64,000 nucleotides of DNA, from positions 62,001 through 126,000 of the forward strand of contig JADFMN010000007.1 in NCBI GenBank assembly GCA_022563855.1. Reading direction: 5' to 3'. The stretch is from Armatimonadota bacterium (lineage in GTDB: Bacteria; Armatimonadota; Fimbriimonadia; Fimbriimonadales; Fimbriimonadaceae). This document shows, in pieces, positions 1 through 64,000 of this stretch. The notes beneath the pieces were generated by a model, which saw only the letters and a list, made by a program, of their open reading frames with translations, did not search any database and had not been told where the DNA came from. A program made the translations under genes and the position numbers. Each line of letters starts with the position of its first letter. The first letter of the stretch is position 1.

Positions 1-493
1 CGATCGCCAGGTCGTCCGGCGAAGTGGCGACCTCCAACCCCAGCGCAGTCTGGCGCGACAGCTCCGCAACAAGATCGCAAGCCTCTTCGTCGCTGCCTTG
101 GTCGAGCAGAAGCCGGGCCCTGGCGAGGTTCCACCAGACGGAAGCAATGAGCTCTTCGAGCGAGCTGACCGGCACGACCGGCGTACTGTCCAACAGTTCC
201 CAAGGCGTGGCGCCCTCGATCGAACCGAGCAGCTCCTGCCACTCGCTGTCCGAAGCCAAGCCTGCGTGCACCAACTGGCCTTGGACTTGCGAGAGTCGGC
301 TGGAGTCGGGAGCGTCCGCCTTCAATTCGTCGATCCAAACCGTATATAGTCCTGGAGCAAGCGAAGCGTCAGTGAGCTCGATAAGGTCTACAACCGATAC
401 TGGCCCGGTGAGCGTGGTCGGAACGAACATCTTCACGAGGAAAATGCTCAGTACGGCTACACCGAAGAACGACCACGCAACCCACTTCTTCAC
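1..493 (-). CDS. Membrane-anchored hypothetical protein, C-terminus beyond window
   Basis: I do not recognise this gene. Reading the minus strand from a GTG at 493 gives 164 open codons that run off the left edge. The product starts MKKWVAWSFFGVAVLSIFLV, a short positive tip followed by one hydrophobic segment, so it is probably an inner-membrane-anchored or secreted protein. The rest is acidic, helix-like and soluble. An in-frame TGA two codons before the GTG limits the start. It diverges from uvrC with about 57 bp between them. No ribosome binding site stands out. Confidence 0.6.
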   Translation of the reverse strand, partial: MKKWVAWSFFGVAVLSIFLVKMFVPTTLTGPVSVVDLIELTDASLAPGLYTVWIDELKADAPDSSRLSQVQGQLVHAGLASDSEWQELLGSIEGATPWELLDSTPVVPVSSLEELIASVWWNLARARLLLDQGSDEEACDLVAELSRQTALGLEVATSPDDLAI

Positions 494-550
494 AACTCAG
501 TCACCCACTGACATTATGTTCTGGCGCGACGTAGTAAAGTTGGGACAACG

Positions 551-2557
551 ATGGCCTTGCGCACGGTGAGCGAACTGGTCGAGAAGCGGCTCAAGGCCGC
601 GCCGTCGAAGACGGGCTGCTATATTTACCGGGACGACAAGGGTGGGGTGCTCTACGTCGGCAAGGCGATCAACCTGCGAACGCGGATTCGCAGCTACTTT
701 CGCAAGAGCACGAAGCACGGAGCGCGGATCGAGCGATTGGTGCGAAAAATCCGCGACATCGAGTGGATCGTCGTCGACAGCGAACTAGAGGCGCTGGTGC
801 TTGAGTGCAACCTGATCAAGGAGCATCGCCCGCAGTACAACGTCCGCCTGCGCGACGACAAGAGCTACCCGTTCATCTGCATCACGAAGGAGCCGTTTCC
901 GCGAGTGCTGTTCACGCGGAACCCGCACAAAGGGTTTGGCAAGACTTACGGTCCGTACTCGAGCGCGTACGCCGTGCGCGAGACGCTTCAACTGCTGCAC
1001 AAGGTGTTCCCGCTGATCCCGTGCGGCAAGAGCTGGAGCGGAAAGAACCAGCAGAAGCCTTGCCTGTACTTCCATCTGAACCAGTGCCTCGCGCCTTGCG
1101 CCGGCCTGGCTGATCGCGAGAGTTACAAGGCCGTGATCCAGCAGGTGACTGACTTTCTTGAGGGGCGCGAGGCTGGAGTCATCGACGACCTTGAAGCGAA
1201 GATGAACGACGCGTCCGAAAGGGAAGAGTACGAAACCGCAGCTCAGATCCGGGACAAGATCGATGCTTTGCGAGCCGTTCTCGAAAAGCAGAAGGTGCTC
1301 AGCGACGACGAGCAGGACAGGGACATCATCGCCGTAGTCAAAGACGAACGGGGCGCGGCTATCCAGATGCTCTACGTGCGGGGCGGACGGCTGATCGGCC
1401 AGCGCAGCTTCATGTTGGACGGCTCGAAGGATTCAGCGCCCACGGAGGCTGTGCAAGAGTTCGTCAAGCAGTACTACAGCAGAGTGCCGGAGGTGCCAAG
1501 AGAGATCCTGCTGCCCGTCGAGATCGCAGAGAAGCAGATCGTCGAGCAGTGGCTGCGGCAGAAACGTGGCGCCGCGGTCAAGGTGGAGGTTCCGCAAGGC
1601 GGCATAGGGCTGAGGCTGGTCGACCTGGCCGCCAAGAACGCAGAGCAGGCGCTCAAGACGTTCAGCATGGAGATCGAGCAGAAGGAGCAGTGGGCTGAAC
1701 AGGCCGCGGTCCAACTAGCCGAAGAGCTTGACCTGCCGAGCCCCCCGCAGCGCATCGAGTGCTACGACATCAGCAACATCCAAGGCAAGGCGCCCGTCGG
1801 ATCGATGGTCGTCCTAGAGGACGGAGAGGTCGCCAAGAAGGAGTACCGCCGCTTCAAGATTCGGTACCACCCGGAGGACCCGAACGACTTTGCGATGATG
1901 CACGAGGTGCTGACGCGACGGCTGAAGGCGTTCGTCGAGAAGGACGAGAAGTTCTCTTCTGCTCCGGATTTAATCGTAGTCGACGGCGGGAAAGGGCAGC
2001 TTTCTGCAGCGTTGCGGGCGCGCGACGCGCTGGGTCTTTCATTTGCGATGGTCGGCTTAGCGAAGAAGCACGAGTTGGTGTACGTTCCGGTGCTGAAGGA
2101 GGTTCATGAGGTACGAGGTTCGGGGTACGAGGTGCGCGAAAACGAACCCGAACCAACCCTAACCAACCCGAACCAACCCGAACCCCCGAACCCCCGAACT
2201 CCCGAACGCACCCCAACTGGCCGCCTGAACGAACGGGGACTTGGCAAACTCGACCGGTACCGGTACCGCGAGGTGGTCATGCCGCTGACATCGCCCGGGC
2301 TGATGCTGATGCGCAAGCTGCGAGACGAGGCGCACCGGTTCGCGATCACGTATCACCGCAAGTTGCGCGACAAGCGGTTCCACGGCAGCGTCTTAGACGA
2401 AATCCCCGGGATCGGGCCAAAGCGGCGGCGGATGCTGTTGCGCACGTTCGGCTCGATAGAGGGGATTAGGCGCGCCTCGGTCACCGAGATCGCCGCAGTG
2501 CCGACTTTGACTCTGCGGCAGGCTGAGACGGTGAAAGAGTTCTTGCGACCCGACTAG
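551..2557 (+). CDS. uvrC: UvrABC system protein C
   Basis: UvrC makes the two incisions on either side of a bulky DNA lesion in nucleotide excision repair, acting with UvrA and UvrB. The protein has the family order: a GIY-YIG nuclease domain at about 20-95 (GCY at 22-24, YVG at 35-37), a UVR motif near 212-250, the UvrC-specific RNase H-like region with CYDISNIQG near 401 and VVDGGKGQ near 475, and a helix-hairpin-helix tail (IPGIGPKRR) near 617. At 668 aa it is longer than the usual 600 or so. The excess is mainly a proline/asparagine/glutamate-rich insert at about 518-562, in the variable linker just before the conserved DEAHRFAI block. The stop overlaps the end of the convergent marR by 4 bp. 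Confidence 0.97.
   Translation: MALRTVSELVEKRLKAAPSKTGCYIYRDDKGGVLYVGKAINLRTRIRSYFRKSTKHGARIERLVRKIRDIEWIVVDSELEALVLECNLIKEHRPQYNVRLRDDKSYPFICITKEPFPRVLFTRNPHKGFGKTYGPYSSAYAVRETLQLLHKVFPLIPCGKSWSGKNQQKPCLYFHLNQCLAPCAGLADRESYKAVIQQVTDFLEGREAGVIDDLEAKMNDASEREEYETAAQIRDKIDALRAVLEKQKVLSDDEQDRDIIAVVKDERGAAIQMLYVRGGRLIGQRSFMLDGSKDSAPTEAVQEFVKQYYSRVPEVPREILLPVEIAEKQIVEQWLRQKRGAAVKVEVPQGGIGLRLVDLAAKNAEQALKTFSMEIEQKEQWAEQAAVQLAEELDLPSPPQRIECYDISNIQGKAPVGSMVVLEDGEVAKKEYRRFKIRYHPEDPNDFAMMHEVLTRRLKAFVEKDEKFSSAPDLIVVDGGKGQLSAALRARDALGLSFAMVGLAKKHELVYVPVLKEVHEVRGSGYEVRENEPEPTLTNPNQPEPPNPRTPERTPTGRLNERGLGKLDRYRYREVVMPLTSPGLMLMRKLRDEAHRFAITYHRKLRDKRFHGSVLDEIPGIGPKRRRMLLRTFGSIEGIRRASVTEIAAVPTLTLRQAETVKEFLRPD
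2104..2220 (+). repeat. Low-complexity repeat inserted in frame in uvrC
   Basis: This tract is made of degenerate GTACGAGGTTCGGG and CGAACCCGAACCAACCC units. It carries no stop in the uvrC frame and encodes a run such as NEPEPTLTNPNQPEPPNPR. Normal UvrC goes almost directly from the AKKHE block to the next conserved segment here, so the tract looks like an expansion or insertion tolerated in a loop. It also removes stops on the opposite strand, which creates spurious antisense ORFs. Confidence 0.8.
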
Positions 2558-3009
2558 CCGTTCGATCTCAGCGGCTCGATGAGCCGGTTCATGACGGCGG
2601 CCAACTGCTTTGCCTCTCCGGTCGTCAGCTTGCTACCGAACAGGGCCTCCACTGCGGCCGCGTACGCCGGTTTGGCAGATTCTAGAGTCTGTGCCCCGTC
2701 TTTGGTGAGAACGGCGTCCGCTCCGCGCCGGTCGCCCTCGCACTGCTTTCGTTTGACCAGCCCGTACCGCTCCATTCGGTCTAACCTCCTGGTCAGGCCA
2801 CTGCGCGAGAGGCAGGCTTTGTCTGCCAGCGCGCTGAGGCGGATGCTGTTTTCAGGTTCGCCGTCTAAGATCACGAGAACTTCGTAGAACTCGAGCGGGA
2901 GCTTGGCATTGAGCTCCATGAGCTCTGAAATCGCGGCTCTCAGGCTCGCGTGAGCGGCCATAAACCGGCTGTACGCGACCTGCTTCGGATCTACGCTGGC
3001 ATCGTTCAT
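2554..3009 (-). CDS. MarR-family transcriptional regulator
   Basis: A small winged-helix DNA-binding protein of the MarR family, which usually represses its own or a neighbouring promoter and is released by a ligand or oxidant. The body carries the family pattern: LSALADKACLSRSGLTRRLD (recognition helix region), then GLVKRKQCEGDRRGADAVLT (wing with the conserved DRR). I chose the second of two close ATGs because a GAGGGG Shine-Dalgarno lies 6 nt before it and abuts the first. It diverges from sufC across a 176-bp gap that holds a palindrome fitting a MarR operator. The ligand cannot be told from sequence. Confidence 0.88.
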   Translation of the reverse strand: MNDASVDPKQVAYSRFMAAHASLRAAISELMELNAKLPLEFYEVLVILDGEPENSIRLSALADKACLSRSGLTRRLDRMERYGLVKRKQCEGDRRGADAVLTKDGAQTLESAKPAYAAAVEALFGSKLTTGEAKQLAAVMNRLIEPLRSNG

Positions 3010-3050
3010 CTGCATCCCCTCAAGTACTGACGAAGCCGTGATGATTAAAG

Positions 3051-3062
3051 TTGCACGTGCAA
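3051..3062. promoter_or_regulatory. Palindromic operator candidate between marR and sufC
   Basis: TTGCACGTGCAA is a perfect 12-bp palindrome about 40 bp upstream of the marR start, in the gap shared with sufC. Size, symmetry and place suit a MarR dimer site. Control of the suf genes through it is an inference. Confidence 0.5.
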
Positions 3063-3185
3063 TTGTTGCCCGCGCATCTAATATCGGTATTTGGACTGCG
3101 CCGCTTAAATTGAAATAAAAGTACAGTTTGATCGGACTTTCGATCCGGTGCGAACCGTCAGAGGCCGTAAACTACGGGCCTATTC

Positions 3186-3941
3186 ATGCTAGAGATCACT
3201 AACTTGCACGCCCATGTAGAGGAGAACAAAATTCTCACCGGCGTCAACCTGAAAATCAAGTCCGGCGAGGTTCACGCTCTCATGGGGCCAAACGGCTCTG
3301 GGAAGAGTACTCTCGCCAACGTTCTTGCCGGTCGCGAAACGTACGAAGTCGGGGAGGGCACCGTTCAGTACGACGGAAAGGACCTGCTCGAGATGTCGCC
3401 TGAGGAGAGGGCCCACGCAGGGCTGTTTTTGGCGTTCCAGTACCCGGTCGAGATCCCCGGAGTCAGCAACACGTACTTCCTGCGCGCGGCGCTGAACGCC
3501 ATACGAACCGCGCGCGGCGAGGAGGAGATCGACGCGATGTCGTTCCTCAAATTAGTCCGCGAAAAGATCAAACTGCTGAACATGTCCGACGATATTCTGA
3601 GTAGAAGCGTCAACGCCGGCTTCTCCGGAGGCGAGAAGAAGAAGAACGAGATATTCCAGCTCGCGGTTCTAGAGCCTCGGATGTGCATCCTGGACGAGAC
3701 CGACTCAGGGCTCGACATCGACGCGCTCCAGATCGTGGCCGCGGGGGTGAACAGCCTGCGCAGTCCTGATCGATCGTTCTTGGTCGTGACGCACTACCAG
3801 CGGCTGCTCAACTTCATCATCCCCGACTTCGTGCACGTGATGATCGAAGGGCGGATCGTTCGCAGCGGCGGCAAGGAGCTGGCGCTCGAGCTTGAGGAGA
3901 AGGGGTACGGCTGGCTCGAAGAGGAGCTGGCGAACGCGTGA
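3186..3941 (+). CDS. sufC: Fe-S cluster assembly ATPase SufC
   Basis: SufC is the ABC-type ATPase that drives the SufBCD scaffold in cytoplasmic iron-sulfur cluster assembly. Walker A is GPNGSGKST at 34-42, the SufC-type signature is FSGGEKKKNE near 146, and Walker B with the catalytic Glu is CILDETDSGLD near 166-176. Length (251 aa) is normal and there is no membrane segment. Its TGA overlaps the sufD ATG (TGATG), so the two are translationally coupled. sufB, which usually sits with these genes, is not in the window. Confidence 0.97.
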   Translation: MLEITNLHAHVEENKILTGVNLKIKSGEVHALMGPNGSGKSTLANVLAGRETYEVGEGTVQYDGKDLLEMSPEERAHAGLFLAFQYPVEIPGVSNTYFLRAALNAIRTARGEEEIDAMSFLKLVREKIKLLNMSDDILSRSVNAGFSGGEKKKNEIFQLAVLEPRMCILDETDSGLDIDALQIVAAGVNSLRSPDRSFLVVTHYQRLLNFIIPDFVHVMIEGRIVRSGGKELALELEEKGYGWLEEELANA

Positions 3942-5233
3942 TGGCGATTGAGCTGATGCGGCGTTACGAAACCGACCTCTCGTCGCTGTTGGATCACGCC
4001 GAAGCGCAGGCGGCGCACGGCGCCGCGTGGTTGCGCGGTCTGCGCGAGCAGGCGATCGCGATCCACCGCGAGCACGGTTTTCCGACCCCGAAGAACGAGG
4101 AGTGGAAGTACACGCCGCTTCGTGCGGCCGCCTCGCGAGAGTGGCGCCTGGCCGAGCCGGGCCCTGCTGTTTTTGAACGTGATTTGCCATTTGTTTCTGA
4201 TGGGGCGAGGGTCGTTTTCGTCAACGGTCTGTTCGACCGAAATCAACTCTCTTTCAAGCCTGTTTCTGGGCTGACGATCAAGTCGTTGCGGGACGCTATC
4301 GACGCGGGCGAGGTTGAGGGCTCTCTTGGTGAGATCGCAAAGATCGAAGAGCACTCTTTGGCCGCTCTGAACACCGCCTTGTTCGAGGACGGGGTTTACA
4401 TCCACCTCGCGGCTGGCACTTCCGTCAGCGAGACGATTGAGATCGTTCACGTTACTTCCGGCGATGGGCAGATCATTACGCCTCGCGTTCTGATAATCGC
4501 CGAGCAAGGCACGAAAGCGAGCATCGTGGAGACGTATGTGACCGACGGCGACGGCACGAATCTAGTGCTGCCGGTCACTGAGGTCTTGACAGCCAGCGGG
4601 GCGAACATCGAGCATGTGCGCGTGCAAGTCGAAAGCGATAAGACGTACAGCGTTGCGCTTTGGGAGATCAGACAGGAGGGCGAGAGCGAGTACCGCTCTT
4701 ACAACATCGCGTTCGGCGGCGCGATCGCGCGCACGGACCAGAACCTCTGGCTCGGCGGCGAGTACATCGTCACGCGTTTGGACGGCATCGTGATCGCAAA
4801 CGGCAAGCAGCTGATCGACAACCACACGCGCCTCGACCACGCGATGCCGAACTGCAACAGTTTCGAGATCTACAAGCAGATCGTGGACGGCGAGGCGACG
4901 GTCGTTTTCAACGGCAAGATCTTCGTGCATCAAGACGCGCAGAAGACAGACGCCGTGCAGACGAACCAAGCGCTGCTGCTCTCGCCCAAAGCGACGATCA
5001 ACAGCAAGCCGCAGCTGGAGATCTTCGCCGACGACGTGAAGTGCACCCACGGCGCGACGGTCGGCCAGATCGAAGAGGAGCAGCTGTTCTACCTCCGCAC
5101 ACGCGGTCTGGCGGTCGGTGACGCGACCGCTATTCTGGTGTTCGCGTTTGCAGCCGAGGTGCTCGATTTGATCTCGGACGAGGGTGTTCGCAAGAGTCTG
5201 GAGAAGCGGATTCTAGCGAAGCTGTCTTCGTAG
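3941..5233 (+). CDS. sufD: Fe-S cluster assembly protein SufD
   Basis: SufD pairs with SufB and SufC in the Suf scaffold complex. The N-terminal part has the family's NEEWKYTPL motif near residue 52. The C-terminal beta-helix core ends with DVKCTHGATVGQIEEEQLFY, the typical SufB/SufD signature. Its N-terminus and 430-aa length fit SufD better than SufB. A GTG one codon upstream could also serve as the start, but the ATG that overlaps the sufC stop is the simplest choice. Confidence 0.94.
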   Translation: MAIELMRRYETDLSSLLDHAEAQAAHGAAWLRGLREQAIAIHREHGFPTPKNEEWKYTPLRAAASREWRLAEPGPAVFERDLPFVSDGARVVFVNGLFDRNQLSFKPVSGLTIKSLRDAIDAGEVEGSLGEIAKIEEHSLAALNTALFEDGVYIHLAAGTSVSETIEIVHVTSGDGQIITPRVLIIAEQGTKASIVETYVTDGDGTNLVLPVTEVLTASGANIEHVRVQVESDKTYSVALWEIRQEGESEYRSYNIAFGGAIARTDQNLWLGGEYIVTRLDGIVIANGKQLIDNHTRLDHAMPNCNSFEIYKQIVDGEATVVFNGKIFVHQDAQKTDAVQTNQALLLSPKATINSKPQLEIFADDVKCTHGATVGQIEEEQLFYLRTRGLAVGDATAILVFAFAAEVLDLISDEGVRKSLEKRILAKLSS

Positions 5234-5309
5234 ATCGGATGCCGGTTTGCGTCGTCGGCACCGTGACTCCCTCGTCCGTTCGACTAATTTAAAATTGATG
5301 GATCTGGGT

Positions 5310-5993
5310 CTATTCTGCGCCTAGCTCTAGTTCGGTTAGTGCTGCTTCGCACGTTTCTTGAAGGTCTTTGAATCGCGCCTGGTAGTGCTCCATGGCCTTG
5401 CGCATCTCTTCCAAAACGTTCTTTGCCTTCGAGAGCTCGTCAGTAAGCAAGCCTGCCGTCTCCTTGTCTTCGCATTCGTTTGCTCGTTTTAATCTTAGTT
5501 CAATCCGATCGACCTCGTTTTGGGCGTCGTTGAAGCTCGGCTTCGCCTGCGGCTCCGGCAGGTCCGCTAGTTCTTTGTCAAGTTGCTCGAACAATGCCCA
5601 AGCCTTTTCTTGACTCTCCGGGCTGAAACTCTTAATTCGCTCTTCGCGCATAACCTGATTGCACTTGAGTTCGCACTGAATGACCTCCTCCTTGATCTTC
5701 TTAGTCTGCTCAATCACTTCGTCTCGCTCTTTGGTCGCTACAGGCAAGAATCGGTCGACAGCAAGCCTGAATTTATCGCTAGCACGATCCCAAGGGCCAA
5801 GCCTGTCGAATTGCTCGACCAAGATCGTAAGTCTGCTTTTCCAAGTTATTGCGCGAACGGCCTCCCGGCGGTTATTGCGTATTTCGTCGTAAGCAGCCCG
5901 TGCTCGCGAGGTCAATTTCGCTCGCTCTCGCTCCTCTCTTTCTTCTTGCTCTTTCTTTTTTCTTTCAAAGTTATGTTTCGTCCAAATCTCCAC
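5310..5993 (-). CDS. Coiled-coil hypothetical protein
   Basis: Not recognised. The 227-aa product is highly charged (runs of K, E, R), with no signal peptide or membrane segment and long heptad-like helical stretches, for example from the N-terminal KKKEQEEREERERAK to the last 90 residues. This suggests an extended cytoplasmic coiled coil. The gene is visibly AT-richer than its neighbours, and the DNA upstream is full of inverted repeats, so horizontal acquisition is possible. It converges on sufD. Confidence 0.65.
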   Translation of the reverse strand: MEIWTKHNFERKKKEQEEREERERAKLTSRARAAYDEIRNNRREAVRAITWKSRLTILVEQFDRLGPWDRASDKFRLAVDRFLPVATKERDEVIEQTKKIKEEVIQCELKCNQVMREERIKSFSPESQEKAWALFEQLDKELADLPEPQAKPSFNDAQNEVDRIELRLKRANECEDKETAGLLTDELSKAKNVLEEMRKAMEHYQARFKDLQETCEAALTELELGAE

Positions 5994-6012
5994 AGTAACT
6001 TAATTTTACTTG

Positions 6013-6049
6013 CATTTCCCTCCACACTGCGAGTGTGAAGGGAAATGCC
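6013..6049. repeat. 17-bp inverted repeat (hairpin)
   Basis: GCATTTCCCTCCACACT and its near-perfect complement (one mismatch) flank a 3-nt loop just upstream of the coiled-coil gene. There is no T tract, so it is not a classical terminator. It may belong to the same repeat element as the cloverleaf 100 bp further on. Confidence 0.6.
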
Positions 6050-6153
6050 ATCGGCGCAAGAGTGGAGGGAGTTGGCCCCTTCCTCTTGCACGGAGTGGAG
6101 TGGAGGAGGAAGGCGGTTGGGGGGATGGAGGTTTCGGCTGGAGCGAGAGAATC

Positions 6154-6267
6154 TTCGGAGTGCTCTGACGCGTCAGAGCTTTCCCTAGCGCTGGCACAGC
6201 AGTGCCGCAGGTACAGAATCCGATCTCCACTGCTGTCGAAAGCGCGGACACGTCCGCGCACTCCGAA
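6154..6267. repeat. Cloverleaf-like intergenic structured element
   Basis: Four nested perfect stems lie in 114 bp. An outer stem TTCGGAGT/ACTCCGAA (6154-6161 with 6260-6267) encloses GCTCTGAC/GTCAGAGC (6162-6179), ACAGCAGTG/CACTGCTGT (6196-6204 with 6228-6236) and GCGCGGAC/GTCCGCGC (6242-6259). Stems one and four abut without a gap. The fold is a four-way junction and is equally possible for DNA or for RNA from either strand. It lies between the coiled-coil gene and the end of rarA. Small ORFs crossing it are not convincing. It could be a dispersed palindromic repeat or a structured RNA. Confidence 0.6.
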
Positions 6268-6279
6268 AACACCCTCGAC

Positions 6280-7581
6280 CTATGTCCGCCCGTCCCTTCT
6301 CTCTTTTATCCGTTTTTCATAACCCCGATCGGTGGGTTCGTAGTACGGAGTATCCAGCCCGGCGTCTTCAGGCAGATAATCCTTGTCGATGTACGCGCCG
6401 GGGGCGTCGTGGGGGTATTCGTACCCTTCGCCGTGGCCTAGCTCTTTCATGCCGGTGGCGGGTGCGTTGCGCAGGTGCATGGGGATGGGTTGGAGCGGTT
6501 TGTTCTCGACGTCTGCCTCCGCCTTTCCGATCGCGACGGTTGCGCGGTTGGACTTGGGGGCTTCGGCGAGGAACGTCACGACTTGCGAGAGGATCAGGCG
6601 CGACTCGGGCATGCCGACTCGCTCGACCGCTTGCGACGCGGAGACGGCCATGACGAGCGCCTGCGGCTCGGCGTTGCCGATGTCCTCGCTCGCGAGGATG
6701 ATGAGGCGGCGGACGATGAAGCGCGGGTCTTCACCGGCCTGCAGCATCCGCGCGAGGTAGTGCAGCGCGGCGTCGGAGTCGGAGCCGCGCACGCTCTTGA
6801 TGAACGCGCTGATCGTGTCGTAGTGGTAGTCGCCCTGGCGGTCGTACCGCACCGCTTGCCTTTGCAGAACTTGCTCGACCAGCGCCAGCGTTATCTCTCC
6901 TTTCAGCGGCGCAAGAAGCGACGCGGATTCTAATGCATTGAGGGCCGTGCGAGCGTCGCCGTTCGCGCAGGTGACGAGGTGTTCGCGCGCGTCTTCGGCG
7001 AGGGTGAGTCCGCGCGATCCGAGACCGCGCTCTTCGTCTTTCAGACTTCGGTCGATCAACTCGCGCACGTCGTCCGGCGACAGCGGCTTCATCGGCAAGA
7101 CCCGTGCGCGAGAGAGCAAGGGGGAGTTGAGGACGAAGAAGGGGTTTTCGGTCGTCGCGCCGATCAAAGAGAACGTGCCGTCTTCGAGGTAGCCGAGCAG
7201 CGCGTCCTGCTGCGATTTGTTGAAGTGGTGGATCTCGTCGAGCAGCAGCAACGTCGCGCGACCGTCGAACGACTGTCTCTCTCGCGCGGCCTTGGCGATG
7301 CGGCGGATGTCCGCGACCCCCGCCGTGACCGCGCTCTTCGCCTCGATGTGCGCGTCCATGTGCTTGGCGACGATATATGCGAGGGTCGTCTTGCCGCATC
7401 CCGGCGGCGCCCAAAGGACGACCGATCCGAGCTTGCCTTCTTCTATCGCCTGCCTGACCGGCGTGCCCGGGCCGAGCAGTTCCTGCTGACCGACGAACTC
7501 GTCCAGATCGCGCGGCCGCATCCGCGAGGCGAGGGGGAGCGTCGCCGGTTCGCCTGTGGACTGGAACAGGTCGGTGGACAC
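6280..7581 (-). CDS. rarA: Replication-associated recombination protein A (MgsA/RarA/WRNIP1 family)
   Basis: An AAA+ ATPase related to clamp loaders that acts at stalled replication forks. The N-terminal MRPRDLDEFVGQQELLGPG is the family hallmark. Walker A is APPGCGKTT at 58-66, Walker B is LLLLDEIHHF at 111-120, and sensor 1 is GATTENPFF. The C-terminal tetramerisation region ends with HLRNAPATGMKELGHGEGY, also typical. The start is a GTG. Length (433 aa) is normal. Confidence 0.96.
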   Translation of the reverse strand: MSTDLFQSTGEPATLPLASRMRPRDLDEFVGQQELLGPGTPVRQAIEEGKLGSVVLWAPPGCGKTTLAYIVAKHMDAHIEAKSAVTAGVADIRRIAKAARERQSFDGRATLLLLDEIHHFNKSQQDALLGYLEDGTFSLIGATTENPFFVLNSPLLSRARVLPMKPLSPDDVRELIDRSLKDEERGLGSRGLTLAEDAREHLVTCANGDARTALNALESASLLAPLKGEITLALVEQVLQRQAVRYDRQGDYHYDTISAFIKSVRGSDSDAALHYLARMLQAGEDPRFIVRRLIILASEDIGNAEPQALVMAVSASQAVERVGMPESRLILSQVVTFLAEAPKSNRATVAIGKAEADVENKPLQPIPMHLRNAPATGMKELGHGEGYEYPHDAPGAYIDKDYLPEDAGLDTPYYEPTDRGYEKRIKERRDGRT

Positions 7582-7648
7582 GACCCTATGCTACTTGAGT
7601 TCGCGAGAAGTTCGGAGGGAACCGTGATCGAGAGGCACGCACGAATCG

Positions 7649-7690
7649 CCCCCTCCCTAACCCTCCCCCAAGGGGGAGGGGATTTTCCGG
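7649..7690. repeat. GC-rich palindromic dispersed repeat, copy 1
   Basis: CCCTCCCTAACCCTCCCCC-AA-GGGGGAGGG followed by GATTTTCCGGAC. The core stem is 9 bp (7661-7669 with 7672-7680). It sits in the 207-bp gap between the divergent rarA and the oligopeptidase gene. Related copies lie at 13013 and 61872; similarity to the third copy continues past the palindrome (TCCGGAC, then AACYT and GGATKGCG-like bases). Confidence 0.85.
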
Positions 7691-7788
7691 ACTCGAACTT
7701 ACGGATTGCGAGACAACGCGTCGCACGCCCGACGGTCCACCAATACTGATACCGAATGTTGCTGTATGCTACGCGGCCAGAGACCACC

Positions 7789-9867
7789 ATGAAACGTTTC
7801 GCTGCACTGTTAGCCGTCCTTCTTCCGCTGGTCGCGTCCGCGCAGTGGCCGCCGCATCCGCCAGCGGAGCGTGTGGACTTCGTTGAGACCCTGCACGGGA
7901 TCGAAATCCCCGATCCATACCGCTGGCTCGAGGATCAGTGGAGCGCGGAGACGCGGGCGTGGGTGAAGAGCCAGCAGGCGTTCGCTGAGACAGTGCTCGG
8001 CTCAAGCCCGGCGTTCGCAAAGATATACGAGGAGTTCGAGAAGATGTACGTCCGTGAGCAAGGCGGACCGGTTCTGACGGCGGGCGACTACACCATCTCG
8101 TTTAGGCGCGAGAAGGACGAGGCGCGGCAGAGAGTTTACAAACGCAAGGGCGAGGACGACGAGTGGGTGGTGTTCCTAGACCCGGCAGAGTTCAGCGCCG
8201 ACCCGTGGGTGATCGTGCAGAGCATGGGGCTCGACCCGGACAAGAAGGTGCTCGCCTACCGCGTGCGCGACGGGGGAGAAGACGAGATCGAATTTCGATT
8301 TCGCGACATCGAAACCGGCAAGGACCTCGACGACGTGATCCCGCGCGGTATGCACTGGAGCTTCCACTTCTCGCACGACGGCTCGGGGTTCTACTATTCG
8401 ATCGACCACAAAGACCGCGGCGGGCAGGTGTTCTATCACGAGTTCGGGACGGCGGTCTCTTCCGACGCAGTGATCTTTGAGGGGCCGAGCCGCGAGTACT
8501 GGGTCAACGCCTGGGAGATCGACGAGGGGAAGAGGCGGCTTGCGACGCTTGGCTACGGCTGGCAGTACCAGCAGTCGTTTATCCAGGACATTGGTGACAC
8601 GGAGTGGACGCCGTACATCACCGGGCTCGACGCGCAGATCAACATGACTCCACGCGACGAAGACCTCTGGATCATCACCGACCTCGACGCGCCAAACGGT
8701 CGGCTGATGAAGACCTCGTCGGACGATCCTGGTGCGCCTTCTGAGTGGGAGGAGATTGTGGCAGAGCACCACGCGGAAATCTTGAAGGGCGTGTCGTTCG
8801 CGGCAGGGCACATGTGGCTGCGGTACTTGCGAAACGTCTCGAGTGTTCTGAAGATGTGCGACATGAAGGGGAACGTTGTGCGCGAGTTGGAGATGCCCGG
8901 CAACGGGCGTGCTACGCAGCCGAGAGGCGAGTGGGACGGCACCAAGGTGCGGTTCACGTATCAGCACTACAACGTGCCGCCGATCAGCTTCGAGTACGAC
9001 GTCGAGACCACCGAGCGCAAGATCACGAACCAACGCGAGCCGATGTTCCCGGTCGATGGGATCGAGGTCGTGCAGGAGTGGTTCGAATCGGTGGATGGAA
9101 CGATGGTGCCGGTCTGGATTTGCTACAAGGAGGGCACGGAGCTTGACGGGGCGAACCCGACTCTGCTGACGGGGTACGGCGGTTTTAACGTCGCGCTGGA
9201 GCCGGGGTTCAGCGACACGTGGACGTACTTCATGAACCACGGCGGCGTTTACGCGGTTGTCAATCTGCGCGGCGGCAGCGAGTTCGGACGTCGGTGGCAC
9301 AAGGGCGGCATGCTCAGCCACAAGCAGAACGTGTTCGACGACTTTATTTCTGCGGCAGAACACTTAATCGAACGCGGTTACACTTCTTCCTCGAAGCTCG
9401 CGATTCGCGGCGGGAGCAACGGCGGACTGCTGATGGGGGCTGTGATCACGCAACGACCTGATCTGTTCCGCGTTGCGCTGATTTCTGTGCCGGAGTTCGA
9501 CCTGGTCGGCTTCCCGCGTTACGCGAACATAAACCCGCCAGCGCTGGCAGAGTACGGTGACGCGAGCAAGCCGGAGCAGTTCAAGTACGTGTACGACTGG
9601 TCGCCGTATCAGAACGTGCGCGAGGGAGTCGCCTATCCTGCGGTGCTTGTCATTCAGGGCGATAAGGACAGCCGGGTCGACTCGACGCAGGCGCGGAAGA
9701 TGGTGGCGAAGCTGCAGCACGCGACGACGAGCGGACTGCCGGTCGTGCTGAACTACTCGGTGAGCATGGGGCACTCCGGCGGGCGTCCGCCGATGCAGAC
9801 CTACCGCGACAGCGCATGGGAAATGGCGTTCCTGTTCCGGATGTTGGGGATAGAGGTGGCCGCGTGA
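7789..9867 (+). CDS. Secreted prolyl oligopeptidase (S9A family)
   Basis: A serine peptidase that cleaves short peptides after proline. The N-terminus MKRFAALLAVLLPLVASAQ is a signal peptide, so I start at the ATG at 7789 rather than an in-frame ATG 11 codons earlier. The beta-propeller domain begins with the family's DPYRWLED motif. The catalytic alpha/beta-hydrolase domain at the C-terminus has the nucleophile in GGSNGG (Ser near 543), Asp in QGDKDSRVD (near 625) and His in SMGHSGG (near 661). The triad appears intact. The stop overlaps the start of the next gene (GTGA), implying coupled translation. The last codons recur as a fragment at 10639. Confidence 0.95.
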   Translation: MKRFAALLAVLLPLVASAQWPPHPPAERVDFVETLHGIEIPDPYRWLEDQWSAETRAWVKSQQAFAETVLGSSPAFAKIYEEFEKMYVREQGGPVLTAGDYTISFRREKDEARQRVYKRKGEDDEWVVFLDPAEFSADPWVIVQSMGLDPDKKVLAYRVRDGGEDEIEFRFRDIETGKDLDDVIPRGMHWSFHFSHDGSGFYYSIDHKDRGGQVFYHEFGTAVSSDAVIFEGPSREYWVNAWEIDEGKRRLATLGYGWQYQQSFIQDIGDTEWTPYITGLDAQINMTPRDEDLWIITDLDAPNGRLMKTSSDDPGAPSEWEEIVAEHHAEILKGVSFAAGHMWLRYLRNVSSVLKMCDMKGNVVRELEMPGNGRATQPRGEWDGTKVRFTYQHYNVPPISFEYDVETTERKITNQREPMFPVDGIEVVQEWFESVDGTMVPVWICYKEGTELDGANPTLLTGYGGFNVALEPGFSDTWTYFMNHGGVYAVVNLRGGSEFGRRWHKGGMLSHKQNVFDDFISAAEHLIERGYTSSSKLAIRGGSNGGLLMGAVITQRPDLFRVALISVPEFDLVGFPRYANINPPALAEYGDASKPEQFKYVYDWSPYQNVREGVAYPAVLVIQGDKDSRVDSTQARKMVAKLQHATTSGLPVVLNYSVSMGHSGGRPPMQTYRDSAWEMAFLFRMLGIEVAA

Positions 9868-10595
9868 CACGTGCTGTTTCCTTCTTGGTTCTGTCTCTAC
9901 TCGCAGCTGCGTCTTCGGCTCAGGACAAGCCGCAGTTCTACGACCCGATCGAGATGAAGGTCGAGGGGTGGACCGTCAAGGTCGACCCGCGGCTCTTGAG
10001 CGGCGAGCACAAGGAGACCGGTGACGTTGCCCTCAAGGCGCTGGCGAACCACCTGCAGCGCATCACTTACGTCATGCCAGCGGGACCGCTTGAGAAGATG
10101 CGTGGACTGCCGCTGTGGCTGGAGCTGGAGAACGCCGCGCTAAAGAAGATCGGCGGGCACAACATGCAGTTCCATCCCGGGCGTGGATGGCTGGTCGAAA
10201 ACGGTCTTGATCCCCGACTTGTCAAACACGTTCACATTCCTTCGGCCGAACAGCTTACCGATGCGCGGCAGTGGGCGAAGCACCCTTACGTGGTGTTGCA
10301 CGAGCTGGCGCACGCGTATCACAACCAAGTGCTTGAGGGCGGTTTTTCTAATCCACTTGTGAAGGCTGCGTATGACAACGCCGTCGAGGCAGAGATATAC
10401 GAAGAGGTGTTGAGCCACACGGGTCGCACGGTGCGACACTACGGCTTGAACAATCAGATGGAGTACTTCGCGGAGACGACCGAGGCGTACTTCGGCGTGA
10501 ACGACTTCTACCCGTTCGTGCGGGCGGAGCTGAAGGAGTTCGACCCACGGGGGTTTGCGTTGATGGAAGAGATCTGGGGGCCAATTCGGGGTTAG
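9864..10595 (+). CDS. Secreted HExxH zinc metallopeptidase-like protein
   Basis: The product starts VTRAVSFLVLSLLAAASSAQ, a clear signal peptide, from a GTG that overlaps the stop of the oligopeptidase gene. A zinc-binding HELAH motif lies at 146-150 and a likely third ligand follows in EYFAETTEAYF near 209, the arrangement of gluzincin-type peptidases. I cannot name the family with confidence. Coupling to a prolyl oligopeptidase suggests joint periplasmic or extracellular peptide breakdown. An upstream in-frame ATG at 9816 lies inside the previous gene and would lose the signal peptide, so it was not used. Confidence 0.8.
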   Translation: MTRAVSFLVLSLLAAASSAQDKPQFYDPIEMKVEGWTVKVDPRLLSGEHKETGDVALKALANHLQRITYVMPAGPLEKMRGLPLWLELENAALKKIGGHNMQFHPGRGWLVENGLDPRLVKHVHIPSAEQLTDARQWAKHPYVVLHELAHAYHNQVLEGGFSNPLVKAAYDNAVEAEIYEEVLSHTGRTVRHYGLNNQMEYFAETTEAYFGVNDFYPFVRAELKEFDPRGFALMEEIWGPIRG

Positions 10596-10622
10596 GAGTT
10601 CAAGGAGCCGTTCGCTAGCGTG

Positions 10623-12500
10623 CTACGACGGCACAAGAGAGGTGGCGTTTCTGTTCCGGATGTTGGGGATGCAGCTGGACTGACCACCGTCCACTTTGTA
10701 GCCCAGCTCCTTGAGCTTCGTCACGAGCTGCTCGCGGAGACGCTCGACGCCTTTGGAGTCAGTCGGTACGTTGGGGCTGCGACGGCTTGCGTCTACTAGC
10801 GACTTGAAGAGCATGACGGTTACCGCGTCGCCCATCGTCTGGCCTTCGTAAGGTCCTCCGAACCACTGGTGCCATATCTTGCGTTCGTCCTGGTCCGGTG
10901 CTGGTGTCTCGTCGCGAATCCTGTCGATGAGGAGCTCGATCGCTTGTTCTTGCCCGTCGAGTCCGAACCGCCTCCGCGTTGCAATTCCCATGAGTGCATC
11001 GATCTGGACCGGCGCGTCGGCCTCTCTGTAATTCTCGCCGAACCTCGCCCAGAGCGCGTCGTCAGCATACCGGTCCATGAAGTAGGCTGCGTCTCCTGCG
11101 TCCCATCGCTTCTGCTCGTCGGGTGGGCCGTCGAACGCCTTGTCAAACCAGGAGACGAAGACTGACCTGGCGTGATCGATCGAAACGGACGGCAAGATTC
11201 TCATCGCATAGCGCGCTCCCCCTAGCGGGCCCTTCTCGCCGAACAGTCGCAGCATGGCGACCTTCTCATCGTCCGTGAATTCGCCTTCCACGACGACGTC
11301 GGCCATGCCGAACGTCGAGTATTGCCCTTGTCCTACCAAGCGCATGTATGTCGCCTTGAAGTCCTGCGGAAACTTGGTGACGTACTCTCTCTGCACGCCT
11401 CTCCTTGCTGAGTGGTCGTGGAACTCCATCGCAACCCTGAAGAAGATACGTTTGTCATCTTCTTCTCTCGATCTGATCCATGCATCGACGAGTCTTTCGT
11501 ATCCGGTTTCTGGGCGGACAGCGACGTCGCCGTTCGTGATGTGGCTGATCAGGCTCGCTATGACGGATGACAGCCTCAGCGGCTCGCCCGACGAGTTGTT
11601 CATCTGCGAGATCGAGTAGCGCGTCAGTCGTTCGTCTTCTATGTGGCGCTTGAGCGCTGGCAGGGCGTCGACTCCGCGCTCCAATATCCGCTTCATGGCT
11701 TCCGAGTACTCAGGTTTTTGGCTGATCGTCATGTGCCCACCCTCCGATAGCAGGTTTTCGATCAGACGTTCGACCTCGTCGTCCGGGATCGGAAGCAGGG
11801 CAACGGTCTGCATCAGATCTTTGATGAACTCGTCCCTGAATTCGTTGATCCCCGAAAAAGGCGTGACGATCTTCTTTTCATCGACGACGATTCTTAGTAT
11901 CCGCCCGGAGATCTCGATCCTGTCCTGGCCGACGTCGAACCAGTCGTTGAGCGCGTCGTGCAGCGCGAGATAGGTCACTCTTAGTTCGGGGGTCGCTTCG
12001 CGAGGCACACTGCTCCAACTAGCGCCGGCAAAGACGCCGCCGTACTTGCTGCCGACAAGGAACTGCGCAAGCTCTTTGTGCCCGAGCGAATAGGCTTGAA
12101 TACCGGTCGCAAGCATGTCGTCTTGACCTACCTGACGTGTTCCCCGCTCATCTGAATACCAAAACTGCGACCTGAAGAGCACTCGCACATCTGGGTCGTC
12201 GAAAGAAAGCTCTGTCTCCGCTTGCCGGTACGGCTTCCAGTCGTCGATTGCTCCGCACATGTATCTTGCCTTCCCGTCTTCGCCCGTGAACTTGAACACG
12301 AGGAGGTGAGCCGGCTTGCCAGAAGGAAGCCCTCCTCCGCGCAACCCTGTCTCGAACACGACCGGAACGGCATCCCTTGGCGGCAGCGGGAGACCGTACG
12401 ACATGTACAGCTTGAGCAGCGCGTCGAGATCGATGTCGTCGGTCTTCGCAGGTACAGCCGGTGCTGACAGCATTGCGACCAGAATTGTTGCCCCTACCAT
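10623..12500 (-). CDS. Exported hypothetical protein, paralog A of a pair
   Basis: Not recognised. A 625-aa protein with an N-terminal signal sequence (MVGATILVAMLSAPAVPA). It is similar along its whole length to the gene at 13021-14883: shared blocks include YGLPLPP near residue 35, LATGIQAYSLGHKELAQFLV, RVTYLALHDALNDW and, near the end, WFGGPYEGQTMGD then a short helical tail. It is rich in aspartate, glutamate and aromatic residues and looks helical. The last 18 or so residues, after LKELGYKVDG, are not shared with the paralog and are read antisense from the oligopeptidase relic. A TATACT box 6 nt before the ATG suggests leaderless transcription. Confidence 0.85.
   Translation of the reverse strand: MVGATILVAMLSAPAVPAKTDDIDLDALLKLYMSYGLPLPPRDAVPVVFETGLRGGGLPSGKPAHLLVFKFTGEDGKARYMCGAIDDWKPYRQAETELSFDDPDVRVLFRSQFWYSDERGTRQVGQDDMLATGIQAYSLGHKELAQFLVGSKYGGVFAGASWSSVPREATPELRVTYLALHDALNDWFDVGQDRIEISGRILRIVVDEKKIVTPFSGINEFRDEFIKDLMQTVALLPIPDDEVERLIENLLSEGGHMTISQKPEYSEAMKRILERGVDALPALKRHIEDERLTRYSISQMNNSSGEPLRLSSVIASLISHITNGDVAVRPETGYERLVDAWIRSREEDDKRIFFRVAMEFHDHSARRGVQREYVTKFPQDFKATYMRLVGQGQYSTFGMADVVVEGEFTDDEKVAMLRLFGEKGPLGGARYAMRILPSVSIDHARSVFVSWFDKAFDGPPDEQKRWDAGDAAYFMDRYADDALWARFGENYREADAPVQIDALMGIATRRRFGLDGQEQAIELLIDRIRDETPAPDQDERKIWHQWFGGPYEGQTMGDAVTVMLFKSLVDASRRSPNVPTDSKGVERLREQLVTKLKELGYKVDGGQSSCIPNIRNRNATSLVPS
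10639..10683 (+). pseudogene. Relic of an oligopeptidase 3' end
   Basis: Read on the plus strand this gives EVAFLFRMLGMQLD and a TGA, matching the oligopeptidase C-terminus EMAFLFRMLGIEVAA. 25 of 26 bases are identical across the core from GCGTTT to GGGGAT. No longer open frame supports a whole gene here. It lies 770 bp downstream of the parent end, after the metallopeptidase gene, and is antisense to the tail of the large minus-strand gene. Confidence 0.7.
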
Positions 12501-12506
12501 GGCTCT

Positions 12507-12512
12507 AGTATA
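12507..12512 (-). promoter_or_regulatory. -10 box (leaderless-type) of exported paralog A
   Basis: TATACT on the minus strand, exactly 6 nt before the ATG at 12500. Paralog B has the same box with the same spacing, so transcription should start at or next to the start codon. No good -35 hexamer is evident. Confidence 0.6.
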
Positions 12513-12572
12513 TCAGGGTCGCCCGCGACTCTGTGAGTAACTGTTCTCTATTGCCCCGCGAGTTGCTTGCGG

Positions 12573-12578
12573 TACAGT
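12573..12578 (+). promoter_or_regulatory. -10 box (leaderless-type) of the DUF1801 gene
   Basis: TACAGT 6 nt before the ATG at 12585, back to back with the opposite promoter of paralog A. Confidence 0.5.
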
Positions 12579-12584
12579 TTCCCC

Positions 12585-12992
12585 ATGAAAGGCCAACTCG
12601 ACGTCGAGACACCGGAAGAGTACATCGCTGCCCTCGAAGAGCCGAGGAAGTCTGAGATTCAGCGGATCCACGACCTGATCCGGAGGACGGTGCCGGACCT
12701 GGAGCCGCACATCCGCAGCAAGATGATCGGCTACGGCACGTACCACTACAAGTACGCAACCGGCCGCGAGGGCGACTGGTTCAAGATCGGCTTGGCCAGC
12801 AACAAGAACTACATCTCGATCTACGCTTGTGGTGTGTGCAAGGGCGGGTACGTCGCAGAGCTGAACAGGCACCGGCTGCCGAAGGCGAACATCGGAAAGA
12901 GCTGCATCCGGTTCAAGAAGCTGGACGACCTAGACGTCGATGTGCTGAAAGAGATCTTCCTGATCTGCGCTGACGGCGACTACTCGACGTAG
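12585..12992 (+). CDS. DUF1801 / YdhG-like protein
   Basis: A small (135 aa) soluble protein of the DUF1801 superfamily, whose biochemical role is not settled. The typical start TPEEYIAALEEPRKSEIQRI and the GYGTYHYKY and FKIGLASNKNYISIY blocks are present, and the C-terminal helix contains a conserved-looking GKSCIRFKKLDDLD. The start at 12585 follows a TACAGT box by 6 nt. The codons for EIFLICADGDYST at its end recur 50 bp downstream, beyond a palindromic repeat. Confidence 0.85.
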   Translation: MKGQLDVETPEEYIAALEEPRKSEIQRIHDLIRRTVPDLEPHIRSKMIGYGTYHYKYATGREGDWFKIGLASNKNYISIYACGVCKGGYVAELNRHRLPKANIGKSCIRFKKLDDLDVDVLKEIFLICADGDYST

Positions 12993-13012
12993 TTTGCGGT
13001 CGTCCGCCGTGA

Positions 13013-13050
13013 CCCTCTCCCTAACCCTCCCCCAAGGGGGAGGAGATTTT
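13013..13050. repeat. GC-rich palindromic dispersed repeat, copy 2
   Basis: CCCTCTCCCTAACCCTCCCCC-AA-GGGGGAGG then AGATTTTCC, almost identical to the copy at 7649. It lies between the DUF1801 gene and a second copy of that gene's last 14 codons. The end of the neighbouring minus-strand gene (SSPLGEG and stop) is encoded inside it. Confidence 0.85.
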
Positions 13051-14883
13051 CCTGATCTGCGCTGACGGCGAGTACTCGATGTAGCCCAGCCTCTTAAGTT
13101 CCCTCAGTAGTCGTTGCCTAACTTCCTCGACGCCTGCGGCGTCCTTCGGCGGACGTTCGGTGAAGGGATTTCGCACGACGATTGCCTTGTACAGCATTAC
13201 CGTGACAAGATCGCCCATCGTCTGGCCTTCATACGGACCGCCGAACCGGCCGGGCCAGTTCAGTGGGTCGCGCGTTACTGGAACGGCGCTCTCGTCTGCC
13301 ATCATGGCCATCAACAATTTGACTGCGGGATCACATCCGTAGACGCCGTCGCCCCCGACTGAGAGACCTGCGATCAACCAGATTTTTGTGGTCGAATCTG
13401 CATGGACGAGAACCCGCTCGAATCGTTCCCAGAGTTCCTGGTCGCCTACCCTGACCATGTAGTATCCGATTTCCATCGGCCTCCACCCTTTCAGCCCATT
13501 GCGCTCCTGACTCGAGAACGCTCTCTCGAACCATGAAGCAAACACCCTGCGCGCATCTTCAACAGAAAACTTGAGCAAGTTTCGGATCGCCCAGCTTGCG
13601 GCTCCATCCACTTTTTCGCCGAACTTCGTCAAGACGGACACCTTCTGATCATCTGTCAGATTGCTGCTCGGAATACTTTCTGCCAATGCGCCCATGTTGC
13701 CAGTGCCTTCCTCAATCATCTGTTCGAGTTTCTTAAGGAAATCGCCCGGAAACTCCGAAACGTATTCGCCGAGGGTTTCGCATTCCGGATAGATTCTCCC
13801 ATGATCAACTACGGCCCGAAAATAGATTGTCTTGTCTCCGGTTTCCTGCCATCTGAGGTACGCGTGAGCGATCTCTTTGCCGTAGGCTTCGGACCGACCG
13901 CAAACATATCCGTTCGTTACCAGACTCAGTACTTCAGAAACGAGATTCCCCACCCTCAATATCCCGGGGTGCGAGTTGTTCATTCCTTGGTAGGGGATGC
14001 CAGTCAGCCGGTCATCTTCGAGATGCTCTGCCAGTGTAGGAATAGCGTCGGCGCCAAGTTCGACAAGGAGGCGCTGGTGCTCAATTCGGATTTCGAGTGA
14101 GCGAGACAGTAGCCGCCCCTCGACCATTACAAGCCCGTCTATCAAGTACTCAATTGGGTTATCGGGCAGAAGGCTAATCCTAACCGTTTCTTGTAGTGCT
14201 GACATGAACTTGTCGCGGAACTCGTTCATGAGGGAATACCGACTATAGATCTGGCCTGTCGCGACGATTTCTTGAATCCGTTCAGCTACCTCAATCCTGT
14301 CATGTGCTGGATCGGTCCAGTCGTTGAGTGCGTCGTGCAGGGCGAGATAGGTCACTCGGCGTTCATCGGAGGCCGCTCCCGAAACGCCATACCAACCTAT
14401 TCTCGCGAATTGGCCGCCGCGGTCGTTGCTCACCAGAAATTGTGCAAGATCTTTGTGCCCGAGCGAGTACGCCTGCATGCCGGTCGCGAGCATGTTGTCT
14501 TGTCCGACATCTCGCGAAACTCGTTCGTCGGAGTACGACCAGTCCGACGACAGCAATGCACGGACTTCACCATCCTGGTGCGAGAGTTCCGTTTCTGTGT
14601 TGTCCTGCGGCTTCCAATCATCGACAGGACCGTACATAAATCTCGTCTTCCCGTCTTCGCTTGTGTACTTAAAGACCACGATATGGGCTGGGCCGCCCCC
14701 TGGAAGATCTCCGTCCCTGAACCGGGTTCGAAACACGACCGGCACGGCGTTCTTGGGAGGAAGTGGAAGGCCGTAGGACTTGTACAGATCTAGCAGCTTA
14801 TCAAGATCAACGTCGTCAGCCGTTGTTGCAATAGGTGTAGACCACGCGAAGAGCGCGGCGACCAGAATTGTTGCCCCAACCAC
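13021..14883 (-). CDS. Exported hypothetical protein, paralog B of a pair
   Basis: Not recognised; whole-length paralog of the gene at 10623-12500. I start at the GTG at 14883, giving VVGATILVAALFAW, because it aligns with the paralog's start and has the same TATACT-N6 spacing. An ATG 19 codons upstream would put the promoter inside the gene. The signal sequence is followed by shared blocks (YGLPLPP, MLATGMQAYSLGHKDLAQFLV, YLALHDALNDW, RFGGPYEGQTMGD). After LKRLGY the tail is antisense to the duplicated DUF1801 end and to the palindromic repeat, so the true ancestral C-terminus was probably replaced. Confidence 0.85.
   Translation of the reverse strand: MVGATILVAALFAWSTPIATTADDVDLDKLLDLYKSYGLPLPPKNAVPVVFRTRFRDGDLPGGGPAHIVVFKYTSEDGKTRFMYGPVDDWKPQDNTETELSHQDGEVRALLSSDWSYSDERVSRDVGQDNMLATGMQAYSLGHKDLAQFLVSNDRGGQFARIGWYGVSGAASDERRVTYLALHDALNDWTDPAHDRIEVAERIQEIVATGQIYSRYSLMNEFRDKFMSALQETVRISLLPDNPIEYLIDGLVMVEGRLLSRSLEIRIEHQRLLVELGADAIPTLAEHLEDDRLTGIPYQGMNNSHPGILRVGNLVSEVLSLVTNGYVCGRSEAYGKEIAHAYLRWQETGDKTIYFRAVVDHGRIYPECETLGEYVSEFPGDFLKKLEQMIEEGTGNMGALAESIPSSNLTDDQKVSVLTKFGEKVDGAASWAIRNLLKFSVEDARRVFASWFERAFSSQERNGLKGWRPMEIGYYMVRVGDQELWERFERVLVHADSTTKIWLIAGLSVGGDGVYGCDPAVKLLMAMMADESAVPVTRDPLNWPGRFGGPYEGQTMGDLVTVMLYKAIVVRNPFTERPPKDAAGVEEVRQRLLRELKRLGYIEYSPSAQIRKISSPLGEG
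13043..13084 (+). pseudogene. Second copy of the DUF1801 3' end
   Basis: Reads EIFLICADGEYSM and a TAG on the plus strand. It matches 12951-12992 at 39 of 42 bases with the stop codon kept. It starts inside the right end of the palindromic repeat and is antisense to the tail of exported paralog B. Confidence 0.8.
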
Positions 14884-14889
14884 GCATTT

Positions 14890-14895
14890 AGTATA
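14890..14895 (-). promoter_or_regulatory. -10 box (leaderless-type) of exported paralog B
   Basis: TATACT on the minus strand, 6 nt before the GTG at 14883, the same geometry as paralog A. Confidence 0.6.
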
Positions 14896-15038
14896 GCGAT
14901 GACAGTCGGTCTTGTGCGAGCTTATGCCGTCAATCCGCACAGCTCATCTGTACGACCTCCAAAACTCCGGTGGCTACTCGAGGCATTCTACGCGTCAATC
15001 TCGCGAACGAAACTGCTTCTTCCTTCCATGGTCTGGCG

Positions 15039-15491
15039 CTATGGCTTGCTCGCTGGGTCCCAGTCCTTTTTGGGAGTATCGAGCAAAACCTTTGCCAAGA
15101 CTCCGTTGACGAACGCGCCGCTGTCCTCGGTTCCGAACTTCTTGGCGAGGTGCACGGCCTCGGAGATCGTCACCTTGGGCGGAATGTCGGGCATGTGGTA
15201 CAGCTCGTATACCGCGAGCCGCAGGGCGATCCTGTCGCTGATCGCGAGTCGATCGGGCGACCAGCCCTCTTTGAGGTGCTTGGCGAAGTGCGGCTCGTCT
15301 TCTCGCCCCTGGTTTACGATCCCTTCGGCGATCTCTCGAACCATCTCGGCGGCATCTGCTGCGTACTCAGTGCGCTCAAGGGCATCTTCTATCGCCTCTT
15401 CGATCGGCACGTCCCCGACAAAACATTGGTACGCGGCTTGAAAGGCGGCTTCGCGAGCGGCGCGGCGCGACTTGACCGGCCGGTTAGACAA
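15039..15491 (-). CDS. nusB: Transcription antitermination factor NusB
   Basis: NusB binds boxA RNA with NusE in antitermination complexes, mainly on rRNA operons. The protein starts with SRRAAREAAFQAAYQ and continues with the family features DRIALRLAVYELYHMPDIPP and ISEAVHLAKKFGTEDSGAFVNGVL (last helices), which are decisive. The start is taken as a TTG that overlaps the accC stop by 8 bp. It is last in the accB-like/pilin-like/accC operon. Confidence 0.93.
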   Translation of the reverse strand: MSNRPVKSRRAAREAAFQAAYQCFVGDVPIEEAIEDALERTEYAADAAEMVREIAEGIVNQGREDEPHFAKHLKEGWSPDRLAISDRIALRLAVYELYHMPDIPPKVTISEAVHLAKKFGTEDSGAFVNGVLAKVLLDTPKKDWDPASKP

Positions 15492-16857
15492 CGACGGTTT
15501 CTTCCTCGCGGGACTCGGCCAGGAACTGCGGAACGAACGCCGTGCTCACGTCGCCGGAGACAAACTCGTCGCTGGCCACCAATCGCCTCAAGAACGGGAT
15601 GTTCGTGGTAATCCCTTCGACTTTGAACTCCCGCAGAGCGACTTGCAGACGCTTGACCGCTTCGGCTCGATCCCGCCCGCGCACGATCAGCTTCGCGATC
15701 ATCGGGTCGTAGTACGGCGATATCGAGCATCCCGCGCCGACGTAGGTGTCAAGGCGCACACCGCCGAATCCAGGTGGGTTCCAGGCCGTGATCTTGCCGG
15801 AGCTTGGCGCGAAGTCGTTGTCGGGGTCTTGCGCCGTGATACGGGCTTCGATCGCGTGGCCGCTCAATCGGACGTCAGCTTGTTTGATAGCAAGCTTCTC
15901 GCCTGCAGCGATCCTGATCTGCCATTCGACGAGGTCGAGCCCTGTCACTTCCTCGGTCACCGGGTGCTCGACCTGGATGCGCGTGTTCATCTCCAGGAAG
16001 TAGAAGACGCCCGAACTGTCGTACAGAAACTCTACGGTGCCGGCGTTCGTGTAATCAGCGAGCTTCGCCACTCGAACGGCTGCCTCTCCCATTCGCCGCC
16101 TCGTATCCGCCTCCAGCACAGCGCACGGCGCCTCTTCCACGATCTTCTGATGCCGGAGATTCTGAATCGAGCACTCGCGTTCGCCGAGATAGATCATGTT
16201 GCCGTGCTCGTCACCGAGAATCTGCACCTCGACGTGCCGAGGCTCCTGCACCCATTTTTCGACGAGCATGTCAGAGTTGCCGAAGCTCGCCTGCGCCTCG
16301 GACCTTGCGATCTGCCAAGCAGAGCTCAACTCGTCCGCAGCATCGACGCGCCGAATGCCCTTACCGCCACCGCCTGCCACGGCTTTAACGAGAATCGGGT
16401 AGCCGATTTTGGAGGCGAACTCTGTCGCTTCGGCCTCCGTAGCCACGACCCCAGCCGAGCCGGGCACCACTGGGCAGTCGGCGGATATCGCAATCTTCTT
16501 AGCCTTGGCCTTGTCACCCATTGCCTTGATGGCCTCGACCGACGGCCCGATGAACTTGACGCTCTCGCCAGTCAGCGCTTCGGCAAAGCGAGCGTTTTCG
16601 CTGAAGTACCCGTACCCAGGGTGTACGCCGTCGGCGCCGCTGATCTCGACGGCCATCAGCACGTTGGCTAAGTTCAGGTAACTGTCGCTGTTGGTCGCCT
16701 CACCGACGCAGATCGCCCGGTCTGCCAGTTGCACGTGCCTGCTGTCGCGATCGACCTGCGAATAGATTGCGACAGCCTCGATACCGAGCCCGTGGCAGGC
16801 TCGTATCACACGGCACGCGATTTCGCCGCGGTTCGCGATCAGAATCGTCTTGAACAT
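15484..16857 (-). CDS. accC: Acetyl-CoA carboxylase biotin carboxylase subunit
   Basis: The ATP-grasp subunit that carboxylates biotin on the carrier protein, first step of malonyl-CoA and fatty acid synthesis. The protein begins MFKTILIANRGEIACRVIRA and carries GGGGKGIR (ATP loop), the EMNTRIQVEHPVTE active-site block with the catalytic EVT, and GHAIEARI in the C-domain. Length (457 aa) is normal. It lies 3 nt after the pilin-like gene and overlaps nusB. Its partner in this operon lacks a biotinylation lysine, so the working AccB may be elsewhere. Confidence 0.97.
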   Translation of the reverse strand: MFKTILIANRGEIACRVIRACHGLGIEAVAIYSQVDRDSRHVQLADRAICVGEATNSDSYLNLANVLMAVEISGADGVHPGYGYFSENARFAEALTGESVKFIGPSVEAIKAMGDKAKAKKIAISADCPVVPGSAGVVATEAEATEFASKIGYPILVKAVAGGGGKGIRRVDAADELSSAWQIARSEAQASFGNSDMLVEKWVQEPRHVEVQILGDEHGNMIYLGERECSIQNLRHQKIVEEAPCAVLEADTRRRMGEAAVRVAKLADYTNAGTVEFLYDSSGVFYFLEMNTRIQVEHPVTEEVTGLDLVEWQIRIAAGEKLAIKQADVRLSGHAIEARITAQDPDNDFAPSSGKITAWNPPGFGGVRLDTYVGAGCSISPYYDPMIAKLIVRGRDRAEAVKRLQVALREFKVEGITTNIPFLRRLVASDEFVSGDVSTAFVPQFLAESREEETVVV

Positions 16858-16860
16858 GGA

Positions 16861-17244
16861 TCAGTACTTGTCGTGCCCTGGATGTGGGCAGGAAACGTCT
16901 CCGGTTGCTGGGTCGTATTCGTAGGTCTCCCCGCCGACGGCACAACTGTAGAAATCTGCGCCCAAGCGGGTCTCGGCCAAGCTGCTCGGCGCCTGGTCCG
17001 TTGAGGGGTCGCGCGCAATCTCTATCGACATTCGCACCTGACTGATGTTCGATCGGCACTTCGTGTCCTTGCCCGCCAGAAGCGATTTGCCGACGAGAGT
17101 CTTGCCCTCGCCGTCTGCGCGGTCGGATTTGCCTCCGCCGCCTAAGAAGCCTAACCCACCAGACGCCCACATCACCATGAAGAACGCAACCAGCGCGATC
17201 ACGATCAGAACTTCCACGAGACCTCTTCCAGCGCGCCTACCCAT
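16861..17244 (-). CDS. Type IV pilin-like/pseudopilin protein
   Basis: A 127-aa protein whose N-terminus, after RRAGRG, is LVEVLIVIALVAFFMVMW: a prepilin-like hydrophobic helix preceded by a glycine cleavage site. The glutamate falls at position 3 after the presumed cleavage rather than the usual 5. The rest is a small soluble domain with four cysteines, two of them in a CPHPGHD tail that resembles a short zinc- or disulfide-containing end. It sits between accB-like and accC, 2-3 nt from each, an unusual place for a pilin. Confidence 0.65.
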   Translation of the reverse strand: MGRRAGRGLVEVLIVIALVAFFMVMWASGGLGFLGGGGKSDRADGEGKTLVGKSLLAGKDTKCRSNISQVRMSIEIARDPSTDQAPSSLAETRLGADFYSCAVGGETYEYDPATGDVSCPHPGHDKY

Positions 17245-17246
17245 AA

Positions 17247-17654
17247 CTACCGCACCGTGATCAGCGGCTGACCGAACTCTACGGCGTCTCCGTCCGCCAC
17301 TAGCACTTCGGTGATTTCGCCGTCGACGTCCGCCGTAACGTCGTTCGCCATGCCGACCGCAATGACCTCGCCGATCTTGATGCCACGTTCGATTCGAGCG
17401 CCGACTTCGATGGAACCGTCCGGGAGACGGAAGTACCCAACCGCGGGCGAGGTCACGTGCACAACCTGCTTCTCCGGCTCACCCTCATCACGTTCCTCGC
17501 GAGCTGGATCAGCGACTTGGCCTTCATCAACGGCTAAATCGCCGAGGGTCGCCTCGAAGCTTCCCTCACCCTGTACAAGGCGCAGGCGTCTAAATCCGTG
17601 CGCTCTCGCCGTGCGCAAGGCGTACTGCACCAGATCGGAGTCAACACCGGCCAT
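17247..17654 (-). CDS. AccB-like biotin carrier homolog lacking the biotinyl lysine
   Basis: A 135-aa protein with the layout of biotin carboxyl carrier protein: an N-terminal helix, a charged linker (about 45-60), and a C-terminal lipoyl/biotinyl-type domain beginning VVHVTSPAVGYFRLPDGS and ending GDAVEFGQPLITVR, as in AccB. The hairpin that should read EAMKLMN reads AVGMAND, so the lysine that takes biotin is absent. It heads the operon with accC. It may be a non-biotinylated scaffold or a degenerate AccB. A TACAAT box lies 7 nt before its ATG. Confidence 0.75.
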   Translation of the reverse strand: MAGVDSDLVQYALRTARAHGFRRLRLVQGEGSFEATLGDLAVDEGQVADPAREERDEGEPEKQVVHVTSPAVGYFRLPDGSIEVGARIERGIKIGEVIAVGMANDVTADVDGEITEVLVADGDAVEFGQPLITVR

Positions 17655-17699
17655 CCCGAAGATTGTACCGCCAGCCGCGAATGTGCCTGAGTCTAGGGC

Positions 17700-17743
17700 A
17701 AAAAAGCGGGATACGGCTGGAGAGGAGCAACGCCATATCCCGA
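17700..17743 (-). terminator. Rho-independent terminator on the minus strand
   Basis: On the minus strand CGGGATATGGC pairs with GCCGTATCCCG (11 bp, one G-U) around a 14-nt loop and is followed by CTTTTTTG. It lies just upstream of the accB-like promoter, with no minus-strand gene before it for 3 kb, so it may end an unannotated small RNA. Confidence 0.7.
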
Positions 17744-18043
17744 AGTTGTTTCAAGAAGTGTTATGTAGAGCCGCTCATCGCCCACTCTGTCGGCGGGCTA
17801 ATCGCGACCCCCACTTCTATTTAATAAAAGACGGCAAACCACGTCCCAGCGTTCTACAATTTGTGGAATTTGTGCTCCGGTAGGTTCAAGCCAGCCTATT
17901 CGTTGTACCTAGCGCCTCGGACAAAGGTCGTCGATCAGCCCCGTATTTGTGCGGATGTACATTCGAGGGAATTGTGGAACGACCTAATCGGCGGTGCGAA
18001 TCCGATATCCATCGCTTCTGCCGCTACTGCTTGGGTGATTGCA
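17744..18043. other. Leader region upstream of cheC
   Basis: No convincing gene. The plus strand has a TACAAT box at 17855-17860, which would give cheC a 5' leader of about 180 nt. The open frame extending cheC upstream to 17861 has atypical composition and is probably not translated. A short minus-strand transcript ending at the terminator next door could start in the AT-rich stretch around 17820-17870. Confidence 0.4.
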
Positions 18044-18673
18044 ATGGAACTCGCTGGGACTAATTTTTCACGGATGGAGATGTCTGCCATCAAGGAGATG
18101 GCGAACATCGGCCTCGGACACGCTACTACTGCCCTCTCCGAACTGACGGGACACCGGTTCACGATGGATGTTCCGAGCGTCCGAACGGTCAATCTTGAGA
18201 GCGTCCCTGAGATGATTGGGGGGACCGACGAAGTCGCTGTTGGCGTGTATATGCAGATCACGGGCGATGTGGAAGGCCACATGGCATTCATATTTCCGTG
18301 GCAAAAGGCGCAAGTCCTTTGGGAAATGTTGTTGGGCGACTATCCACAAGATGCCAGTGAAATCGACGAGCTTGCCGCATCGGCGATGCTTGAAACGGGG
18401 AACATCATCAATTCCGCATTCATGAATGCAATTTCCGACATGAGCGGCCTTAGGGTATATGCCAGTCCACCGCTCGTTGCAGTCGACAACTGCTACTCCA
18501 TCGTGAGCTCTATCGTGGCGGAGGCGGAGATGAGCGAGGTCGTCGCCCTGGCTATTGAGACGGAGCTGACTTCCCTCGGAGAACAACAGACCGGCGGCTA
18601 CTTCCTCTATATTCCGGCAGTTGACAGCCTCCACAAGTTCTTCAAGGGATTACGACTGGAGGAGATCGCTTAG
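18044..18673 (+). CDS. cheC: CheY-P phosphatase CheC
   Basis: CheC dephosphorylates CheY-P and, in the classic Bacillus/Thermotoga pathway, binds CheD to adjust receptor deamidation. Both phosphatase motifs (E-x2-N) are present: EMANIGLGHA near residue 18 and LETGNIINSAF near 120. I choose the ATG at 18044 (209 aa) because it gives the normal family length; the frame is open further upstream. The stop overlaps the cheD GTG (TAGTG). Position in a cluster with cheD and cheX fits the role. Confidence 0.92.
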   Translation: MELAGTNFSRMEMSAIKEMANIGLGHATTALSELTGHRFTMDVPSVRTVNLESVPEMIGGTDEVAVGVYMQITGDVEGHMAFIFPWQKAQVLWEMLLGDYPQDASEIDELAASAMLETGNIINSAFMNAISDMSGLRVYASPPLVAVDNCYSIVSSIVAEAEMSEVVALAIETELTSLGEQQTGGYFLYIPAVDSLHKFFKGLRLEEIA

Positions 18674-19188
18674 TGGTCGCCACGGGCAACCGCCTGATGG
18701 TCGGCATGGCCGAAATCAAGATTGCCACGGGATCAGCGAACCTCTGCTGCCTGGGCCTGGGCAGCTGCGTCGGCCTCGTAGCTTACGACTCAGATGCTCA
18801 AGTCGCCGGGCTCGCACACATAATGCTCCCAGCACGGTTCCCGGATCGACCGATAGACAGGTTAGGCAAGTTTGCAGACACCGGCGTTCCTGAAATCATT
18901 CGCCTGATGGAAAAAGAAGGAGCGGCTCGCAAGCGAATCGTTGTCGCTTACGCGGGCGGAGCCAGCGTCTTCAGCTTCGGCTCCAAGCTACCCGACAGGA
19001 TCAACGTCGGAGCCCGGAACAGCAAGGCGGTCGAGGCAGCGATCAAGAAACTGGACCTTCGGTGCCTGGGATTTGACGTCGGCGGCACCGACGGACGGAG
19101 CTTGAGCCTGTGCGTGAAGTCAGGAGAAGTCTGGGTCAGAACGGTGAGGGCAGGTGAGGCGCTGCTCTGCAGAATGACGGCTGCTTAA
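18673..19188 (+). CDS. cheD: Chemoreceptor glutamine deamidase CheD
   Basis: CheD deamidates glutamines on chemoreceptors and is regulated by CheC. The 171-aa protein has the catalytic cysteine in LGLGSCVGLVAYD and the histidine in GLAHIMLP, followed by the family's RINVGARNSKAV block and a conserved FDVGGTDGRSLSL. The start is a GTG overlapping the cheC stop, so translation is coupled. Confidence 0.95.
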   Translation: MVATGNRLMVGMAEIKIATGSANLCCLGLGSCVGLVAYDSDAQVAGLAHIMLPARFPDRPIDRLGKFADTGVPEIIRLMEKEGAARKRIVVAYAGGASVFSFGSKLPDRINVGARNSKAVEAAIKKLDLRCLGFDVGGTDGRSLSLCVKSGEVWVRTVRAGEALLCRMTAA

Positions 19189-19198
19189 GGAACATCAA

Positions 19199-20065
19199 AT
19201 GTCGTCCGCAGTAATCACCCTGAAGGACATCGTCGAAAAGACGGCCGACCTGCCGAGCTTTTCGAACGCCGCCTTGCGGGTGATGCACTTGGCCGAACAG
19301 AACAGCTCATCGGCAGAGCAGTTGGCAAACGTGCTTGCGCAGGACCAAGCCCTGAGCGTGAGAGTCCTTCGCCTGGCCAACAGCGCCTACTACGGCATGC
19401 CTCGGCAGATCGTTCATCTTCCAGAGAGCGTCGTCGTTCTCGGCATGAGGACGGTGAAAAACCTCGCGATAGTCGCTGCGACGTACCCGTGGATGAGCAA
19501 GTCGCTAAACGGCTACGGGCTTGGTCCTGAGGAAATGTGGAACCACTCGTTCGGCACCGCTCTAGGCGCCAAGACCATAGCGACGTTGAGCAAACGATGC
19601 GATCCCGACGCAGCGTTCACCGCCGGCCTTCTGCACGATATTGGCAAGGTCGCACTCAACGTTTGGATCGGCTCAAAGTTGAAGGCGATCGTGTACTACG
19701 CAGAGCGGGAGGGGATCGCATTTGATGCAGCCGAGCGACGAATCCTCGGCTTCGACCACACGGAAGTCGGCGAGTACCTTGGACGTAATTGGAACCTCCC
19801 AGAGGACATCGTTGCAGCGATCAGATACCACCATCGTCCGAACGACGCCAAACCGCCTCTGCCGATCATCGACTGCGTTCATATCGGCGGCTACCTGACG
19901 ATGACGATGGGCCTTGGCCTCGGCGGCGACGGCTTGCGTTACGAACTGTTCAGCGAATGCTTTGAGCGACTCGAAATCGAACCTGACGATCTCGATCAAA
20001 TCACCGACAATTTTGTCGTGGCCTACGAAGAGTACGAATCGATGTTCAAGGAGCTTGCGGGCTGA
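19199..20065 (+). CDS. HDOD-domain signalling protein
   Basis: HDOD domains are HD-like modules without confirmed phosphohydrolase activity that sit in bacterial signalling pathways. This protein is one HDOD domain (288 aa): the N-terminus has LPSFSNAALRVMHLAEQ, then VLRLANSAYYGMPRQI, and an HD-type GLLHDIGKVALN segment with later HTEVGEYLGRNWNLP. There are no other domains. Its TGA overlaps the ATG of the broken cheY (TGATG), so the two once formed a coupled pair. Confidence 0.9.
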   Translation: MSSAVITLKDIVEKTADLPSFSNAALRVMHLAEQNSSSAEQLANVLAQDQALSVRVLRLANSAYYGMPRQIVHLPESVVVLGMRTVKNLAIVAATYPWMSKSLNGYGLGPEEMWNHSFGTALGAKTIATLSKRCDPDAAFTAGLLHDIGKVALNVWIGSKLKAIVYYAEREGIAFDAAERRILGFDHTEVGEYLGRNWNLPEDIVAAIRYHHRPNDAKPPLPIIDCVHIGGYLTMTMGLGLGGDGLRYELFSECFERLEIEPDDLDQITDNFVVAYEEYESMFKELAG

Positions 20066-20315
20066 TGTTGAGAGTTGTAACGATCGACGACTCGCCATTC
20101 ATTCTTCGCATGCTGAGGGACTGGCTATCGAGCTAGTTCGACAAGGCAGTAGCATGTCCTTGGACGCGAACGCTAACGTCGTCATGTGTGCGGCCATGGG
20201 ACAGAAAGGAATGGTCGTAGAGGCCATTCAAGCGGGAGCGAAGGATTTCATCGTCAAGCCGTTCCAACCTGAGCGCGTCTTAGAGGCGCTCGGCAAACTG
20301 GACGCGGCGGCGTAA
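20065..20315 (+). pseudogene. CheY-like response regulator with internal deletion and frameshift
   Basis: Frame one from the ATG at 20065 reads MLRVVTIDDSPFILRMLRDW and stops at a TAG at 20134. This is the CheY N-terminus with the acidic pair. A different frame then supplies LAIELVRQG and later NVVMCAAMGQKGMVVEAIQA, GAKDFIVKPFQPERVLEAL, the CheY C-terminus with its conserved Lys. The middle, including the phosphoacceptor Asp, is missing: about 250 bp remain of about 360. The junction is near 20115-20125. A short ORF from the ATG at 20154 could still make a 53-aa tail. Confidence 0.88.
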
Positions 20316-20340
20316 CTAAGACTGCAATCGTGGGAATACC

Positions 20341-20826
20341 ATGAAAGTTGAATACATTAGTCCGTTTGTCGAGGCATCGTTCGGCGTCTTTGAGAAGCTG
20401 CTTGGTACAACGCCAGAGCGCGGACAACTGAGCGCACGACCGCAAGTGTTCACTTCACAGCAAGTGAACATCGTTTGCGGGATAACCGGCGACATCGAGG
20501 GCCAAGTCATCTACGGAATGTCCATCGTGACGGCCGACAAGATTGCGTCGAAAATGCTTGGTCAAACCATCGTGACGTTTGATCAGCTCGCCGCGTCAGC
20601 GATCGCCGAACTCGGCAACATGATCAGCGGCAACAGCATGACGCTGCTCTCCGAACAAGGTTTCAAATGCCAGATCACGCCGCCGACGATCATCAAAGGC
20701 ACGAACGTCAAGATCGCTACGTTGAACGCTCCCGCGCTCGTCATTCCGATGAAGATCGACGAAATCGGAGAGATCGAGATCAACGTTAGCCTAGTTTCGA
20801 AGGCGGCGACAAAGTCCGCGGCATAG
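20341..20826 (+). CDS. cheX: CheY-P phosphatase CheX
   Basis: CheX is a dimeric CheY-P phosphatase related to CheC. The 161-aa protein has one phosphatase motif, AIAELGNMISGNSM, with Glu90 and Asn93 in the E-x2-N arrangement, and a family-like start VEYISPFVEASFGVFEKLLG. It is 25 nt after the damaged cheY. Its intact motif suggests it serves a CheY encoded elsewhere. Confidence 0.93.
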   Translation: MKVEYISPFVEASFGVFEKLLGTTPERGQLSARPQVFTSQQVNIVCGITGDIEGQVIYGMSIVTADKIASKMLGQTIVTFDQLAASAIAELGNMISGNSMTLLSEQGFKCQITPPTIIKGTNVKIATLNAPALVIPMKIDEIGEIEINVSLVSKAATKSAA

Positions 20827-20874
20827 CACGACTTCGTTCGTCGGTCTCGTGACCGAAACAGCAGCGGTTTACAT

Positions 20875-20908
20875 GTGCGCTCACTGGCCGAAACGCCAGC
20901 GAGCGCAC
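20875..20908. terminator. Bidirectional terminator between cheX and the STN-like gene
   Basis: GTGCGCTCACTGGC and GCCAGCGAGCGCAC form a 14-bp stem with one mismatch and a 6-nt loop, followed by TTTCATT. It lies between two convergent genes. Confidence 0.75.
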
Positions 20909-20910
20909 TT

Positions 20911-23037
20911 TCATTGCCTGGGCGGCGGCCGTGATCGTCCGCGGTCGAATACACCCGATTCGCGCTGCTTGGCGGCCTCATCTCTTAGCAGCGCCAATTC
21001 GTCTCGGAGAGCGGCCGGTAGCTGATCCAGCGTAAACCACCTTGCGCCGATTGCCGGAACGACCTCCAGCGTGTAGTCCACTGTGACGTCGGGCCCGAAC
21101 GTGAACACCAGATGCACGACCGTCAGCTCTGTTGGCTGCAGGTCGCGCGCTCGACCGGTCGCCCCGTCTTCGAGCAACCGCCACCCAGCATTCTCTTTGA
21201 TTTCGCTGACGACCACTCTCACATCCTCAATCTTGAACAGCAGAAGAACTTTCTCTTCGGTCCACACACGCAACGTGGAGCCTGCCGGGATGCCTCGTGG
21301 CAGTGCATCGGATGCATTACGTTCGATCCACGACGGAGTATCGAACTTGTACTCGTTGTACGGTACTGGCTCGCGGCGGGAGTGCTGAATGCCCCACATG
21401 CGATTTCGATGGGCGAACAGCCAAGACGCCAGCGAGTCCCTCGCGTCTTTGTTCAACAAGCCAATCTGTACACCGCGAGATGTTGACGCGCTCTGGAACT
21501 CTTCATCGCTCAGTTCGCCGAGGAACTTGAGCGGGCTCTCCGATAAAGAACTGACGAGATTGTCTGCACCGTAATTGCTCGCGATCGGTGACGCCAACCA
21601 CACTAGCCGCGCTTCAATGTCCCTGAACGCCAGCCCTCCTTCCTGCTCCTTGGCGTAGCGGAACGCGCTTTCAAGCGATACAGACCGATCAGCGGTGAAC
21701 GAGCGGACAAGACGCGCCAGCGGCTCCCTTCTCAGGTAGTTTTTTCGTGCGGCCTCTGGGTTTCTTGGCGCGACAACCAACCAAACGCCGTCCTGCGCTG
21801 CAGAGCAACGCCAGTCCTGATGAATGAGCTGTTCAAGGCTTGCTCCGGATAGTCCAGGCATCACCGGGCTCCTGATACTGGCCATCTGATAAAACGCCGC
21901 ATCCGGAATCAGCGCCACCAAATTTCTGCCGCTCTGCTTGGCCGCTTTGAGAAGAATCGGCCCGGGATGGTATGAGATCGGGTCGTCGGTGTCCGCGTTC
22001 GACAGTCTTCGGAGATACGTATCCGCAACTTCGCCGACAGATCTTCCGTCGGGCAGGAAGTTGTTATACAGGCTCGACATCAACGCCGAAAACTGCAGCT
22101 CCTCAGGCGTCAGCTCAATGTCTGGAAGCTCCAGAGGTTGTACGGAAGCGACGGTGGGCGTCAGCGGTATTCTGTACGTTGCATAGGAGACTTGTTGGCC
22201 GTTGTCGTCATAAACGTGCAAATACATCATTAACGCATCGACGTAGTCCAGATGAATGACATCAAGCACGAAGTGACTAGGCGGACTCTCGGCGACATCG
22301 ACGAAAAGGCGCGGGTCGGGCTGCACCAGGACTGGATACTGCTGAAGCGATTCCACCGCAACGCGCTGCCACTCCGCGTACTCGACTTGAAACTGATCGA
22401 TCGCCGCCTTCGCGCCTGCTGGCATGGGGCGCTGCATGGAAGTCGGCCGGTTCGAGTACACGGCGCGCTCGTCGGACTCTAGATCGAGCATGTCGTCTAC
22501 GGACAATGCAGCTGCGATTCGAACGAGCAGTCTGCTCTCGACGCCGCTTTCACGAAGTGGTTCCAGTTTTCCGTACCACTCGTTATTCGTATAACCACCA
22601 GCCGTCACCTCGCCGATTTGCGTCGCCAATCCGGGCAGTTTGTGGCGGTACGTCTCCCACGGTTCGAGCGATTCCAGAGCGCGCGCATTCTGTTCCTCTA
22701 TCGACGTCTTCATCAACTCGAGGGATTCTGCGCGCGCTGAATTTGTCCGCTCTTGATCGAGCCGAAGAATCCGCCTGTCGCCGACCTTGGCCCAATACCC
22801 GATAGTCACTTCTGCTATCTTGCTCAACGCGTCTTCGAGCAAAACGTCGTCGAGGCGCAAGACGAGCGTGCAGAGGTTGATGTTGTCTGCGACCTCTAGC
22901 TTCTCACCTGTTAGCTCAGCGATCTGCGCGATGGCGTTACGCGGCGTCGCGCCAGGCACGGTGAGTGTTATTCGCTGCTCTTGTGCGAGCGCGCATGTGC
23001 AAAGGCACAGAACTCCGACCAGCCCCCACATCCTCAT
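20911..23037 (-). CDS. Exported hypothetical protein with STN-like N-terminal domain
   Basis: Not assigned. A 708-aa protein with a signal peptide (MRMWGLVGVLCLCTCALAQ). Residues 22-85 (LTVPGATPRNAIAQIAELTG and following) resemble the secretin/TonB short N-terminal domain: a conserved pattern of strand, helix and LVLRLDDVLLEDAL. The remaining 600 residues are mixed helix and strand with no motif I can name and no further membrane segment, so a periplasmic location is likely. Its promoter (TACAAT, 6 nt before the ATG) lies directly after the phzF-like stop. Confidence 0.8.
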   Translation of the reverse strand: MRMWGLVGVLCLCTCALAQEQRITLTVPGATPRNAIAQIAELTGEKLEVADNINLCTLVLRLDDVLLEDALSKIAEVTIGYWAKVGDRRILRLDQERTNSARAESLELMKTSIEEQNARALESLEPWETYRHKLPGLATQIGEVTAGGYTNNEWYGKLEPLRESGVESRLLVRIAAALSVDDMLDLESDERAVYSNRPTSMQRPMPAGAKAAIDQFQVEYAEWQRVAVESLQQYPVLVQPDPRLFVDVAESPPSHFVLDVIHLDYVDALMMYLHVYDDNGQQVSYATYRIPLTPTVASVQPLELPDIELTPEELQFSALMSSLYNNFLPDGRSVGEVADTYLRRLSNADTDDPISYHPGPILLKAAKQSGRNLVALIPDAAFYQMASIRSPVMPGLSGASLEQLIHQDWRCSAAQDGVWLVVAPRNPEAARKNYLRREPLARLVRSFTADRSVSLESAFRYAKEQEGGLAFRDIEARLVWLASPIASNYGADNLVSSLSESPLKFLGELSDEEFQSASTSRGVQIGLLNKDARDSLASWLFAHRNRMWGIQHSRREPVPYNEYKFDTPSWIERNASDALPRGIPAGSTLRVWTEEKVLLLFKIEDVRVVVSEIKENAGWRLLEDGATGRARDLQPTELTVVHLVFTFGPDVTVDYTLEVVPAIGARWFTLDQLPAALRDELALLRDEAAKQRESGVFDRGRSRPPPRQ

Positions 23038-23043
23038 GCTGAG

Positions 23044-23049
23044 ATTGTA
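23044..23049 (-). promoter_or_regulatory. -10 box (leaderless-type) of the STN-like gene
   Basis: TACAAT on the minus strand, 6 nt before the ATG at 23037. Confidence 0.55.
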
Positions 23050-23859
23050 TCAGAGTTTCAGCTCGCCGACAAAAACCGTCTGCGCTTTGCCGATCAGGTT
23101 CACGCGGTCGTTGCGGTTTTCGACAGTAACGAACCCGCCGCGGCGGGAGGCCTGATACCCGACGACGGTCTTTTTGCCGAGGCGGGCGGACCAGAAGGGG
23201 CCGAGGGCGCAGTGCGCGGAGCCGGTCACGGGGTCTTCGTCGATGCCGCTCTGCGGAGCGAAGAAGCGTGAGACGAAGTCAGCGGGCGTTTTGTCGCCGG
23301 TCTCTGGCGATGTGTTGGCCTGCGCGGTGACGATCACTCCGCGTTCGCCAAGATCGGCGATCTCACGGAAGTTCGGAGCAAGCGACCGCACCTGCTTTTC
23401 CGACTCCAGCACGAAGAACCAGTCCATACGGTTCGCGCCGAACCAAGTCGGCTCTACGCCGATCGCTTTTGACACAGGAAACGGATCGACCCCTTCCGGC
23501 ATCTCCGAAGGAAAGTCCATGGCGATACCTCCGTCGGTTTTGGTGCAGACCAGCTCGCCGCTCTTGGTCATGAACCGAGCTGGGTCGCTCGATGGCAGCA
23601 ATCCGGTCTCGTACATGATGTGCGCGCTCGCCAGCGTCGCGTGGCCGCAGAGGTCGACCTCGACCACCGGCGTGAACCACCGCAAGCCCCAGCGGTCGCC
23701 CTCAGGCCAGAAGAACGCGGTCTCAGCCTGGTTCATCTCCAACGCGACGCCCTGCATCCATTGCTCTTCCGCCGGCGCGTCGAGCGGGCAGACCCCCGCC
23801 GGGTTGCCCGTGAACGGCGCGTGCGCGAATGCGTCAACGAGGAAGATGCGCTGGGGCAT
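23050..23859 (-). CDS. PhzF-family isomerase-like protein
   Basis: A member of the PhzF/diaminopimelate-epimerase fold family, which includes isomerases acting on small metabolites; the substrate here is unknown. The N-terminus VDAFAHAPFTGNPAGVCPL and the active-site block EMNQAETAFF (Glu46) are typical, followed by LRWFTPVVEVDLCGHATLAS and the C-terminal GIDEDPVTGSAHCALGPFW. Length (269 aa) is normal. No phenazine genes are nearby, so the name does not imply phenazine synthesis. Confidence 0.9.
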   Translation of the reverse strand: MPQRIFLVDAFAHAPFTGNPAGVCPLDAPAEEQWMQGVALEMNQAETAFFWPEGDRWGLRWFTPVVEVDLCGHATLASAHIMYETGLLPSSDPARFMTKSGELVCTKTDGGIAMDFPSEMPEGVDPFPVSKAIGVEPTWFGANRMDWFFVLESEKQVRSLAPNFREIADLGERGVIVTAQANTSPETGDKTPADFVSRFFAPQSGIDEDPVTGSAHCALGPFWSARLGKKTVVGYQASRRGGFVTVENRNDRVNLIGKAQTVFVGELKL

Positions 23860-23865
23860 GCTGTG

Positions 23866-23871
23866 ATGCTA
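23866..23871 (-). promoter_or_regulatory. -10 box (leaderless-type) of the PhzF-like gene
   Basis: TAGCAT on the minus strand, 6 nt before the ATG at 23859. Confidence 0.45.
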
Positions 23872-23955
23872 CCACCGGTGTCCCGGGACCCTGGAAACCG
23901 CATCGCGCTGGGGCAAGTAGGGAATTCGGTAGACTCCAAAACTAGGACAAGAACT

Positions 23956-24459
23956 ATGAGCGATACGTTACAAAGAGCTAGCCACACCGAGATGATCGGG
24001 CATGCCGTCGGCTTTGCAGAAGCTGGCAAAGGACGGTTCCTGAAGACGTTCGGCGCTGTCGGAGACGACAAACTGAACTACACGCCATCACCCTCGGCAA
24101 AGACTCCGATTCAGATCGGCGCGCACCTCGCTGTTATGAACAACGGCTTAGCGGGCATGATAGAGGGAAGCAGCGACCCGATGCCCGAGATGGACGAGAT
24201 GATGGCGATGATGGCGAAGGCGGAAGCCGAGATCGACACGGGCGAGAAAGTCGTGGCCGCGATCGAAGAGAGCCACACAAATCTCATAGCGGTCATCAAC
24301 GGACTGTCGGCAGAGAGGTTTGGGGCGACGGTCCCGTCTCCGTTCGGTGAGATGGCCGTCGCTGAAATGATCTTCCATCTAGGGACGCACTACTTCAGCT
24401 TCGCCTCACAGGTGGACTACGTGCAGACCTGCTACGGCGACCACGACTTCCATATGTAG
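23956..24459 (+). CDS. DinB-like four-helix-bundle protein
   Basis: A 167-aa protein with the four-helix layout of the DinB/YfiT superfamily, whose members often bind a divalent metal through three histidines. Candidate ligands are the His in GAHLAVMNN and the two in IFHLGTHYFSF. The start at 23956 matches the family N-terminus; an open frame continues upstream but overlaps the divergent phzF-like gene. A strong hairpin follows the stop. Function unknown. Confidence 0.75.
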   Translation: MSDTLQRASHTEMIGHAVGFAEAGKGRFLKTFGAVGDDKLNYTPSPSAKTPIQIGAHLAVMNNGLAGMIEGSSDPMPEMDEMMAMMAKAEAEIDTGEKVVAAIEESHTNLIAVINGLSAERFGATVPSPFGEMAVAEMIFHLGTHYFSFASQVDYVQTCYGDHDFHM

Positions 24460-24471
24460 CCGCTGTGCCGC

Positions 24472-24504
24472 AGCCTGGCTCGGGTCTGAGAGCCGAGCCA
24501 GGCT
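24472..24504 (+). terminator. Hairpin after the DinB-like gene
   Basis: AGCCTGGCTCGG pairs perfectly with CCGAGCCAGGCT (12 bp, 9-nt loop). The T tract after it is weak (GTTAGG). Confidence 0.6.
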
Positions 24505-24606
24505 GTTAGGGCCAGCGATACGGGCTAGAAATTGCGCTGCGGCGAGTCCCAGTTCGCCCGGGCCTTGCAACGCACGTTAGGCGACTTGCCGTACACTGGT
24601 CTGTAC

Positions 24607-25464
24607 ATGGCACGCAAGACGCTTCCCAACATCAGCCACGAGGCATTCCAGGCGGACACCGACCGAAAGGCGCTCAACGTGCTGAAGAAGATCCCGCTGC
24701 TCCCGATCGCGATCAAGAAGTTCTACGAGATCGGCGCGGACCGGTGGCTGTACTGCTGGAACATGGGCACCAGCGTTCGCTGCGGGCCGAAGCAATTCGG
24801 CACTCTGGACGGCATCCTCGGGGAGTGCTGCGAAGTGCTCGACATGCCGAAGCCTGAGCTGTACGTCACCAGCAACCCGTTCCCGAACGCGCACACCGGC
24901 GGCGTGGAGCGGCCGTACATCACGATTCGCAGCGCGATCATCAACACGCTCGACGACGAGCAGATGTACCATTTGATGGGCCATGAGCTAGGCCACATCA
25001 AATGCGGCCACGTGCTGTACAAGTCGGTCGCCATCGTGCTGATCCCGCTGCTCGAGCTCATCGCGCGCCGCACGTTCGGGCTCGGCGACGCGGCCCAGAT
25101 CGCGCTCTTGGCGGCTTTCTTCGAGTGGTCGCGACAGGCGGAGATCAGTTGCGACCGCTCGGGAATGCTGTGCTCCCAGAGCTTTGACATATCGAGCACT
25201 TCGCTCCTGGCGATGGCGCACGGCCCGAGCCGGATGTCCGGAGAGGCGAACGTCGAAGCGTTCCTGGATCAGGCTCGCACTTACCAGGACATGAATCTCT
25301 CTGACGCGATCGGGAAGATCCTGATCTTTTACCTGTACGGCATGACCGCGACTCACCCGATGCCGGTTCACCGGATGCAGCAGTTGGACAAGTGGCACGC
25401 CGACGGTTCGTATCAAAGGATCATCGACGGAACGTACGTCAAAGAAGAGGCCAAGGCCGGTTAA
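24607..25464 (+). CDS. M48-family zinc metallopeptidase
   Basis: A 285-aa protein with the zinc site HELGH at 126-130 and a probable third ligand in EISCDRSGM near 180, the pattern of M48 (HtpX/Ste24-like) peptidases. There is no signal peptide. One moderately hydrophobic stretch (SVAIVLIPLLELIA) follows the active site, as in membrane-associated M48 enzymes. I start at the ATG at 24607 (MARKTLPNISHEAF) rather than the in-frame ATG 25 codons upstream, whose extra residues look non-coding. It ends at a bidirectional terminator. Confidence 0.88.
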   Translation: MARKTLPNISHEAFQADTDRKALNVLKKIPLLPIAIKKFYEIGADRWLYCWNMGTSVRCGPKQFGTLDGILGECCEVLDMPKPELYVTSNPFPNAHTGGVERPYITIRSAIINTLDDEQMYHLMGHELGHIKCGHVLYKSVAIVLIPLLELIARRTFGLGDAAQIALLAAFFEWSRQAEISCDRSGMLCSQSFDISSTSLLAMAHGPSRMSGEANVEAFLDQARTYQDMNLSDAIGKILIFYLYGMTATHPMPVHRMQQLDKWHADGSYQRIIDGTYVKEEAKAG

Positions 25465-25470
25465 ACGAAG

Positions 25471-25501
25471 AACGGGGCAGCCAACAAGTGGCTGCCCCGT
25501 T
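25471..25501. terminator. Strong bidirectional terminator
   Basis: AACGGGGCAGCCA and TGGCTGCCCCGTT form a perfect 13-bp stem with a 5-nt loop between two convergent genes. Confidence 0.85.
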
Positions 25502-25521
25502 GAACTTTCGATCGCTTCTGC

Positions 25522-26202
25522 TTACTTCCGTGCGAAGATCATGACGCTGCTGGGGTTGTCGGGATCGACCATCTCAAGCGTTCCGTCTTCCATGACCGTT
25601 AGATCCATCGACTCCCAATCTTCCGACTTGGACGGGTCTTGGCGTGTCATCTCCGCTTGAGTCATGCCCATTACCGTCTCGGGCTCCAAGGTGATCGAGT
25701 TTCCTTCGACGGACCAGGTCCCTTCGATTGGAAACACGACCATGACCATGGAGAACGTGCCGTCGCTCTTCAGTGAAAGCGGCATCTGCATCATGCCCGA
25801 GAGCGCGCCCGCCATCGCCTCGCCCATCTCTCGCATCATCGCGTCCTGTTCGGGATCGCCGGTCGATTCGAACGACTCGCTGTCGTCGCTCATGTCGATG
25901 CTGCCGATCCACTCGCCGACAAAGTCGCTTGCCGACCAGGACGCCGTGGACACCTTGTGCGTCGGCGTGCTGGCACCAGCGGCGTCGGAGCCACCTGTGG
26001 CATAAGCAGTCCCGGTCTCGGACCTTACGGGCTTGGCAAACGCCAGGCCGACATCGTCTCTATCGACCAAGTATGAATCGAGTGCCTTAAAATCGTAATC
26101 TTGATCCACTACGCTCACGATTCCAGTCCCGCACCCGCTGAGCGCGCCAAGCACGCCCAAAGCTGCTAGCGCACTGATCCCATGTCTCCAATTGACAGTC
26201 AT
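25522..26202 (-). CDS. Lipoprotein, member 1 of a tandem paralog family
   Basis: Not assigned to a known family. The start at 26202 gives a lipoprotein signal (MTVNWRHGISALAALGVLG, lipobox LSGC). After a variable linker of about 70 residues the conserved domain begins with DFVGEWIGSI and includes SLKSDGTFSMVMVVFPIEGT and WSVEGNSITLEPETVMGM. The three lipoproteins upstream on this strand share this domain. The size and strand-rich pattern suggest a small beta-barrel or lipocalin-like fold at the cell envelope (inference). Confidence 0.8.
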   Translation of the reverse strand: MTVNWRHGISALAALGVLGALSGCGTGIVSVVDQDYDFKALDSYLVDRDDVGLAFAKPVRSETGTAYATGGSDAAGASTPTHKVSTASWSASDFVGEWIGSIDMSDDSESFESTGDPEQDAMMREMGEAMAGALSGMMQMPLSLKSDGTFSMVMVVFPIEGTWSVEGNSITLEPETVMGMTQAEMTRQDPSKSEDWESMDLTVMEDGTLEMVDPDNPSSVMIFARK

Positions 26203-26455
26203 CTTGTTACCCCAACTTAATTTTCCGCAATCAGGCTCTCGCCAACCTGGAACAATTGCCTGGTTGGGCGCAATCTGACTGTCGTGCGAGCGACACGCAT
26301 CATGTTCAGGAACCCTTATCGAACTTGAGCGATAGGCCGTCGAAGTTCGGATCCGGCGCTTCCATCGTCTTGCCACCCTCGGTGGCCTCAAGCCGTACGC
26401 GTTCGCGACGTTCTTCCCTTAACTCCTGAGCCGCAGCCCGCGACCAGCCCGGCAG
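26203..26455 (-). other. Spacer upstream of lipoprotein 1 with an open tail
   Basis: No start codon of a convincing gene. In the frame of lipoprotein 2, the 49 codons after its TAG are open, with coding-like composition (AAAQELREERRERVRLEATE and on to FDGLSLKFDKGS), so the older gene may have been longer. A GGGG tract 7 nt before the ATG at 26202 may serve as ribosome binding site for lipoprotein 1. Confidence 0.35.
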
Positions 26456-26974
26456 CTAGGGTTCATCGTCGATCTCCTCCTCATCTACCACCTTCACGAA
26501 CGTGAATACGGTACCCGGATCGCCCTCTGGCGAACCCGACATCGACATCTTGTCCTCGCTCACCGTCAGTACGAACTCGCGATCGCCGAACAGGCCGCCG
26601 CCTTGCTCCATCGCCTTGGCGACCTGCTCATTGTTGACGCCCTCAAACCTCACGTGGACCGCTTCGCCGTCGAGGCTCCACGTTCCCGTGAACTCGATGA
26701 ACAGCATTACGAGTGAAAACGTCTTATCGGGCCTCAACTCGGTGGGAAACTGCAACTTGCTGATCATCTCCAACGCTTGCTTCCCCGCAACGTCATCCGC
26801 CGTTTGCTCTGCAGCCCGATTGCTGGCTGCCTCGGACAGACTAATCTTCCCAGTCCACTTGCCGACAACGTCCTGCTCTGATACACGCGGCGGCACTGGC
26901 AACACATTTGTACTGCTGCATCCCTGGATTGCGAGAAGAGCGGCGAACGCCAAGGCGAGATTCGTGGATTTCAA
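26456..26974 (-). CDS. Lipoprotein, member 2 of a tandem paralog family
   Basis: 172 aa with lipobox LAIQGC after a short hydrophobic signal. Shared features are DVVGKWTGKISLSE, LRPDKTFSLVMLFIEFTGTW and a C-terminal EFVLTVSEDKMSMSGSPEGD block. The start is a TTG with GGAG 8 nt upstream. It is the most diverged member in its middle part, with an added helical segment (about 50-75). Function unknown. Confidence 0.75.
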   Translation of the reverse strand: MKSTNLALAFAALLAIQGCSSTNVLPVPPRVSEQDVVGKWTGKISLSEAASNRAAEQTADDVAGKQALEMISKLQFPTELRPDKTFSLVMLFIEFTGTWSLDGEAVHVRFEGVNNEQVAKAMEQGGGLFGDREFVLTVSEDKMSMSGSPEGDPGTVFTFVKVVDEEEIDDEP

Positions 26975-27088
26975 CGTGAGGTCTCCAGGCTACATTGCAG
27001 CCTACGGACAGTATACGACGGTTTCCTTCAGTTCGATGAGTACGACGACGCGCGACGTGGCGACCGAATGCGACACAGAGCGCGAGAG

Positions 27089-27505
27089 CTAGCCGTCGTC
27101 GCGAGTGAACGCGATCTCCGTGACCTTGCTGAAGAACTGATCGTCTCCGTTGAGAGTCCTTCCGTCCTCCGACAGGTGCAACACCGTTTGTCTCTCGCTT
27201 GCCAGCCCGCGTACTTCGGTCATCGACAGGGTCAGGTCGTTCCCTTTGAGCTTCCATGTTCCTTTCGCAGCGAAGTACCCGTCCATTGTGAACGTGTGGT
27301 CCTTCCTCAGTTCGAGCTTGGTCGACTTCATGTCCGCGATCATCTCAGCGACGTCCGCCATTCCGGGAGACATATTTCCGTCGTCCATCGCCGCGCGACC
27401 CTTGGCCGTCCATTTACCGATCACGTCCTCGTCGGACGCGCCGCAGCCGACTATGGCAAGGGCGGCCAGTATGCCGACACAAAAAGCTATGCAGTTTTTT
27501 CTCAT
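27089..27505 (-). CDS. Lipoprotein, member 3 of a tandem paralog family
   Basis: 138 aa. I chose the ATG at 27505 because it is preceded by GGAGGG at 7 nt and aligns with member 4; a TTG two codons earlier is possible. The signal ends in the lipobox AIVGC, then GASDEDVIGKWTAKG, LELRKDHTFTMDGYFAAKGT and WKLKGNDLTLSM. Members 3 and 4 are the closest pair and even share the sequence before the start (AGCCGGG...GGG). Confidence 0.8.
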   Translation of the reverse strand: MRKNCIAFCVGILAALAIVGCGASDEDVIGKWTAKGRAAMDDGNMSPGMADVAEMIADMKSTKLELRKDHTFTMDGYFAAKGTWKLKGNDLTLSMTEVRGLASERQTVLHLSEDGRTLNGDDQFFSKVTEIAFTRDDG

Positions 27506-27646
27506 TTTCAAACCCTCCCCGGCTAACTCCCGTAGCCCCTACCGATGTTACGACATTCAGCGCCGTGGGTTGCTCAAATCACCTGTCCAGGATTCGACGC
27601 AACATCGGCGGCGACGCACAACTTGGCTGCTCAATTAGCAGCGCTA

Positions 27647-28075
27647 TTAGTTACGCGTGAACACGAGCTCTGCTGACGTGGCTGAGTTAGTGTCAGTTCC
27701 GGTCATCGTCTTCCTGTCCTTGGAAACCCTGAGCACCATCGGTTCATCCGCACCCGACTGGCCGCGCGCGCGCGCAAGCTCGTCTGAGGACATACCCATA
27801 AACGACTCCCTGGTCAAGATCACCGTGTTGCCCTTCACCTTCCAAGATCCTTCGACTGGGAAGATCAACATCATCATGGTATACGTGTGGTCGCTCTTCA
27901 GTTCGAGCTGGACTGACATCATGTCCGCGAACGCGCTAGCCATTCCGCCGCTAGCGCCTGCTGATGTGGGCTTGCCCGTCCAACTGCCGATTACGTCCTT
28001 GTCGGACACGCCGCAGCCCGCGATGGCGAAAGCGGCCAGTACGCCGACACAAATCGAAATAGTATGGTTCTTCAT
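27647..28075 (-). CDS. Lipoprotein, member 4 of a tandem paralog family
   Basis: 142 aa, signal MKNHTISICVGVLAAFA with lipobox AIAGC, then GVSDKDVIGSWTGKP, LELKSDHTYTMMMLIFPVEG and SWKVKGNTVILTRESFMGM. The last block is also in member 1. It is the first gene of the array in transcription order; whether the four are one transcript is not clear, since gaps of 110-250 bp separate them. Confidence 0.8.
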   Translation of the reverse strand: MKNHTISICVGVLAAFAIAGCGVSDKDVIGSWTGKPTSAGASGGMASAFADMMSVQLELKSDHTYTMMMLIFPVEGSWKVKGNTVILTRESFMGMSSDELARARGQSGADEPMVLRVSKDRKTMTGTDTNSATSAELVFTRN

Positions 28076-28250
28076 CTTTTCCCGTCCCGGCTCGTAATTC
28101 GAGCCCTCAACTATTGTACGGCATCAGAGCCGATTGCTTGCCGAAATCGGTCGTCCAGGCTCGATGCGGTTCCCACGACGCCGGGTTCGCCCTGGTCGGC
28201 CCCGAGACCCGGTCCGATCTCAAGGGGCTAACGGTACAATCGCGCTTCGA

Positions 28251-29642
28251 ATGGACTACCGTCGCACGTATCTGCGCGACCTGTTGGCGTCGTCTCCTGG
28301 CGAGGTCGTCAGCGCTTACGGCTGGGTGAAGACCAGGCGCGACAGCAAGGGCGTTCATTTTGTCCAGCTCAACGACGGGTCGTGCTTTGCTGACTTCCAG
28401 GTCGTGATCGACGTCGGCTCTCTGCCAGAGGCGGAGCTGAAGAAGGTCACTACCGGCGCTTGTGTGCGGTTCGACGGCGAGCTCGTCGAGTCGCCGGGGT
28501 CTGGCCAGGCGATCGAGATGAAGGCGACGGCGCTGGAAGTTTACGGCCCGGCCGACCCGGAAAGTTATCCTCTGCAGAAGAAGGGAGCGTCGTTCGAGTT
28601 CCTGCGCGAGATCGCGCACTTGCGGGTGCGCGGCAACAGCTTCGGCGCGGTGACTCGCGTGCGGCATCGGGCGTCTTGGGCAGTGCACAAGTTTTTTCAA
28701 GACCGCGGGTTCTCGTGGATCCATACGCCCATGATCACGGCGAGCGACGCAGAGGGTGCGGGCGAGATGTTTCACGTCACGACGGCGCTCGATGTCGAGG
28801 ACGGAAAGTACCGACTGAAGAGCGACGACCCGGCGGACGACTTCTTTGGCAAGCCGTCTTTCCTCACCGTCAGCGGACAGCTAAACGTCGAGAGCTACTG
28901 CCTCGGCATGACCAACGTATATACGTTCAGCCCGACGTTTCGCGCAGAGAACTCGAACACATCTCGTCACCTCGCCGAGTTCTGGATGATCGAGCCGGAG
29001 CAGGCGTTCTGCGACATCGAGGGCAACATGAACCTCGCTGAGGAGTTCGTCCGAGAGATCGTTCAGGACTGTCTCGACAACTGCTCCGACGACCTGGATT
29101 TTTTCAACAAGCGGATCGAACCTAAGCTTTTGGAGACTCTGAATCACGTTGTAAAGTCAAATTTTGAGCGTATAACCTATACAGAGGCGGTTGATATGCT
29201 CAAGGCGAGCGGCGAGAACTTTGAGTTCCCCGTCGAGTGGGGCAGCGACCTGCAGAGCGAGCACGAGCGGTGGCTGACCGAGACGAAGATCGGCAAGCCC
29301 GCGATCGTCGTCGACTACCCGAAGCAGATCAAGGCGTTCTACATGTACGGCAACGACGACGGCAAAACCGTGCGCGCGATGGACGTTCTGGTCCCGCGGA
29401 TCGGCGAGCTGATCGGCGGCTCGCAGCGTGAGGACCGGCTCGACAAGCTGGAGTCGCGCATCGAAGAGATGGGGCTGCCGAAAGAGGCGTACTGGTGGTA
29501 CTTGGATTTGCGGCGCTTCGGCTCCGCGCCGCACGCGGGGTTCGGGCTGGGGTTCGAGCGGCTGATGATGTACCTGACCGGGATGAAGAACATCCGCGAC
29601 GTCATCCCGTTCCACCGCGCCGTCGGCCAGGCGGAGTTCTAG
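28251..29642 (+). CDS. asnS: Asparaginyl-tRNA synthetase
   Basis: Class IIb synthetase that charges tRNA-Asn. The N-terminal OB-fold anticodon domain covers about 1-120 ([20 protein letters not shown]). Motif 2 is in [20 protein letters not shown], and motif 3 is [20 protein letters not shown] near the C-terminus, followed by IRDVIPFHR. The residues after motif 2 (MIEPEQAF) fit AsnRS rather than AspRS. The start at 28251 gives 463 aa; a TACAAT box lies 10 nt upstream. The ABC exporter follows 8 nt after the stop. Confidence 0.95.
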
Positions 29643-29649
29643 GCGAAGC

Positions 29650-31404
29650 ATGAACTGGCTCAAGCGTCGGATCGACGAGCGCATCTGGTCGGAGATCGTC
29701 CGCCAGAAGCGGATGGTCATCGCTGGACTTCTCTGTTCGGCGGGTGCGGCGGCGCTGCTCGGTGTGACGGCGCTCCTCATCAAGGAGCTGATCGGTCTCG
29801 TCGAAGACAAGAACAAGGACGGACTGATGCTGCTCGCCGCAGGTGTCGTCGTCGTGTTCGGCGTTCGGTACTTCCTTGCGCGCGGCCAGATCTATCTTCT
29901 CGGAAAGGCCGCTGCACGACTGGGCGCAGACATGAGGATTCGGCTGTTCGAGAAGATTCAGCGACTGCCGGTCAGCTACTTCAACGAGAAACGGTCCGGC
30001 TCGATCCAAAGCACGCTGACGAACGACGTCAACGTATTTCAGATCGCGGTCGGTTCGGTGCGGGACGCGATCGACGGTCCGCTGAAAATCCTGATCGGCG
30101 TTGGCATGGTGTTCTACTTCCAGTGGCAGCTCGCGCTGGTCGCGATCCTCGTGTTCCCGGTCATGGCGAAGTTCATCCAGAGCAACGCCCGGAAGATGAA
30201 GACCGCGCAGTCTGACGTGCAGGAGAGCCTGGGGACGCTGACGGCGATGATGCACGAACAGCTGGCCGGTACACGGATCGTCAAGGCGTTCGGCGCAGAG
30301 AAGGCCGTGACGGGCAAGTTTGCCGCACTGGTCGACAGCTGGTATGAGCGCCAGGCAGCGGCGATCAAGAGGATGTCGAAGCTGCGCCCCATGGTCGAGT
30401 TTCTGGGAGCCACCGCGCTGGCTGTGACCTTAGTCGTCTGCGGATACCTCGTGGTACAGGGGAGCCTTGAGCTTCCAGACCTCATTGCGTTCTTGTACTC
30501 GCTCGACATAATCAATCAGGGCTTTCGGAACCTCGGCCAGTTGAACCAGACCCTAGCGCAGGTGCAGGCGGCGACGGACCGCATTTACGAAGAGGTGCTC
30601 GACGCGTCTGAGACGATGGGGGACGCCCCCGACGCACGCGAGATCGCATCCCCTGAAGGAAGAATCGAGTTCAAGAACGTCTCGTTCAGCTATCCGGACG
30701 GTACGAAAGCTCTCGATAACGTCAGCTTCTCGATCGAGCCGGGGACTTCCTTGGCGCTGGTCGGGCCGAGCGGCGCGGGCAAATCGACGGTCGCCGATCT
30801 GCTGTTGCGTTTCTACGACCCGACCGACGGGCAGATTCTCTTTGACGGAGTAGACATTCGCGAACTGAAGGGGCAGTGGTACAGATCGCAGATCGGCGTC
30901 GTGCCGCAGCAGACCTTCCTCTTCGCTGGGTCGATCTCAGAAAACCTGCGGCTCGGAAAGCCGGATGCGACCGACGAAGAGATCCAAGGGGCCGCCAGAG
31001 CTGCGCACGCAGACGTCTTCATCGATGCGACCGATGACCGGTACGAGACGGAGCTAGGCGAGCGTGGTGTGCGCCTCAGCGGAGGCGAGGGACAGCGACT
31101 GGCGATCGCGCGGGCGATCATCCGTCAGCCAAAGCTGCTGCTGCTCGACGAGGCGACCAGCAACCTCGACGCGCACAGCGAAAGCCTGGTGACAGAAGCT
31201 CTCGATGAGATCATGAACGAAAGAACGACCCTCTTGATCGCGCACCGGCTGACCACCGCATCGCGGGCTACCAGGATCGTCATGCTGCAGCAAGGTGTTG
31301 TAGTCGAAACGGGATCGCACACCGAGCTGATGGCAAAGGGCGGAGCGTACGCGACGATGTACCGAGCTTTCACCAGTGGGGTAATGAATGGCGGAATCGC
31401 TTGA
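29650..31404 (+). CDS. ABC exporter, fused membrane and ATPase domains (MsbA-like)
   Basis: A half-transporter of 584 aa that should dimerise. The N-terminal 310 residues hold about six membrane segments, with the exporter coupling motif LPVSYFNEKRSGSIQSTLTN near 110. The ATPase domain has Walker A GPSGAGKST, Q-loop VPQQTFLFAGSI, signature LSGGEGQR, and Walker B LLLLDEATSNLD, all intact. The signature is GGEGQ instead of the more usual GGQRQ. Substrate unknown; lipid or peptide export is typical for the group. It overlaps the next ATPase gene by 17 bp. Confidence 0.92.
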   Translation: MNWLKRRIDERIWSEIVRQKRMVIAGLLCSAGAAALLGVTALLIKELIGLVEDKNKDGLMLLAAGVVVVFGVRYFLARGQIYLLGKAAARLGADMRIRLFEKIQRLPVSYFNEKRSGSIQSTLTNDVNVFQIAVGSVRDAIDGPLKILIGVGMVFYFQWQLALVAILVFPVMAKFIQSNARKMKTAQSDVQESLGTLTAMMHEQLAGTRIVKAFGAEKAVTGKFAALVDSWYERQAAAIKRMSKLRPMVEFLGATALAVTLVVCGYLVVQGSLELPDLIAFLYSLDIINQGFRNLGQLNQTLAQVQAATDRIYEEVLDASETMGDAPDAREIASPEGRIEFKNVSFSYPDGTKALDNVSFSIEPGTSLALVGPSGAGKSTVADLLLRFYDPTDGQILFDGVDIRELKGQWYRSQIGVVPQQTFLFAGSISENLRLGKPDATDEEIQGAARAAHADVFIDATDDRYETELGERGVRLSGGEGQRLAIARAIIRQPKLLLLDEATSNLDAHSESLVTEALDEIMNERTTLLIAHRLTTASRATRIVMLQQGVVVETGSHTELMAKGGAYATMYRAFTSGVMNGGIA

Positions 31405-32176
31405 CCCGCTCATCCGCACATCAGGACTTGTCTGCGGATACGGCAGCCGGACCGTGCTGACCGCAATCGATCTGGAAATCAACAGAGGGGAGGTTGTCGC
31501 GCTGCTCGGGTCCAATGGGAGCGGGAAGAGCACGCTGCTTAAGACCTTTGCGGGCGCGATCCCTCCGCTAGTTGGAAGGGTGATGCTTGGGGGAAGAAGA
31601 ATCGCAGACATGAAGCCTCGCGAAGTGGCGGTCCTGCTCGGCTACGTTCCGCAGTCCGAGAGCCCAACGTTTGACTTCACCGTCCGCGAGATCGTTTTGA
31701 TGGGGCGCATCTCCCACTCGGACGGCCTGTTCGAAACGCCGGAGGACCGCGCCGCAGCCGAGCGCGCCATGGTGCGCGCAGACTGCATCGACCTGGCAGA
31801 CAGACCGGTCAGCGAATTGAGCGGCGGCGAAGGCCAGCGCGCGCTCATCGCTAGGGCGCTTGCTCAGGAAACCAGCTTGATGCTGCTGGACGAGCCAACT
31901 TCACACCTCGACGTGCGACACCAGCTAGAGATCGGCGACCTAATCTTGGAGCTAGCTGCTGAAGGAATCGGAATCTTGGTTGCCATGCACGACTTGAATT
32001 GGACAGCCCGGTTTTCCCAAAGGGCGGTTGTGTTGCATCAGGGCAGGATCTGGCTGTCAGGAAACACGGGCGAAACGATTTCCGACATGAGGCTCGATGA
32101 GGCGTTCGGAGTCAGTTTTCAACGCTCACAAACCGACGACGGAGTGCTCACAATCTTCCCGGAAAAGGTCTACTGA
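31388..32176 (+). CDS. Orphan ABC transporter ATP-binding protein (FecE/BtuD-like)
   Basis: A stand-alone ATPase of 262 aa with Walker A GSNGSGKST, Q-loop VPQSESPTFDFTVREIVLMG (typical of iron-siderophore and cobalamin importers), signature LSGGEGQRALIARAL and Walker B LMLLDEPTSHLD, H-loop AMHDLNW. All catalytic residues are present. No permease or binding protein lies beside it, so its partners are elsewhere. It overlaps the exporter gene by 17 bp at its start and the convergent gene by 7 bp at its end. Confidence 0.9.
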   Translation: MAESLDPLIRTSGLVCGYGSRTVLTAIDLEINRGEVVALLGSNGSGKSTLLKTFAGAIPPLVGRVMLGGRRIADMKPREVAVLLGYVPQSESPTFDFTVREIVLMGRISHSDGLFETPEDRAAAERAMVRADCIDLADRPVSELSGGEGQRALIARALAQETSLMLLDEPTSHLDVRHQLEIGDLILELAAEGIGILVAMHDLNWTARFSQRAVVLHQGRIWLSGNTGETISDMRLDEAFGVSFQRSQTDDGVLTIFPEKVY

Positions 32177-32574
32177 CCGCCGCGTTTCCGTTCGATATCT
32201 TCGGCAACTTCCTTCGAGTGCGAGTCATCGGTCCACCACTGTCCGGCAATGCTGTCCTCATCCGGCTTCTGCTTAATCCCGGTCGATCTAGGAATCTCTA
32301 TTGTCGGATTCTCTGGAACCGCGAAGGCAACGGTATCTGCCGCGACATCGTCCGCACTGTTGTTGCCTATATTTGCGGCCGCCTTCAGCCTGTCTATCGC
32401 TTCGGCTCGATCGAGGTTGCTGGCGTTCTGAGCTGGGCTGATCTGCTCAGGAGGTGCGTCCACGCTCTCCGGTTTGTTACTTCCAAACATTCCGGTAGCG
32501 TTGATGACCATGATGACCCCGAGCAGGACGACGATGGCTGTGACCAATAGGATCGGTTTCTTCCGTTCTTTCAT
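32170..32574 (-). CDS. Single-pass membrane hypothetical protein
   Basis: Not recognised. 134 aa: a basic tip (MKERKKP), one membrane helix (ILLVTAIVVLLGVIMVI), then a hydrophilic tail rich in proline, asparagine and acidic residues that should face outside. Low-complexity character suggests a disordered linker. It lies back to back with the glycosyltransferase gene. Confidence 0.65.
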   Translation of the reverse strand: MKERKKPILLVTAIVVLLGVIMVINATGMFGSNKPESVDAPPEQISPAQNASNLDRAEAIDRLKAAANIGNNSADDVAADTVAFAVPENPTIEIPRSTGIKQKPDEDSIAGQWWTDDSHSKEVAEDIERKRGGQ

Positions 32575-32670
32575 GCGTTCACGGGCAACGATCGCCCGCC
32601 TCCGAATACACTGTCGTTGCGTTCAATTTCAAGCAATTCCCAGGCCAATGCCCAACTTGGCTCTTTTCCG

Positions 32671-33753
32671 ATGAAAACACCGACTGTCGCCATAGACGCA
32701 AGGCTAATTTGCCGCAGCAGCACTGGCGACACAAGCTATTGGCGCGGGCTTCTGCGCGGGTTGGCCGATGTGGCCGCCGATCTCCGAATTCTGCTCTATT
32801 CCAACGCCTCAAAACCCGCAAATGCTCCTGAAACGCCGGATTTTGAGTGGATTCATCTTCCAGCGAGCCACGATCGGCTCTGGAGCCTCGTTACATTTCC
32901 CAGGGCGGCGGTGCGGCAAGGCGCCGACGTGATCCACACTCAGTACAACGTATCGCCGCTCTGCGGCAATCTGGCGGTCACGACCATACACGACGTCTCA
33001 TTCTTCATCGGCCCCGAGTGGTTCGGCCTGAAGGATCGCCTGTTGCTGCGGTGGCAGGTGCCTGCTTCCGTCAAGCGCGCGAGGCAGGTCATCACGGTTT
33101 CGGAGACCTCCAAATCGGAGTTGGAGCGGTTCATACCCGCATCAAAAGGGAAGGTCAACGTGACTTACAACGCGCTCGGCGACAACATCAAGCCGATGCC
33201 CGCCGAGGAAGCAAGGCGCATCGTGAGCGATGACCTCGGTGTCGTCGGCCCGTACGTTCTCACGGTAGGGACCCGCTGGCCGAGGAAGAACATCCGTCTT
33301 GCGATCGAGGCGTGCGCCGGATTGCCAGAAACCGTTCCGCACCGGTTGGTCGTGACCGGCAAGGCCGGTTGGGGCGATCTGGCAGACCACCAACGAACGC
33401 AGTTCACCGGATACGTTTCGGACACGCAGCTCACCGCGCTCTACCAGTGTGCCGACCTCTACGTTGCTCCCAGCTTTCATGAGGGGTTCGGCATCCCGCT
33501 GCTCGAAGCGTGGGCTTGCGGCTGCCCTGTAGTCTGCAGCAGCGGGGGAGCGCTTCCGGAGATCGCGGCCGACGCTGCCGAGGTCGTGACTTCTTGGATC
33601 GCAGCCGATTGGACAGCCGTGATCGCCGATGTTCTGGCTGATTCGAGTAAATTAGAGCAGTTGCGTCAACGAGGGCGATCTCGCCTCGGCGAATACTCGT
33701 GGGACAAGACGGCGCGTAGCACGATCGACGTCTACCGCAAAGTGATCGGCTGA
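32671..33753 (+). CDS. Glycosyltransferase family 4-like protein
   Basis: A GT-B fold glycosyltransferase (360 aa) that moves a sugar from an activated donor to an unknown acceptor, probably for envelope polysaccharide. The N-terminal domain has VIHTQYNVSPLCGNLAVTTI and DVSFF; the donor domain has VGTRWPRKNI, then APSFHEGFGIPLLEAWACG, the classic E-x7-E motif of GT4 enzymes. The start at 32671 (MKTPTVAIDARL) is the family-like one; the open frame 18 codons upstream is probably not used. It heads a packed five-gene run in which each gene overlaps or nearly touches the next. Confidence 0.88.
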   Translation: MKTPTVAIDARLICRSSTGDTSYWRGLLRGLADVAADLRILLYSNASKPANAPETPDFEWIHLPASHDRLWSLVTFPRAAVRQGADVIHTQYNVSPLCGNLAVTTIHDVSFFIGPEWFGLKDRLLLRWQVPASVKRARQVITVSETSKSELERFIPASKGKVNVTYNALGDNIKPMPAEEARRIVSDDLGVVGPYVLTVGTRWPRKNIRLAIEACAGLPETVPHRLVVTGKAGWGDLADHQRTQFTGYVSDTQLTALYQCADLYVAPSFHEGFGIPLLEAWACGCPVVCSSGGALPEIAADAAEVVTSWIAADWTAVIADVLADSSKLEQLRQRGRSRLGEYSWDKTARSTIDVYRKVIG

Positions 33754-33935
33754 TGGACAAGAAGCTCTTAGAAATCCTTGCTTGCCCGAGATGCGATACC
33801 CGCCCGGCGTTGGCCGAGCGCGAGGATCAACTCGTGTGCACCGAATGTGGCTATGCGTATCCGGTAGTCGACGGCATACCGCATCTCTTGGTCGAAGACG
33901 CCATCCCACCTGAGGACAAAGATGAGCGAAGTTAA
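33753..33935 (+). CDS. Trm112-family zinc-ribbon protein (YcaR-like)
   Basis: 60 aa. Two Cys pairs (CPRC near 11-14 and CTEC near 30-33) form a zinc ribbon, with LLEILACP before and [11 protein letters not shown] after, the full signature of the UPF0434/Trm112 family. In eukaryotes and archaea Trm112 stabilises methyltransferases; the bacterial role is unsettled. Its ATG overlaps the glycosyltransferase stop (TGATG). Confidence 0.92.
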
Positions 33936-34377
33936 GATGAACGTGCTCGTGTTGCACGGGCCAAACCTGAATCTGACGAGTTTTAGAGAACCTGAGATGT
34001 ACGGCAAGATGCCGCTGGCCGACATCGATGCCGCGATACAGGATCGGGCGAAGGAGCTAGATCAAGAAGTTCGAATCCTGCAATCCAACCACGAGGGAAT
34101 TTTGATCGACACGATCCACGAGCACAGGACGTGGGCGCACGCGATCGTCGTCAATCCCGGCGCACTGACGCACTATTCGTATGCGTTGCGCGACGCGCTT
34201 TCCAGCGTGCGCCTGCCGGTTGTCGAAGTTCACCTGTCGAACGTCAATGCGCGGGAGGAGTTTAGAAAAACCAGCGTGATCGCGCCGGTGTGCGTCGGCA
34301 CGATAGCCGGATTCGGGCCTGACAGCTACCTGCTAGCGATGTCCGCGCTCCGAAACATGGAGAAGTCGGTTGTATGA
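33922..34377 (+). CDS. aroQ: 3-dehydroquinate dehydratase, type II
   Basis: Third step of the shikimate pathway: trans-dehydration of 3-dehydroquinate. The family N-terminus [12 protein letters not shown] and the catalytic-loop REPEMYG (Tyr) are present, followed by [30 protein letters not shown] and the histidine in VEVHLSNV. The loop reads [10 protein letters not shown] where many enzymes have LGTREPEIYG. Two starts are possible: ATG at 33922, overlapping the Trm112 gene, or ATG at 33937, 1 nt after its stop. ATGA overlap with the next gene. Confidence 0.92.
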
Positions 34378-35444
34378 GCCAGCCGCTCGACCGGCTGCGC
34401 CGTCAGATGTCGGCCGAAAACGTCGACGCAGCGTTCGTGTCGGACTTGCTGAACGTGGGTTGGCTGACCGGTTTCACAGGTTCTAGCGGCTTCGTGATCG
34501 TAACCGGCGATCAAGCGCTGTTCTTGACGGACAGCAGATACACGATCCAAGCGAACGAGGAAGTCTCTGGATTTGAAGTGCGTTGGTACCAGAGGCCGAA
34601 GACCTTCGAACAGTTCGCCGGCGAGTGCCTGGCGGACCTGGGGATCAGCAAGATCGCGTTCGAGCCCTCCATATCCTACGCAACTTGGCAGTCTTGGGGG
34701 AGCAAGATCGGAGGCGTTGAGTGGACCGATTCACCCGACCTCTTCAAACCGCTTCGCATGATCAAGACTCCGGAAGAGATCGCCCTTATCCGCGACGCGT
34801 GTGGAATCGCTGACGCCTGCTGCGAGTACTTGCACGGTCGAATGCAGGCTGGCCGCAGCGAGTTCGACATTCAGTTGGACCTGGAGTTCTTCCTCCGCCG
34901 GCAGGGGGCCGATATCGCATTCGACCCGATCGTGGTCAGCGGCCCGAACAGCGCAAAACCGCACGGTCAAGCCGGCGATCGGACTTTGCAGGAAGGTGAC
35001 TTCGTAACGCTGGACCTGGGGGCGCGCAAGGCAGGTTACAACAGCGACATCACTCGTACGTTCGTAGTCGGACAGCCGTCCGAGCGGCACCGAGAGGTCT
35101 ACGACCAGGTCTTGAAGGCGCAGCTTGCCGCGATAGAGGCGTTGCAACCAGGAACCGCTGCAAAGGACGTCGATCAGCTTTCCCGATCGATTCTCGCCGA
35201 AAAAGACCTTGACAAGTACTTCGGCCACGGACTCGGCCACGGTCTCGGCCGCGCCGTACACGATTACGGCGGTCTCAGTTCAAGCTCCACCGACACGATC
35301 GAGGCAGGACAGGTCTGGACGGTGGAGCCGGGCGTTTACATCGAGGGCTTTGGTGGGGTGCGGATCGAAGACGACGTTCTCGTCACCGACAGCGGCCCGG
35401 AACTGCTGACGCACTACACCAAAGAGCTTCTCGTGATCGGTTAA
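34374..35444 (+). CDS. M24-family aminopeptidase (Xaa-Pro type)
   Basis: A 356-aa metallopeptidase with the pita-bread fold. The N-terminal creatinase-like domain (1-120) has [14 protein letters not shown] and [12 protein letters not shown]. The catalytic domain has the metal ligands in [18 protein letters not shown] (two Asp), [14 protein letters not shown] (His), VEPGVYI (Glu) and [10 protein letters not shown] (Glu). All five are present. It removes N-terminal residues before proline. Coupled to aroQ through ATGA. Confidence 0.93.
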
Positions 35445-35449
35445 AGTCG

Positions 35450-36280
35450 ATGGCCAAACCCGTTTTAGTCCTGGATCGGTTCGCGCTGGCCAAAGACGGA
35501 CCGCTGCTCAACCTGGAGTTGCACCAGGGCGAGATCTACGCGGTCATCGGCCCAGCTGGCGGTGGCAAGAGCGTGTTCCTCGACACGCTGGCCGGCGACG
35601 AGGTTCCTGCTTGCGGATCTGCGCTGCTGGCCGGTTCGCTTCTTGCGGCCGAGTACTCTACGGGCAAAGGTCGCCAGACGCCGTTTGGCGCTGCGAAGGC
35701 AGCCGCTCGGGACGTTCCGAGGGAGCGCATCTCTTTCGCGCTGTCAGCTCTCGGCTTATGGGACGTTCGCAACGAGAGCATGTCGAAGATGCCGCGCTCG
35801 ATGCTCGCCGCGTGCGACCTTCTGCCGTGTCTGGTCTGCGACGACGACATCATCCTCATCGACGGCCACCTCGACCTCCTCGACCCTTGGCAGTTGGAGA
35901 GTACGCTCGAAGCGATGTTCCAACTCGCTGATGAGGGTTCGGCATTCATGGTTGCGACCAACCGTCCAGACCTTGCAGAGCGTTTCGGCAAGCTCATTGT
36001 TTTCCGAGAAGGCGAGCCGATTTACGCTGGATCAGTCCAAGACTTGATCGATTCTCAGGAGCCGACCGAGATCACGATCGAGACGGACGACCTGAGTACC
36101 GTACGCTCCATGGTCGAGCCGTTCGCGCTCGGCGTTCGCGCATCGGGGAACAAGTTGATCGTTACGGCCGAAAAGGGCCAAGAGCTTGCCGCACGATTGA
36201 TCACGCAAGGGTACGGCACTGTTGAAACGGTCGTCGTCAAGACGCCGAGCCTTGAAGACGCGCTGCTACGGCTGTTCTAG
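35450..36280 (+). CDS. Degenerate ABC-type ATPase
   Basis: A 276-aa protein whose first 220 residues follow the ABC ATPase fold. Walker A is good (GPAGGGKSVF at 33-42), but the LSGGQ signature has become MSKMPRSMLA, and the strand of Walker B reads DDIILIDGHLDLLD, where the catalytic Glu after the Asp is Gly. It may therefore bind nucleotide without efficient hydrolysis. The last 70 residues form a small regulatory-like domain (ITIETDDLSTVRSMVEPF). It follows the M24 gene after 5 nt. No permease gene is next to it. Confidence 0.75.
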   Translation: MAKPVLVLDRFALAKDGPLLNLELHQGEIYAVIGPAGGGKSVFLDTLAGDEVPACGSALLAGSLLAAEYSTGKGRQTPFGAAKAAARDVPRERISFALSALGLWDVRNESMSKMPRSMLAACDLLPCLVCDDDIILIDGHLDLLDPWQLESTLEAMFQLADEGSAFMVATNRPDLAERFGKLIVFREGEPIYAGSVQDLIDSQEPTEITIETDDLSTVRSMVEPFALGVRASGNKLIVTAEKGQELAARLITQGYGTVETVVVKTPSLEDALLRLF

Positions 36281-38118
36281 TTCACGACCCGGGTATCGCC
36301 AAACCGCTTCGTCACCCCTCGGGCATCCAAGAACTCCAGAAGCGGTATCGCGTACTTGCGCGATGTGCCGAGCATCCCACGGAACTCGGACGCCGTGAAC
36401 TTCTTGTCGGCAAAGTTCTCCCTCACTTTTTCTGTCACCTGCTGAATCTGGCGCTTTGTGTAGAAGAGGCCGTCGCCGACCCGCACGAGTTCTCCGGCTT
36501 CGAGGCCGACACCGATGATCTGCTCGACTGCCTGGACCGGCACAACGAGCGACTCTGCGATCGCGCGGGCGTTCGGAACGGAGACGCCGGCACCCTCTAG
36601 CTCCTGCGCTACCCGAGCAAGCAGCGCCGCCTGACGATCTGACAGCTTCACCTCGAACGCCGCCAACGCGACGTTCGTTCCAGCGACGCGCAAGTCGCCG
36701 CGGGCCGCTAGGTGCGCGATGATCCGATCTAGCGGCTTGCCCAACCACGGCAGGCCAGCGCTCTTCACTGCCAGTTCGCGAGAGTGATTGAGCTTCGTCG
36801 GTTCGCGCTCGTGAATCGATCTCAAGGCATTGAGGAACAGCGAGACAGATTCGCTGAATCGATCTGGAACGAACCATAAGCCGGCGAAGCCCACGAGCTT
36901 CCCTTCTTCCTTGAGCTTTTCGAACACGCCGCCGAGCGCCTGTTGCGACTTGCCGACCAACCGGCACACGTCCGCAGTGTCCAGTCCGTGCGGCGCCCTC
37001 CCGACCAGCGTGATGATCGCCTCTGCTTCGTCAAGGCCCTCATCCACAGTTTCGATTTGCGCGCTCTTCCTCCTGAGCACCGCCTCTGGCACAGTGACCG
37101 TGCCGCCGCCAAGCAGCCGTGGTGGACTGTATTTCCTGATGATCAACGGCTGGCCCTTGGCTGCGGCGACAGGCCTTTCACAGCGCAGCTGGACGAGGTC
37201 GGATTCGTAGTCGTTCAGGAACGCGCGGGCAATTACCTCGTCCGCACCGATCGAAACACGAACTCGTTCGCTATGACGCGGAGGGTTGAGCCATCGAACA
37301 TTAGCGTCGAACAGCTCAGTTTCGAACAGTACCCCCGGCGATCCGACCGCTTGGCCGCGGTGCAGATCCTCCGCCTTGACGCCGCTGAGGTTCAGCGCCG
37401 TCCGGCTCCCCCGATTGCCGACTTCCAACGACTCGTCATGACTGTGAATTGAGCGAATCCGTGCATGCAGATCGCCGGGTATCACGACGGCTCTCGCGCC
37501 GGTCTCAACGTTCCCCTGAGCCAGCGTGCCCGTGACGACGGCTCCGTGACCTTTCACCGTAAAGACCCGGTCGATCGGCAAGTACCAAGACGCGGCCGCC
37601 GCTTCAGGAGCCGATTTGAACGCCCTCGCCAGCTCCTGGCGAAGCTCGTCAAGGCCGCTGCCCTCTTTTGCCGAGACGGGGATGATCGGAGAGTCTTTGA
37701 AGCGAGTCGGCGCCAACAGCTCCGCCACCTCCTCGCTCGTGAAATCGATCATGTCGCTGTCGGCGAGGTCCGCCCTGGTAACTGCGACGACCAGCCTTTG
37801 AACCGGCAGAAGCTCAAGAATCTGAAAGTGTTCGACCGTCTGCGGCATGACCGATTCGTCTGCCGCTACGCAAAGCAGCGCTACGTCTATGCCCAAAGCG
37901 CCGACCAGCATGTTCGTTAGAAACCGCTCGTGGCCCGGAACATCGACGATCGACACGCGGCCTACTTCGGGCAGGTCGATGTAAGCGAACCCGATGTCGA
38001 TCGTGAGCCCGCGCCTTTTCTCTTCGGGCAGCCGATCTGTGTCAATTCCGGTCAAGGCCTGGATTAACGTAGTCTTCCCATGATCGACATGGCCAGCGGT
38101 TCCGATCAACTTCGACAT
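36277..38118 (-). CDS. selB: Selenocysteine-specific elongation factor SelB
   Basis: SelB brings Sec-tRNA to UGA codons that are followed by a SECIS hairpin. Residues 1-170 are the GTPase: [35 protein letters not shown], and the SelB-like [14 protein letters not shown] switch. Then come the beta-barrel domains II-III and the four winged-helix repeats at the C-terminus (about 380-613) that bind SECIS RNA. The start at 38118 gives [13 protein letters not shown], the normal N-terminus (613 aa). Its ATG overlaps the stop of the upstream gene by 1 nt. selA, selC and selD were not seen here. Confidence 0.95.
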
Positions 38119-38999
38119 TAAAGTTCCAACGGCTGATAGCTTTGCATACTGATATCGCCGTCGCGGTATTGCCAAAGATCAAATTTCTTGCCGATTACCC
38201 CGGCTCCGTGGCTCCCGTCCTTCGCGAGCGCAAACACGACGCAGTGCCGATCACCGGTCTCTGGCCTGCGTCGGACCATCTCGCGCATCACGGATTCGCA
38301 GGCTGTCTGCGCCGACATGCCAGCGCGCATCGCGTCGATGACGCGAACCGAAACGCAGTGCTTCCAGAGTTCCTCGCCCCAACCGGTCGCCCCGGCGGCG
38401 CCGACCTCGTCGTCGGCGTAGATGCCGGCTCCAATGATCGGAGAGTCGCCCACCCGACCGGGGATCTTGTAGCCCAACCCGCTTGTGGAGCTAGCCGCGC
38501 TGAACCTCCCGTCCTCGACGCCGACCATCGTTATCGTATCAGGCGGAATCTCGTCGACCGTGTGAATGTACTGCTCAGCTCTCGCCGGGTCCGCGAGGTA
38601 GCCCTCGTAATCCTCGATCGATTTCGGCGTCATCAGGTTCTGTGGAGCGAACCCGTTTTCAATTGCGAATCGCCGAGCCTGTTCGCCAGCGATCATGTTG
38701 TGCCGGGTTTTCTCCATCACGAGTCGGGCAACGGTGATCGCCGGGAGGATTCCACGGAGCGCACACACCGCCCCGCAATTCAGGTCGCGCCCATCCATGA
38801 TGCCGGCGTCCAGCTCGATGTCGCCATCACAGTTTGGCCTCGCTCCGCGCCCGATCGCAACCAGCTCAGGATCGTCCTCCGCGACCACGAGTCCCCGCTC
38901 GAGGCACCGAATGACTGTCGCGCCCTCAGCTCTTGCATCTGCAGCGGCACGGATCGCAACTTCACCCGGCCGCTCCCACGTGGCAAGCATAATCGCCAT
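38118..38999 (-). CDS. N-terminal-nucleophile asparaginase / glycosylasparaginase (T2 family)
   Basis: A 293-aa precursor of the glycosylasparaginase family, which cleaves itself and uses the new N-terminal Thr as nucleophile to hydrolyse N4-glycosyl-asparagine or isoaspartyl bonds. The nucleophile is Thr155 in PPDTITMVGVEDG, followed by the family blocks STSGLGYKIPGRVGDSPIIG and YADDEVGAAGATGWGE. No signal peptide is obvious, unlike eukaryotic lysosomal forms. It is coupled to selB by a 1-nt overlap. A TACAGT box lies 7 nt before the ATG. Confidence 0.9.
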   Translation of the reverse strand: MAIMLATWERPGEVAIRAAADARAEGATVIRCLERGLVVAEDDPELVAIGRGARPNCDGDIELDAGIMDGRDLNCGAVCALRGILPAITVARLVMEKTRHNMIAGEQARRFAIENGFAPQNLMTPKSIEDYEGYLADPARAEQYIHTVDEIPPDTITMVGVEDGRFSAASSTSGLGYKIPGRVGDSPIIGAGIYADDEVGAAGATGWGEELWKHCVSVRVIDAMRAGMSAQTACESVMREMVRRRPETGDRHCVVFALAKDGSHGAGVIGKKFDLWQYRDGDISMQSYQPLEL

Positions 39000-39666
39000 G
39001 CGAACAACTGTACCAGAATCCAGGTATATATACTGGGAAACCGATCTTACGGCACTGTATGCCCCTTCTCATCTGCGATCGTATACATGGCCACAATCGT
39101 GGTCCCTCAATCCCACCTGCCCGTAACCTATAATGGAAAGGTTCGCTGTTTTCAAGATCACCTTCCTGGATGCTTCCTCTGAAGACAACTCCGCTCGATG
39201 ATAGCGGCCTGCCGGCCATCAAGGCCCCGTAAGCATCTACTGATCGATGTGCCTGATGCATACTCGATGCCCCTTCTGACAACGCCAGAGGGCTCGCTTT
39301 AGGTTCAATTTGGACGTCGTCGCTGTCAAACGAGGCTCATCACTGTAGCGCCCATGCGGGGGCACGGCTCCTTGTGAAGGCGGAGCAAGGCGTGTGCAAC
39401 AGCGCAGGTTTGAGAACGTTAGTGCTTAGGACATTCACCTCTACCTAATCAATAAGGTTTCCTGGTAAATATACTAGGAAGATCAATTCTCCAACCCTGA
39501 TACCTAATCCTGTTAAAGATACTAGGATTCTTCTGCCCTGGTAACTTTAACAGGTTAGTCTTGTTGCGCGACGGCCAATGTCTTCTCTTGGACGGAAGTC
39601 AGGATGACGATGGCGGATTGTGCCCCGTCCAAATCAATCTCAACTTAGAGATATCAAGGAAGACAA
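39000..39666. promoter_or_regulatory. Long regulatory region upstream of flagellin
   Basis: No gene is supported in these 667 bp. The part from about 39420 to 39560 is AT-rich and repetitive: CCTGGTAAATATACTAGG near 39461, CCTGTTAAAGATACTAGG near 39509, and an inverted form CCTGGTAACTTTAACAGG near 39538; a similar palindrome CCAGGTATATATACTGGG lies near 39021. The flagellin start has a GGAAG ribosome binding site 6 nt upstream. I see no clear sigma-28 or sigma-54 promoter. Confidence 0.55.
39504..39558 (+). promoter_or_regulatory. Competing hairpins in the flagellin leader
   Basis: CTAATCCTGTTAAAG (39504-39518) pairs with CTTTAACAGGTTAG (39545-39558) with one bulge. The left arm can instead pair locally (AATCCT with AGGATT at 39524-39529). 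Two mutually exclusive folds 110-160 nt before the flagellin ATG could form an attenuator or protein-binding leader. Confidence 0.45.
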
Positions 39667-41097
39667 ATGTCGTTTCGAATCAATACTAACGTTTCCGCGA
39701 TGAACGCGCTGCGAAACCTGAACATGACAGGCAAGCTGCTCGCGCAATCTGTAACCCGGCTGTCCACCGGTCTGCGAATCAATAACGCAGGCGATGACCC
39801 GTCGGGCCTAATCGCTTCGGAGAAGTTCCGTGCACAAATTGCTAGCATGGACCAGGCTCTCAAGAACAACCAGGACGCTCTAAACTACGCCAAGACCGCT
39901 GAAGGCGCTCTCGACGAAGTCAACCGACTGTTGCGCGATGCTCGCTCACTGGCGGTCGCCTTCTCAGGCTCGCTCGACTCTTTGCAGTTGCAAGCGAACC
40001 AAAACCAGCTCAACTCGATCATGGCCTCGATCGATCGCATCGCCACGAACACTGCGTTCGGCACCAAAAAGCTCCTCGACGGTAGCTCTGGCGTTCAGGC
40101 GACAGTGGTCAACGGCGCGAAGATCGACAGCATCTACCTCGGTGGAACGGTCGGCACACAGTCGATCACGGCTGACGGTGCAGTGACGGTCGACGTAACA
40201 ACCGCCGCTACGCAGGCGACCCACACTGGCACCAAGGCGACAGCTGCTGCAGACCTCTCGACGTACCTCGCGCTCGCAGTCGGCGTTTCCGGTTCGTTCG
40301 CCATCAACGGCGTCACGATCGAGATATCTTCGACTGAGACGTTCGGCGATGTCATCAACAAGATCAACGCCGTGCAGGGCCAGACCGGCGTGCGCGCAGA
40401 AGGAATCTTCGGCGGCGGCAACGGTCAGATCAAGCTGGACCAGAACACGTACGGCTCGCTCTCCAAGGTCAACCTGACCGACTCGGTCGGCATTATCCAG
40501 ACCGTAGCGAGCTCCGTATCCAACGCAGGCATCGACGCCATTGCGAGCGTCACAGTCGGCGTGTTAAACCCAGTCGTCTTCACAGGCGGCCAGAACGGCA
40601 ACGACGGCCTGACCATGACGGACAGCGCGTTGAACTCCGTGAAGCTCACGGCTGACGGTAACGCTGTTGCGACGTATGTAGGCGCCGCACAGGTAACGGC
40701 TGGTTCGGCGACTTTCCAGATCGGCGCTAACGCTGGTCAAACGACCCAGCTCGCTCTGGCCAGCGCGTCCTCGAGCACGCTCGGTATCAGCAGCTTAGAC
40801 ATCACGTCCGCTGGCGGCGCTAGCAGCGCGATGACACTGATCGACTCCGCAATCGACACGATCTCCCGCCAGCGCGGCGACATCGGATCGTTCATGCGGT
40901 TCACTGTCGAATCGAACATCCGGGCGCTCGGTGTTGCACGAGAGAACCTGGCAGCCACTGACTCGACGCTTCGAGAAATCGACGTCGCTCAGGAGATGAC
41001 GAACTTCACGAGGCTCCAGATTCTGATGCAGTCCGGTCTATCCGTACTCGCGCAGGCCAACTCGGCCCCGTCGGCAGTTCTCGGGCTTCTCCGCTAA
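39667..41097 (+). CDS. Flagellin
   Basis: The filament protein, exported by the flagellar type III system. Both conserved ends are present: N-terminal FRINTNVSAMNALRNLNMTG with RLSTGLRINNAGDDPSGLIA, and C-terminal RENLAATDSTLREIDVAQEM to SVLAQANSAPSAVLGLLR. The middle (about 160-390) is a variable surface domain with a flagellin hook IN motif around 215-260 (FAINGVTIEISSTETFGDVI). There is no signal peptide, as expected. At 476 aa it is medium sized. It is alone, without other flagellar genes nearby. Confidence 0.96.
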   Translation: MSFRINTNVSAMNALRNLNMTGKLLAQSVTRLSTGLRINNAGDDPSGLIASEKFRAQIASMDQALKNNQDALNYAKTAEGALDEVNRLLRDARSLAVAFSGSLDSLQLQANQNQLNSIMASIDRIATNTAFGTKKLLDGSSGVQATVVNGAKIDSIYLGGTVGTQSITADGAVTVDVTTAATQATHTGTKATAAADLSTYLALAVGVSGSFAINGVTIEISSTETFGDVINKINAVQGQTGVRAEGIFGGGNGQIKLDQNTYGSLSKVNLTDSVGIIQTVASSVSNAGIDAIASVTVGVLNPVVFTGGQNGNDGLTMTDSALNSVKLTADGNAVATYVGAAQVTAGSATFQIGANAGQTTQLALASASSSTLGISSLDITSAGGASSAMTLIDSAIDTISRQRGDIGSFMRFTVESNIRALGVARENLAATDSTLREIDVAQEMTNFTRLQILMQSGLSVLAQANSAPSAVLGLLR

Positions 41098-41127
41098 CCA
41101 CGAAGTCTTTCAAGACTCGCTTGAAAA

Positions 41128-41757
41128 CTAAGCAGGACCCTGGGCTTCGGCCTGGGGTTCTTGCTTTTGCCAGGCCCGCAGTTCCTTGAGCAGCCTCTTC
41201 CCTTCGCGCACGTTTCCGAACATCGTGGCGCGCTGCCTCGGCTCGACCAACAGCCGGATCGGCTTTCCCGATACATTGGCTTCGACGCATATCCACCGTC
41301 CCAGTCCGATCCAAGAGTGCGGGTTAGGCCGAAAGCGAATCTCGTCGATATCGTTCCGCCGGATGCGTACTTTGCAAGTCTCGCCCCAGTATTCGATCTC
41401 GTCGTCGTGGATGAAGAGGAAACCGACCTCTTCGTGAGCGTCGAGCAACCCCTTGTACGATGGCCTCGCGAAACCGACGAACACCTTTGCTTGTTGGTCG
41501 AACGGCCGCTCCATGTGAAGACGGCGTCCCATCTCGTTCCGCGCTCCACCGGTGCCTGTCAAGCCGAGTAAGCCTACAAGGAGCCAGGCCGTCGCCACAA
41601 ATCCGCCTAGCCAGTAGTAGAAGGGCGCTTGACGAAAGCCACCGTCGCCAAATGCTATCGCCGCCGGATACAGCAGCGGCGCAGACAGCAGCAGCGGCAA
41701 CAGATTGCCGATCATCTTTCGACCGGTAGTCCACACCCGTTTCTCGCTCGGCGACAT
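41128..41757 (-). CDS. Membrane hypothetical protein with PH-like soluble domain
   Basis: Not recognised by name. 209 aa, with two membrane helices near the N-terminus (MIGNLLPLLLSAPLLYPAAI and YWLGGFVATAWLLVGLLGL), then a cytoplasmic domain of about 130 residues with alternating strands (VGFLFIHDDEIEYWGE, KVRIRRNDIDEIRFRP) that resembles bacterial PH-like domains. The tail is disordered. Only 15 bp separate its ATG from that of the addB-like gene, so the two promoters overlap. Confidence 0.7.
   Translation of the reverse strand: MSPSEKRVWTTGRKMIGNLLPLLLSAPLLYPAAIAFGDGGFRQAPFYYWLGGFVATAWLLVGLLGLTGTGGARNEMGRRLHMERPFDQQAKVFVGFARPSYKGLLDAHEEVGFLFIHDDEIEYWGETCKVRIRRNDIDEIRFRPNPHSWIGLGRWICVEANVSGKPIRLLVEPRQRATMFGNVREGKRLLKELRAWQKQEPQAEAQGPA
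41137..41170 (+). terminator. Terminator after flagellin
   Basis: ACCCTGGGC-TTCG-GCCTGGGGT forms a 9-bp stem with two G-U pairs and a stable UUCG loop, followed by TCTTGCTTTT. It lies inside the 3' end of the convergent gene. A second hairpin, TTTCAAG-ACTCG-CTTGAAA, precedes it at 41108. Confidence 0.65.
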
Positions 41758-41772
41758 AATACAACCTGAACT

Positions 41773-44655
41773 ATGGCAGAAGGCCGACTTCGCGTAATCG
41801 GGGTTGCGCCCTCGGGACGCGGATTGCGAGCGGCGCTGGCCAAAATCGTCAACGCTTCGACGGTCGTGACGGCGTTTGAGGACGCAAAGCTCAACGCTGT
41901 CCGGAGCCTCTTGAAAGACGGGGCGGAGACTGAAATTGTTCCTCTGGGCTCGTTAGTCGCCCGCCTGCTGAGAATGCAGGGCCGGCCGATCGGCCGCCTC
42001 GTGACGCGCGGGCAGCAGCGAGCAATGGTCGATATCTGCGCCAAGGCCCTTGAGGAAGGCTCGCCTCTGGCGGCCTCGGCCCGGCGACCAGGGCTCGCAC
42101 CGATCTTAGCCGAGCGGCTCGGCGAACTGCGCGATTGGGGGTTCGATTCGGAAGAGCTCGATGCACTGGCAAACTTGGCGAGTCCCGGACTGTCGCCAAA
42201 GTTGCAGGCGCTGGCCGAGATCGAGCGCTCCGTCGGCGAACTGATGGAGAAGACCAACAGAGCCTTTTCAACCGACGTCGCGCACGCGTGTCTTGAAGTA
42301 GTTGATCCCGAGCGAGGGCCGCTGAAGCATCTCGTCGTGCTCATTGGCAACAGCGAAAGGCCGGTCTACGAACGCCTGTTGGGTTGGACTGCCAGCCAAG
42401 GCATCACGGTTGACGTGCTCGTTGACTCCGTGCCGGACAACGACGAGCTTTTCGCGATCGGAAGGCGTGTAGCGGACAGGCTGGGGTGCGAGATCGAGGA
42501 GACGCAAAAGCGTAGTTGGACCTCGGCGCTCTTCACGATGAAAGCTGCAACCGGCGCACCGAGCGTCGTCATCTCCAGCACGCCCGATCCGCTCTCCGAG
42601 GCGGAGTGGGCGGTCCGCGGCTGCCAAGAGCGGATGGCTGAGGACGTGCTGCCAAATCGACTGTGCATCTTTGCCCGCGACAGGACGACTTATGCGCCTT
42701 TGGTCCAACTTGCCAGCGAGCGTCTGGGGTTGCCGCTGAGTCAGAACTTGGCGGTGCCTTTGACGACGAACGGATTTGTTCGCCTAGTATCCAGCACCCT
42801 GCAATATCTATGTGCCAGCGACGTGCTGTCTCTGGCGAGGCTCGCACAGTCCACCTACGTTTCGATTTCCGCGGATGGAGAGCAGGAGCTTCACGAGGCG
42901 CTGATCGCCGCATCGATCGGCGCGCGAGATTCGTGGACGCTGATCCAGGAGTGGGCCGTTGAACACGAAGAGGATTTCCCCTGGCTTGACCACTTGCTGA
43001 CATGGCGCGAAGTTGCGATGTCGAGCCCAGCCGGACTTGCGGAGTGGCTTCACCGATTCCGCACGCTTGTCGGGGGAGCCGGCATGGTGGACCTGTCGCT
43101 CAAACCGGGAGCGCCGACCAGCAAACGGGACTCGCGCGCACAGACCGTGATGCAGCGAGCGATCGCCGATTACGCCTACGTGTTTGATCAGTCTGTCAAG
43201 AGAGAGCTGAACCTCCGCGAGTTTGTCGAGCTGGCAGACCGACTGTGGCGCGAGGAGACGGTTGTGATCGAGGGGCATCCAAACGGTGTGCGGTTCCTGT
43301 CCAGCACCGCCGCTCTCGCCGAATACGACACGCTGTTCGTCATCGGAATGCTCGAGGGGAACCTGCCGCGCAGGCGGTCCGAAGACCCCATCCTTTTCGA
43401 CGACGAGCGCGAGGAGCTTTCAAAACTGGCGAAGAGAGGGGTTCGCTTGCAAAGCTCTCACGACCGGGCGATCGCCGAGCGAGACGAGTTCGTCCGGCTG
43501 TGCTCAAGCGTCGATCGCACCATCGTCCTCAGCTATCCGGAGACGGACGAACAGCGGGACAACGTGCCCGCATTCTATCTTGAGGACCTGAAGCGCGCAG
43601 TCGGCAAGAGCGCCCGATACGTTGTGCGCAGTCGATCGTCGCTGGCACCGGCTGAGAGCGAGTGCCGAGCCGATGCCGACCAGCGCTTGCGTCAGGCGCT
43701 GGATGGAGACCGGGTAGAGCCGAGCCACGGACCGCTGGTTTCGGAGGATGCCCAGACGCTCATAAGACCAAACTTTGAAGACGGGGTTCCGCCTGCCGAG
43801 CTGGCCCGCTCGCTGACATGCTCCTTTTGGTCCGCAATGCGCTACCGGTTGGAGCTTTTTCCGCCAGTGCGCAGAAGGTTGATGAACAGCCTGCAAAACC
43901 TGCCGAAGCAAGTCGGACTGGCGGCAATGGAGACTCGGGAGGAGGCGACAAGAGCGCTTCAAGCCGCGCAAAAGGAGCTGATCGACGGGTTGTACAGCGA
44001 ACTAGAGACGTGGGAGATCGGGCTGTTGCAAGCCGCTGGCGATCGACTGCGGAACGAGTGGGTTGAGCGCGAGTTTCGCGCCCGCGAACTGTGGCGCAAG
44101 CCCGGCGCAAGGGTGTTCACGGACGTTGCCTTGGGAACGCACGGTTTGCGAAATACGATCCCCATCAATGACATGTCAGTGCGGCTCGAAGATCGAATGG
44201 CCGCGATGACGACGACCGACGACTACTCGATCCTGCAGTTTTTCGTTCCGCACGCACCGAACCTCGCAGACATCGGAAGCCTGCCCGAAGACAACACGGA
44301 CACGTTTCTTTACGGCCTGTACTTGATGACGCAGATGAAGACGGGGCAGCCGAACTCCGCCATTGAGATCGACTCGATGACGGGCAAACGCACTCTGCTG
44401 GCGTTTCAGTCGTTCACGGCGGCGATGCCAAGACGCCCAAAGGAGGGGTTCGAAGTCATAACGATCGACCAGAAACCGAGCGTGTTCTACCGTAAGATCG
44501 TCGACCGGCTCGAGCGCGCCGTAGCGATCATGGAAAAGGGCAGCATGGAGGCGCGCCCGAGCGATGCGTGCAAGGCGTGTCCGTACGGTGAGCTGTGCCG
44601 GGTATCCAGCCAGTTTGGAGAGCAGCACGATCCGTTTGAGGAGGCGCGCCGATGA
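41773..44655 (+). CDS. AddB-like subunit (helicase-nuclease family)
   Basis: A 960-aa protein that fits the AddB/RexB layout: an inactivated SF1-like N-terminal half and a C-terminal RecB-nuclease-like domain with the Fe-S cysteines (one in SLTCSFWSAMRYRLEL near 680, three in CKACPYGELC near 935-944). Walker A is degraded (VAPSGRGLRAAL). The nuclease core that usually reads DYKTG seems replaced (DDYSILQFFVP, and later EIDSMTGKR), so the Asp and Lys ligands are not evident. SSTAALAEYDTLFVIGMLEG matches the AddB middle region. It overlaps the addA-like gene by 4 bp (ATGA). Confidence 0.72.
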   Translation: MAEGRLRVIGVAPSGRGLRAALAKIVNASTVVTAFEDAKLNAVRSLLKDGAETEIVPLGSLVARLLRMQGRPIGRLVTRGQQRAMVDICAKALEEGSPLAASARRPGLAPILAERLGELRDWGFDSEELDALANLASPGLSPKLQALAEIERSVGELMEKTNRAFSTDVAHACLEVVDPERGPLKHLVVLIGNSERPVYERLLGWTASQGITVDVLVDSVPDNDELFAIGRRVADRLGCEIEETQKRSWTSALFTMKAATGAPSVVISSTPDPLSEAEWAVRGCQERMAEDVLPNRLCIFARDRTTYAPLVQLASERLGLPLSQNLAVPLTTNGFVRLVSSTLQYLCASDVLSLARLAQSTYVSISADGEQELHEALIAASIGARDSWTLIQEWAVEHEEDFPWLDHLLTWREVAMSSPAGLAEWLHRFRTLVGGAGMVDLSLKPGAPTSKRDSRAQTVMQRAIADYAYVFDQSVKRELNLREFVELADRLWREETVVIEGHPNGVRFLSSTAALAEYDTLFVIGMLEGNLPRRRSEDPILFDDEREELSKLAKRGVRLQSSHDRAIAERDEFVRLCSSVDRTIVLSYPETDEQRDNVPAFYLEDLKRAVGKSARYVVRSRSSLAPAESECRADADQRLRQALDGDRVEPSHGPLVSEDAQTLIRPNFEDGVPPAELARSLTCSFWSAMRYRLELFPPVRRRLMNSLQNLPKQVGLAAMETREEATRALQAAQKELIDGLYSELETWEIGLLQAAGDRLRNEWVEREFRARELWRKPGARVFTDVALGTHGLRNTIPINDMSVRLEDRMAAMTTTDDYSILQFFVPHAPNLADIGSLPEDNTDTFLYGLYLMTQMKTGQPNSAIEIDSMTGKRTLLAFQSFTAAMPRRPKEGFEVITIDQKPSVFYRKIVDRLERAVAIMEKGSMEARPSDACKACPYGELCRVSSQFGEQHDPFEEARR

Positions 44656-46964
44656 GCGGCTTCCAAGCAACGCGCGAGCAGAAGGAGGCGTCGCGCTCCA
44701 CGGAGCAGCGGTACACCGTTCGGGCTGCGGCAGGCTCGGGCAAAACGTCGGTGCTCGTCGAAAGGTACATGGTGTGCGTCTTGGAGCTCGGTTATAAGCC
44801 GAATCAGATTCTCACGATCACCTTCACGCGAAAAGCCGCCGCCGAGATGAAGAGGCGTATCGTCAGGTCGCTCCAAGACTTAGATCGGTTCGCGGATGCG
44901 CAAGTCGCCGAGACCGGGCCGATACAGACGATTCACAGCTTCTGCGAGAGGACGCTTCGCGAGAACGCGCTCGCGGCAGGAATCGATCCTCAGTTCGACG
45001 TCATCGGCGAAACACAAACGGGTTCTTTGATCGAGCGCTCGGTTCGGTGGACGTTGCAGGGCTCGCTCGCTGATTACCCGGAAGCGCAGGCTCTAGTCGG
45101 CTGGCTTGCAGGCAAAGAGGCGTACGACGCATCCCCCATGCTTGCTCGGTCGATCAAGCAAGTCCTGAGTTCGTTGCGGGGGGCTGGCTGGACGACCGAG
45201 GCGCTTCAGAGCATGTACGGCAACGTCCCAGCGACGACGCAGCGCTGGATGGAAGCGTTCATGAACGATTTGCCTTCTGAGGTGGCAAAAGCCGTGGCCC
45301 AATGCGATCCGGAAGGACTCGGAGAGTCGTTAGTAGCCGCGTTCAAAGAAGCAGGTTTGAGAAAGCCGTCTTGGCTGACGGCGCGCGCCATCCCGTTTGA
45401 TGAGGCAGCCGCAGAGCAAACCTGTGGACTGATGCAGCTTGCTCTGCTCTCTTGGGAGTGGCTGGAATCGCATATGGCCGAGGCCCAGCAGTTCGACTTC
45501 AACATGCTCGAAGACCTGGCGGTGCAACTGCTGAAGAGCGATGAGATGGTCAAGGAGCGACTTCGCAAACAGTACCCGGTCGTGCTCGTTGACGAAGCGC
45601 AGGACGTTAATCCGCAGCAGTTCCATCTTCTTTCGGCGCTTTCACCGGAACTGGAGATGTTCGTTGGCGACCCTCAGCAGTCGATCTTCGGTTTTCGTCA
45701 AGCTGATCGGAGGCTGATGATCAAGCGAACAGAGGAGCTGCCGACGCTGCCGCTGACGATCAATCACCGCAGCGACCCCGGGATTCTTCGCTTCGTAGAT
45801 GCGATCTTCGGAAGCCTTTGGAAGGGCGATTACTACCCTATGTCCGCCGGCGGCCTCGAGGACCGCGCGCCAGCCGAACTGTTCGGCGCCGACACGCCGA
45901 TCAACTATCAGGGCGTCGAGTTTTGGCCACAGGCAGGACCCGATCGGTTTGGCACGGCCAAATGCATCGCCAGCTTGATCGAAGACGGGCACAGACCCGG
46001 GGAAATAGCGGTCTTGATCCAGCAGCATGCGACGGCAGCCCAGATTTCTGAGGAGTTAAGAAGACTGGGAGTGCCAACGCGGCTGCTCGGCGCGTCAGAG
46101 CGGTTCTACACGAGGCTTGAGGTGAGGGACATCGCCAACGCACTCGACTCGCTCACGAACCCACGCTCCGACTACGCGCTGCTCGCGCTGCTGCGAAGCC
46201 CGTTCGTCGGCCTGAGTTTGGACTCGGTCGTCATGCTGAGCGCGAAGCGACCGGTGATCAATTCCTTGAAAGATTTTGTTCCGCCGATCGAAGAGGACAC
46301 GGATAAGATCGCGCGGTTCCTCGACTGGTACCTCCCGCTATCGGAGTATGCCGACAGGATTCCGGCGTGGGAAGTGCTGGGCAAAGTCATGCGACAGACT
46401 GAGTACATGGAGGTGATCGCTCGCCGCCACAACGCGCACCAGACCCTCGCCAACATCCGAAAGCTCATGCGTCTGGCGACCGAAAGTCCAGAGTTAGGGC
46501 CGAGCGAATTCGCCGATCAGATTCGCGAGATACAAGAGTTGCGACACCGCGAGAGCGATGCGCCAGCTCTAGACCAGGACTCTGAAGCCGTGACGCTGAT
46601 GACGATACATCAGGCGAAAGGAGTAGAGTTCGACGTCGTCGTTCTGCCGGAGACGCACAAGAGACTAAGGCGCAGGCCGCAAGACATCATGATCGACGCC
46701 AGCCCCGGCCTCGTGCACGCGATGTTCGGCAGGAGCGAATCGCTGGTCTCGCGATGGCTGAGAGATCGCCTATCTTCGAGCGCGCACGCAGAGAGCCTTC
46801 GGGTCCTCTACGTCGCGATGACGCGCGCCAAGAAGAAGCTGTGCATCGTGGTGAGCCGCAGCCCGAACGAGGAGAACATCGCCGGCCTCATCTGTAGCCG
46901 AACTCGGTTCAACGAGAACGTACCGATGGGCGTGCACGTCCGTGAGGTTCCGTCCGACTCGTAG
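44652..46964 (+). CDS. UvrD/AddA-like helicase without nuclease domain
   Basis: An SF1A helicase of 770 aa with all motifs: I AAAGSGKTSVLVER (24-37), II VLVDEAQDVN near 311, III VGDPQQSIFGFRQADRR, IV LPLTINHRSD, V VTLMTIHQAKGVEFDVVVLP and VI LRVLYVAMTRAKK. Typical AddA has a further 300-400 residues with a nuclease domain; this protein ends 45 residues after motif VI. With the addB-like gene it probably processes double-strand breaks for recombination, but the pair may have little or no nuclease activity. Confidence 0.88.
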   Translation: MSGFQATREQKEASRSTEQRYTVRAAAGSGKTSVLVERYMVCVLELGYKPNQILTITFTRKAAAEMKRRIVRSLQDLDRFADAQVAETGPIQTIHSFCERTLRENALAAGIDPQFDVIGETQTGSLIERSVRWTLQGSLADYPEAQALVGWLAGKEAYDASPMLARSIKQVLSSLRGAGWTTEALQSMYGNVPATTQRWMEAFMNDLPSEVAKAVAQCDPEGLGESLVAAFKEAGLRKPSWLTARAIPFDEAAAEQTCGLMQLALLSWEWLESHMAEAQQFDFNMLEDLAVQLLKSDEMVKERLRKQYPVVLVDEAQDVNPQQFHLLSALSPELEMFVGDPQQSIFGFRQADRRLMIKRTEELPTLPLTINHRSDPGILRFVDAIFGSLWKGDYYPMSAGGLEDRAPAELFGADTPINYQGVEFWPQAGPDRFGTAKCIASLIEDGHRPGEIAVLIQQHATAAQISEELRRLGVPTRLLGASERFYTRLEVRDIANALDSLTNPRSDYALLALLRSPFVGLSLDSVVMLSAKRPVINSLKDFVPPIEEDTDKIARFLDWYLPLSEYADRIPAWEVLGKVMRQTEYMEVIARRHNAHQTLANIRKLMRLATESPELGPSEFADQIREIQELRHRESDAPALDQDSEAVTLMTIHQAKGVEFDVVVLPETHKRLRRRPQDIMIDASPGLVHAMFGRSESLVSRWLRDRLSSSAHAESLRVLYVAMTRAKKKLCIVVSRSPNEENIAGLICSRTRFNENVPMGVHVREVPSDS

Positions 46965-46965
46965 G

Positions 46966-46971
46966 TAGACT
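46966..46971 (+). promoter_or_regulatory. -10 box (leaderless-type) of the amidase gene
   Basis: TAGACT 6 nt before the ATG at 46978, just after the stop of the helicase gene. Confidence 0.5.
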
Positions 46972-46977
46972 CCATCC

Positions 46978-47823
46978 ATGAGCTTCAAGGTCGCGTCAGT
47001 ACAGTTTCGCCCGGACATGGGGCGTATCGCTGACAACGTTGAGCGCATGGCGGCGATCGTCGCGCAGGCTGTGCAGGAAGAGGGTGCTGAACTCGTCTGC
47101 TTTCCAGAAACGGCGATCAGCGGGTACTACGTCGAGGGCGCGGCAAGCGAAAACGCCTTGGCCGCCGACGAAGTGTTGTCGCTGTTCTCCGAGCGGCTTT
47201 CTGGGCTCAAGCGACCCGTCGATGTGCTGGTCGGGTTTTATGAAAAGTCGGTTGGGCAGCCGCACAACTCCGCGGCGTATCTGGAGATCGGTTCGCGAGT
47301 TGTCGGCGTTTATCGAAAGTTCTTCCTGCCGACGTACACCGTGTTCGACGAGGAGCGGTTTGTCACACGCGGCACTGAGCTTGGGCTGTTCGACACGCGG
47401 CTAGGAAAGGTCGGGGTCTTGATCTGCGAAGACGTGTGGCACTCCGTTCTCAGCAGTGTGCTAGCCCTCAAAGGTGCGGAGATCATCTGCGCGCCGATAG
47501 CGTCTCCCGCCAGAGGTTTCCAGGGATCTGAGCCATCAAACGTTGAGCGGTACGAACGCATGGCTCGCGCGATCAGCGAAGAGCACGGGGTGTTCACGAT
47601 CACGTCGATGTTGACCGGCTTCGAGGGCGGCAAGGGCTTGGTCGGCGGAAGCGTGATCTTCGATCCGTTCGGCGAGCGGCTGGCGAAGGGCGACATCCTA
47701 GACGACCACATGGTCGTCGCCGAAATCGATCTGTCCAAGATCGCGCAGGCACGGTCAAAGGCGCCTTTGCTGGACGACCTGAGGGAGAGTTGGGAGACGA
47801 TCATGAATCTCTCGAAGGATTAG
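46978..47823 (+). CDS. Carbon-nitrogen hydrolase (nitrilase superfamily amidase)
   Basis: 281 aa with the catalytic triad Glu44 (CFPETAISGYY), Lys114 (VYRKFFLPTY) and Cys150 (VLICEDVWHS). The motif FLPTYTVFDEERFVTRG resembles the glutaminase domain of glutamine-dependent NAD synthetases and related amidases. No synthetase domain is attached. It probably releases ammonia from an amide; the substrate is unknown. A small membrane protein gene follows after 6 nt. Confidence 0.9.
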   Translation: MSFKVASVQFRPDMGRIADNVERMAAIVAQAVQEEGAELVCFPETAISGYYVEGAASENALAADEVLSLFSERLSGLKRPVDVLVGFYEKSVGQPHNSAAYLEIGSRVVGVYRKFFLPTYTVFDEERFVTRGTELGLFDTRLGKVGVLICEDVWHSVLSSVLALKGAEIICAPIASPARGFQGSEPSNVERYERMARAISEEHGVFTITSMLTGFEGGKGLVGGSVIFDPFGERLAKGDILDDHMVVAEIDLSKIAQARSKAPLLDDLRESWETIMNLSKD

Positions 47824-47829
47824 TGAGAA

Positions 47830-48342
47830 ATGAGCATCGACTACACTGACAAGACGCTCGTGGCGCAGATTGAAAAGTACGAATTCAGCGAAAGCGAGCA
47901 TGTGACGTATGCCTGGCATCTGCAGCGACGACGCTCCTTAATTATCGTTCTCGTCGTAGAGGTGATCACTTTTTTCGTTCTGAAATATAGCTTTCAGGCG
48001 AACGCGCTGACAATCGTGGTCGCCTTGATCGCTTATGCGTTGCTCCTAGCTGCCATTTATTACGTGACGATTCGGCTTTACGTTAGAAAGGCGCGAAGCC
48101 AGCCTGCCGAAATGACCGGCTCGGTGACGATTTTCGAAGACGGCATCAGATCGAACGTCAATGATTCGGAAGGTTGGATGCCGTGGACTTCATTCATCGG
48201 ATACCGAATGTTGCCCTTTGGTATCGCTTTGCAAATGAACCCGGTGCTCGGCTTCATTCTCTCCAAGCGTGTCTTCAAGTCCGATGAAGATTGGTCGAAG
48301 ACCTTTAAACTGGTAGAGCGCAAGCTAAAGCTAATAAAATAG
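47830..48342 (+). CDS. YcxB-like membrane protein
   Basis: 170 aa with two adjacent membrane helices (SLIIVLVVEVITFFVLKY and TIVVALIAYALLLAAIYYV) followed by a compact domain with GSVTIFEDGIRSNVNDSEGW and SFIGYRMLPFGIALQMN, the pattern of the YcxB-like family (unknown role). It probably forms one transcript with the amidase and ends at a hairpin. Confidence 0.7.
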   Translation: MSIDYTDKTLVAQIEKYEFSESEHVTYAWHLQRRRSLIIVLVVEVITFFVLKYSFQANALTIVVALIAYALLLAAIYYVTIRLYVRKARSQPAEMTGSVTIFEDGIRSNVNDSEGWMPWTSFIGYRMLPFGIALQMNPVLGFILSKRVFKSDEDWSKTFKLVERKLKLIK

Positions 48343-48343
48343 C

Positions 48344-48365
48344 CTCGACGGAATAATCCGTCGAG
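48344..48365. terminator. Terminator between the YcxB-like gene and rplA
   Basis: CTCGACGGA-ATAA-TCCGTCGAG, a perfect 9-bp stem, with an A-rich run before it (AATAAAAT), which suits termination of the minus-strand rplA transcript in particular. Confidence 0.75.
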
Positions 48366-48397
48366 CCTGTTCGCAACTTGATCGCAAGACCCTGGAC

Positions 48398-49123
48398 TTA
48401 GCCGCCAGCGCCCTTCACCGCGAGAACCGAGTCAACCTTGACGCCCGGCCCCATCGTGCTGCTGAGCGTGATGGAGACGATGAACTTGCCCTTGGTCGAG
48501 GACGGCCGGGCTCTGTTGATCGCGTCCAGCACGGTGTTGAAGTTCTCGCGGATCTGGTCAGCCGAGTACTCGGTCTTTCCGATACCCATGTGGATGACGC
48601 CGGCTTTGTCGATCCGGTATTCGGCGCGCGTCGCGGCTTTGATCTCCTTGACCGTTTTCGCAATATCCGTGGTCACCGTGCCGTTGCGCTTGTTCGGCGT
48701 CTTCGGGCCGAGGAACTTTCCGATCTTGCCGATCTGCGGCGCCATCGCGGCAGTCGCGACCATGACGTCGAACGCCTTCCAACCGCCTTGAATCTTCTTG
48801 ATCAGGTCGTCGTCGCCCACCGTGTCTGCGCCGGCTTCCTCGGCGATCTTGATGTCTTCGCCGTTTGCGAGCACCGCGACGTTAGTCTTCTTGCCCGTGC
48901 CGTGCGGGAGGTTCGTGATTCCGCGCACGTTCTGCTCGCTCTTCTTGGCGTCGATGCCCAGTCGAACGGCCATGTCGACGCTTTCTTTGAACTTTGCGGT
49001 TGCGGTCTTCTTGACGAGGTCGATCGCCTCGTTGAGGGTGTAGTACTTGAGCGGATCGACCTGTTTGTCGATCTCAGCAAAGCGCTGAGAGGTCTTGTTC
49101 TTTCTTTTCGTTTTTCTTGCCAT
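48398..49123 (-). CDS. rplA: Ribosomal protein L1
   Basis: L1 forms the stalk at the ribosomal E site and in many bacteria represses its own operon. The start at 49123 (MARKTKRKNKTSQRF) gives 241 aa, close to normal. Clear family blocks are LGIDAKKSEQNVRG, LPHGTGKKTNVAVLANGED, and TMGPGVKVDS at the end. The usual GPRGLMPNPKxGTV signature reads GPKTPNKRNGTV, short by about three residues. Normally rplA follows rplK; here it stands alone, with no L11, L10 or L12 gene beside it. Confidence 0.93.
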   Translation of the reverse strand: MARKTKRKNKTSQRFAEIDKQVDPLKYYTLNEAIDLVKKTATAKFKESVDMAVRLGIDAKKSEQNVRGITNLPHGTGKKTNVAVLANGEDIKIAEEAGADTVGDDDLIKKIQGGWKAFDVMVATAAMAPQIGKIGKFLGPKTPNKRNGTVTTDIAKTVKEIKAATRAEYRIDKAGVIHMGIGKTEYSADQIRENFNTVLDAINRARPSSTKGKFIVSITLSSTMGPGVKVDSVLAVKGAGG

Positions 49124-49230
49124 TTTCGGCCTCGGTGGTACCTGCGGCCCTGGATGAGCCTCCCACAGATTCATGAGGATACCAGGCTAAACCGGAATCC
49201 TAGGGCCCCATCCTGCTATATGTACTACTG

Positions 49231-50421
49231 ATGATCCTCACAACCCTACTCGCATCGGCGATCTTAGCGCCTCAGCAGAAGATCGACTTCGCCGACGCTT
49301 GGACTCGTACTAGACGAGCGATTCAGACTCGCTACTACGCGCGAGAGGCCCGCGGTGACGAGATGAAAGCCCTTTTGGACAAGTACGAGCCCCTTGCCAA
49401 GCGAGCCGTGACCAAAGCCGAGTTCTCAAGCGCCGTCGTTCAGATGATCGTGGAGTTCGGCGACTCGCACTTCGACTTCCTCACCGACGCGGATCAAGGG
49501 TTCTACGCTATCGGAGCGCTAATTGGCGGCGATCACGAACTGGACATGCCACACGTCGGAGCGTGGTTCGTCGAGCGGGACGGTCGCCAGGTCATCAGCA
49601 TGGTGCTGGAGGGATCTCCCGCCGCGAATGCCGGGCTTCTTCCCGGCGATTCGATCGAGTCGGTCAACGGCAGTCCCTTCCACCCGATCAAGTCTTTGAT
49701 GCCGCTGGTGGACGAGGAGGCGGAGTTCGAGATCATACTGCGCTCCGGACGACGAAAAACCGTCACGATGAACGTGCTGGAAGACGAAGGCATGGGTTTG
49801 TTCTATGACGCAACGCGCGCCAGCAAAGAGATCTTAGAGCATGACGAAAAGACGTTCGGCTATATCCATCTCTGGACGATGGCAGAGAAACGTTTCAAGA
49901 CGACTTTGCACGGCTTTATCAACGGTCGCGCGAGGAATACCGACGGCTTCATCCTCGACCTTAGAGACGGGTTTGGCGGCCGACCGGAAGAGTACGCTGA
50001 CCCGTTCTTCCGACCAGGGATCAACATTGAGATGAGGATCGGGAGCGGTGGGTTAGTCACAGCGTTCGGCTACTCGAAGCCGCTTGTCGTGATCATCGAC
50101 AAGGGCTCGCGCAGCGCCAAGGAAGTGCTCGCATATATCCTGAAGAAATCTGGCCGGGCGACGTTGGTCGGTGAGCGCACGGGCGGCAACGTGCTCGGCA
50201 CATCGCCGTTCTGGATCGGCGACTGGGCGGTTCTCGAAATCCCGATGATCGATGTCATCGTGGATGGAATTAGGCTCGAAGGCGTGGGCGTCGAGCCTCA
50301 CGTCGCCGTGATCGACGAGTTCGACGCCGATGGGAACGACCTGTTCCTGGCGCGGGCATTGGAGATCTTGAGCGCTCAGACTGAGGCCCCTGGTCTAGTC
50401 GAGTTGAGAGCCGCTGGGTAA
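49231..50421 (+). CDS. S41-family (C-terminal processing) peptidase with PDZ domain
   Basis: A 396-aa protein. The first 14 residues (MILTTLLASAILAP) look like a short signal sequence. A PDZ domain lies at about 115-190 (VLEGSPAANAGLLPGDSIES). The tail-specific protease core has the nucleophile region IIDKGSRSAKEVLAYILKKS (Ser) and TLVGERTGGNVLGT. It probably acts in the periplasm on unfolded or tagged proteins. Confidence 0.87.
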   Translation: MILTTLLASAILAPQQKIDFADAWTRTRRAIQTRYYAREARGDEMKALLDKYEPLAKRAVTKAEFSSAVVQMIVEFGDSHFDFLTDADQGFYAIGALIGGDHELDMPHVGAWFVERDGRQVISMVLEGSPAANAGLLPGDSIESVNGSPFHPIKSLMPLVDEEAEFEIILRSGRRKTVTMNVLEDEGMGLFYDATRASKEILEHDEKTFGYIHLWTMAEKRFKTTLHGFINGRARNTDGFILDLRDGFGGRPEEYADPFFRPGINIEMRIGSGGLVTAFGYSKPLVVIIDKGSRSAKEVLAYILKKSGRATLVGERTGGNVLGTSPFWIGDWAVLEIPMIDVIVDGIRLEGVGVEPHVAVIDEFDADGNDLFLARALEILSAQTEAPGLVELRAAG

Positions 50422-50464
50422 CCTGCCGCCGTTCGCGCCGGGCACTGCGCGAACCGGTGACTGA

Positions 50465-51649
50465 ATGACCAACACGTTTGCGATTCTCGGCTCTGGCATG
50501 CAGGGCACGGCCGCTGCCTACGACCTCGCGACATTTGCGCAGACCGACCGGATACTGGTTGGTGACGTTGACCTTCGACAGGCAGAGTCGTGCGCCAATC
50601 GCGTCAACGAACTGCTCGGCAAGTCGATCTGCGAAGCACACGAAGTGAACGCGATGGACGCTGCCGAGCTGGCCGACTTCTTGAAGGAGGTGGACGTCGT
50701 GGTCAGCTGCGTGCCGTACTGGATGCACCCCAGGATCGCCGAAGTCGCGATCGACACGATGACCGACATGGTCGATATGGGCGGCAACACGGACATCACG
50801 ATGAAGACGCTCGATCTGGACGAGCGGGCGAAGGAGGCCGATATCTCCTTGGTGCCAGATACCGGGCTCGCGCCGGGGCTGGTCAACAACATCGGACTGT
50901 ACATGGTTGAGAACCTAGACGAGTGCGATAGCGTGAAACTGTACTGCGGGGTATTGCCGCAGAACCCGCAACCTCCGTTCAACTACAAGCTGACGTTCAA
51001 CATGGAGGGGCTGGTCACAGAGTACGATTACAAAGCGGTCGTCTTGCGCGACGGTGAAATCGAGATGGTCGAAACGCTCTCCGAGGTCGAGACGCTGTAC
51101 ATCGAGCAGCTCGGCGAGATGGAGGCGTTCGTGACATCTGGCGGCGCGTCTACTGCGCCTTACACGCTACAGGGAAAGACGCACAGCTACGAGTACAAGA
51201 CGATTCGGTTCCCCGGCCACTGCAAGCTGATGAGGATCTTCAAGGACTTCGGCTTTTGGAGCGAGGAGAAGATCGACGTGCGCGGTGCAGAGGTCGTTCC
51301 GAAGGACGTTTTCAACGCAGTGTTCGGCCCGCAGCTCGCAAAGTACGTCGACAAGGATCAGTGCGCGGTCCGCGGAATTGGGGCCGGTGTGAAAGACGGA
51401 AGGGAGACCACGATTCAGATCGACATCTTCGACATGGAGTGCGAGGAAACAGGATTCACGTCGATGGAGCGGCTGACCGGCTTCTCGACCTCGATCATCG
51501 CGCAAGAAGTCGCGCAGGGGCGGGTGGCCAAGGGGGCGGTGCGTTATGAAGACGCGATGACCGGGACGGCCTTTCTGTCGCAGCTCGCCAGACGGAACAT
51601 CGACATCCAGATCAAGATGACGCACGAGCTGAGCCCGACGGGGATGTAG
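50465..51649 (+). CDS. Saccharopine dehydrogenase / lysine dehydrogenase-like enzyme
   Basis: A 394-aa NAD(P)-dependent oxidoreductase with the Rossmann motif GSGMQGTAAAYDL at 9-21 and the family's DMGGNTDITMKTL and PDTGLAPGLVNNIGLY blocks. It resembles lysine 6-dehydrogenase and saccharopine dehydrogenases, but which substrate it uses cannot be read from sequence. A 42-bp gap separates it from the S41 gene. Confidence 0.85.
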   Translation: MTNTFAILGSGMQGTAAAYDLATFAQTDRILVGDVDLRQAESCANRVNELLGKSICEAHEVNAMDAAELADFLKEVDVVVSCVPYWMHPRIAEVAIDTMTDMVDMGGNTDITMKTLDLDERAKEADISLVPDTGLAPGLVNNIGLYMVENLDECDSVKLYCGVLPQNPQPPFNYKLTFNMEGLVTEYDYKAVVLRDGEIEMVETLSEVETLYIEQLGEMEAFVTSGGASTAPYTLQGKTHSYEYKTIRFPGHCKLMRIFKDFGFWSEEKIDVRGAEVVPKDVFNAVFGPQLAKYVDKDQCAVRGIGAGVKDGRETTIQIDIFDMECEETGFTSMERLTGFSTSIIAQEVAQGRVAKGAVRYEDAMTGTAFLSQLARRNIDIQIKMTHELSPTGM

Positions 51650-51729
51650 TTCGAGCTTCCGCTTCGCTGACACGCGGCTGCGGCTGCCGGACGTTAGAAT
51701 GGTGCTGATCCTGTAGAATGGAGCCGAGC

Positions 51730-51906
51730 ATGCGCAGAACCGATCTGCTAGATACCAGCGTGGAGGCGCACCGGACGTACGTGCGGATGTTGCGCCGGAT
51801 GACGCCGAAGGAAAAAGTGGCGAGAGTCATTGAGCTCGTCGAATTTACGCGGTCATTGCGGGCTGCCGGAGATAGATGGAAAGCAGATTCCAAGCGGCAG
51901 TCGTAG
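51730..51906 (+). CDS. Small helical partner of the AbiEii-like nucleotidyltransferase
   Basis: A 58-aa protein (MRRTDLLDTSVEAHRTYVRM, then LRRMTPKEKVARVIELVEFT) of the kind found directly upstream of DUF1814/AbiEii-like nucleotidyltransferases. It overlaps that gene by 31 bp. An ATG four codons upstream (51718) is also possible. Two TAGAATGG repeats 19 bp apart precede it and may hold the -10 box. A role as antitoxin or chaperone is an inference. Confidence 0.65.
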   Translation: MRRTDLLDTSVEAHRTYVRMLRRMTPKEKVARVIELVEFTRSLRAAGDRWKADSKRQS

Positions 51907-52469
51907 ATTTCCTGGACGCTTGCCAGAAGTGTCGCATCGAGCCGATCATTGGCGGCTCAGTGGCGTCTTCGATCTGGGGTGAGCCGCGTGTTACGAACGA
52001 CATTGATTTCATGGTTCGAATCTCCGATAACGGTGTTTGCCTCGTCAGCGAACTTCAGAACCGATTTGTCATCGAGTCCAATGCTGTGACCGAGGCAAAG
52101 TCGGACGAATCGTGGCCACGTTCGTTCCAAGCGATTCACGAAGAGTCTGTATTCAAGGTCGATGTCTTCTTGATTGACGACTCCCCGTTCGCGCGATGGG
52201 AGACAGAGGCGGCGAAACGGTTGGAGATCTTCGACGGCGTCTTTGCTCGGGTCTTGGCTCCCGAGGCGATCGCCTTGGAAAAGCTGCGCTGGTACGAGCT
52301 CTCCAACCGCGTCAGCGACCGCCAATGGAACGACGTCGTCAAACTGATCGAAACTCAGGGAGAGGAGTTCGGCACTCAGGACTTCCTGCAATGGGCCAAA
52401 GAGCTTGGCTTGGCGGAACTGGCCCGCGAGGCACTGGCTGAAGTTGGCGGTCACGCCAACCGCTCTTAG
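51876..52469 (+). CDS. AbiEii/DUF1814-type nucleotidyltransferase
   Basis: 197 aa. The nucleotidyltransferase signature is complete: GGSVASSIWG (Gly26, Gly27, Ser28) followed by TNDIDFMV with Asp42 and Asp44, and a third acidic residue in KVDVFLID. The C-terminal helices (ALEKLRWYELSNRVSDRQWN) fit the family. Related proteins act as toxins in toxin-antitoxin and phage-abortive systems or as housekeeping nucleotidyltransferases of unknown target. It follows its small partner with a 31-bp overlap. Confidence 0.8.
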   Translation: MESRFQAAVVDFLDACQKCRIEPIIGGSVASSIWGEPRVTNDIDFMVRISDNGVCLVSELQNRFVIESNAVTEAKSDESWPRSFQAIHEESVFKVDVFLIDDSPFARWETEAAKRLEIFDGVFARVLAPEAIALEKLRWYELSNRVSDRQWNDVVKLIETQGEEFGTQDFLQWAKELGLAELAREALAEVGGHANRS

Positions 52470-52556
52470 GCGGAGACGCGCGAGACCAAGCCTGTGCCGA
52501 TCTCAGCAGCGCAGCGGGCTCGCTCCTTCCGACTCTAGCGATATACTGGGAGTAAG

Positions 52557-54059
52557 ATGAACAGGCGAGAGTTCCTCTATCTTCTGGGGGGTACGGCAGT
52601 TGGCGCGGGTGGACTTGCCGGCGGCCTCTGGCTCAAGAACCGCCCGTCGGCGGGACCAGGCGCATTGTCGCTCGACGTCAACGACATCCACTCCAAGCTG
52701 AACGCTGCGAGAGTCAGGGCGATCGAACGTCCGGAAACGCTCGAGGAGGTGCTGGGCATCGTTCGCAGGGCCGTGCGAGAGAAGGAGACGCTCTGCGTCT
52801 CGGGTTCGCGCCACGCGATGGGCGGCCAGCAGTTCGCCGACGGCGCGACCCTTCTGGACACAAGAGGACTGAAGTCGGTGATGGATCTGGACACGAAGGC
52901 CGGCCTGATACAAGTGGAAGCAGGGATCGAGTGGCCTGAGCTTGTGGAGGAGCTAGCCTCCCGGCAGAAAGGGACGCCGGACTACTGGACCATTCGCAGC
53001 AAGCAGACCGGCGCGGACAAGCTCACTCTCGGCGGCGCGATCTCAGCGAACGCGCACGGGCGAGCTCTGAGCCACCCTCCGATAGTCGCCGACATGGCCG
53101 AACTTCTCATCGTCAACGCGGACGGAGAGACTGTCATCGCCAGCCGCGACGACAACGGGGAGCTGTTCAGCCTGGCAACGGGCGGGTACGGACTGTTCGG
53201 CCTTGTGCACTCGGTCGTGTATCGTCTTGAGAGGCGGCAAAAAATACAGAGGATCGTCGAAATCCTCGACGCCGACCAAGTCATGTCGACCTTCGAGGAA
53301 AGGATAGCAGATGGGTACACGTCAGGCGACTGGCAGTACGCCATCGATGAGAGCACAGACGACTATCTGCACAAAGGGGTCTTCTCGTGCTACAAGCCTG
53401 TTCCGATCGATACGGAGATCGAGGACGACCAGGTCGGCGTCTCGGATCGCGCGTGGAAGGAGCTCGTCTACCTGGCGCATACGGACAAGGCCAGGGGCTT
53501 CCAACTGTACTCCGACTTCTATATGGAGTCGTCTGGCCAGGTGTACTGGTCAGACACGTCGCAGATCGGCGGGTACGACGTCGATTACCACGTCGATACG
53601 GACCGCAGGATGAAAGCGATCGACCCGGCAACAGAAATGATCACCGAGATCTACGTGCCGCGCGACCGTCTCGTGGATTTCTTGGACGCGACCGCCGTGG
53701 AGTTTAGAAAAGTCAAAGCGAACGTTATCTACGGCACGGTTCGGCTGATCGAGAAGGACGATGTGTCGTTTCTAGCGTGGGCGAAGCAGCCCTACGCGTG
53801 CATCATTTTCAATCTTCATGTCGTGCACACAGAGGAGAAGATCGCTGAAGCAGCGGACGCGTTCCGACTCCTCATCGACCTGGCGATCGAACGGGGCGGA
53901 AGCTACTATCTCACTTACCATCGCTGGGCGAGGAAGGATCAGATTCTAGCGTGTTATCCTCAGTTCCCGGAGTTCCTCCAAAAGAAGGCGTCCTACGACC
54001 CTGAACGGCTGTTCCAGAGCGACTGGTACCGGCATTACGTCGAAATGTTCGATGCCTAG
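52557..54059 (+). CDS. Tat-exported FAD-linked oxidase (VAO/PCMH family)
   Basis: A 500-aa flavoprotein. The N-terminus [20 protein letters not shown] has a twin-arginine signal. The FAD-binding domain has [20 protein letters not shown], where the conserved His next to RH could be the covalent FAD attachment site, and [20 protein letters not shown]. The C-terminal cap resembles lactone and alditol oxidases. The substrate cannot be told. A TATACT box lies 9 nt before the ATG. Confidence 0.87.
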
Positions 54060-54211
54060 GCGGCGTTCCACCCAGCTGCGAGGCCAGGATCGAGTTACAG
54101 CTCAATGCCCAGATTCGTGGGTGCGAGGCTCCCTTTGACACAGCCATCTCCCCCGCTCGCGTCCTGATCTCCCGCTCCCTTCCAGCGGTAAAATCAGGCT
54201 CAGCCACCCAC

Positions 54212-56008
54212 ATGGACCAGGCACACATCCGCAACTTCTGCATCATTGCCCACATCGACCACGGCAAGTCGACGCTCGCAGACCGAATCCTCGAGCGGAC
54301 CGGCGTCGTGCGCGGCAAGGCGAAGGAGCAGATGCTCGACACGATGGACCTGGAGCGCGAGCGCGGGATCACGATCAAGATGACCGCCGTGCGGCTGGAG
54401 TACAAGGCGAGGAACGGCGAGACGTACCAGCTCAACCTGATCGACACCCCGGGGCACGTGGACTTCACGTATGAGGTCAGCCGCGCCCTCTATGCCTGCG
54501 AAGGCGCGGTGCTGGTCGTGGACGCGACGCAAGGGGTCGAAGCGCAGACGATCGCGAACGCCGGACTGGCGATGAATCAAAACCTCGAGATCATCCCGGT
54601 CATCAACAAGACCGATCTGCCGCACGCGGACGTCGAGCAGGCGAAGGAGGAGATCGAGAACGCGCTGATGATCGACGCGAGCGACGCGATTCCGTGCAGC
54701 GCGAAGACTGGCGAGGGCGTCGAGGACATTCTGGAAGCGATCGTCGAGCGGGTTCCGCCGCCGTCTGGCGATCCCGACGCGCCGCTGCGCGCCCTCATTT
54801 TTGATTCGCACTTCGACAGCTATCAGGGCGCGGTCGCGTATGTGCGCGTTGTTGACGGCGCGGTGAGGACTGGCGACACGATCCAGATGATGTCGTCCGG
54901 CAAGAATTTCGACGTGGACGACGTCGGAGTGTTCCAGCCGAAGCTGAAGCGCGGCGAATCGCTGCACGCCGGCGAGGTCGGCTTCATCACAGGCGCGATC
55001 AAGAACATCGGCGACGCGGCGGTCGGCGACACGATCACGCTCGCCGCAGACCCTGCAGCAGAGCCTTTGATGGGGTACCGCGAGGCGAAGCCGATGGTTT
55101 TCTGCGGGCTGTACCCGACGGACAGCGACTCCTACGCCGACTTGCGCGATGCTATCGAAAAGTTGAAGATGAACGACGCGAGCTTGCACTTCGAACCTGA
55201 GACTTCAGCGGCTCTGGGGTTCGGTTTCCGGTGCGGGTTCCTCGGCCTTCTGCACATGGAGATCGCGCGCGAAAGGCTTGAGCGAGAGTTCGATCTCGAC
55301 CTGATCCTGACCGCGCCGAGCGTCGACTACGTCGTGCAGCGCAAGAAGGGCGAGGATCTGCACGTCAGCAACCCGAGCGAGATGCCGGAGCCGACGATGA
55401 TCGCCGGGATCAAGGAGCCGATGGTCGACGCCACGATCATGGTCCCGACCGAGTACATCGGCACCATCATGAAGCTGTGCCAAGATCGGCGCGGGGTTTT
55501 CGTAAAAACTGAGTACCCCTCGCCAAACCGCGCGATGCTGCACTATACGCTGCCGCTCAGCGAGATTCTTCTCGACTTCTTCGACAAACTAAAGTCCACG
55601 ACGAAGGGGTATGCGTCGTTCGACTACGAGTTAAAGGGGTACGAGCCGGCCGATCTGGTCAAGGTTGACATCAAGCTGAACGGCGACCCTGTGGACGCGC
55701 TGTCGTTCATCGTGAGCCGCGAGTTCTCCTATAATCGCGGCAAAGCGATGGTCGCGCAGCTCCGAAAAGTCGTCCCGCGCCAGCAGTACGAAGTTCGTAT
55801 CCAGGCCGCGATCGGGCAGAAGGTGATCGCAGCGGACACGATCAAACCGTTCCGCAAGAACGTCATCGCCAAGTGCTACGGCGGCGACGTCACCCGCAAG
55901 CGCAAGCTGCTCGAAAAGCAGAAGAAGGGCAAGAAGCGGATGAAGAGCATCGGCAAGATCGAGGTCCCGCAAGAAGCGTTCATGAGCGTGCTCAAGGTCG
56001 CGGAGTAG
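54212..56008 (+). CDS. lepA: Elongation factor 4 (LepA)
   Basis: A translational GTPase that binds stalled or elongating ribosomes. The N-terminus [48 protein letters not shown] and the LepA-specific C-terminus ([37 protein letters not shown]) are all standard. Length (598 aa) is normal. Its TAG stop lies inside the -10 box of the next gene. Confidence 0.98.
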
Positions 56009-56011
56009 AAT
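56006..56011 (+). promoter_or_regulatory. -10 box (leaderless-type) of vsr
   Basis: TAGAAT 6 nt before the ATG at 56018. Its first three bases are the lepA stop codon. Confidence 0.5.
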
Positions 56012-56017
56012 CTACAC

Positions 56018-56485
56018 ATGGGCAACGAACGGCCCAAGCAATACGGCATCAACAAGCTGCGCGAGACGTGGGTCGTCAAGGAGTCGGTGCGCAGGTCGAT
56101 GCAGGCGAACCGCAGCACGGAGACCGAACCGGAGAGAATCCTGAGATCGGCTCTGTGGGATGCGGGGCTGCGCGGATACCGGAAGAACGTGCGCAGGCTC
56201 CCCGGTTCTCCCGACATCGTCTTCGGGCCTTTGAAGCTCGCGGTTTTCGTACACGGGTGCTACTGGCACCGGTGCGCAAAGTGCACGCGCAACATTCATC
56301 CGAAGACGAACAGCAAGTACTGGAAAGCGAAGTTCGATGGCAACGTCGCCCGAGACAAAAGAAACAGAGCTACACTGAAAAAGATGGGCTACACAGTGAT
56401 CGTCGCGTGGGAGTGTGAGGTGCGCAAGAACGTCGATCGAGTCGTGCGGAAAGTGGAGAAAGCTCTCAGAGAGTCAGATTCTTGA
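56018..56485 (+). CDS. vsr: Very short patch repair endonuclease (Vsr)
   Basis: 155 aa. Vsr nicks DNA 5' of T in T:G mismatches made by deamination of 5-methylcytosine. The family order is clear: RSMQANRSTETEPERILRSA, then LPGSPDIVFGPLKLAVFVHG (catalytic Asp), GCYWHRCAKC with zinc ligands, and NVARDKRNRATLKKMGYTVI. No cytosine methyltransferase lies next to it. It overlaps the end of the convergent M20 gene by 20 bp. Confidence 0.94.
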   Translation: MGNERPKQYGINKLRETWVVKESVRRSMQANRSTETEPERILRSALWDAGLRGYRKNVRRLPGSPDIVFGPLKLAVFVHGCYWHRCAKCTRNIHPKTNSKYWKAKFDGNVARDKRNRATLKKMGYTVIVAWECEVRKNVDRVVRKVEKALRESDS

Positions 56486-57899
56486 GTACTGTCTTATAGA
56501 GCAGTATCCCATCGATGAGATTCTGTATGCGGATGTTCTCGTTCGCTCCGTGCTGGTTGTTGTCGTGGTTGGCGATCGGGAGGATTGCGGCGGGCTTGTC
56601 GGCCGTGGCGACGATCTTGCTGATGGGAACAGAGCCACCGAGCATTGGGTTGACGACGAGGTCTTTTTTATGGTGCTTTGCGGCCTTGATGAGACTCTGA
56701 GCGAATGGTGAGGAAAGAGGCGTCCGGGCAGCCTCGTAGCCGTGTCCCCACTCCATCTTGACGACCTTCTCGTGATTTCTCAGCGCCTCCTTCTCCGGAT
56801 CCTGTTTGACGATGTGATACCGTTGTTTCTCGACATGCCTTTCGATGTCCTCCCGCACTTGGGCGACGGTTTGATCCGGCACGAGACGGATGTCCATCGA
56901 CGAGTGCGCGGTCTGCATGATCGCATTGGTCGCCTCGTTTCGTACGTGCCCCGCTTGAATGCCGTGCAGGTTGATCGCTGGGCGCATTGTTGATAGGCTC
57001 AGTCCCGATTCACCGTCTTCTGGGCCGTTGACTCCCAACTCCTCGAGGAGTGTTGCGTCGTTGGCGGGCATGGCGTCGATGGCCTGTATTTCTTCTGCGG
57101 TCAACTTCAACACGCGGTCGCTGTAAGCGTCGATCGTCACAAAACCTCGGTCGTCGCGCATCGATGAGAGGAGGTGGACGAGCCTCATCGCGGGGTTTGG
57201 AATCCAGTTGCCAAAGTGACCGCTGTGGAGCGTTCTCGACGGGCCGTAAACCGTCATCTGAAGAGAGACGACCCCGCGCGCTCCGAAGATGACCTGTTGT
57301 TTTCTCGATGGGTGCACCGGGCCATCGCAGATCAACCATGCGTCAACGTTTTCGGTCTCGGGCACTTTTGCGAGCAGGTCTTGGAAGTTTGTCGAACCGC
57401 TCTCCTCCTCGCCCTCGGTAATCACGAGCAGATTGCACGCCGGTCGGTCATCGCCGAGCAAATCGAGGGCAGAGCAAAGGGCCTGTGTTGGCGCTTTGTC
57501 GTCGCTTGTGCAACGTGCGTAAAGGCGGTAGTCGGCTTCGTCGACGTCGCTGATGGATTCGACTCGTGGTGCGCCGTCTTCGGCGATCCCTGCGTGCAGT
57601 GTCGGCGTCCATGGGTCGTTCACCCAGTTCGGTTGATTGACCGGTTGACCATCGTAATGGCTGTAGATCGCGACGGTTTTTTCTGCTCCGAAATCCAGTT
57701 TGCCGACAACAAGCGGTGCGGCACCGTCCTGATCGACCAACCTCACATCGAGATCTCGCTTTGATAGCATCGCCGCAATCTGCTTCGCGCACTTCCTTAG
57801 TCCGTCCGGCGAAGAAGCTACAGAAGGAATTCGCAGAATGCCCGCGAACTCTTCTAAGATCGCTGGCAGACTCTCAATGACGCGCTGTCGATCGGACAT
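56466..57899 (-). CDS. M20-family dipeptidase/carboxypeptidase-like
   Basis: 477 aa from the ATG at 57899 (MSDRQRVIESLPAILEEF). The metal-site pattern is present: IYSHYDGQPV (His, Asp), TSDDKAPTQALCSAL (Asp bridge), TEGEEESGSTN (Glu base and ligand) and a late His in LPIANHDNNQHGANENIR. The dimerisation lid lies between 210 and 330 (GPSRTLHSGHFGNWIPNP). It hydrolyses short peptides or N-acyl amino acids in the cytoplasm. Confidence 0.92.
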   Translation of the reverse strand: MSDRQRVIESLPAILEEFAGILRIPSVASSPDGLRKCAKQIAAMLSKRDLDVRLVDQDGAAPLVVGKLDFGAEKTVAIYSHYDGQPVNQPNWVNDPWTPTLHAGIAEDGAPRVESISDVDEADYRLYARCTSDDKAPTQALCSALDLLGDDRPACNLLVITEGEEESGSTNFQDLLAKVPETENVDAWLICDGPVHPSRKQQVIFGARGVVSLQMTVYGPSRTLHSGHFGNWIPNPAMRLVHLLSSMRDDRGFVTIDAYSDRVLKLTAEEIQAIDAMPANDATLLEELGVNGPEDGESGLSLSTMRPAINLHGIQAGHVRNEATNAIMQTAHSSMDIRLVPDQTVAQVREDIERHVEKQRYHIVKQDPEKEALRNHEKVVKMEWGHGYEAARTPLSSPFAQSLIKAAKHHKKDLVVNPMLGGSVPISKIVATADKPAAILPIANHDNNQHGANENIRIQNLIDGILLYKTVLKNLTL

Positions 57900-57910
57900 T
57901 CGAGCCGAGG

Positions 57911-57982
57911 CTACCCTTCGTCGCCTTCCCACAGGAAGAACGGGTTGCCGTCGACGTAGTACAGAAACTCGCGACCGATCAT
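57911..57982 (-). CDS. Possible 23-residue peptide
   Basis: A short ORF (MIGREFLYYVDGNPFFLWEG and three more residues) fills the gap between the beta-lactamase-like stop and the M20 start, beginning 1 nt after the former and ending 11 nt before the latter. Its aromatic-rich content is not random-looking. It may be a micro-protein or a leader for the M20 gene. Weak evidence. Confidence 0.35.
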   Translation of the reverse strand: MIGREFLYYVDGNPFFLWEGDEG

Positions 57983-57983
57983 G

Positions 57984-59660
57984 CTAGTCGCCCCAATCCG
58001 CAGACATCCGGTTGAACCGGATGTTGTTCGACCTCATAATCGAGACAAAAACGGCGGTTACCTTACCGTCCTTGCGCTCGAACTGGAGCGTGAAGGGCGA
58101 AAGCGACCCGCGGTCGGCGACGACCATTTCAATTTTGGTCGGGTCCATGAACTTGTCCGTCTTCGCCCACAGCTCGCCGTCCCTTTCGAAGACCGTCAGC
58201 ACCACCTCCATCTCGACGCTGTAGTACCGTCCAGACAGCGTCTTGATGTCCTCATCCGAAAGCTCGAACGGGTCCATCGGAGACAGCTCAAACGTCTGCC
58301 CGCCCTGGCTGAAAGTGATGCTTGATATCGCCCCTTCTTCGTCACGGTTGAAAACTGCAGTCGCTTCAACGACTTTGAGGAAGAAGTGATCCTTCTCGCT
58401 GCAGAATATCTCGATCTTCGGCTGCCCCGTGACCTGAATTTTTAGTTTGCCTTCGTCGATCAGAAACTCCATGACCGCGCGATCCAACAGGTTGTAACGC
58501 CCTACGTACTCCTTTATCTCCTCTGCAGTAAGCTCGATTTCGCCCTTTGCTGCCAACGCCTCCTCCGGATCGATGACGTCCGCGAGCAGATACCGCGCGA
58601 TCTTATCGTTGATCGATTTGGCGAGCTGCGTACCGTCGTTGCCGAACGTGTAGACCGCCAGATCGTGCTCTGGAAAGGTGCTCACCTGGGCGTGAAAACC
58701 GATAAAGTCCCCGCCGTGCTGCACTCGATCCACGCCATCCAAATCGTCGATGAACAGTGCCAAACCGTAGCTGGATTCATCTCCCGACGCCAACTTGGCC
58801 TTGGTCTGCATCCGCTCGATCACCGACTGTGGCCCGAGCTTGTTGTGCTTCCAGTTCTCCGTCCAGAGCATCATGTCGTGCAGAGTCGTGATCAGGCCGC
58901 CCGCGCCGGCCACCGCAAGCGGAACGACTCCGGCGAGCAGGCCGTCCTCCGGCGACTCGACATACCCGTACGCCTTGTGCATGATCAGCTGCCGGAAGTC
59001 GTCTTGGAACACCGTTGCGTTCATGCCCAGCGGCTCGAAGACGTTCTCCTTTGCAAACTCGCGCAGCGATTCACCGGAGATTTGCTCGACCAGTTCGGCC
59101 AGCAAGAAGTAACCCGTGTTCGAGTAACTGAACGCTTGACCCGGAGGGAAATTGGTGTCGATCTGTCGCCGGAGCACGTCCATCACGTCGTCGTTGTCGA
59201 AGACTTGCTGTCCAGAAATCGCCATCAGGCCGAAGTAGTCGCGGATGCCGCTTGTGTGCTGCATCAGTTGCTTGATCGTCATTCCGTTCTTCGCAGCAGG
59301 TATGCCAGAAAAGTGCTTGCTCACCGGGTCGTCGATCGAGAGCTCTCCTCGATCCTCCAAGATCAGCACGCACATCGCCGTGAACTGCTTGGACACGCTG
59401 CCGACGTCGAACAACGTATTCACAGTATTGGGGACGCCGTTTTCGACGTTCGCAAGACCGTAGGCTTTGGCGAAGATCATCTTGCCGTCCTTGACGATCC
59501 CGACGACGCCTCCCGGCGCATCGGTTACGTCCCACTTCTCGCAGATCGAGTCGATCTTCTCGGTCAAGGAGATCGGCGCAGTCTGCTGCTGGCCGGCCAA
59601 AACCGCGGCTGAGAGTGATACGAGAGCAACGACAGCGATTGAGCGACGGATGAGCGACAT
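57984..59660 (-). CDS. Class C beta-lactamase-like serine hydrolase (S12)
   Basis: 558 aa with a signal peptide (RRSIAVVALVSLSAAVLAGQ). The penicillin-binding fold has the SxxK nucleophile in FDVGSVSKQFTAM and the YxN motif in FSYSNTGYFLLAE; a His/Lys-Gly motif is probably in VQHGGDFIGFH. After the catalytic domain (about 40-370) come two small beta-rich C-terminal domains. Such proteins are often D-amino-acid peptidases or esterases rather than true beta-lactamases. Confidence 0.88.
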   Translation of the reverse strand: MSLIRRSIAVVALVSLSAAVLAGQQQTAPISLTEKIDSICEKWDVTDAPGGVVGIVKDGKMIFAKAYGLANVENGVPNTVNTLFDVGSVSKQFTAMCVLILEDRGELSIDDPVSKHFSGIPAAKNGMTIKQLMQHTSGIRDYFGLMAISGQQVFDNDDVMDVLRRQIDTNFPPGQAFSYSNTGYFLLAELVEQISGESLREFAKENVFEPLGMNATVFQDDFRQLIMHKAYGYVESPEDGLLAGVVPLAVAGAGGLITTLHDMMLWTENWKHNKLGPQSVIERMQTKAKLASGDESSYGLALFIDDLDGVDRVQHGGDFIGFHAQVSTFPEHDLAVYTFGNDGTQLAKSINDKIARYLLADVIDPEEALAAKGEIELTAEEIKEYVGRYNLLDRAVMEFLIDEGKLKIQVTGQPKIEIFCSEKDHFFLKVVEATAVFNRDEEGAISSITFSQGGQTFELSPMDPFELSDEDIKTLSGRYYSVEMEVVLTVFERDGELWAKTDKFMDPTKIEMVVADRGSLSPFTLQFERKDGKVTAVFVSIMRSNNIRFNRMSADWGD

Positions 59661-59697
59661 ATCTGTAATCAGTACGGTTGGTGGATGGCGTCGGTTG

Positions 59698-60363
59698 CTA
59701 GCGCGACGACTGTTGGCCCGGGGTAACTCGCTTCATCGACTGCAGCAGGACGCGGCCTGGGCCGGTCAAGTGGACCATGAACAGGCCTTCCCCGCCGAAG
59801 ACGATCTTGCGGCAGCCCGCGACTCCTCGGATGTTGTAGTCCACGCTATCCGCGAAGGCCGCGAGGTTGCCGGTGCTGACCAGCATCTCCTCGCCCGGCT
59901 CGAGATTGCGTTCGACGAAGTCGCCCGCGCCGTGTATCAAGGCAGTTCCGGTGCCGCTGATCCGTTGCAGGAAGAGCCCCGCGCCGCCGAAGAACGCCGC
60001 GCCCGCACGACGGGCCATCGTGACGTCGATCTTGACGGCCTCGCCCCACGCCGCGACGAACGAGCCCCGCGTCGTGACCACAGCCCCGTCGTTAGTGAGG
60101 TCCCATGGCATGATCTTTCCGGGCTGGTTCGCGGTCAGGCTGACCTTCTGGCCGGTGCGCGAGCTTTCGATGTAGGTCATCGTGATGCCTTCGCCGCTCA
60201 GCATCCGGCTGCCGACGGCCGTGATGTCGCCGGGGACCTTGAGGTGCCACTGGAGGTCTACGTCCATCTGCAGGATCGATCCCTTGCTCGCCCAAGTCGA
60301 CTCTCCTGCTATGAACTCAAGATGCGCGACCTGCGCCAGTTCGCCTACGATGCGGTAGTCCAT
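59698..60363 (-). CDS. AIM24 / TIGR00266-family protein
   Basis: 221 aa. The protein is a beta-sandwich of the AIM24 family, with MDYRIVGELAQVAHLEFIAG at the start, then GAAFFGGAGLFLQRISGTGT and GGEGLFMVHLTGPGRVLLQS, the glycine-rich family repeats. Function in bacteria is not known. Cytoplasmic. A TAAGAT box lies 7 nt before the ATG. Confidence 0.88.
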   Translation of the reverse strand: MDYRIVGELAQVAHLEFIAGESTWASKGSILQMDVDLQWHLKVPGDITAVGSRMLSGEGITMTYIESSRTGQKVSLTANQPGKIMPWDLTNDGAVVTTRGSFVAAWGEAVKIDVTMARRAGAAFFGGAGLFLQRISGTGTALIHGAGDFVERNLEPGEEMLVSTGNLAAFADSVDYNIRGVAGCRKIVFGGEGLFMVHLTGPGRVLLQSMKRVTPGQQSSR

Positions 60364-60476
60364 GCGTATGATCTTACGCTATCCCAAGGCCTTGCTTGCG
60401 GCCTCCGCCCGTGATCTACTTGCGACGGCCCGATCGGTTTCGCGCGATAAGAGCCATATTGGTCCGGCAGATGTCC

Positions 60477-60953
60477 TCAGTCGCGTTTCCGACGGGTGTC
60501 TGGCATGTACTTGTGTTTGCGAAAGCTGAAGATCAGGACCAAGATCGAGAAGACCGCTAACGAACCCACCGTGATCATCACGACTACGACCGGCTGCTGA
60601 ATCACATACCAGAACGGCGCCGACGTACTGCGAATACCGGTTGAGTCCAGTCTGACGAAAGTCGTATCCAGGTAATTCCTCGATTGGCTCTTCGCGTCAA
60701 TAGTCAGTTGATACGCACTGCCGGTCTGTCCTTTGACGCCGATGCTGAAATTCTCCGGCTGGTAGCACCCGTACTCGTCGGTCCACTCCCCAGGAGGTAC
60801 TTCGAACTCCTCTGCCTTCTCTCCGTCGCACGACACGATCAACGTCATCGTGCTATTCGTGTCGTTGAACACGTAAAGCCTTGATATCTTGCTGCAACTA
60901 CCCAGCAGCAGACAGATCGCGGCAACGGCCCATAACATGCGAGCCCTTCTCAC
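60477..60953 (-). CDS. Lipoprotein with C-terminal membrane helix
   Basis: Not recognised. 158 aa starting at a GTG (RRARMLWAVAAICLLL, lipobox LGSC). A small domain with several cysteines follows (SCDGEKAEEFEVPPGEWTDE, YGCY), and a membrane helix near the end (VVVVMITVGSLAVFSILVLI) precedes a basic tail. Anchoring at both ends is unusual. The GTG start is supported by a TACACT box exactly 6 nt upstream. Confidence 0.7.
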   Translation of the reverse strand: MRRARMLWAVAAICLLLGSCSKISRLYVFNDTNSTMTLIVSCDGEKAEEFEVPPGEWTDEYGCYQPENFSIGVKGQTGSAYQLTIDAKSQSRNYLDTTFVRLDSTGIRSTSAPFWYVIQQPVVVVMITVGSLAVFSILVLIFSFRKHKYMPDTRRKRD

Positions 60954-60959
60954 GACCCC

Positions 60960-60965
60960 AGTGTA
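60960..60965 (-). promoter_or_regulatory. -10 box (leaderless-type) of the lipoprotein gene
   Basis: TACACT on the minus strand, 6 nt before the GTG at 60953. Confidence 0.5.
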
Positions 60966-60995
60966 TCACCGCGTGCCCTGCCATACTCTCTGGCA

Positions 60996-61865
60996 GTGTT
61001 CAAGCGGCTGATGCACAGCGTGGACCGCATGCTGCGGCGTGGGGTCATCGACGATGCGCTCTATGAAGAGCTCGAGGAAGCGCTGCTGCAGGCCGACACC
61101 AACGTCAACACCGTGCAAGACATCCTCGACGATCTTCGCAAGGACGTGCGGTCGAACAAAATCCGCGACGCGAAAGGGATCAAATTAGCTTTGCAGGAGT
61201 CGATCGCTGGTCGCTTTTCACAAAGCGATTCGTCCCTTGCCGTCGGCGCTTCGTCTCCGACTGTTTACCTTTTCGTAGGCGTAAACGGTGTCGGAAAAAC
61301 GACGACGATCGGCAAGCTCGCTCACCGCCTGACTCGTGCGGGCCGCAGCGTGCTTCTGGCGTCTGGCGATACGTTCAGGGCAGCGGCGATAGAGCAGCTG
61401 CAGGTGTGGGCGGACCGTTCCGGTTCCGAGGTCGTTAGCGCACAGGCAGGGGCCGATCCTGCGTCGGTCGTGTTCGACGCGGTTGCAGCCGCGAAAGCGC
61501 GCAAAATCGATTACGTTCTGGCCGACACTGCAGGCCGGCAGCACACGAAGGGAACGTTGATGGCGCAGCTGAAGAAGGTCGTTACGATCACAGAGCGAGC
61601 GCTCGGCCGCAAGCCAGACGAGGTTCTGCTCGTGCTAGATGCGAACACCGGCCAGAACGCGATCAGGCAGGCGGAGGAGTTCATCAAATCCGCAGGCGTC
61701 ACCGGACTGATCCTGACAAAGCTCGACGGCACGTCGCGCGGCGGCGCGCTCATCGGCGTTTGGGACCGGTTCCACGTACCGATCAAACTGATTGGAGACG
61801 GCGAGAAAGTAGAGGATCTGCGGGACTTCGACTCGGCGGCTTTCGCCGAGCAGTTGTTCGTCTGA
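60996..61865 (+). CDS. ftsY: Signal recognition particle receptor FtsY
   Basis: The SRP GTPase at the membrane that receives ribosome-nascent chain complexes. It has a short N-domain and no acidic A-domain (289 aa in all). The GTPase motifs are GVNGVGKTTTIGKLAHRL (G1), GDTFRAAAIEQLQ, DTAGRQHTKGTLMAQLKKV (G3), TKLDGTSRGGAL (G4) and GDGEKVEDLRDFD. The start is a GTG. Its last codons (SAAFAEQLFV) recur at 61980 beyond a split palindromic repeat. Confidence 0.96.
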   Translation: MFKRLMHSVDRMLRRGVIDDALYEELEEALLQADTNVNTVQDILDDLRKDVRSNKIRDAKGIKLALQESIAGRFSQSDSSLAVGASSPTVYLFVGVNGVGKTTTIGKLAHRLTRAGRSVLLASGDTFRAAAIEQLQVWADRSGSEVVSAQAGADPASVVFDAVAAAKARKIDYVLADTAGRQHTKGTLMAQLKKVVTITERALGRKPDEVLLVLDANTGQNAIRQAEEFIKSAGVTGLILTKLDGTSRGGALIGVWDRFHVPIKLIGDGEKVEDLRDFDSAAFAEQLFV

Positions 61866-61871
61866 TTCATA

Positions 61872-61951
61872 CCCCCTCCCTAACCTTTGCACGTCATGGC
61901 TCTCCACCGGAGACCCTTGACGGCAAATCCCAAGGGGGAGGGGACTCGTCC
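61872..61951. repeat. GC-rich palindromic dispersed repeat, copy 3 (split)
   Basis: Left arm CCCCCTCCCTAACC (61872-61885) and right arm CCCAAGGGGGAGGGGAC (61929-61945) match the other copies, but about 43 bp replace the CTCC between them. The inserted piece has its own hairpin potential (CTCTCC with GGAGA; CGTCA with TGACG). Further similarity to copy 1 follows (TCCGGAC). Confidence 0.8.
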
Positions 61952-61979
61952 GGACGCAACCTGAAGGATGCGGCTACAT

Positions 61980-62012
61980 TCGGCGGCTTCCGTCGAGCAG
62001 CTGTTCGACTGA
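61980..62012 (+). pseudogene. Second copy of the ftsY 3' end
   Basis: Reads SAASVEQLFD and a TGA, matching SAAFAEQLFV and stop at 61833-61865 at 29 of 33 bases. It lies 115 bp after the ftsY stop, past the palindromic repeat. Confidence 0.7.
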
Positions 62013-62050
62013 TCGTATAGGTCGTATAGGACTTCTTCGACCTAAACGAT
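62012..62050. terminator. Hairpin between ftsY and tyrS
   Basis: ATCGT-A-TAGGTCG pairs with CGACCTA-A-ACGAT around a 13-nt loop (12 pairs, one mismatch). It covers the tyrS stop codon and could end both convergent transcripts. Confidence 0.5.
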
Positions 62051-63241
62051 CTTTCTGAACTGGTGCTTGCCGACTTTGAGGACTTTCCCTTTTAAGTCGT
62101 CCGGGGGAAAGGAGGCGAAGCCGTCGGTGACTTTCTCTCCCTCGATAGAGACCGCGCCAGCCTTCATCAGCCGCCGCGCTTCGCCGTTGCTCTTCGCCAT
62201 TCCGAGCCTGGCGATCATCGCGGCGAGACCGACCTGGCCATCGTCGTTGATCGCTTGCGGGGGGATCGCAGCCTCTTCGGCTTCGACCGGCTGTTTGCGC
62301 TTGCTGAACGTCTCTACGAAGTACTTTTCCGCCTCATCCGCCGCTTTCACGTCGTGGTAGAGCGCGACGATCTCCTTCGCTAGGCGCATCTTCGCGTCGC
62401 GCGGGTTCTTCCCCTCGCCTAGAAGACCGCGCACTTCGTCCATGGGCACGTCTGTGCATAGCTCGAACCAGCTCTCGATCAGGTCGTCGGGGATCGACAT
62501 GGTCTTGCCGAACATCTCGTTCGGAGGGGCCATGATCGAAACGTAGTTCGTCAGCGACTGCGACATCTTGTCCTTGCCGTCGGTGCCGATGAGCAGCGGG
62601 CAGAGCACGACGACCTGCGGCTGTTGGTCGTACTGACCTTGCAAGTCGCGACCAACGAGGTTGTTGAACTTCTGGTCGGTGCCGCCCAGCTCGACGTCCG
62701 CCTCGATCTCGACCGAGTCGAGTCCTTGACAGAGCGGGTAGAGGATTTCGTGCATGGAAATCGGCTTCTGCTCTTTGAGCCGGTTGGTGAAGTCGTCGCG
62801 CTCGAGGATCCGGGCGACCGTGTAGCGCGAGCACAGCTTGATCACCGCTTCGAAGTCCATCTTTCCCAGCCAGTCGCGGTTGTAGAGGATCTCCGTCTTG
62901 TCGGGGTCGAGGATTTTGAACAGCTGCGTCTTGATCGCTTCGACGTTGGCCTCGATCGCTTCGCGTTCGAGTCCCCTTCGCACCTTGGTCTTGCCGCTCG
63001 GGTCGCCGATCATCGCGGTGAAGTCGCCGATGATGAGGCACGCCGTGTGCCCGAGCCGCTGGAAGTCGCGGAGCTTGCGCAGCACGACCGCCCATCCGAG
63101 CGTCACGTCGCGCGCAGTGGGATCGACACCAAGCTTGATGCGAAGGGGCCTGCCGAGCTTGAGCTTCTCAGCGAGGTCTTCCTCGCTGATGATCTCGGTC
63201 GTGCCACGACGGAGTACCACAAGCTGCTCTTCGATGGTCAT
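62042..63241 (-). CDS. tyrS: Tyrosyl-tRNA synthetase
   Basis: 399 aa class Ic synthetase. The Rossmann domain starts LRIKLGVDPTARDVTLGWAV: the position of the HIGH signature reads TLGW (47-50), without either usual His. KMSKS reads KMSQS (225-229). Other family blocks are normal: GDFTAMIGDPSGKT, VELGGTDQKFNNLVGRDLQ and IGTDGKDKMSQSLTNYV. The C-terminus is an S4 RNA-binding domain (ARLGMAKSNGEARRLMKAGA). Since the rest is well conserved I think it is active. Confidence 0.93.
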   Translation of the reverse strand: MTIEEQLVVLRRGTTEIISEEDLAEKLKLGRPLRIKLGVDPTARDVTLGWAVVLRKLRDFQRLGHTACLIIGDFTAMIGDPSGKTKVRRGLEREAIEANVEAIKTQLFKILDPDKTEILYNRDWLGKMDFEAVIKLCSRYTVARILERDDFTNRLKEQKPISMHEILYPLCQGLDSVEIEADVELGGTDQKFNNLVGRDLQGQYDQQPQVVVLCPLLIGTDGKDKMSQSLTNYVSIMAPPNEMFGKTMSIPDDLIESWFELCTDVPMDEVRGLLGEGKNPRDAKMRLAKEIVALYHDVKAADEAEKYFVETFSKRKQPVEAEEAAIPPQAINDDGQVGLAAMIARLGMAKSNGEARRLMKAGAVSIEGEKVTDGFASFPPDDLKGKVLKVGKHQFRKIV

Positions 63242-63267
63242 TCGCGGGAGATTCTACCGCCGCTGAC

Positions 63268-64000
63268 TTAAGAGAACTGGAACTCGGGCGTACTGAAGAT
63301 TAAACGCGTGATGCTGTTCAACGTGGGCTGCAGGTTCCGCGCGGTGATCGTGCCGCCGGAGAACTGTACAGCCGCGTCGTAAAGGCGCTGGACCTTGCTT
63401 TCGCCAAGACCCACATCGAACACGGACAACAGTCGGTCCACAGCCGCGGTGGGGGACGCCCCTTCGGCAGGGATGCGGTCTCCCATCAATGCCATCGTCG
63501 CGCGAGCCTGCCTGCCGAACAGCACGTCTGCGAACTTGATCCGCTCGATCATGGAGCCGGTCGTGATCCACTCCGTTCCGCTGACCCACCCGTCAACGTC
63601 TGGCGGGAACAGGAGTTCCATACCCATCGACTTCGTCCTCAGTGAAATCAGCCTGGATATGCCAGCCACGCGTCGCGCTTGGACTGCCTCTACCTGCATC
63701 ATTCGATCGACCACGACGCGACCGAGGCCAAGCGCCCTCACCGTAGAGATGCAAAACTCGACTGGGTTCTTGATGTGAGATCTAACTGCCTGATCCGAAT
63801 AGAACTCCTCCGATTTCACAATCGAGCGCACCAGCTCGCGGACGTCCAGTCCGCTGCGCTGCCAGCTTTTCGCGAGCCGCTTGATCAATGCTTCGTCAGG
63901 ACCGGCGTAGGCGAACCACTCCCACATCTTTAGCGTGATGTACTCGGCGGTCTCGTCTAGATCGCACAGGATCTCGAGTACGTCATCGCCTGTCCAAGCG
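63268..64000 (-). CDS. DUF1800 family protein, N-terminus beyond window
   Basis: The C-terminal 243 residues of a DUF1800 protein, open to the right edge. In frame before the first internal ATG (63927) the sequence reads AWTGDDVLEILCDLDETAEY, the DUF1800 block that precedes the K-x-W/F-F-Y segment (here MWEWFAYAGPDEALIKRL). Later GMELLFPPDVDGWVSGTEWI is also typical (PxVxGWxGGxxW). Such proteins are usually exported and paired with a DUF1501 gene, which would lie outside. Role unknown. It ends 26 bp before tyrS. Confidence 0.88.
   Translation of the reverse strand, partial: AWTGDDVLEILCDLDETAEYITLKMWEWFAYAGPDEALIKRLAKSWQRSGLDVRELVRSIVKSEEFYSDQAVRSHIKNPVEFCISTVRALGLGRVVVDRMMQVEAVQARRVAGISRLISLRTKSMGMELLFPPDVDGWVSGTEWITTGSMIERIKFADVLFGRQARATMALMGDRIPAEGASPTAAVDRLLSVFDVGLGESKVQRLYDAAVQFSGGTITARNLQPTLNSITRLIFSTPEFQFS

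Follow-up and report, generated by a model that had tools for sequence, protein, structure and literature searches.

The window, a stretch of 64,000 nucleotides from an Armatimonadota genome (3.18 Mb, in a 22-contig assembly), contains a small gene of the DUF1801 family whose end occurs twice. The gene itself is intact, and a second copy of its last codons, stop codon included, lies beyond a short palindrome. The features of the locus, in window positions, are the following:

12585..12992, plus strand: DUF1801 gene, 135 aa, intact (open reading frame; Pfam PF08818; homologues at most 67% identical)
12951..12992, plus strand: gene-end copy 1 (T1), the final 13 codons and TAG
12993..13011, plus strand: 19-bp spacer from the T1 stop codon to the palindrome
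13012..13048, plus strand: REP-like palindromic element, ACCCTCTCCCTAACCCTCCCCCAAGGGGGAGGAGATT, 37 bp (about 45 similar copies; 64 loci; predicted fold)
13026-13032 and 13037-13043, plus strand: arms of the predicted hairpin
13043..13047, plus strand: GAGAT microhomology, common to the right end of the element and the first bases of the gene-end repeat (12951-12955)
13043..13084, plus strand: gene-end copy 2 (T2), 39/42 identical, with its own in-frame TAG
13021..14940, minus strand: geneB, convergent, a paralogue of 10623-12500 (minus)

In T1 (GAGATCTTCCTGATCTGCGCTGACGGCGACTACTCGACGTAG) the DUF1801 gene (Pfam E=6e-15) has its genuine terminus, encoding EIFLICADGDYST followed by the stop; T2 (GAGATTTTCCTGATCTGCGCTGACGGCGAGTACTCGATGTAG) encodes EIFLICADGEYSM, likewise followed by a stop. 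Alignment and translation confirm what a preliminary description had reported, namely that the two copies agree at 39 of 42 bases and that both run in frame to a TAG. The pair is the sole direct repeat of at least 24 nt within 12500-13200, and its flank score of 33 exceeds 30, the 99.9% level of a null in which the left and right flanks of the 64 palindrome loci were compared with randomly paired flanks. Two of the three mismatches lie at the repeat ends. At 13048, T2 has the T of the palindrome's GATT end and T1 has C; at the C-terminus, T2 gives Met and T1 Thr. Many DUF1801 homologues end in M or I (FGM, FSI, WAM, WGI), as T2 does, so that the T at 13080 can be read either way, as ancestral or else as contributed by the neighbouring gene. 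Judged from these homologues, T2 keeps a final residue of the M/I type, which T1 has lost.

How did the gene come to end twice? One answer is that T2 is all that survives of a second DUF1801 gene, a tandem duplicate or an incoming homologue, whose tail alone persists beyond the palindrome. The final Met of T2 fits this idea. Against it, the likeness begins where the palindrome ends, with no remnant of more upstream parts of the gene, and the genome holds one close DUF1801 homologue only. The known homologues stand in different gene contexts.

The palindrome had also been described as lying within the 50 bp that separate T1 from T2, its right end merging into the repeated codons, and this is indeed the arrangement: its final 6 bases (GAGATT) double as the first 6 of T2, and the two meet without a gap. 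The structure is T-X-T, gene end, insert and gene end. The 5-bp microhomology (GAGAT) at this junction was measured at the DUF1801 locus only, those of the mutS2/cdd and ftsY loci described below being judged by eye; at random junctions, 5 bp or more would occur with a frequency of about 0.1%. As for the 19-bp spacer, the genome was searched for a donor or a second copy and none was found. Comparison of the insert with the flanking genes gave no convincing homology, though a decayed tandem unit would predict some.

The convergent geneB reads antisense through T2, and its stop codon is supplied by the palindrome. At the right end, TGTAGCCCAGC is common to geneB and its paralogue; consequently, the DUF1801 stop codon in T2 falls inside conserved codons of the neighbour, and from this it appears that the DUF1801 gene and geneB probably abutted or overlapped prior to the event. 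No relative has the locus, and no empty site for it was found, geneB and its paralogue being essentially confined to the source genome. The DUF1801 gene is flanked by these two minus-strand paralogues, neither with a Pfam match; their family has a third, distant copy in the same genome and a weak match in 1 of the 60 relatives' genomes.

The palindrome belongs to a family recognised at about 64 loci of the genome; exact matches to its left arm number 44, compared with 1 in the control. The element, with a consensus of about ACCCCCTCCCTAACCCTCCCCC-loop-GGGGGAGGGGA(T/C)T, is predicted to fold as a hairpin. It is REP-like in being a short palindrome with many, mostly intergenic copies, intergenic position having been scored for part of them; one copy is found within argS, in frame. 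In REPs the palindrome is preceded on its 5' side by a conserved tetranucleotide, as a rule GTAG; no GTAG stands there in the copies inspected. There is an inverted, REPIN-like pair at C1:408875 and 408996, and most copies, that of the DUF1801 locus included, are single.

In many copies CGGAAAGGACTT and some 10 additional bases come before the palindrome (e.g., C18:10268 and C3:71682), so that the full repeat may reach about 60 bp; the DUF1801 copy is without that head. The copy in argS, the arginyl-tRNA synthetase gene, is part of a composite of two REP-like palindromes in frame (...DEQAPSPLGEDEGGGAEGKPDTLSPTLSHRRGS..., G000:C6:67589-67699, minus strand), recalling the palindromic elements that some Rickettsia genes contain. 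Hairpins of a second dispersed family (CGTCCGGACGCAACCTGAAGGATGCGGCTACA) often form inverted pairs about 70 bp apart.

Repeats derived from genes flank the palindrome at four loci: DUF1801, ftsY, mutS2/cdd and an M32 carboxypeptidase gene. At these few borders the gene-end copies measure 34-73 bases, and the gene is left whole. The second case lies in the same window, and comprises:

61833..61866, plus strand: end of the ftsY (SRP54-type GTPase) gene, ...AFAEQLFV and stop, copy 1
61871..61946, plus strand: long-loop copy of the palindrome behind ftsY
61947..61978, plus strand: copy of the second dispersed hairpin repeat (CGTCCGGACGCAACCTGAAGGATGCGGCTACA)
61980..62013, plus strand: ftsY end, copy 2, with its TGA stop, 30/34 identical

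The SRP54-type GTPase gene is almost certainly ftsY. Its flank score, 26 (p 0.003), is below the 99.9% null of 30. The insert consists of two dispersed repeats and ends within 1 bp of T2. ftsY is normally a single-copy gene, and a lost second ftsY is therefore unlikely.

The mutS2/cdd locus (C6:126044) provides the best evidence for insertion and duplication as one event. Here a 67-bp repeat (63/67 identical), made of the final 10 codons and stop of mutS2 and then the first 9 codons of cdd, surrounds a 107-bp insert. Over 101 bases this insert aligns with the composite repeat inside argS, the alignment falling short of the ends of the insert by no more than 4 and 2 bp, which identifies the insert as a copy of the repeat unit. 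In 12 relatives the stop of mutS2 adjoins the start of cdd or overlaps it, with no extra spacing. From the abutting genes of these relatives and the homologue of the insert within argS, the locus is read as a derived insertion of the repeat with flanking duplication.

The M32 locus (C9:63732) is of another kind. The final 24 codons and stop of the gene are duplicated at 86% identity, and since the palindrome itself is part of the duplicated unit, this is a tandem duplication. A third repeat also lies between the copies (G000:C9:63732-63968).

Collectively, these loci bear on several explanations. An assembly error is unlikely because the two copies differ at every locus. Relics of lost second genes might be seen in the M32 copy, which retains its stop codon, and cannot be seen so easily at ftsY or in a mutS2/cdd repeat that covers two genes; as an account of the DUF1801 locus, a lost homologue is unlikely. 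Gene 3' ends of 34-73 bp with the stop retained also resemble attachment sites by which an integrative element restores the gene it enters, and each locus could be the remnant of such an element, shrunk to two att copies. The four targets are unrelated, each has the same palindrome and no trace of an integrase, and one repeat covers a gene end together with a gene start, so that this origin is scarcely credible.

A more serious rival reverses the order of events: the gene end would first undergo a short tandem duplication and so gain a functionless spacer, in which a palindrome could settle later, nothing in the spacer being under selection. Short duplications of this sort do exist here free of the palindrome (28 codons at a glutamine-synthetase-like start, L181:2855), and the M32 case matches the tandem clusters of REPINs with their flanks known in Pseudomonas (PMC3116915). 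The inserts, however, meet T2 within 0-4 bp in three of the four cases (DUF1801, ftsY and mutS2/cdd), and a later insertion would have had to hit the border of the two copies each time. Duplication first is, for the DUF1801 locus, conceivable and rather doubtful.

How frequent are such doubled ends? At about 55 of the 64 palindrome loci no flanking repeat exceeds the null, and several of the remaining high scorers are other dispersed repeats or arrays. At C4:203087, C1:214144, C1:408990 and C8:55740 the flanking repeats were discounted as dispersed repeats or tandem arrays; the one at C4:203087 may overlap a gene end. Among 20 palindrome loci in 7 other genomes of relatives, no gene-end duplication was clearly of the same kind. 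The control comprised the window and twenty 12-kb samples (240 kb), 304 kb in total; once arrays, dispersed repeats and repetitive coding sequence were excluded, it contained one gene-end duplication away from a palindrome, in frame at a glnA-like start. This is the palindrome-free case of 28 codons just cited (L181:2855-2991, i.e., G000:C1:22854-22990). Gene-derived cases thus number 4 in about 50 independent palindrome loci against 1 in an estimated 281 control junctions (Fisher p=0.002), an excess that is suggestive only, because the denominators are estimated and the criteria were chosen after the fact.

These counts divide the proposal of the preliminary description. That an element entered at a gene end and doubled the terminus, leaving the gene usable, gains from the recurrence at ftsY, mutS2/cdd and M32 and from the relatives without extra spacing between mutS2 and cdd. 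That the doubling is a property of the palindrome itself is not supported: the genome-wide search for direct repeats flanking it, productive at four gene-derived loci, came up empty at about 55 of 64, and the second hairpin family shows a gene-end duplication at 0 of 14 loci. With so many palindromes lacking such a footprint, long duplication is not their regular habit.

The same counts disfavour transposition by a mechanism under which this family would regularly produce target duplications of about 40-70 bp. In its favour are the T-X-T structures with T of 42, 34 and 67 bp and the nine Y1-transposase (Y1_Tnp) domains of the genome. Besides the roughly 55 loci without a duplication, the variable length of T speaks against it, since a target-site duplication would be of constant length, and so does the lack of any palindrome copy in the flanks examined at eight Y1 loci, where a REP/RAYT pair would place one. 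Target duplications are not known from Y1 (HUH) transposases of the IS200/IS605 type. A dedicated transposase beside the palindrome was considered and discarded, none having been found there. Regular transposition of this kind is very improbable.

The account we lean towards, if not strongly, is that the REP-like DNA arrived as a copy, made during break repair or by template switching at microhomologies. A tract of replication or repair would copy the end of the DUF1801 gene, switch template into REP-like palindromic DNA and copy the palindrome, re-enter the gene via the GAGAT microhomology 42 bp upstream of its exit point and then proceed into the neighbouring gene; a single event would yield the gene end, the palindrome and the gene end once more. 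Across the cases, the return point would lie 34-67 bp upstream, and the inserts are for the most part repeat DNA, as such a tract would leave. An equivalent route would be a widely staggered break repaired with filler DNA, giving the same T-X-T product. The microhomology at DUF1801 and the templated insert at mutS2/cdd are compatible with template switching; the spacer without a donor, the lack of an empty site for DUF1801, the plain tandem duplication at M32 and the roughly 55 palindromes free of such a footprint count against it. No Ku gene was found in the genome, and classical end joining (NHEJ) is therefore disfavoured. The pattern is drawn from one genome, and from it we infer the order of events.

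Why should the duplicated parts be gene ends? This is probably survivorship: an insertion without duplication would cut one of two abutting or overlapping genes, and selection at tight junctions would retain the events that double the gene end. Overall, the locus looks like a copying or repair accident at a hairpin rather than the work of a targeted mobile element.

Mycobacterial interspersed repetitive units insert at tight stop/start junctions and leave both genes usable, as here; they duplicate a few overlap bases only, unlike the 34-73 bases of the present cases. In plants, staggered breaks can be repaired with filler between the duplicated stretches. Our structures resemble such staggered-break tandem duplications, patch-mediated repair in plants included, in that tens of bp are duplicated at a repaired break, and differ in that those events are described from eukaryotes and largely Ku-dependent (PMC8355091 and papers cited there). 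Of 90 novel rearrangement junctions in E. coli, 22 fell within REPs, most of these having homology of insufficient length for recombination, and template switching was invoked (PMC3161906). Shared with that microhomology-mediated process (MMBIR) are the palindrome at the junction, the few bp of microhomology and the insertion of nearby sequence; the scale, in contrast, is tens of bp here and kb there, and our reconstruction comes from one genome. With REPs and REPINs (PMC3116915, PMC8266576) the family shares short, intergenic, palindromic units that number in the tens, some of them forming inverted pairs (C1:408875) or tandem clusters that take in the flanks; unlike them, it is without GTAG at the hairpin foot, was not found beside the Y1-transposase genes of the genome and has some copies flanked by duplicated gene ends. 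Among open papers, a literature search returned no report of gene-end duplication at REPs.

The movement of REP-like palindromes is described as unresolved (PMC3116915, PMC8266576). It is possible, and here we can be tentative only, that those of this lineage spread partly without a transposase, by template switching during repair that leaves a long target duplication, compact gene junctions keeping the cases in which a gene end is doubled. A long-duplication footprint, recurring within a single genome, would mark repair or replication error as one route for palindromes, and any group that has closely related strains could serve to test it. If true, this would account for the harmless entry of palindromes into genes that overlap or abut.
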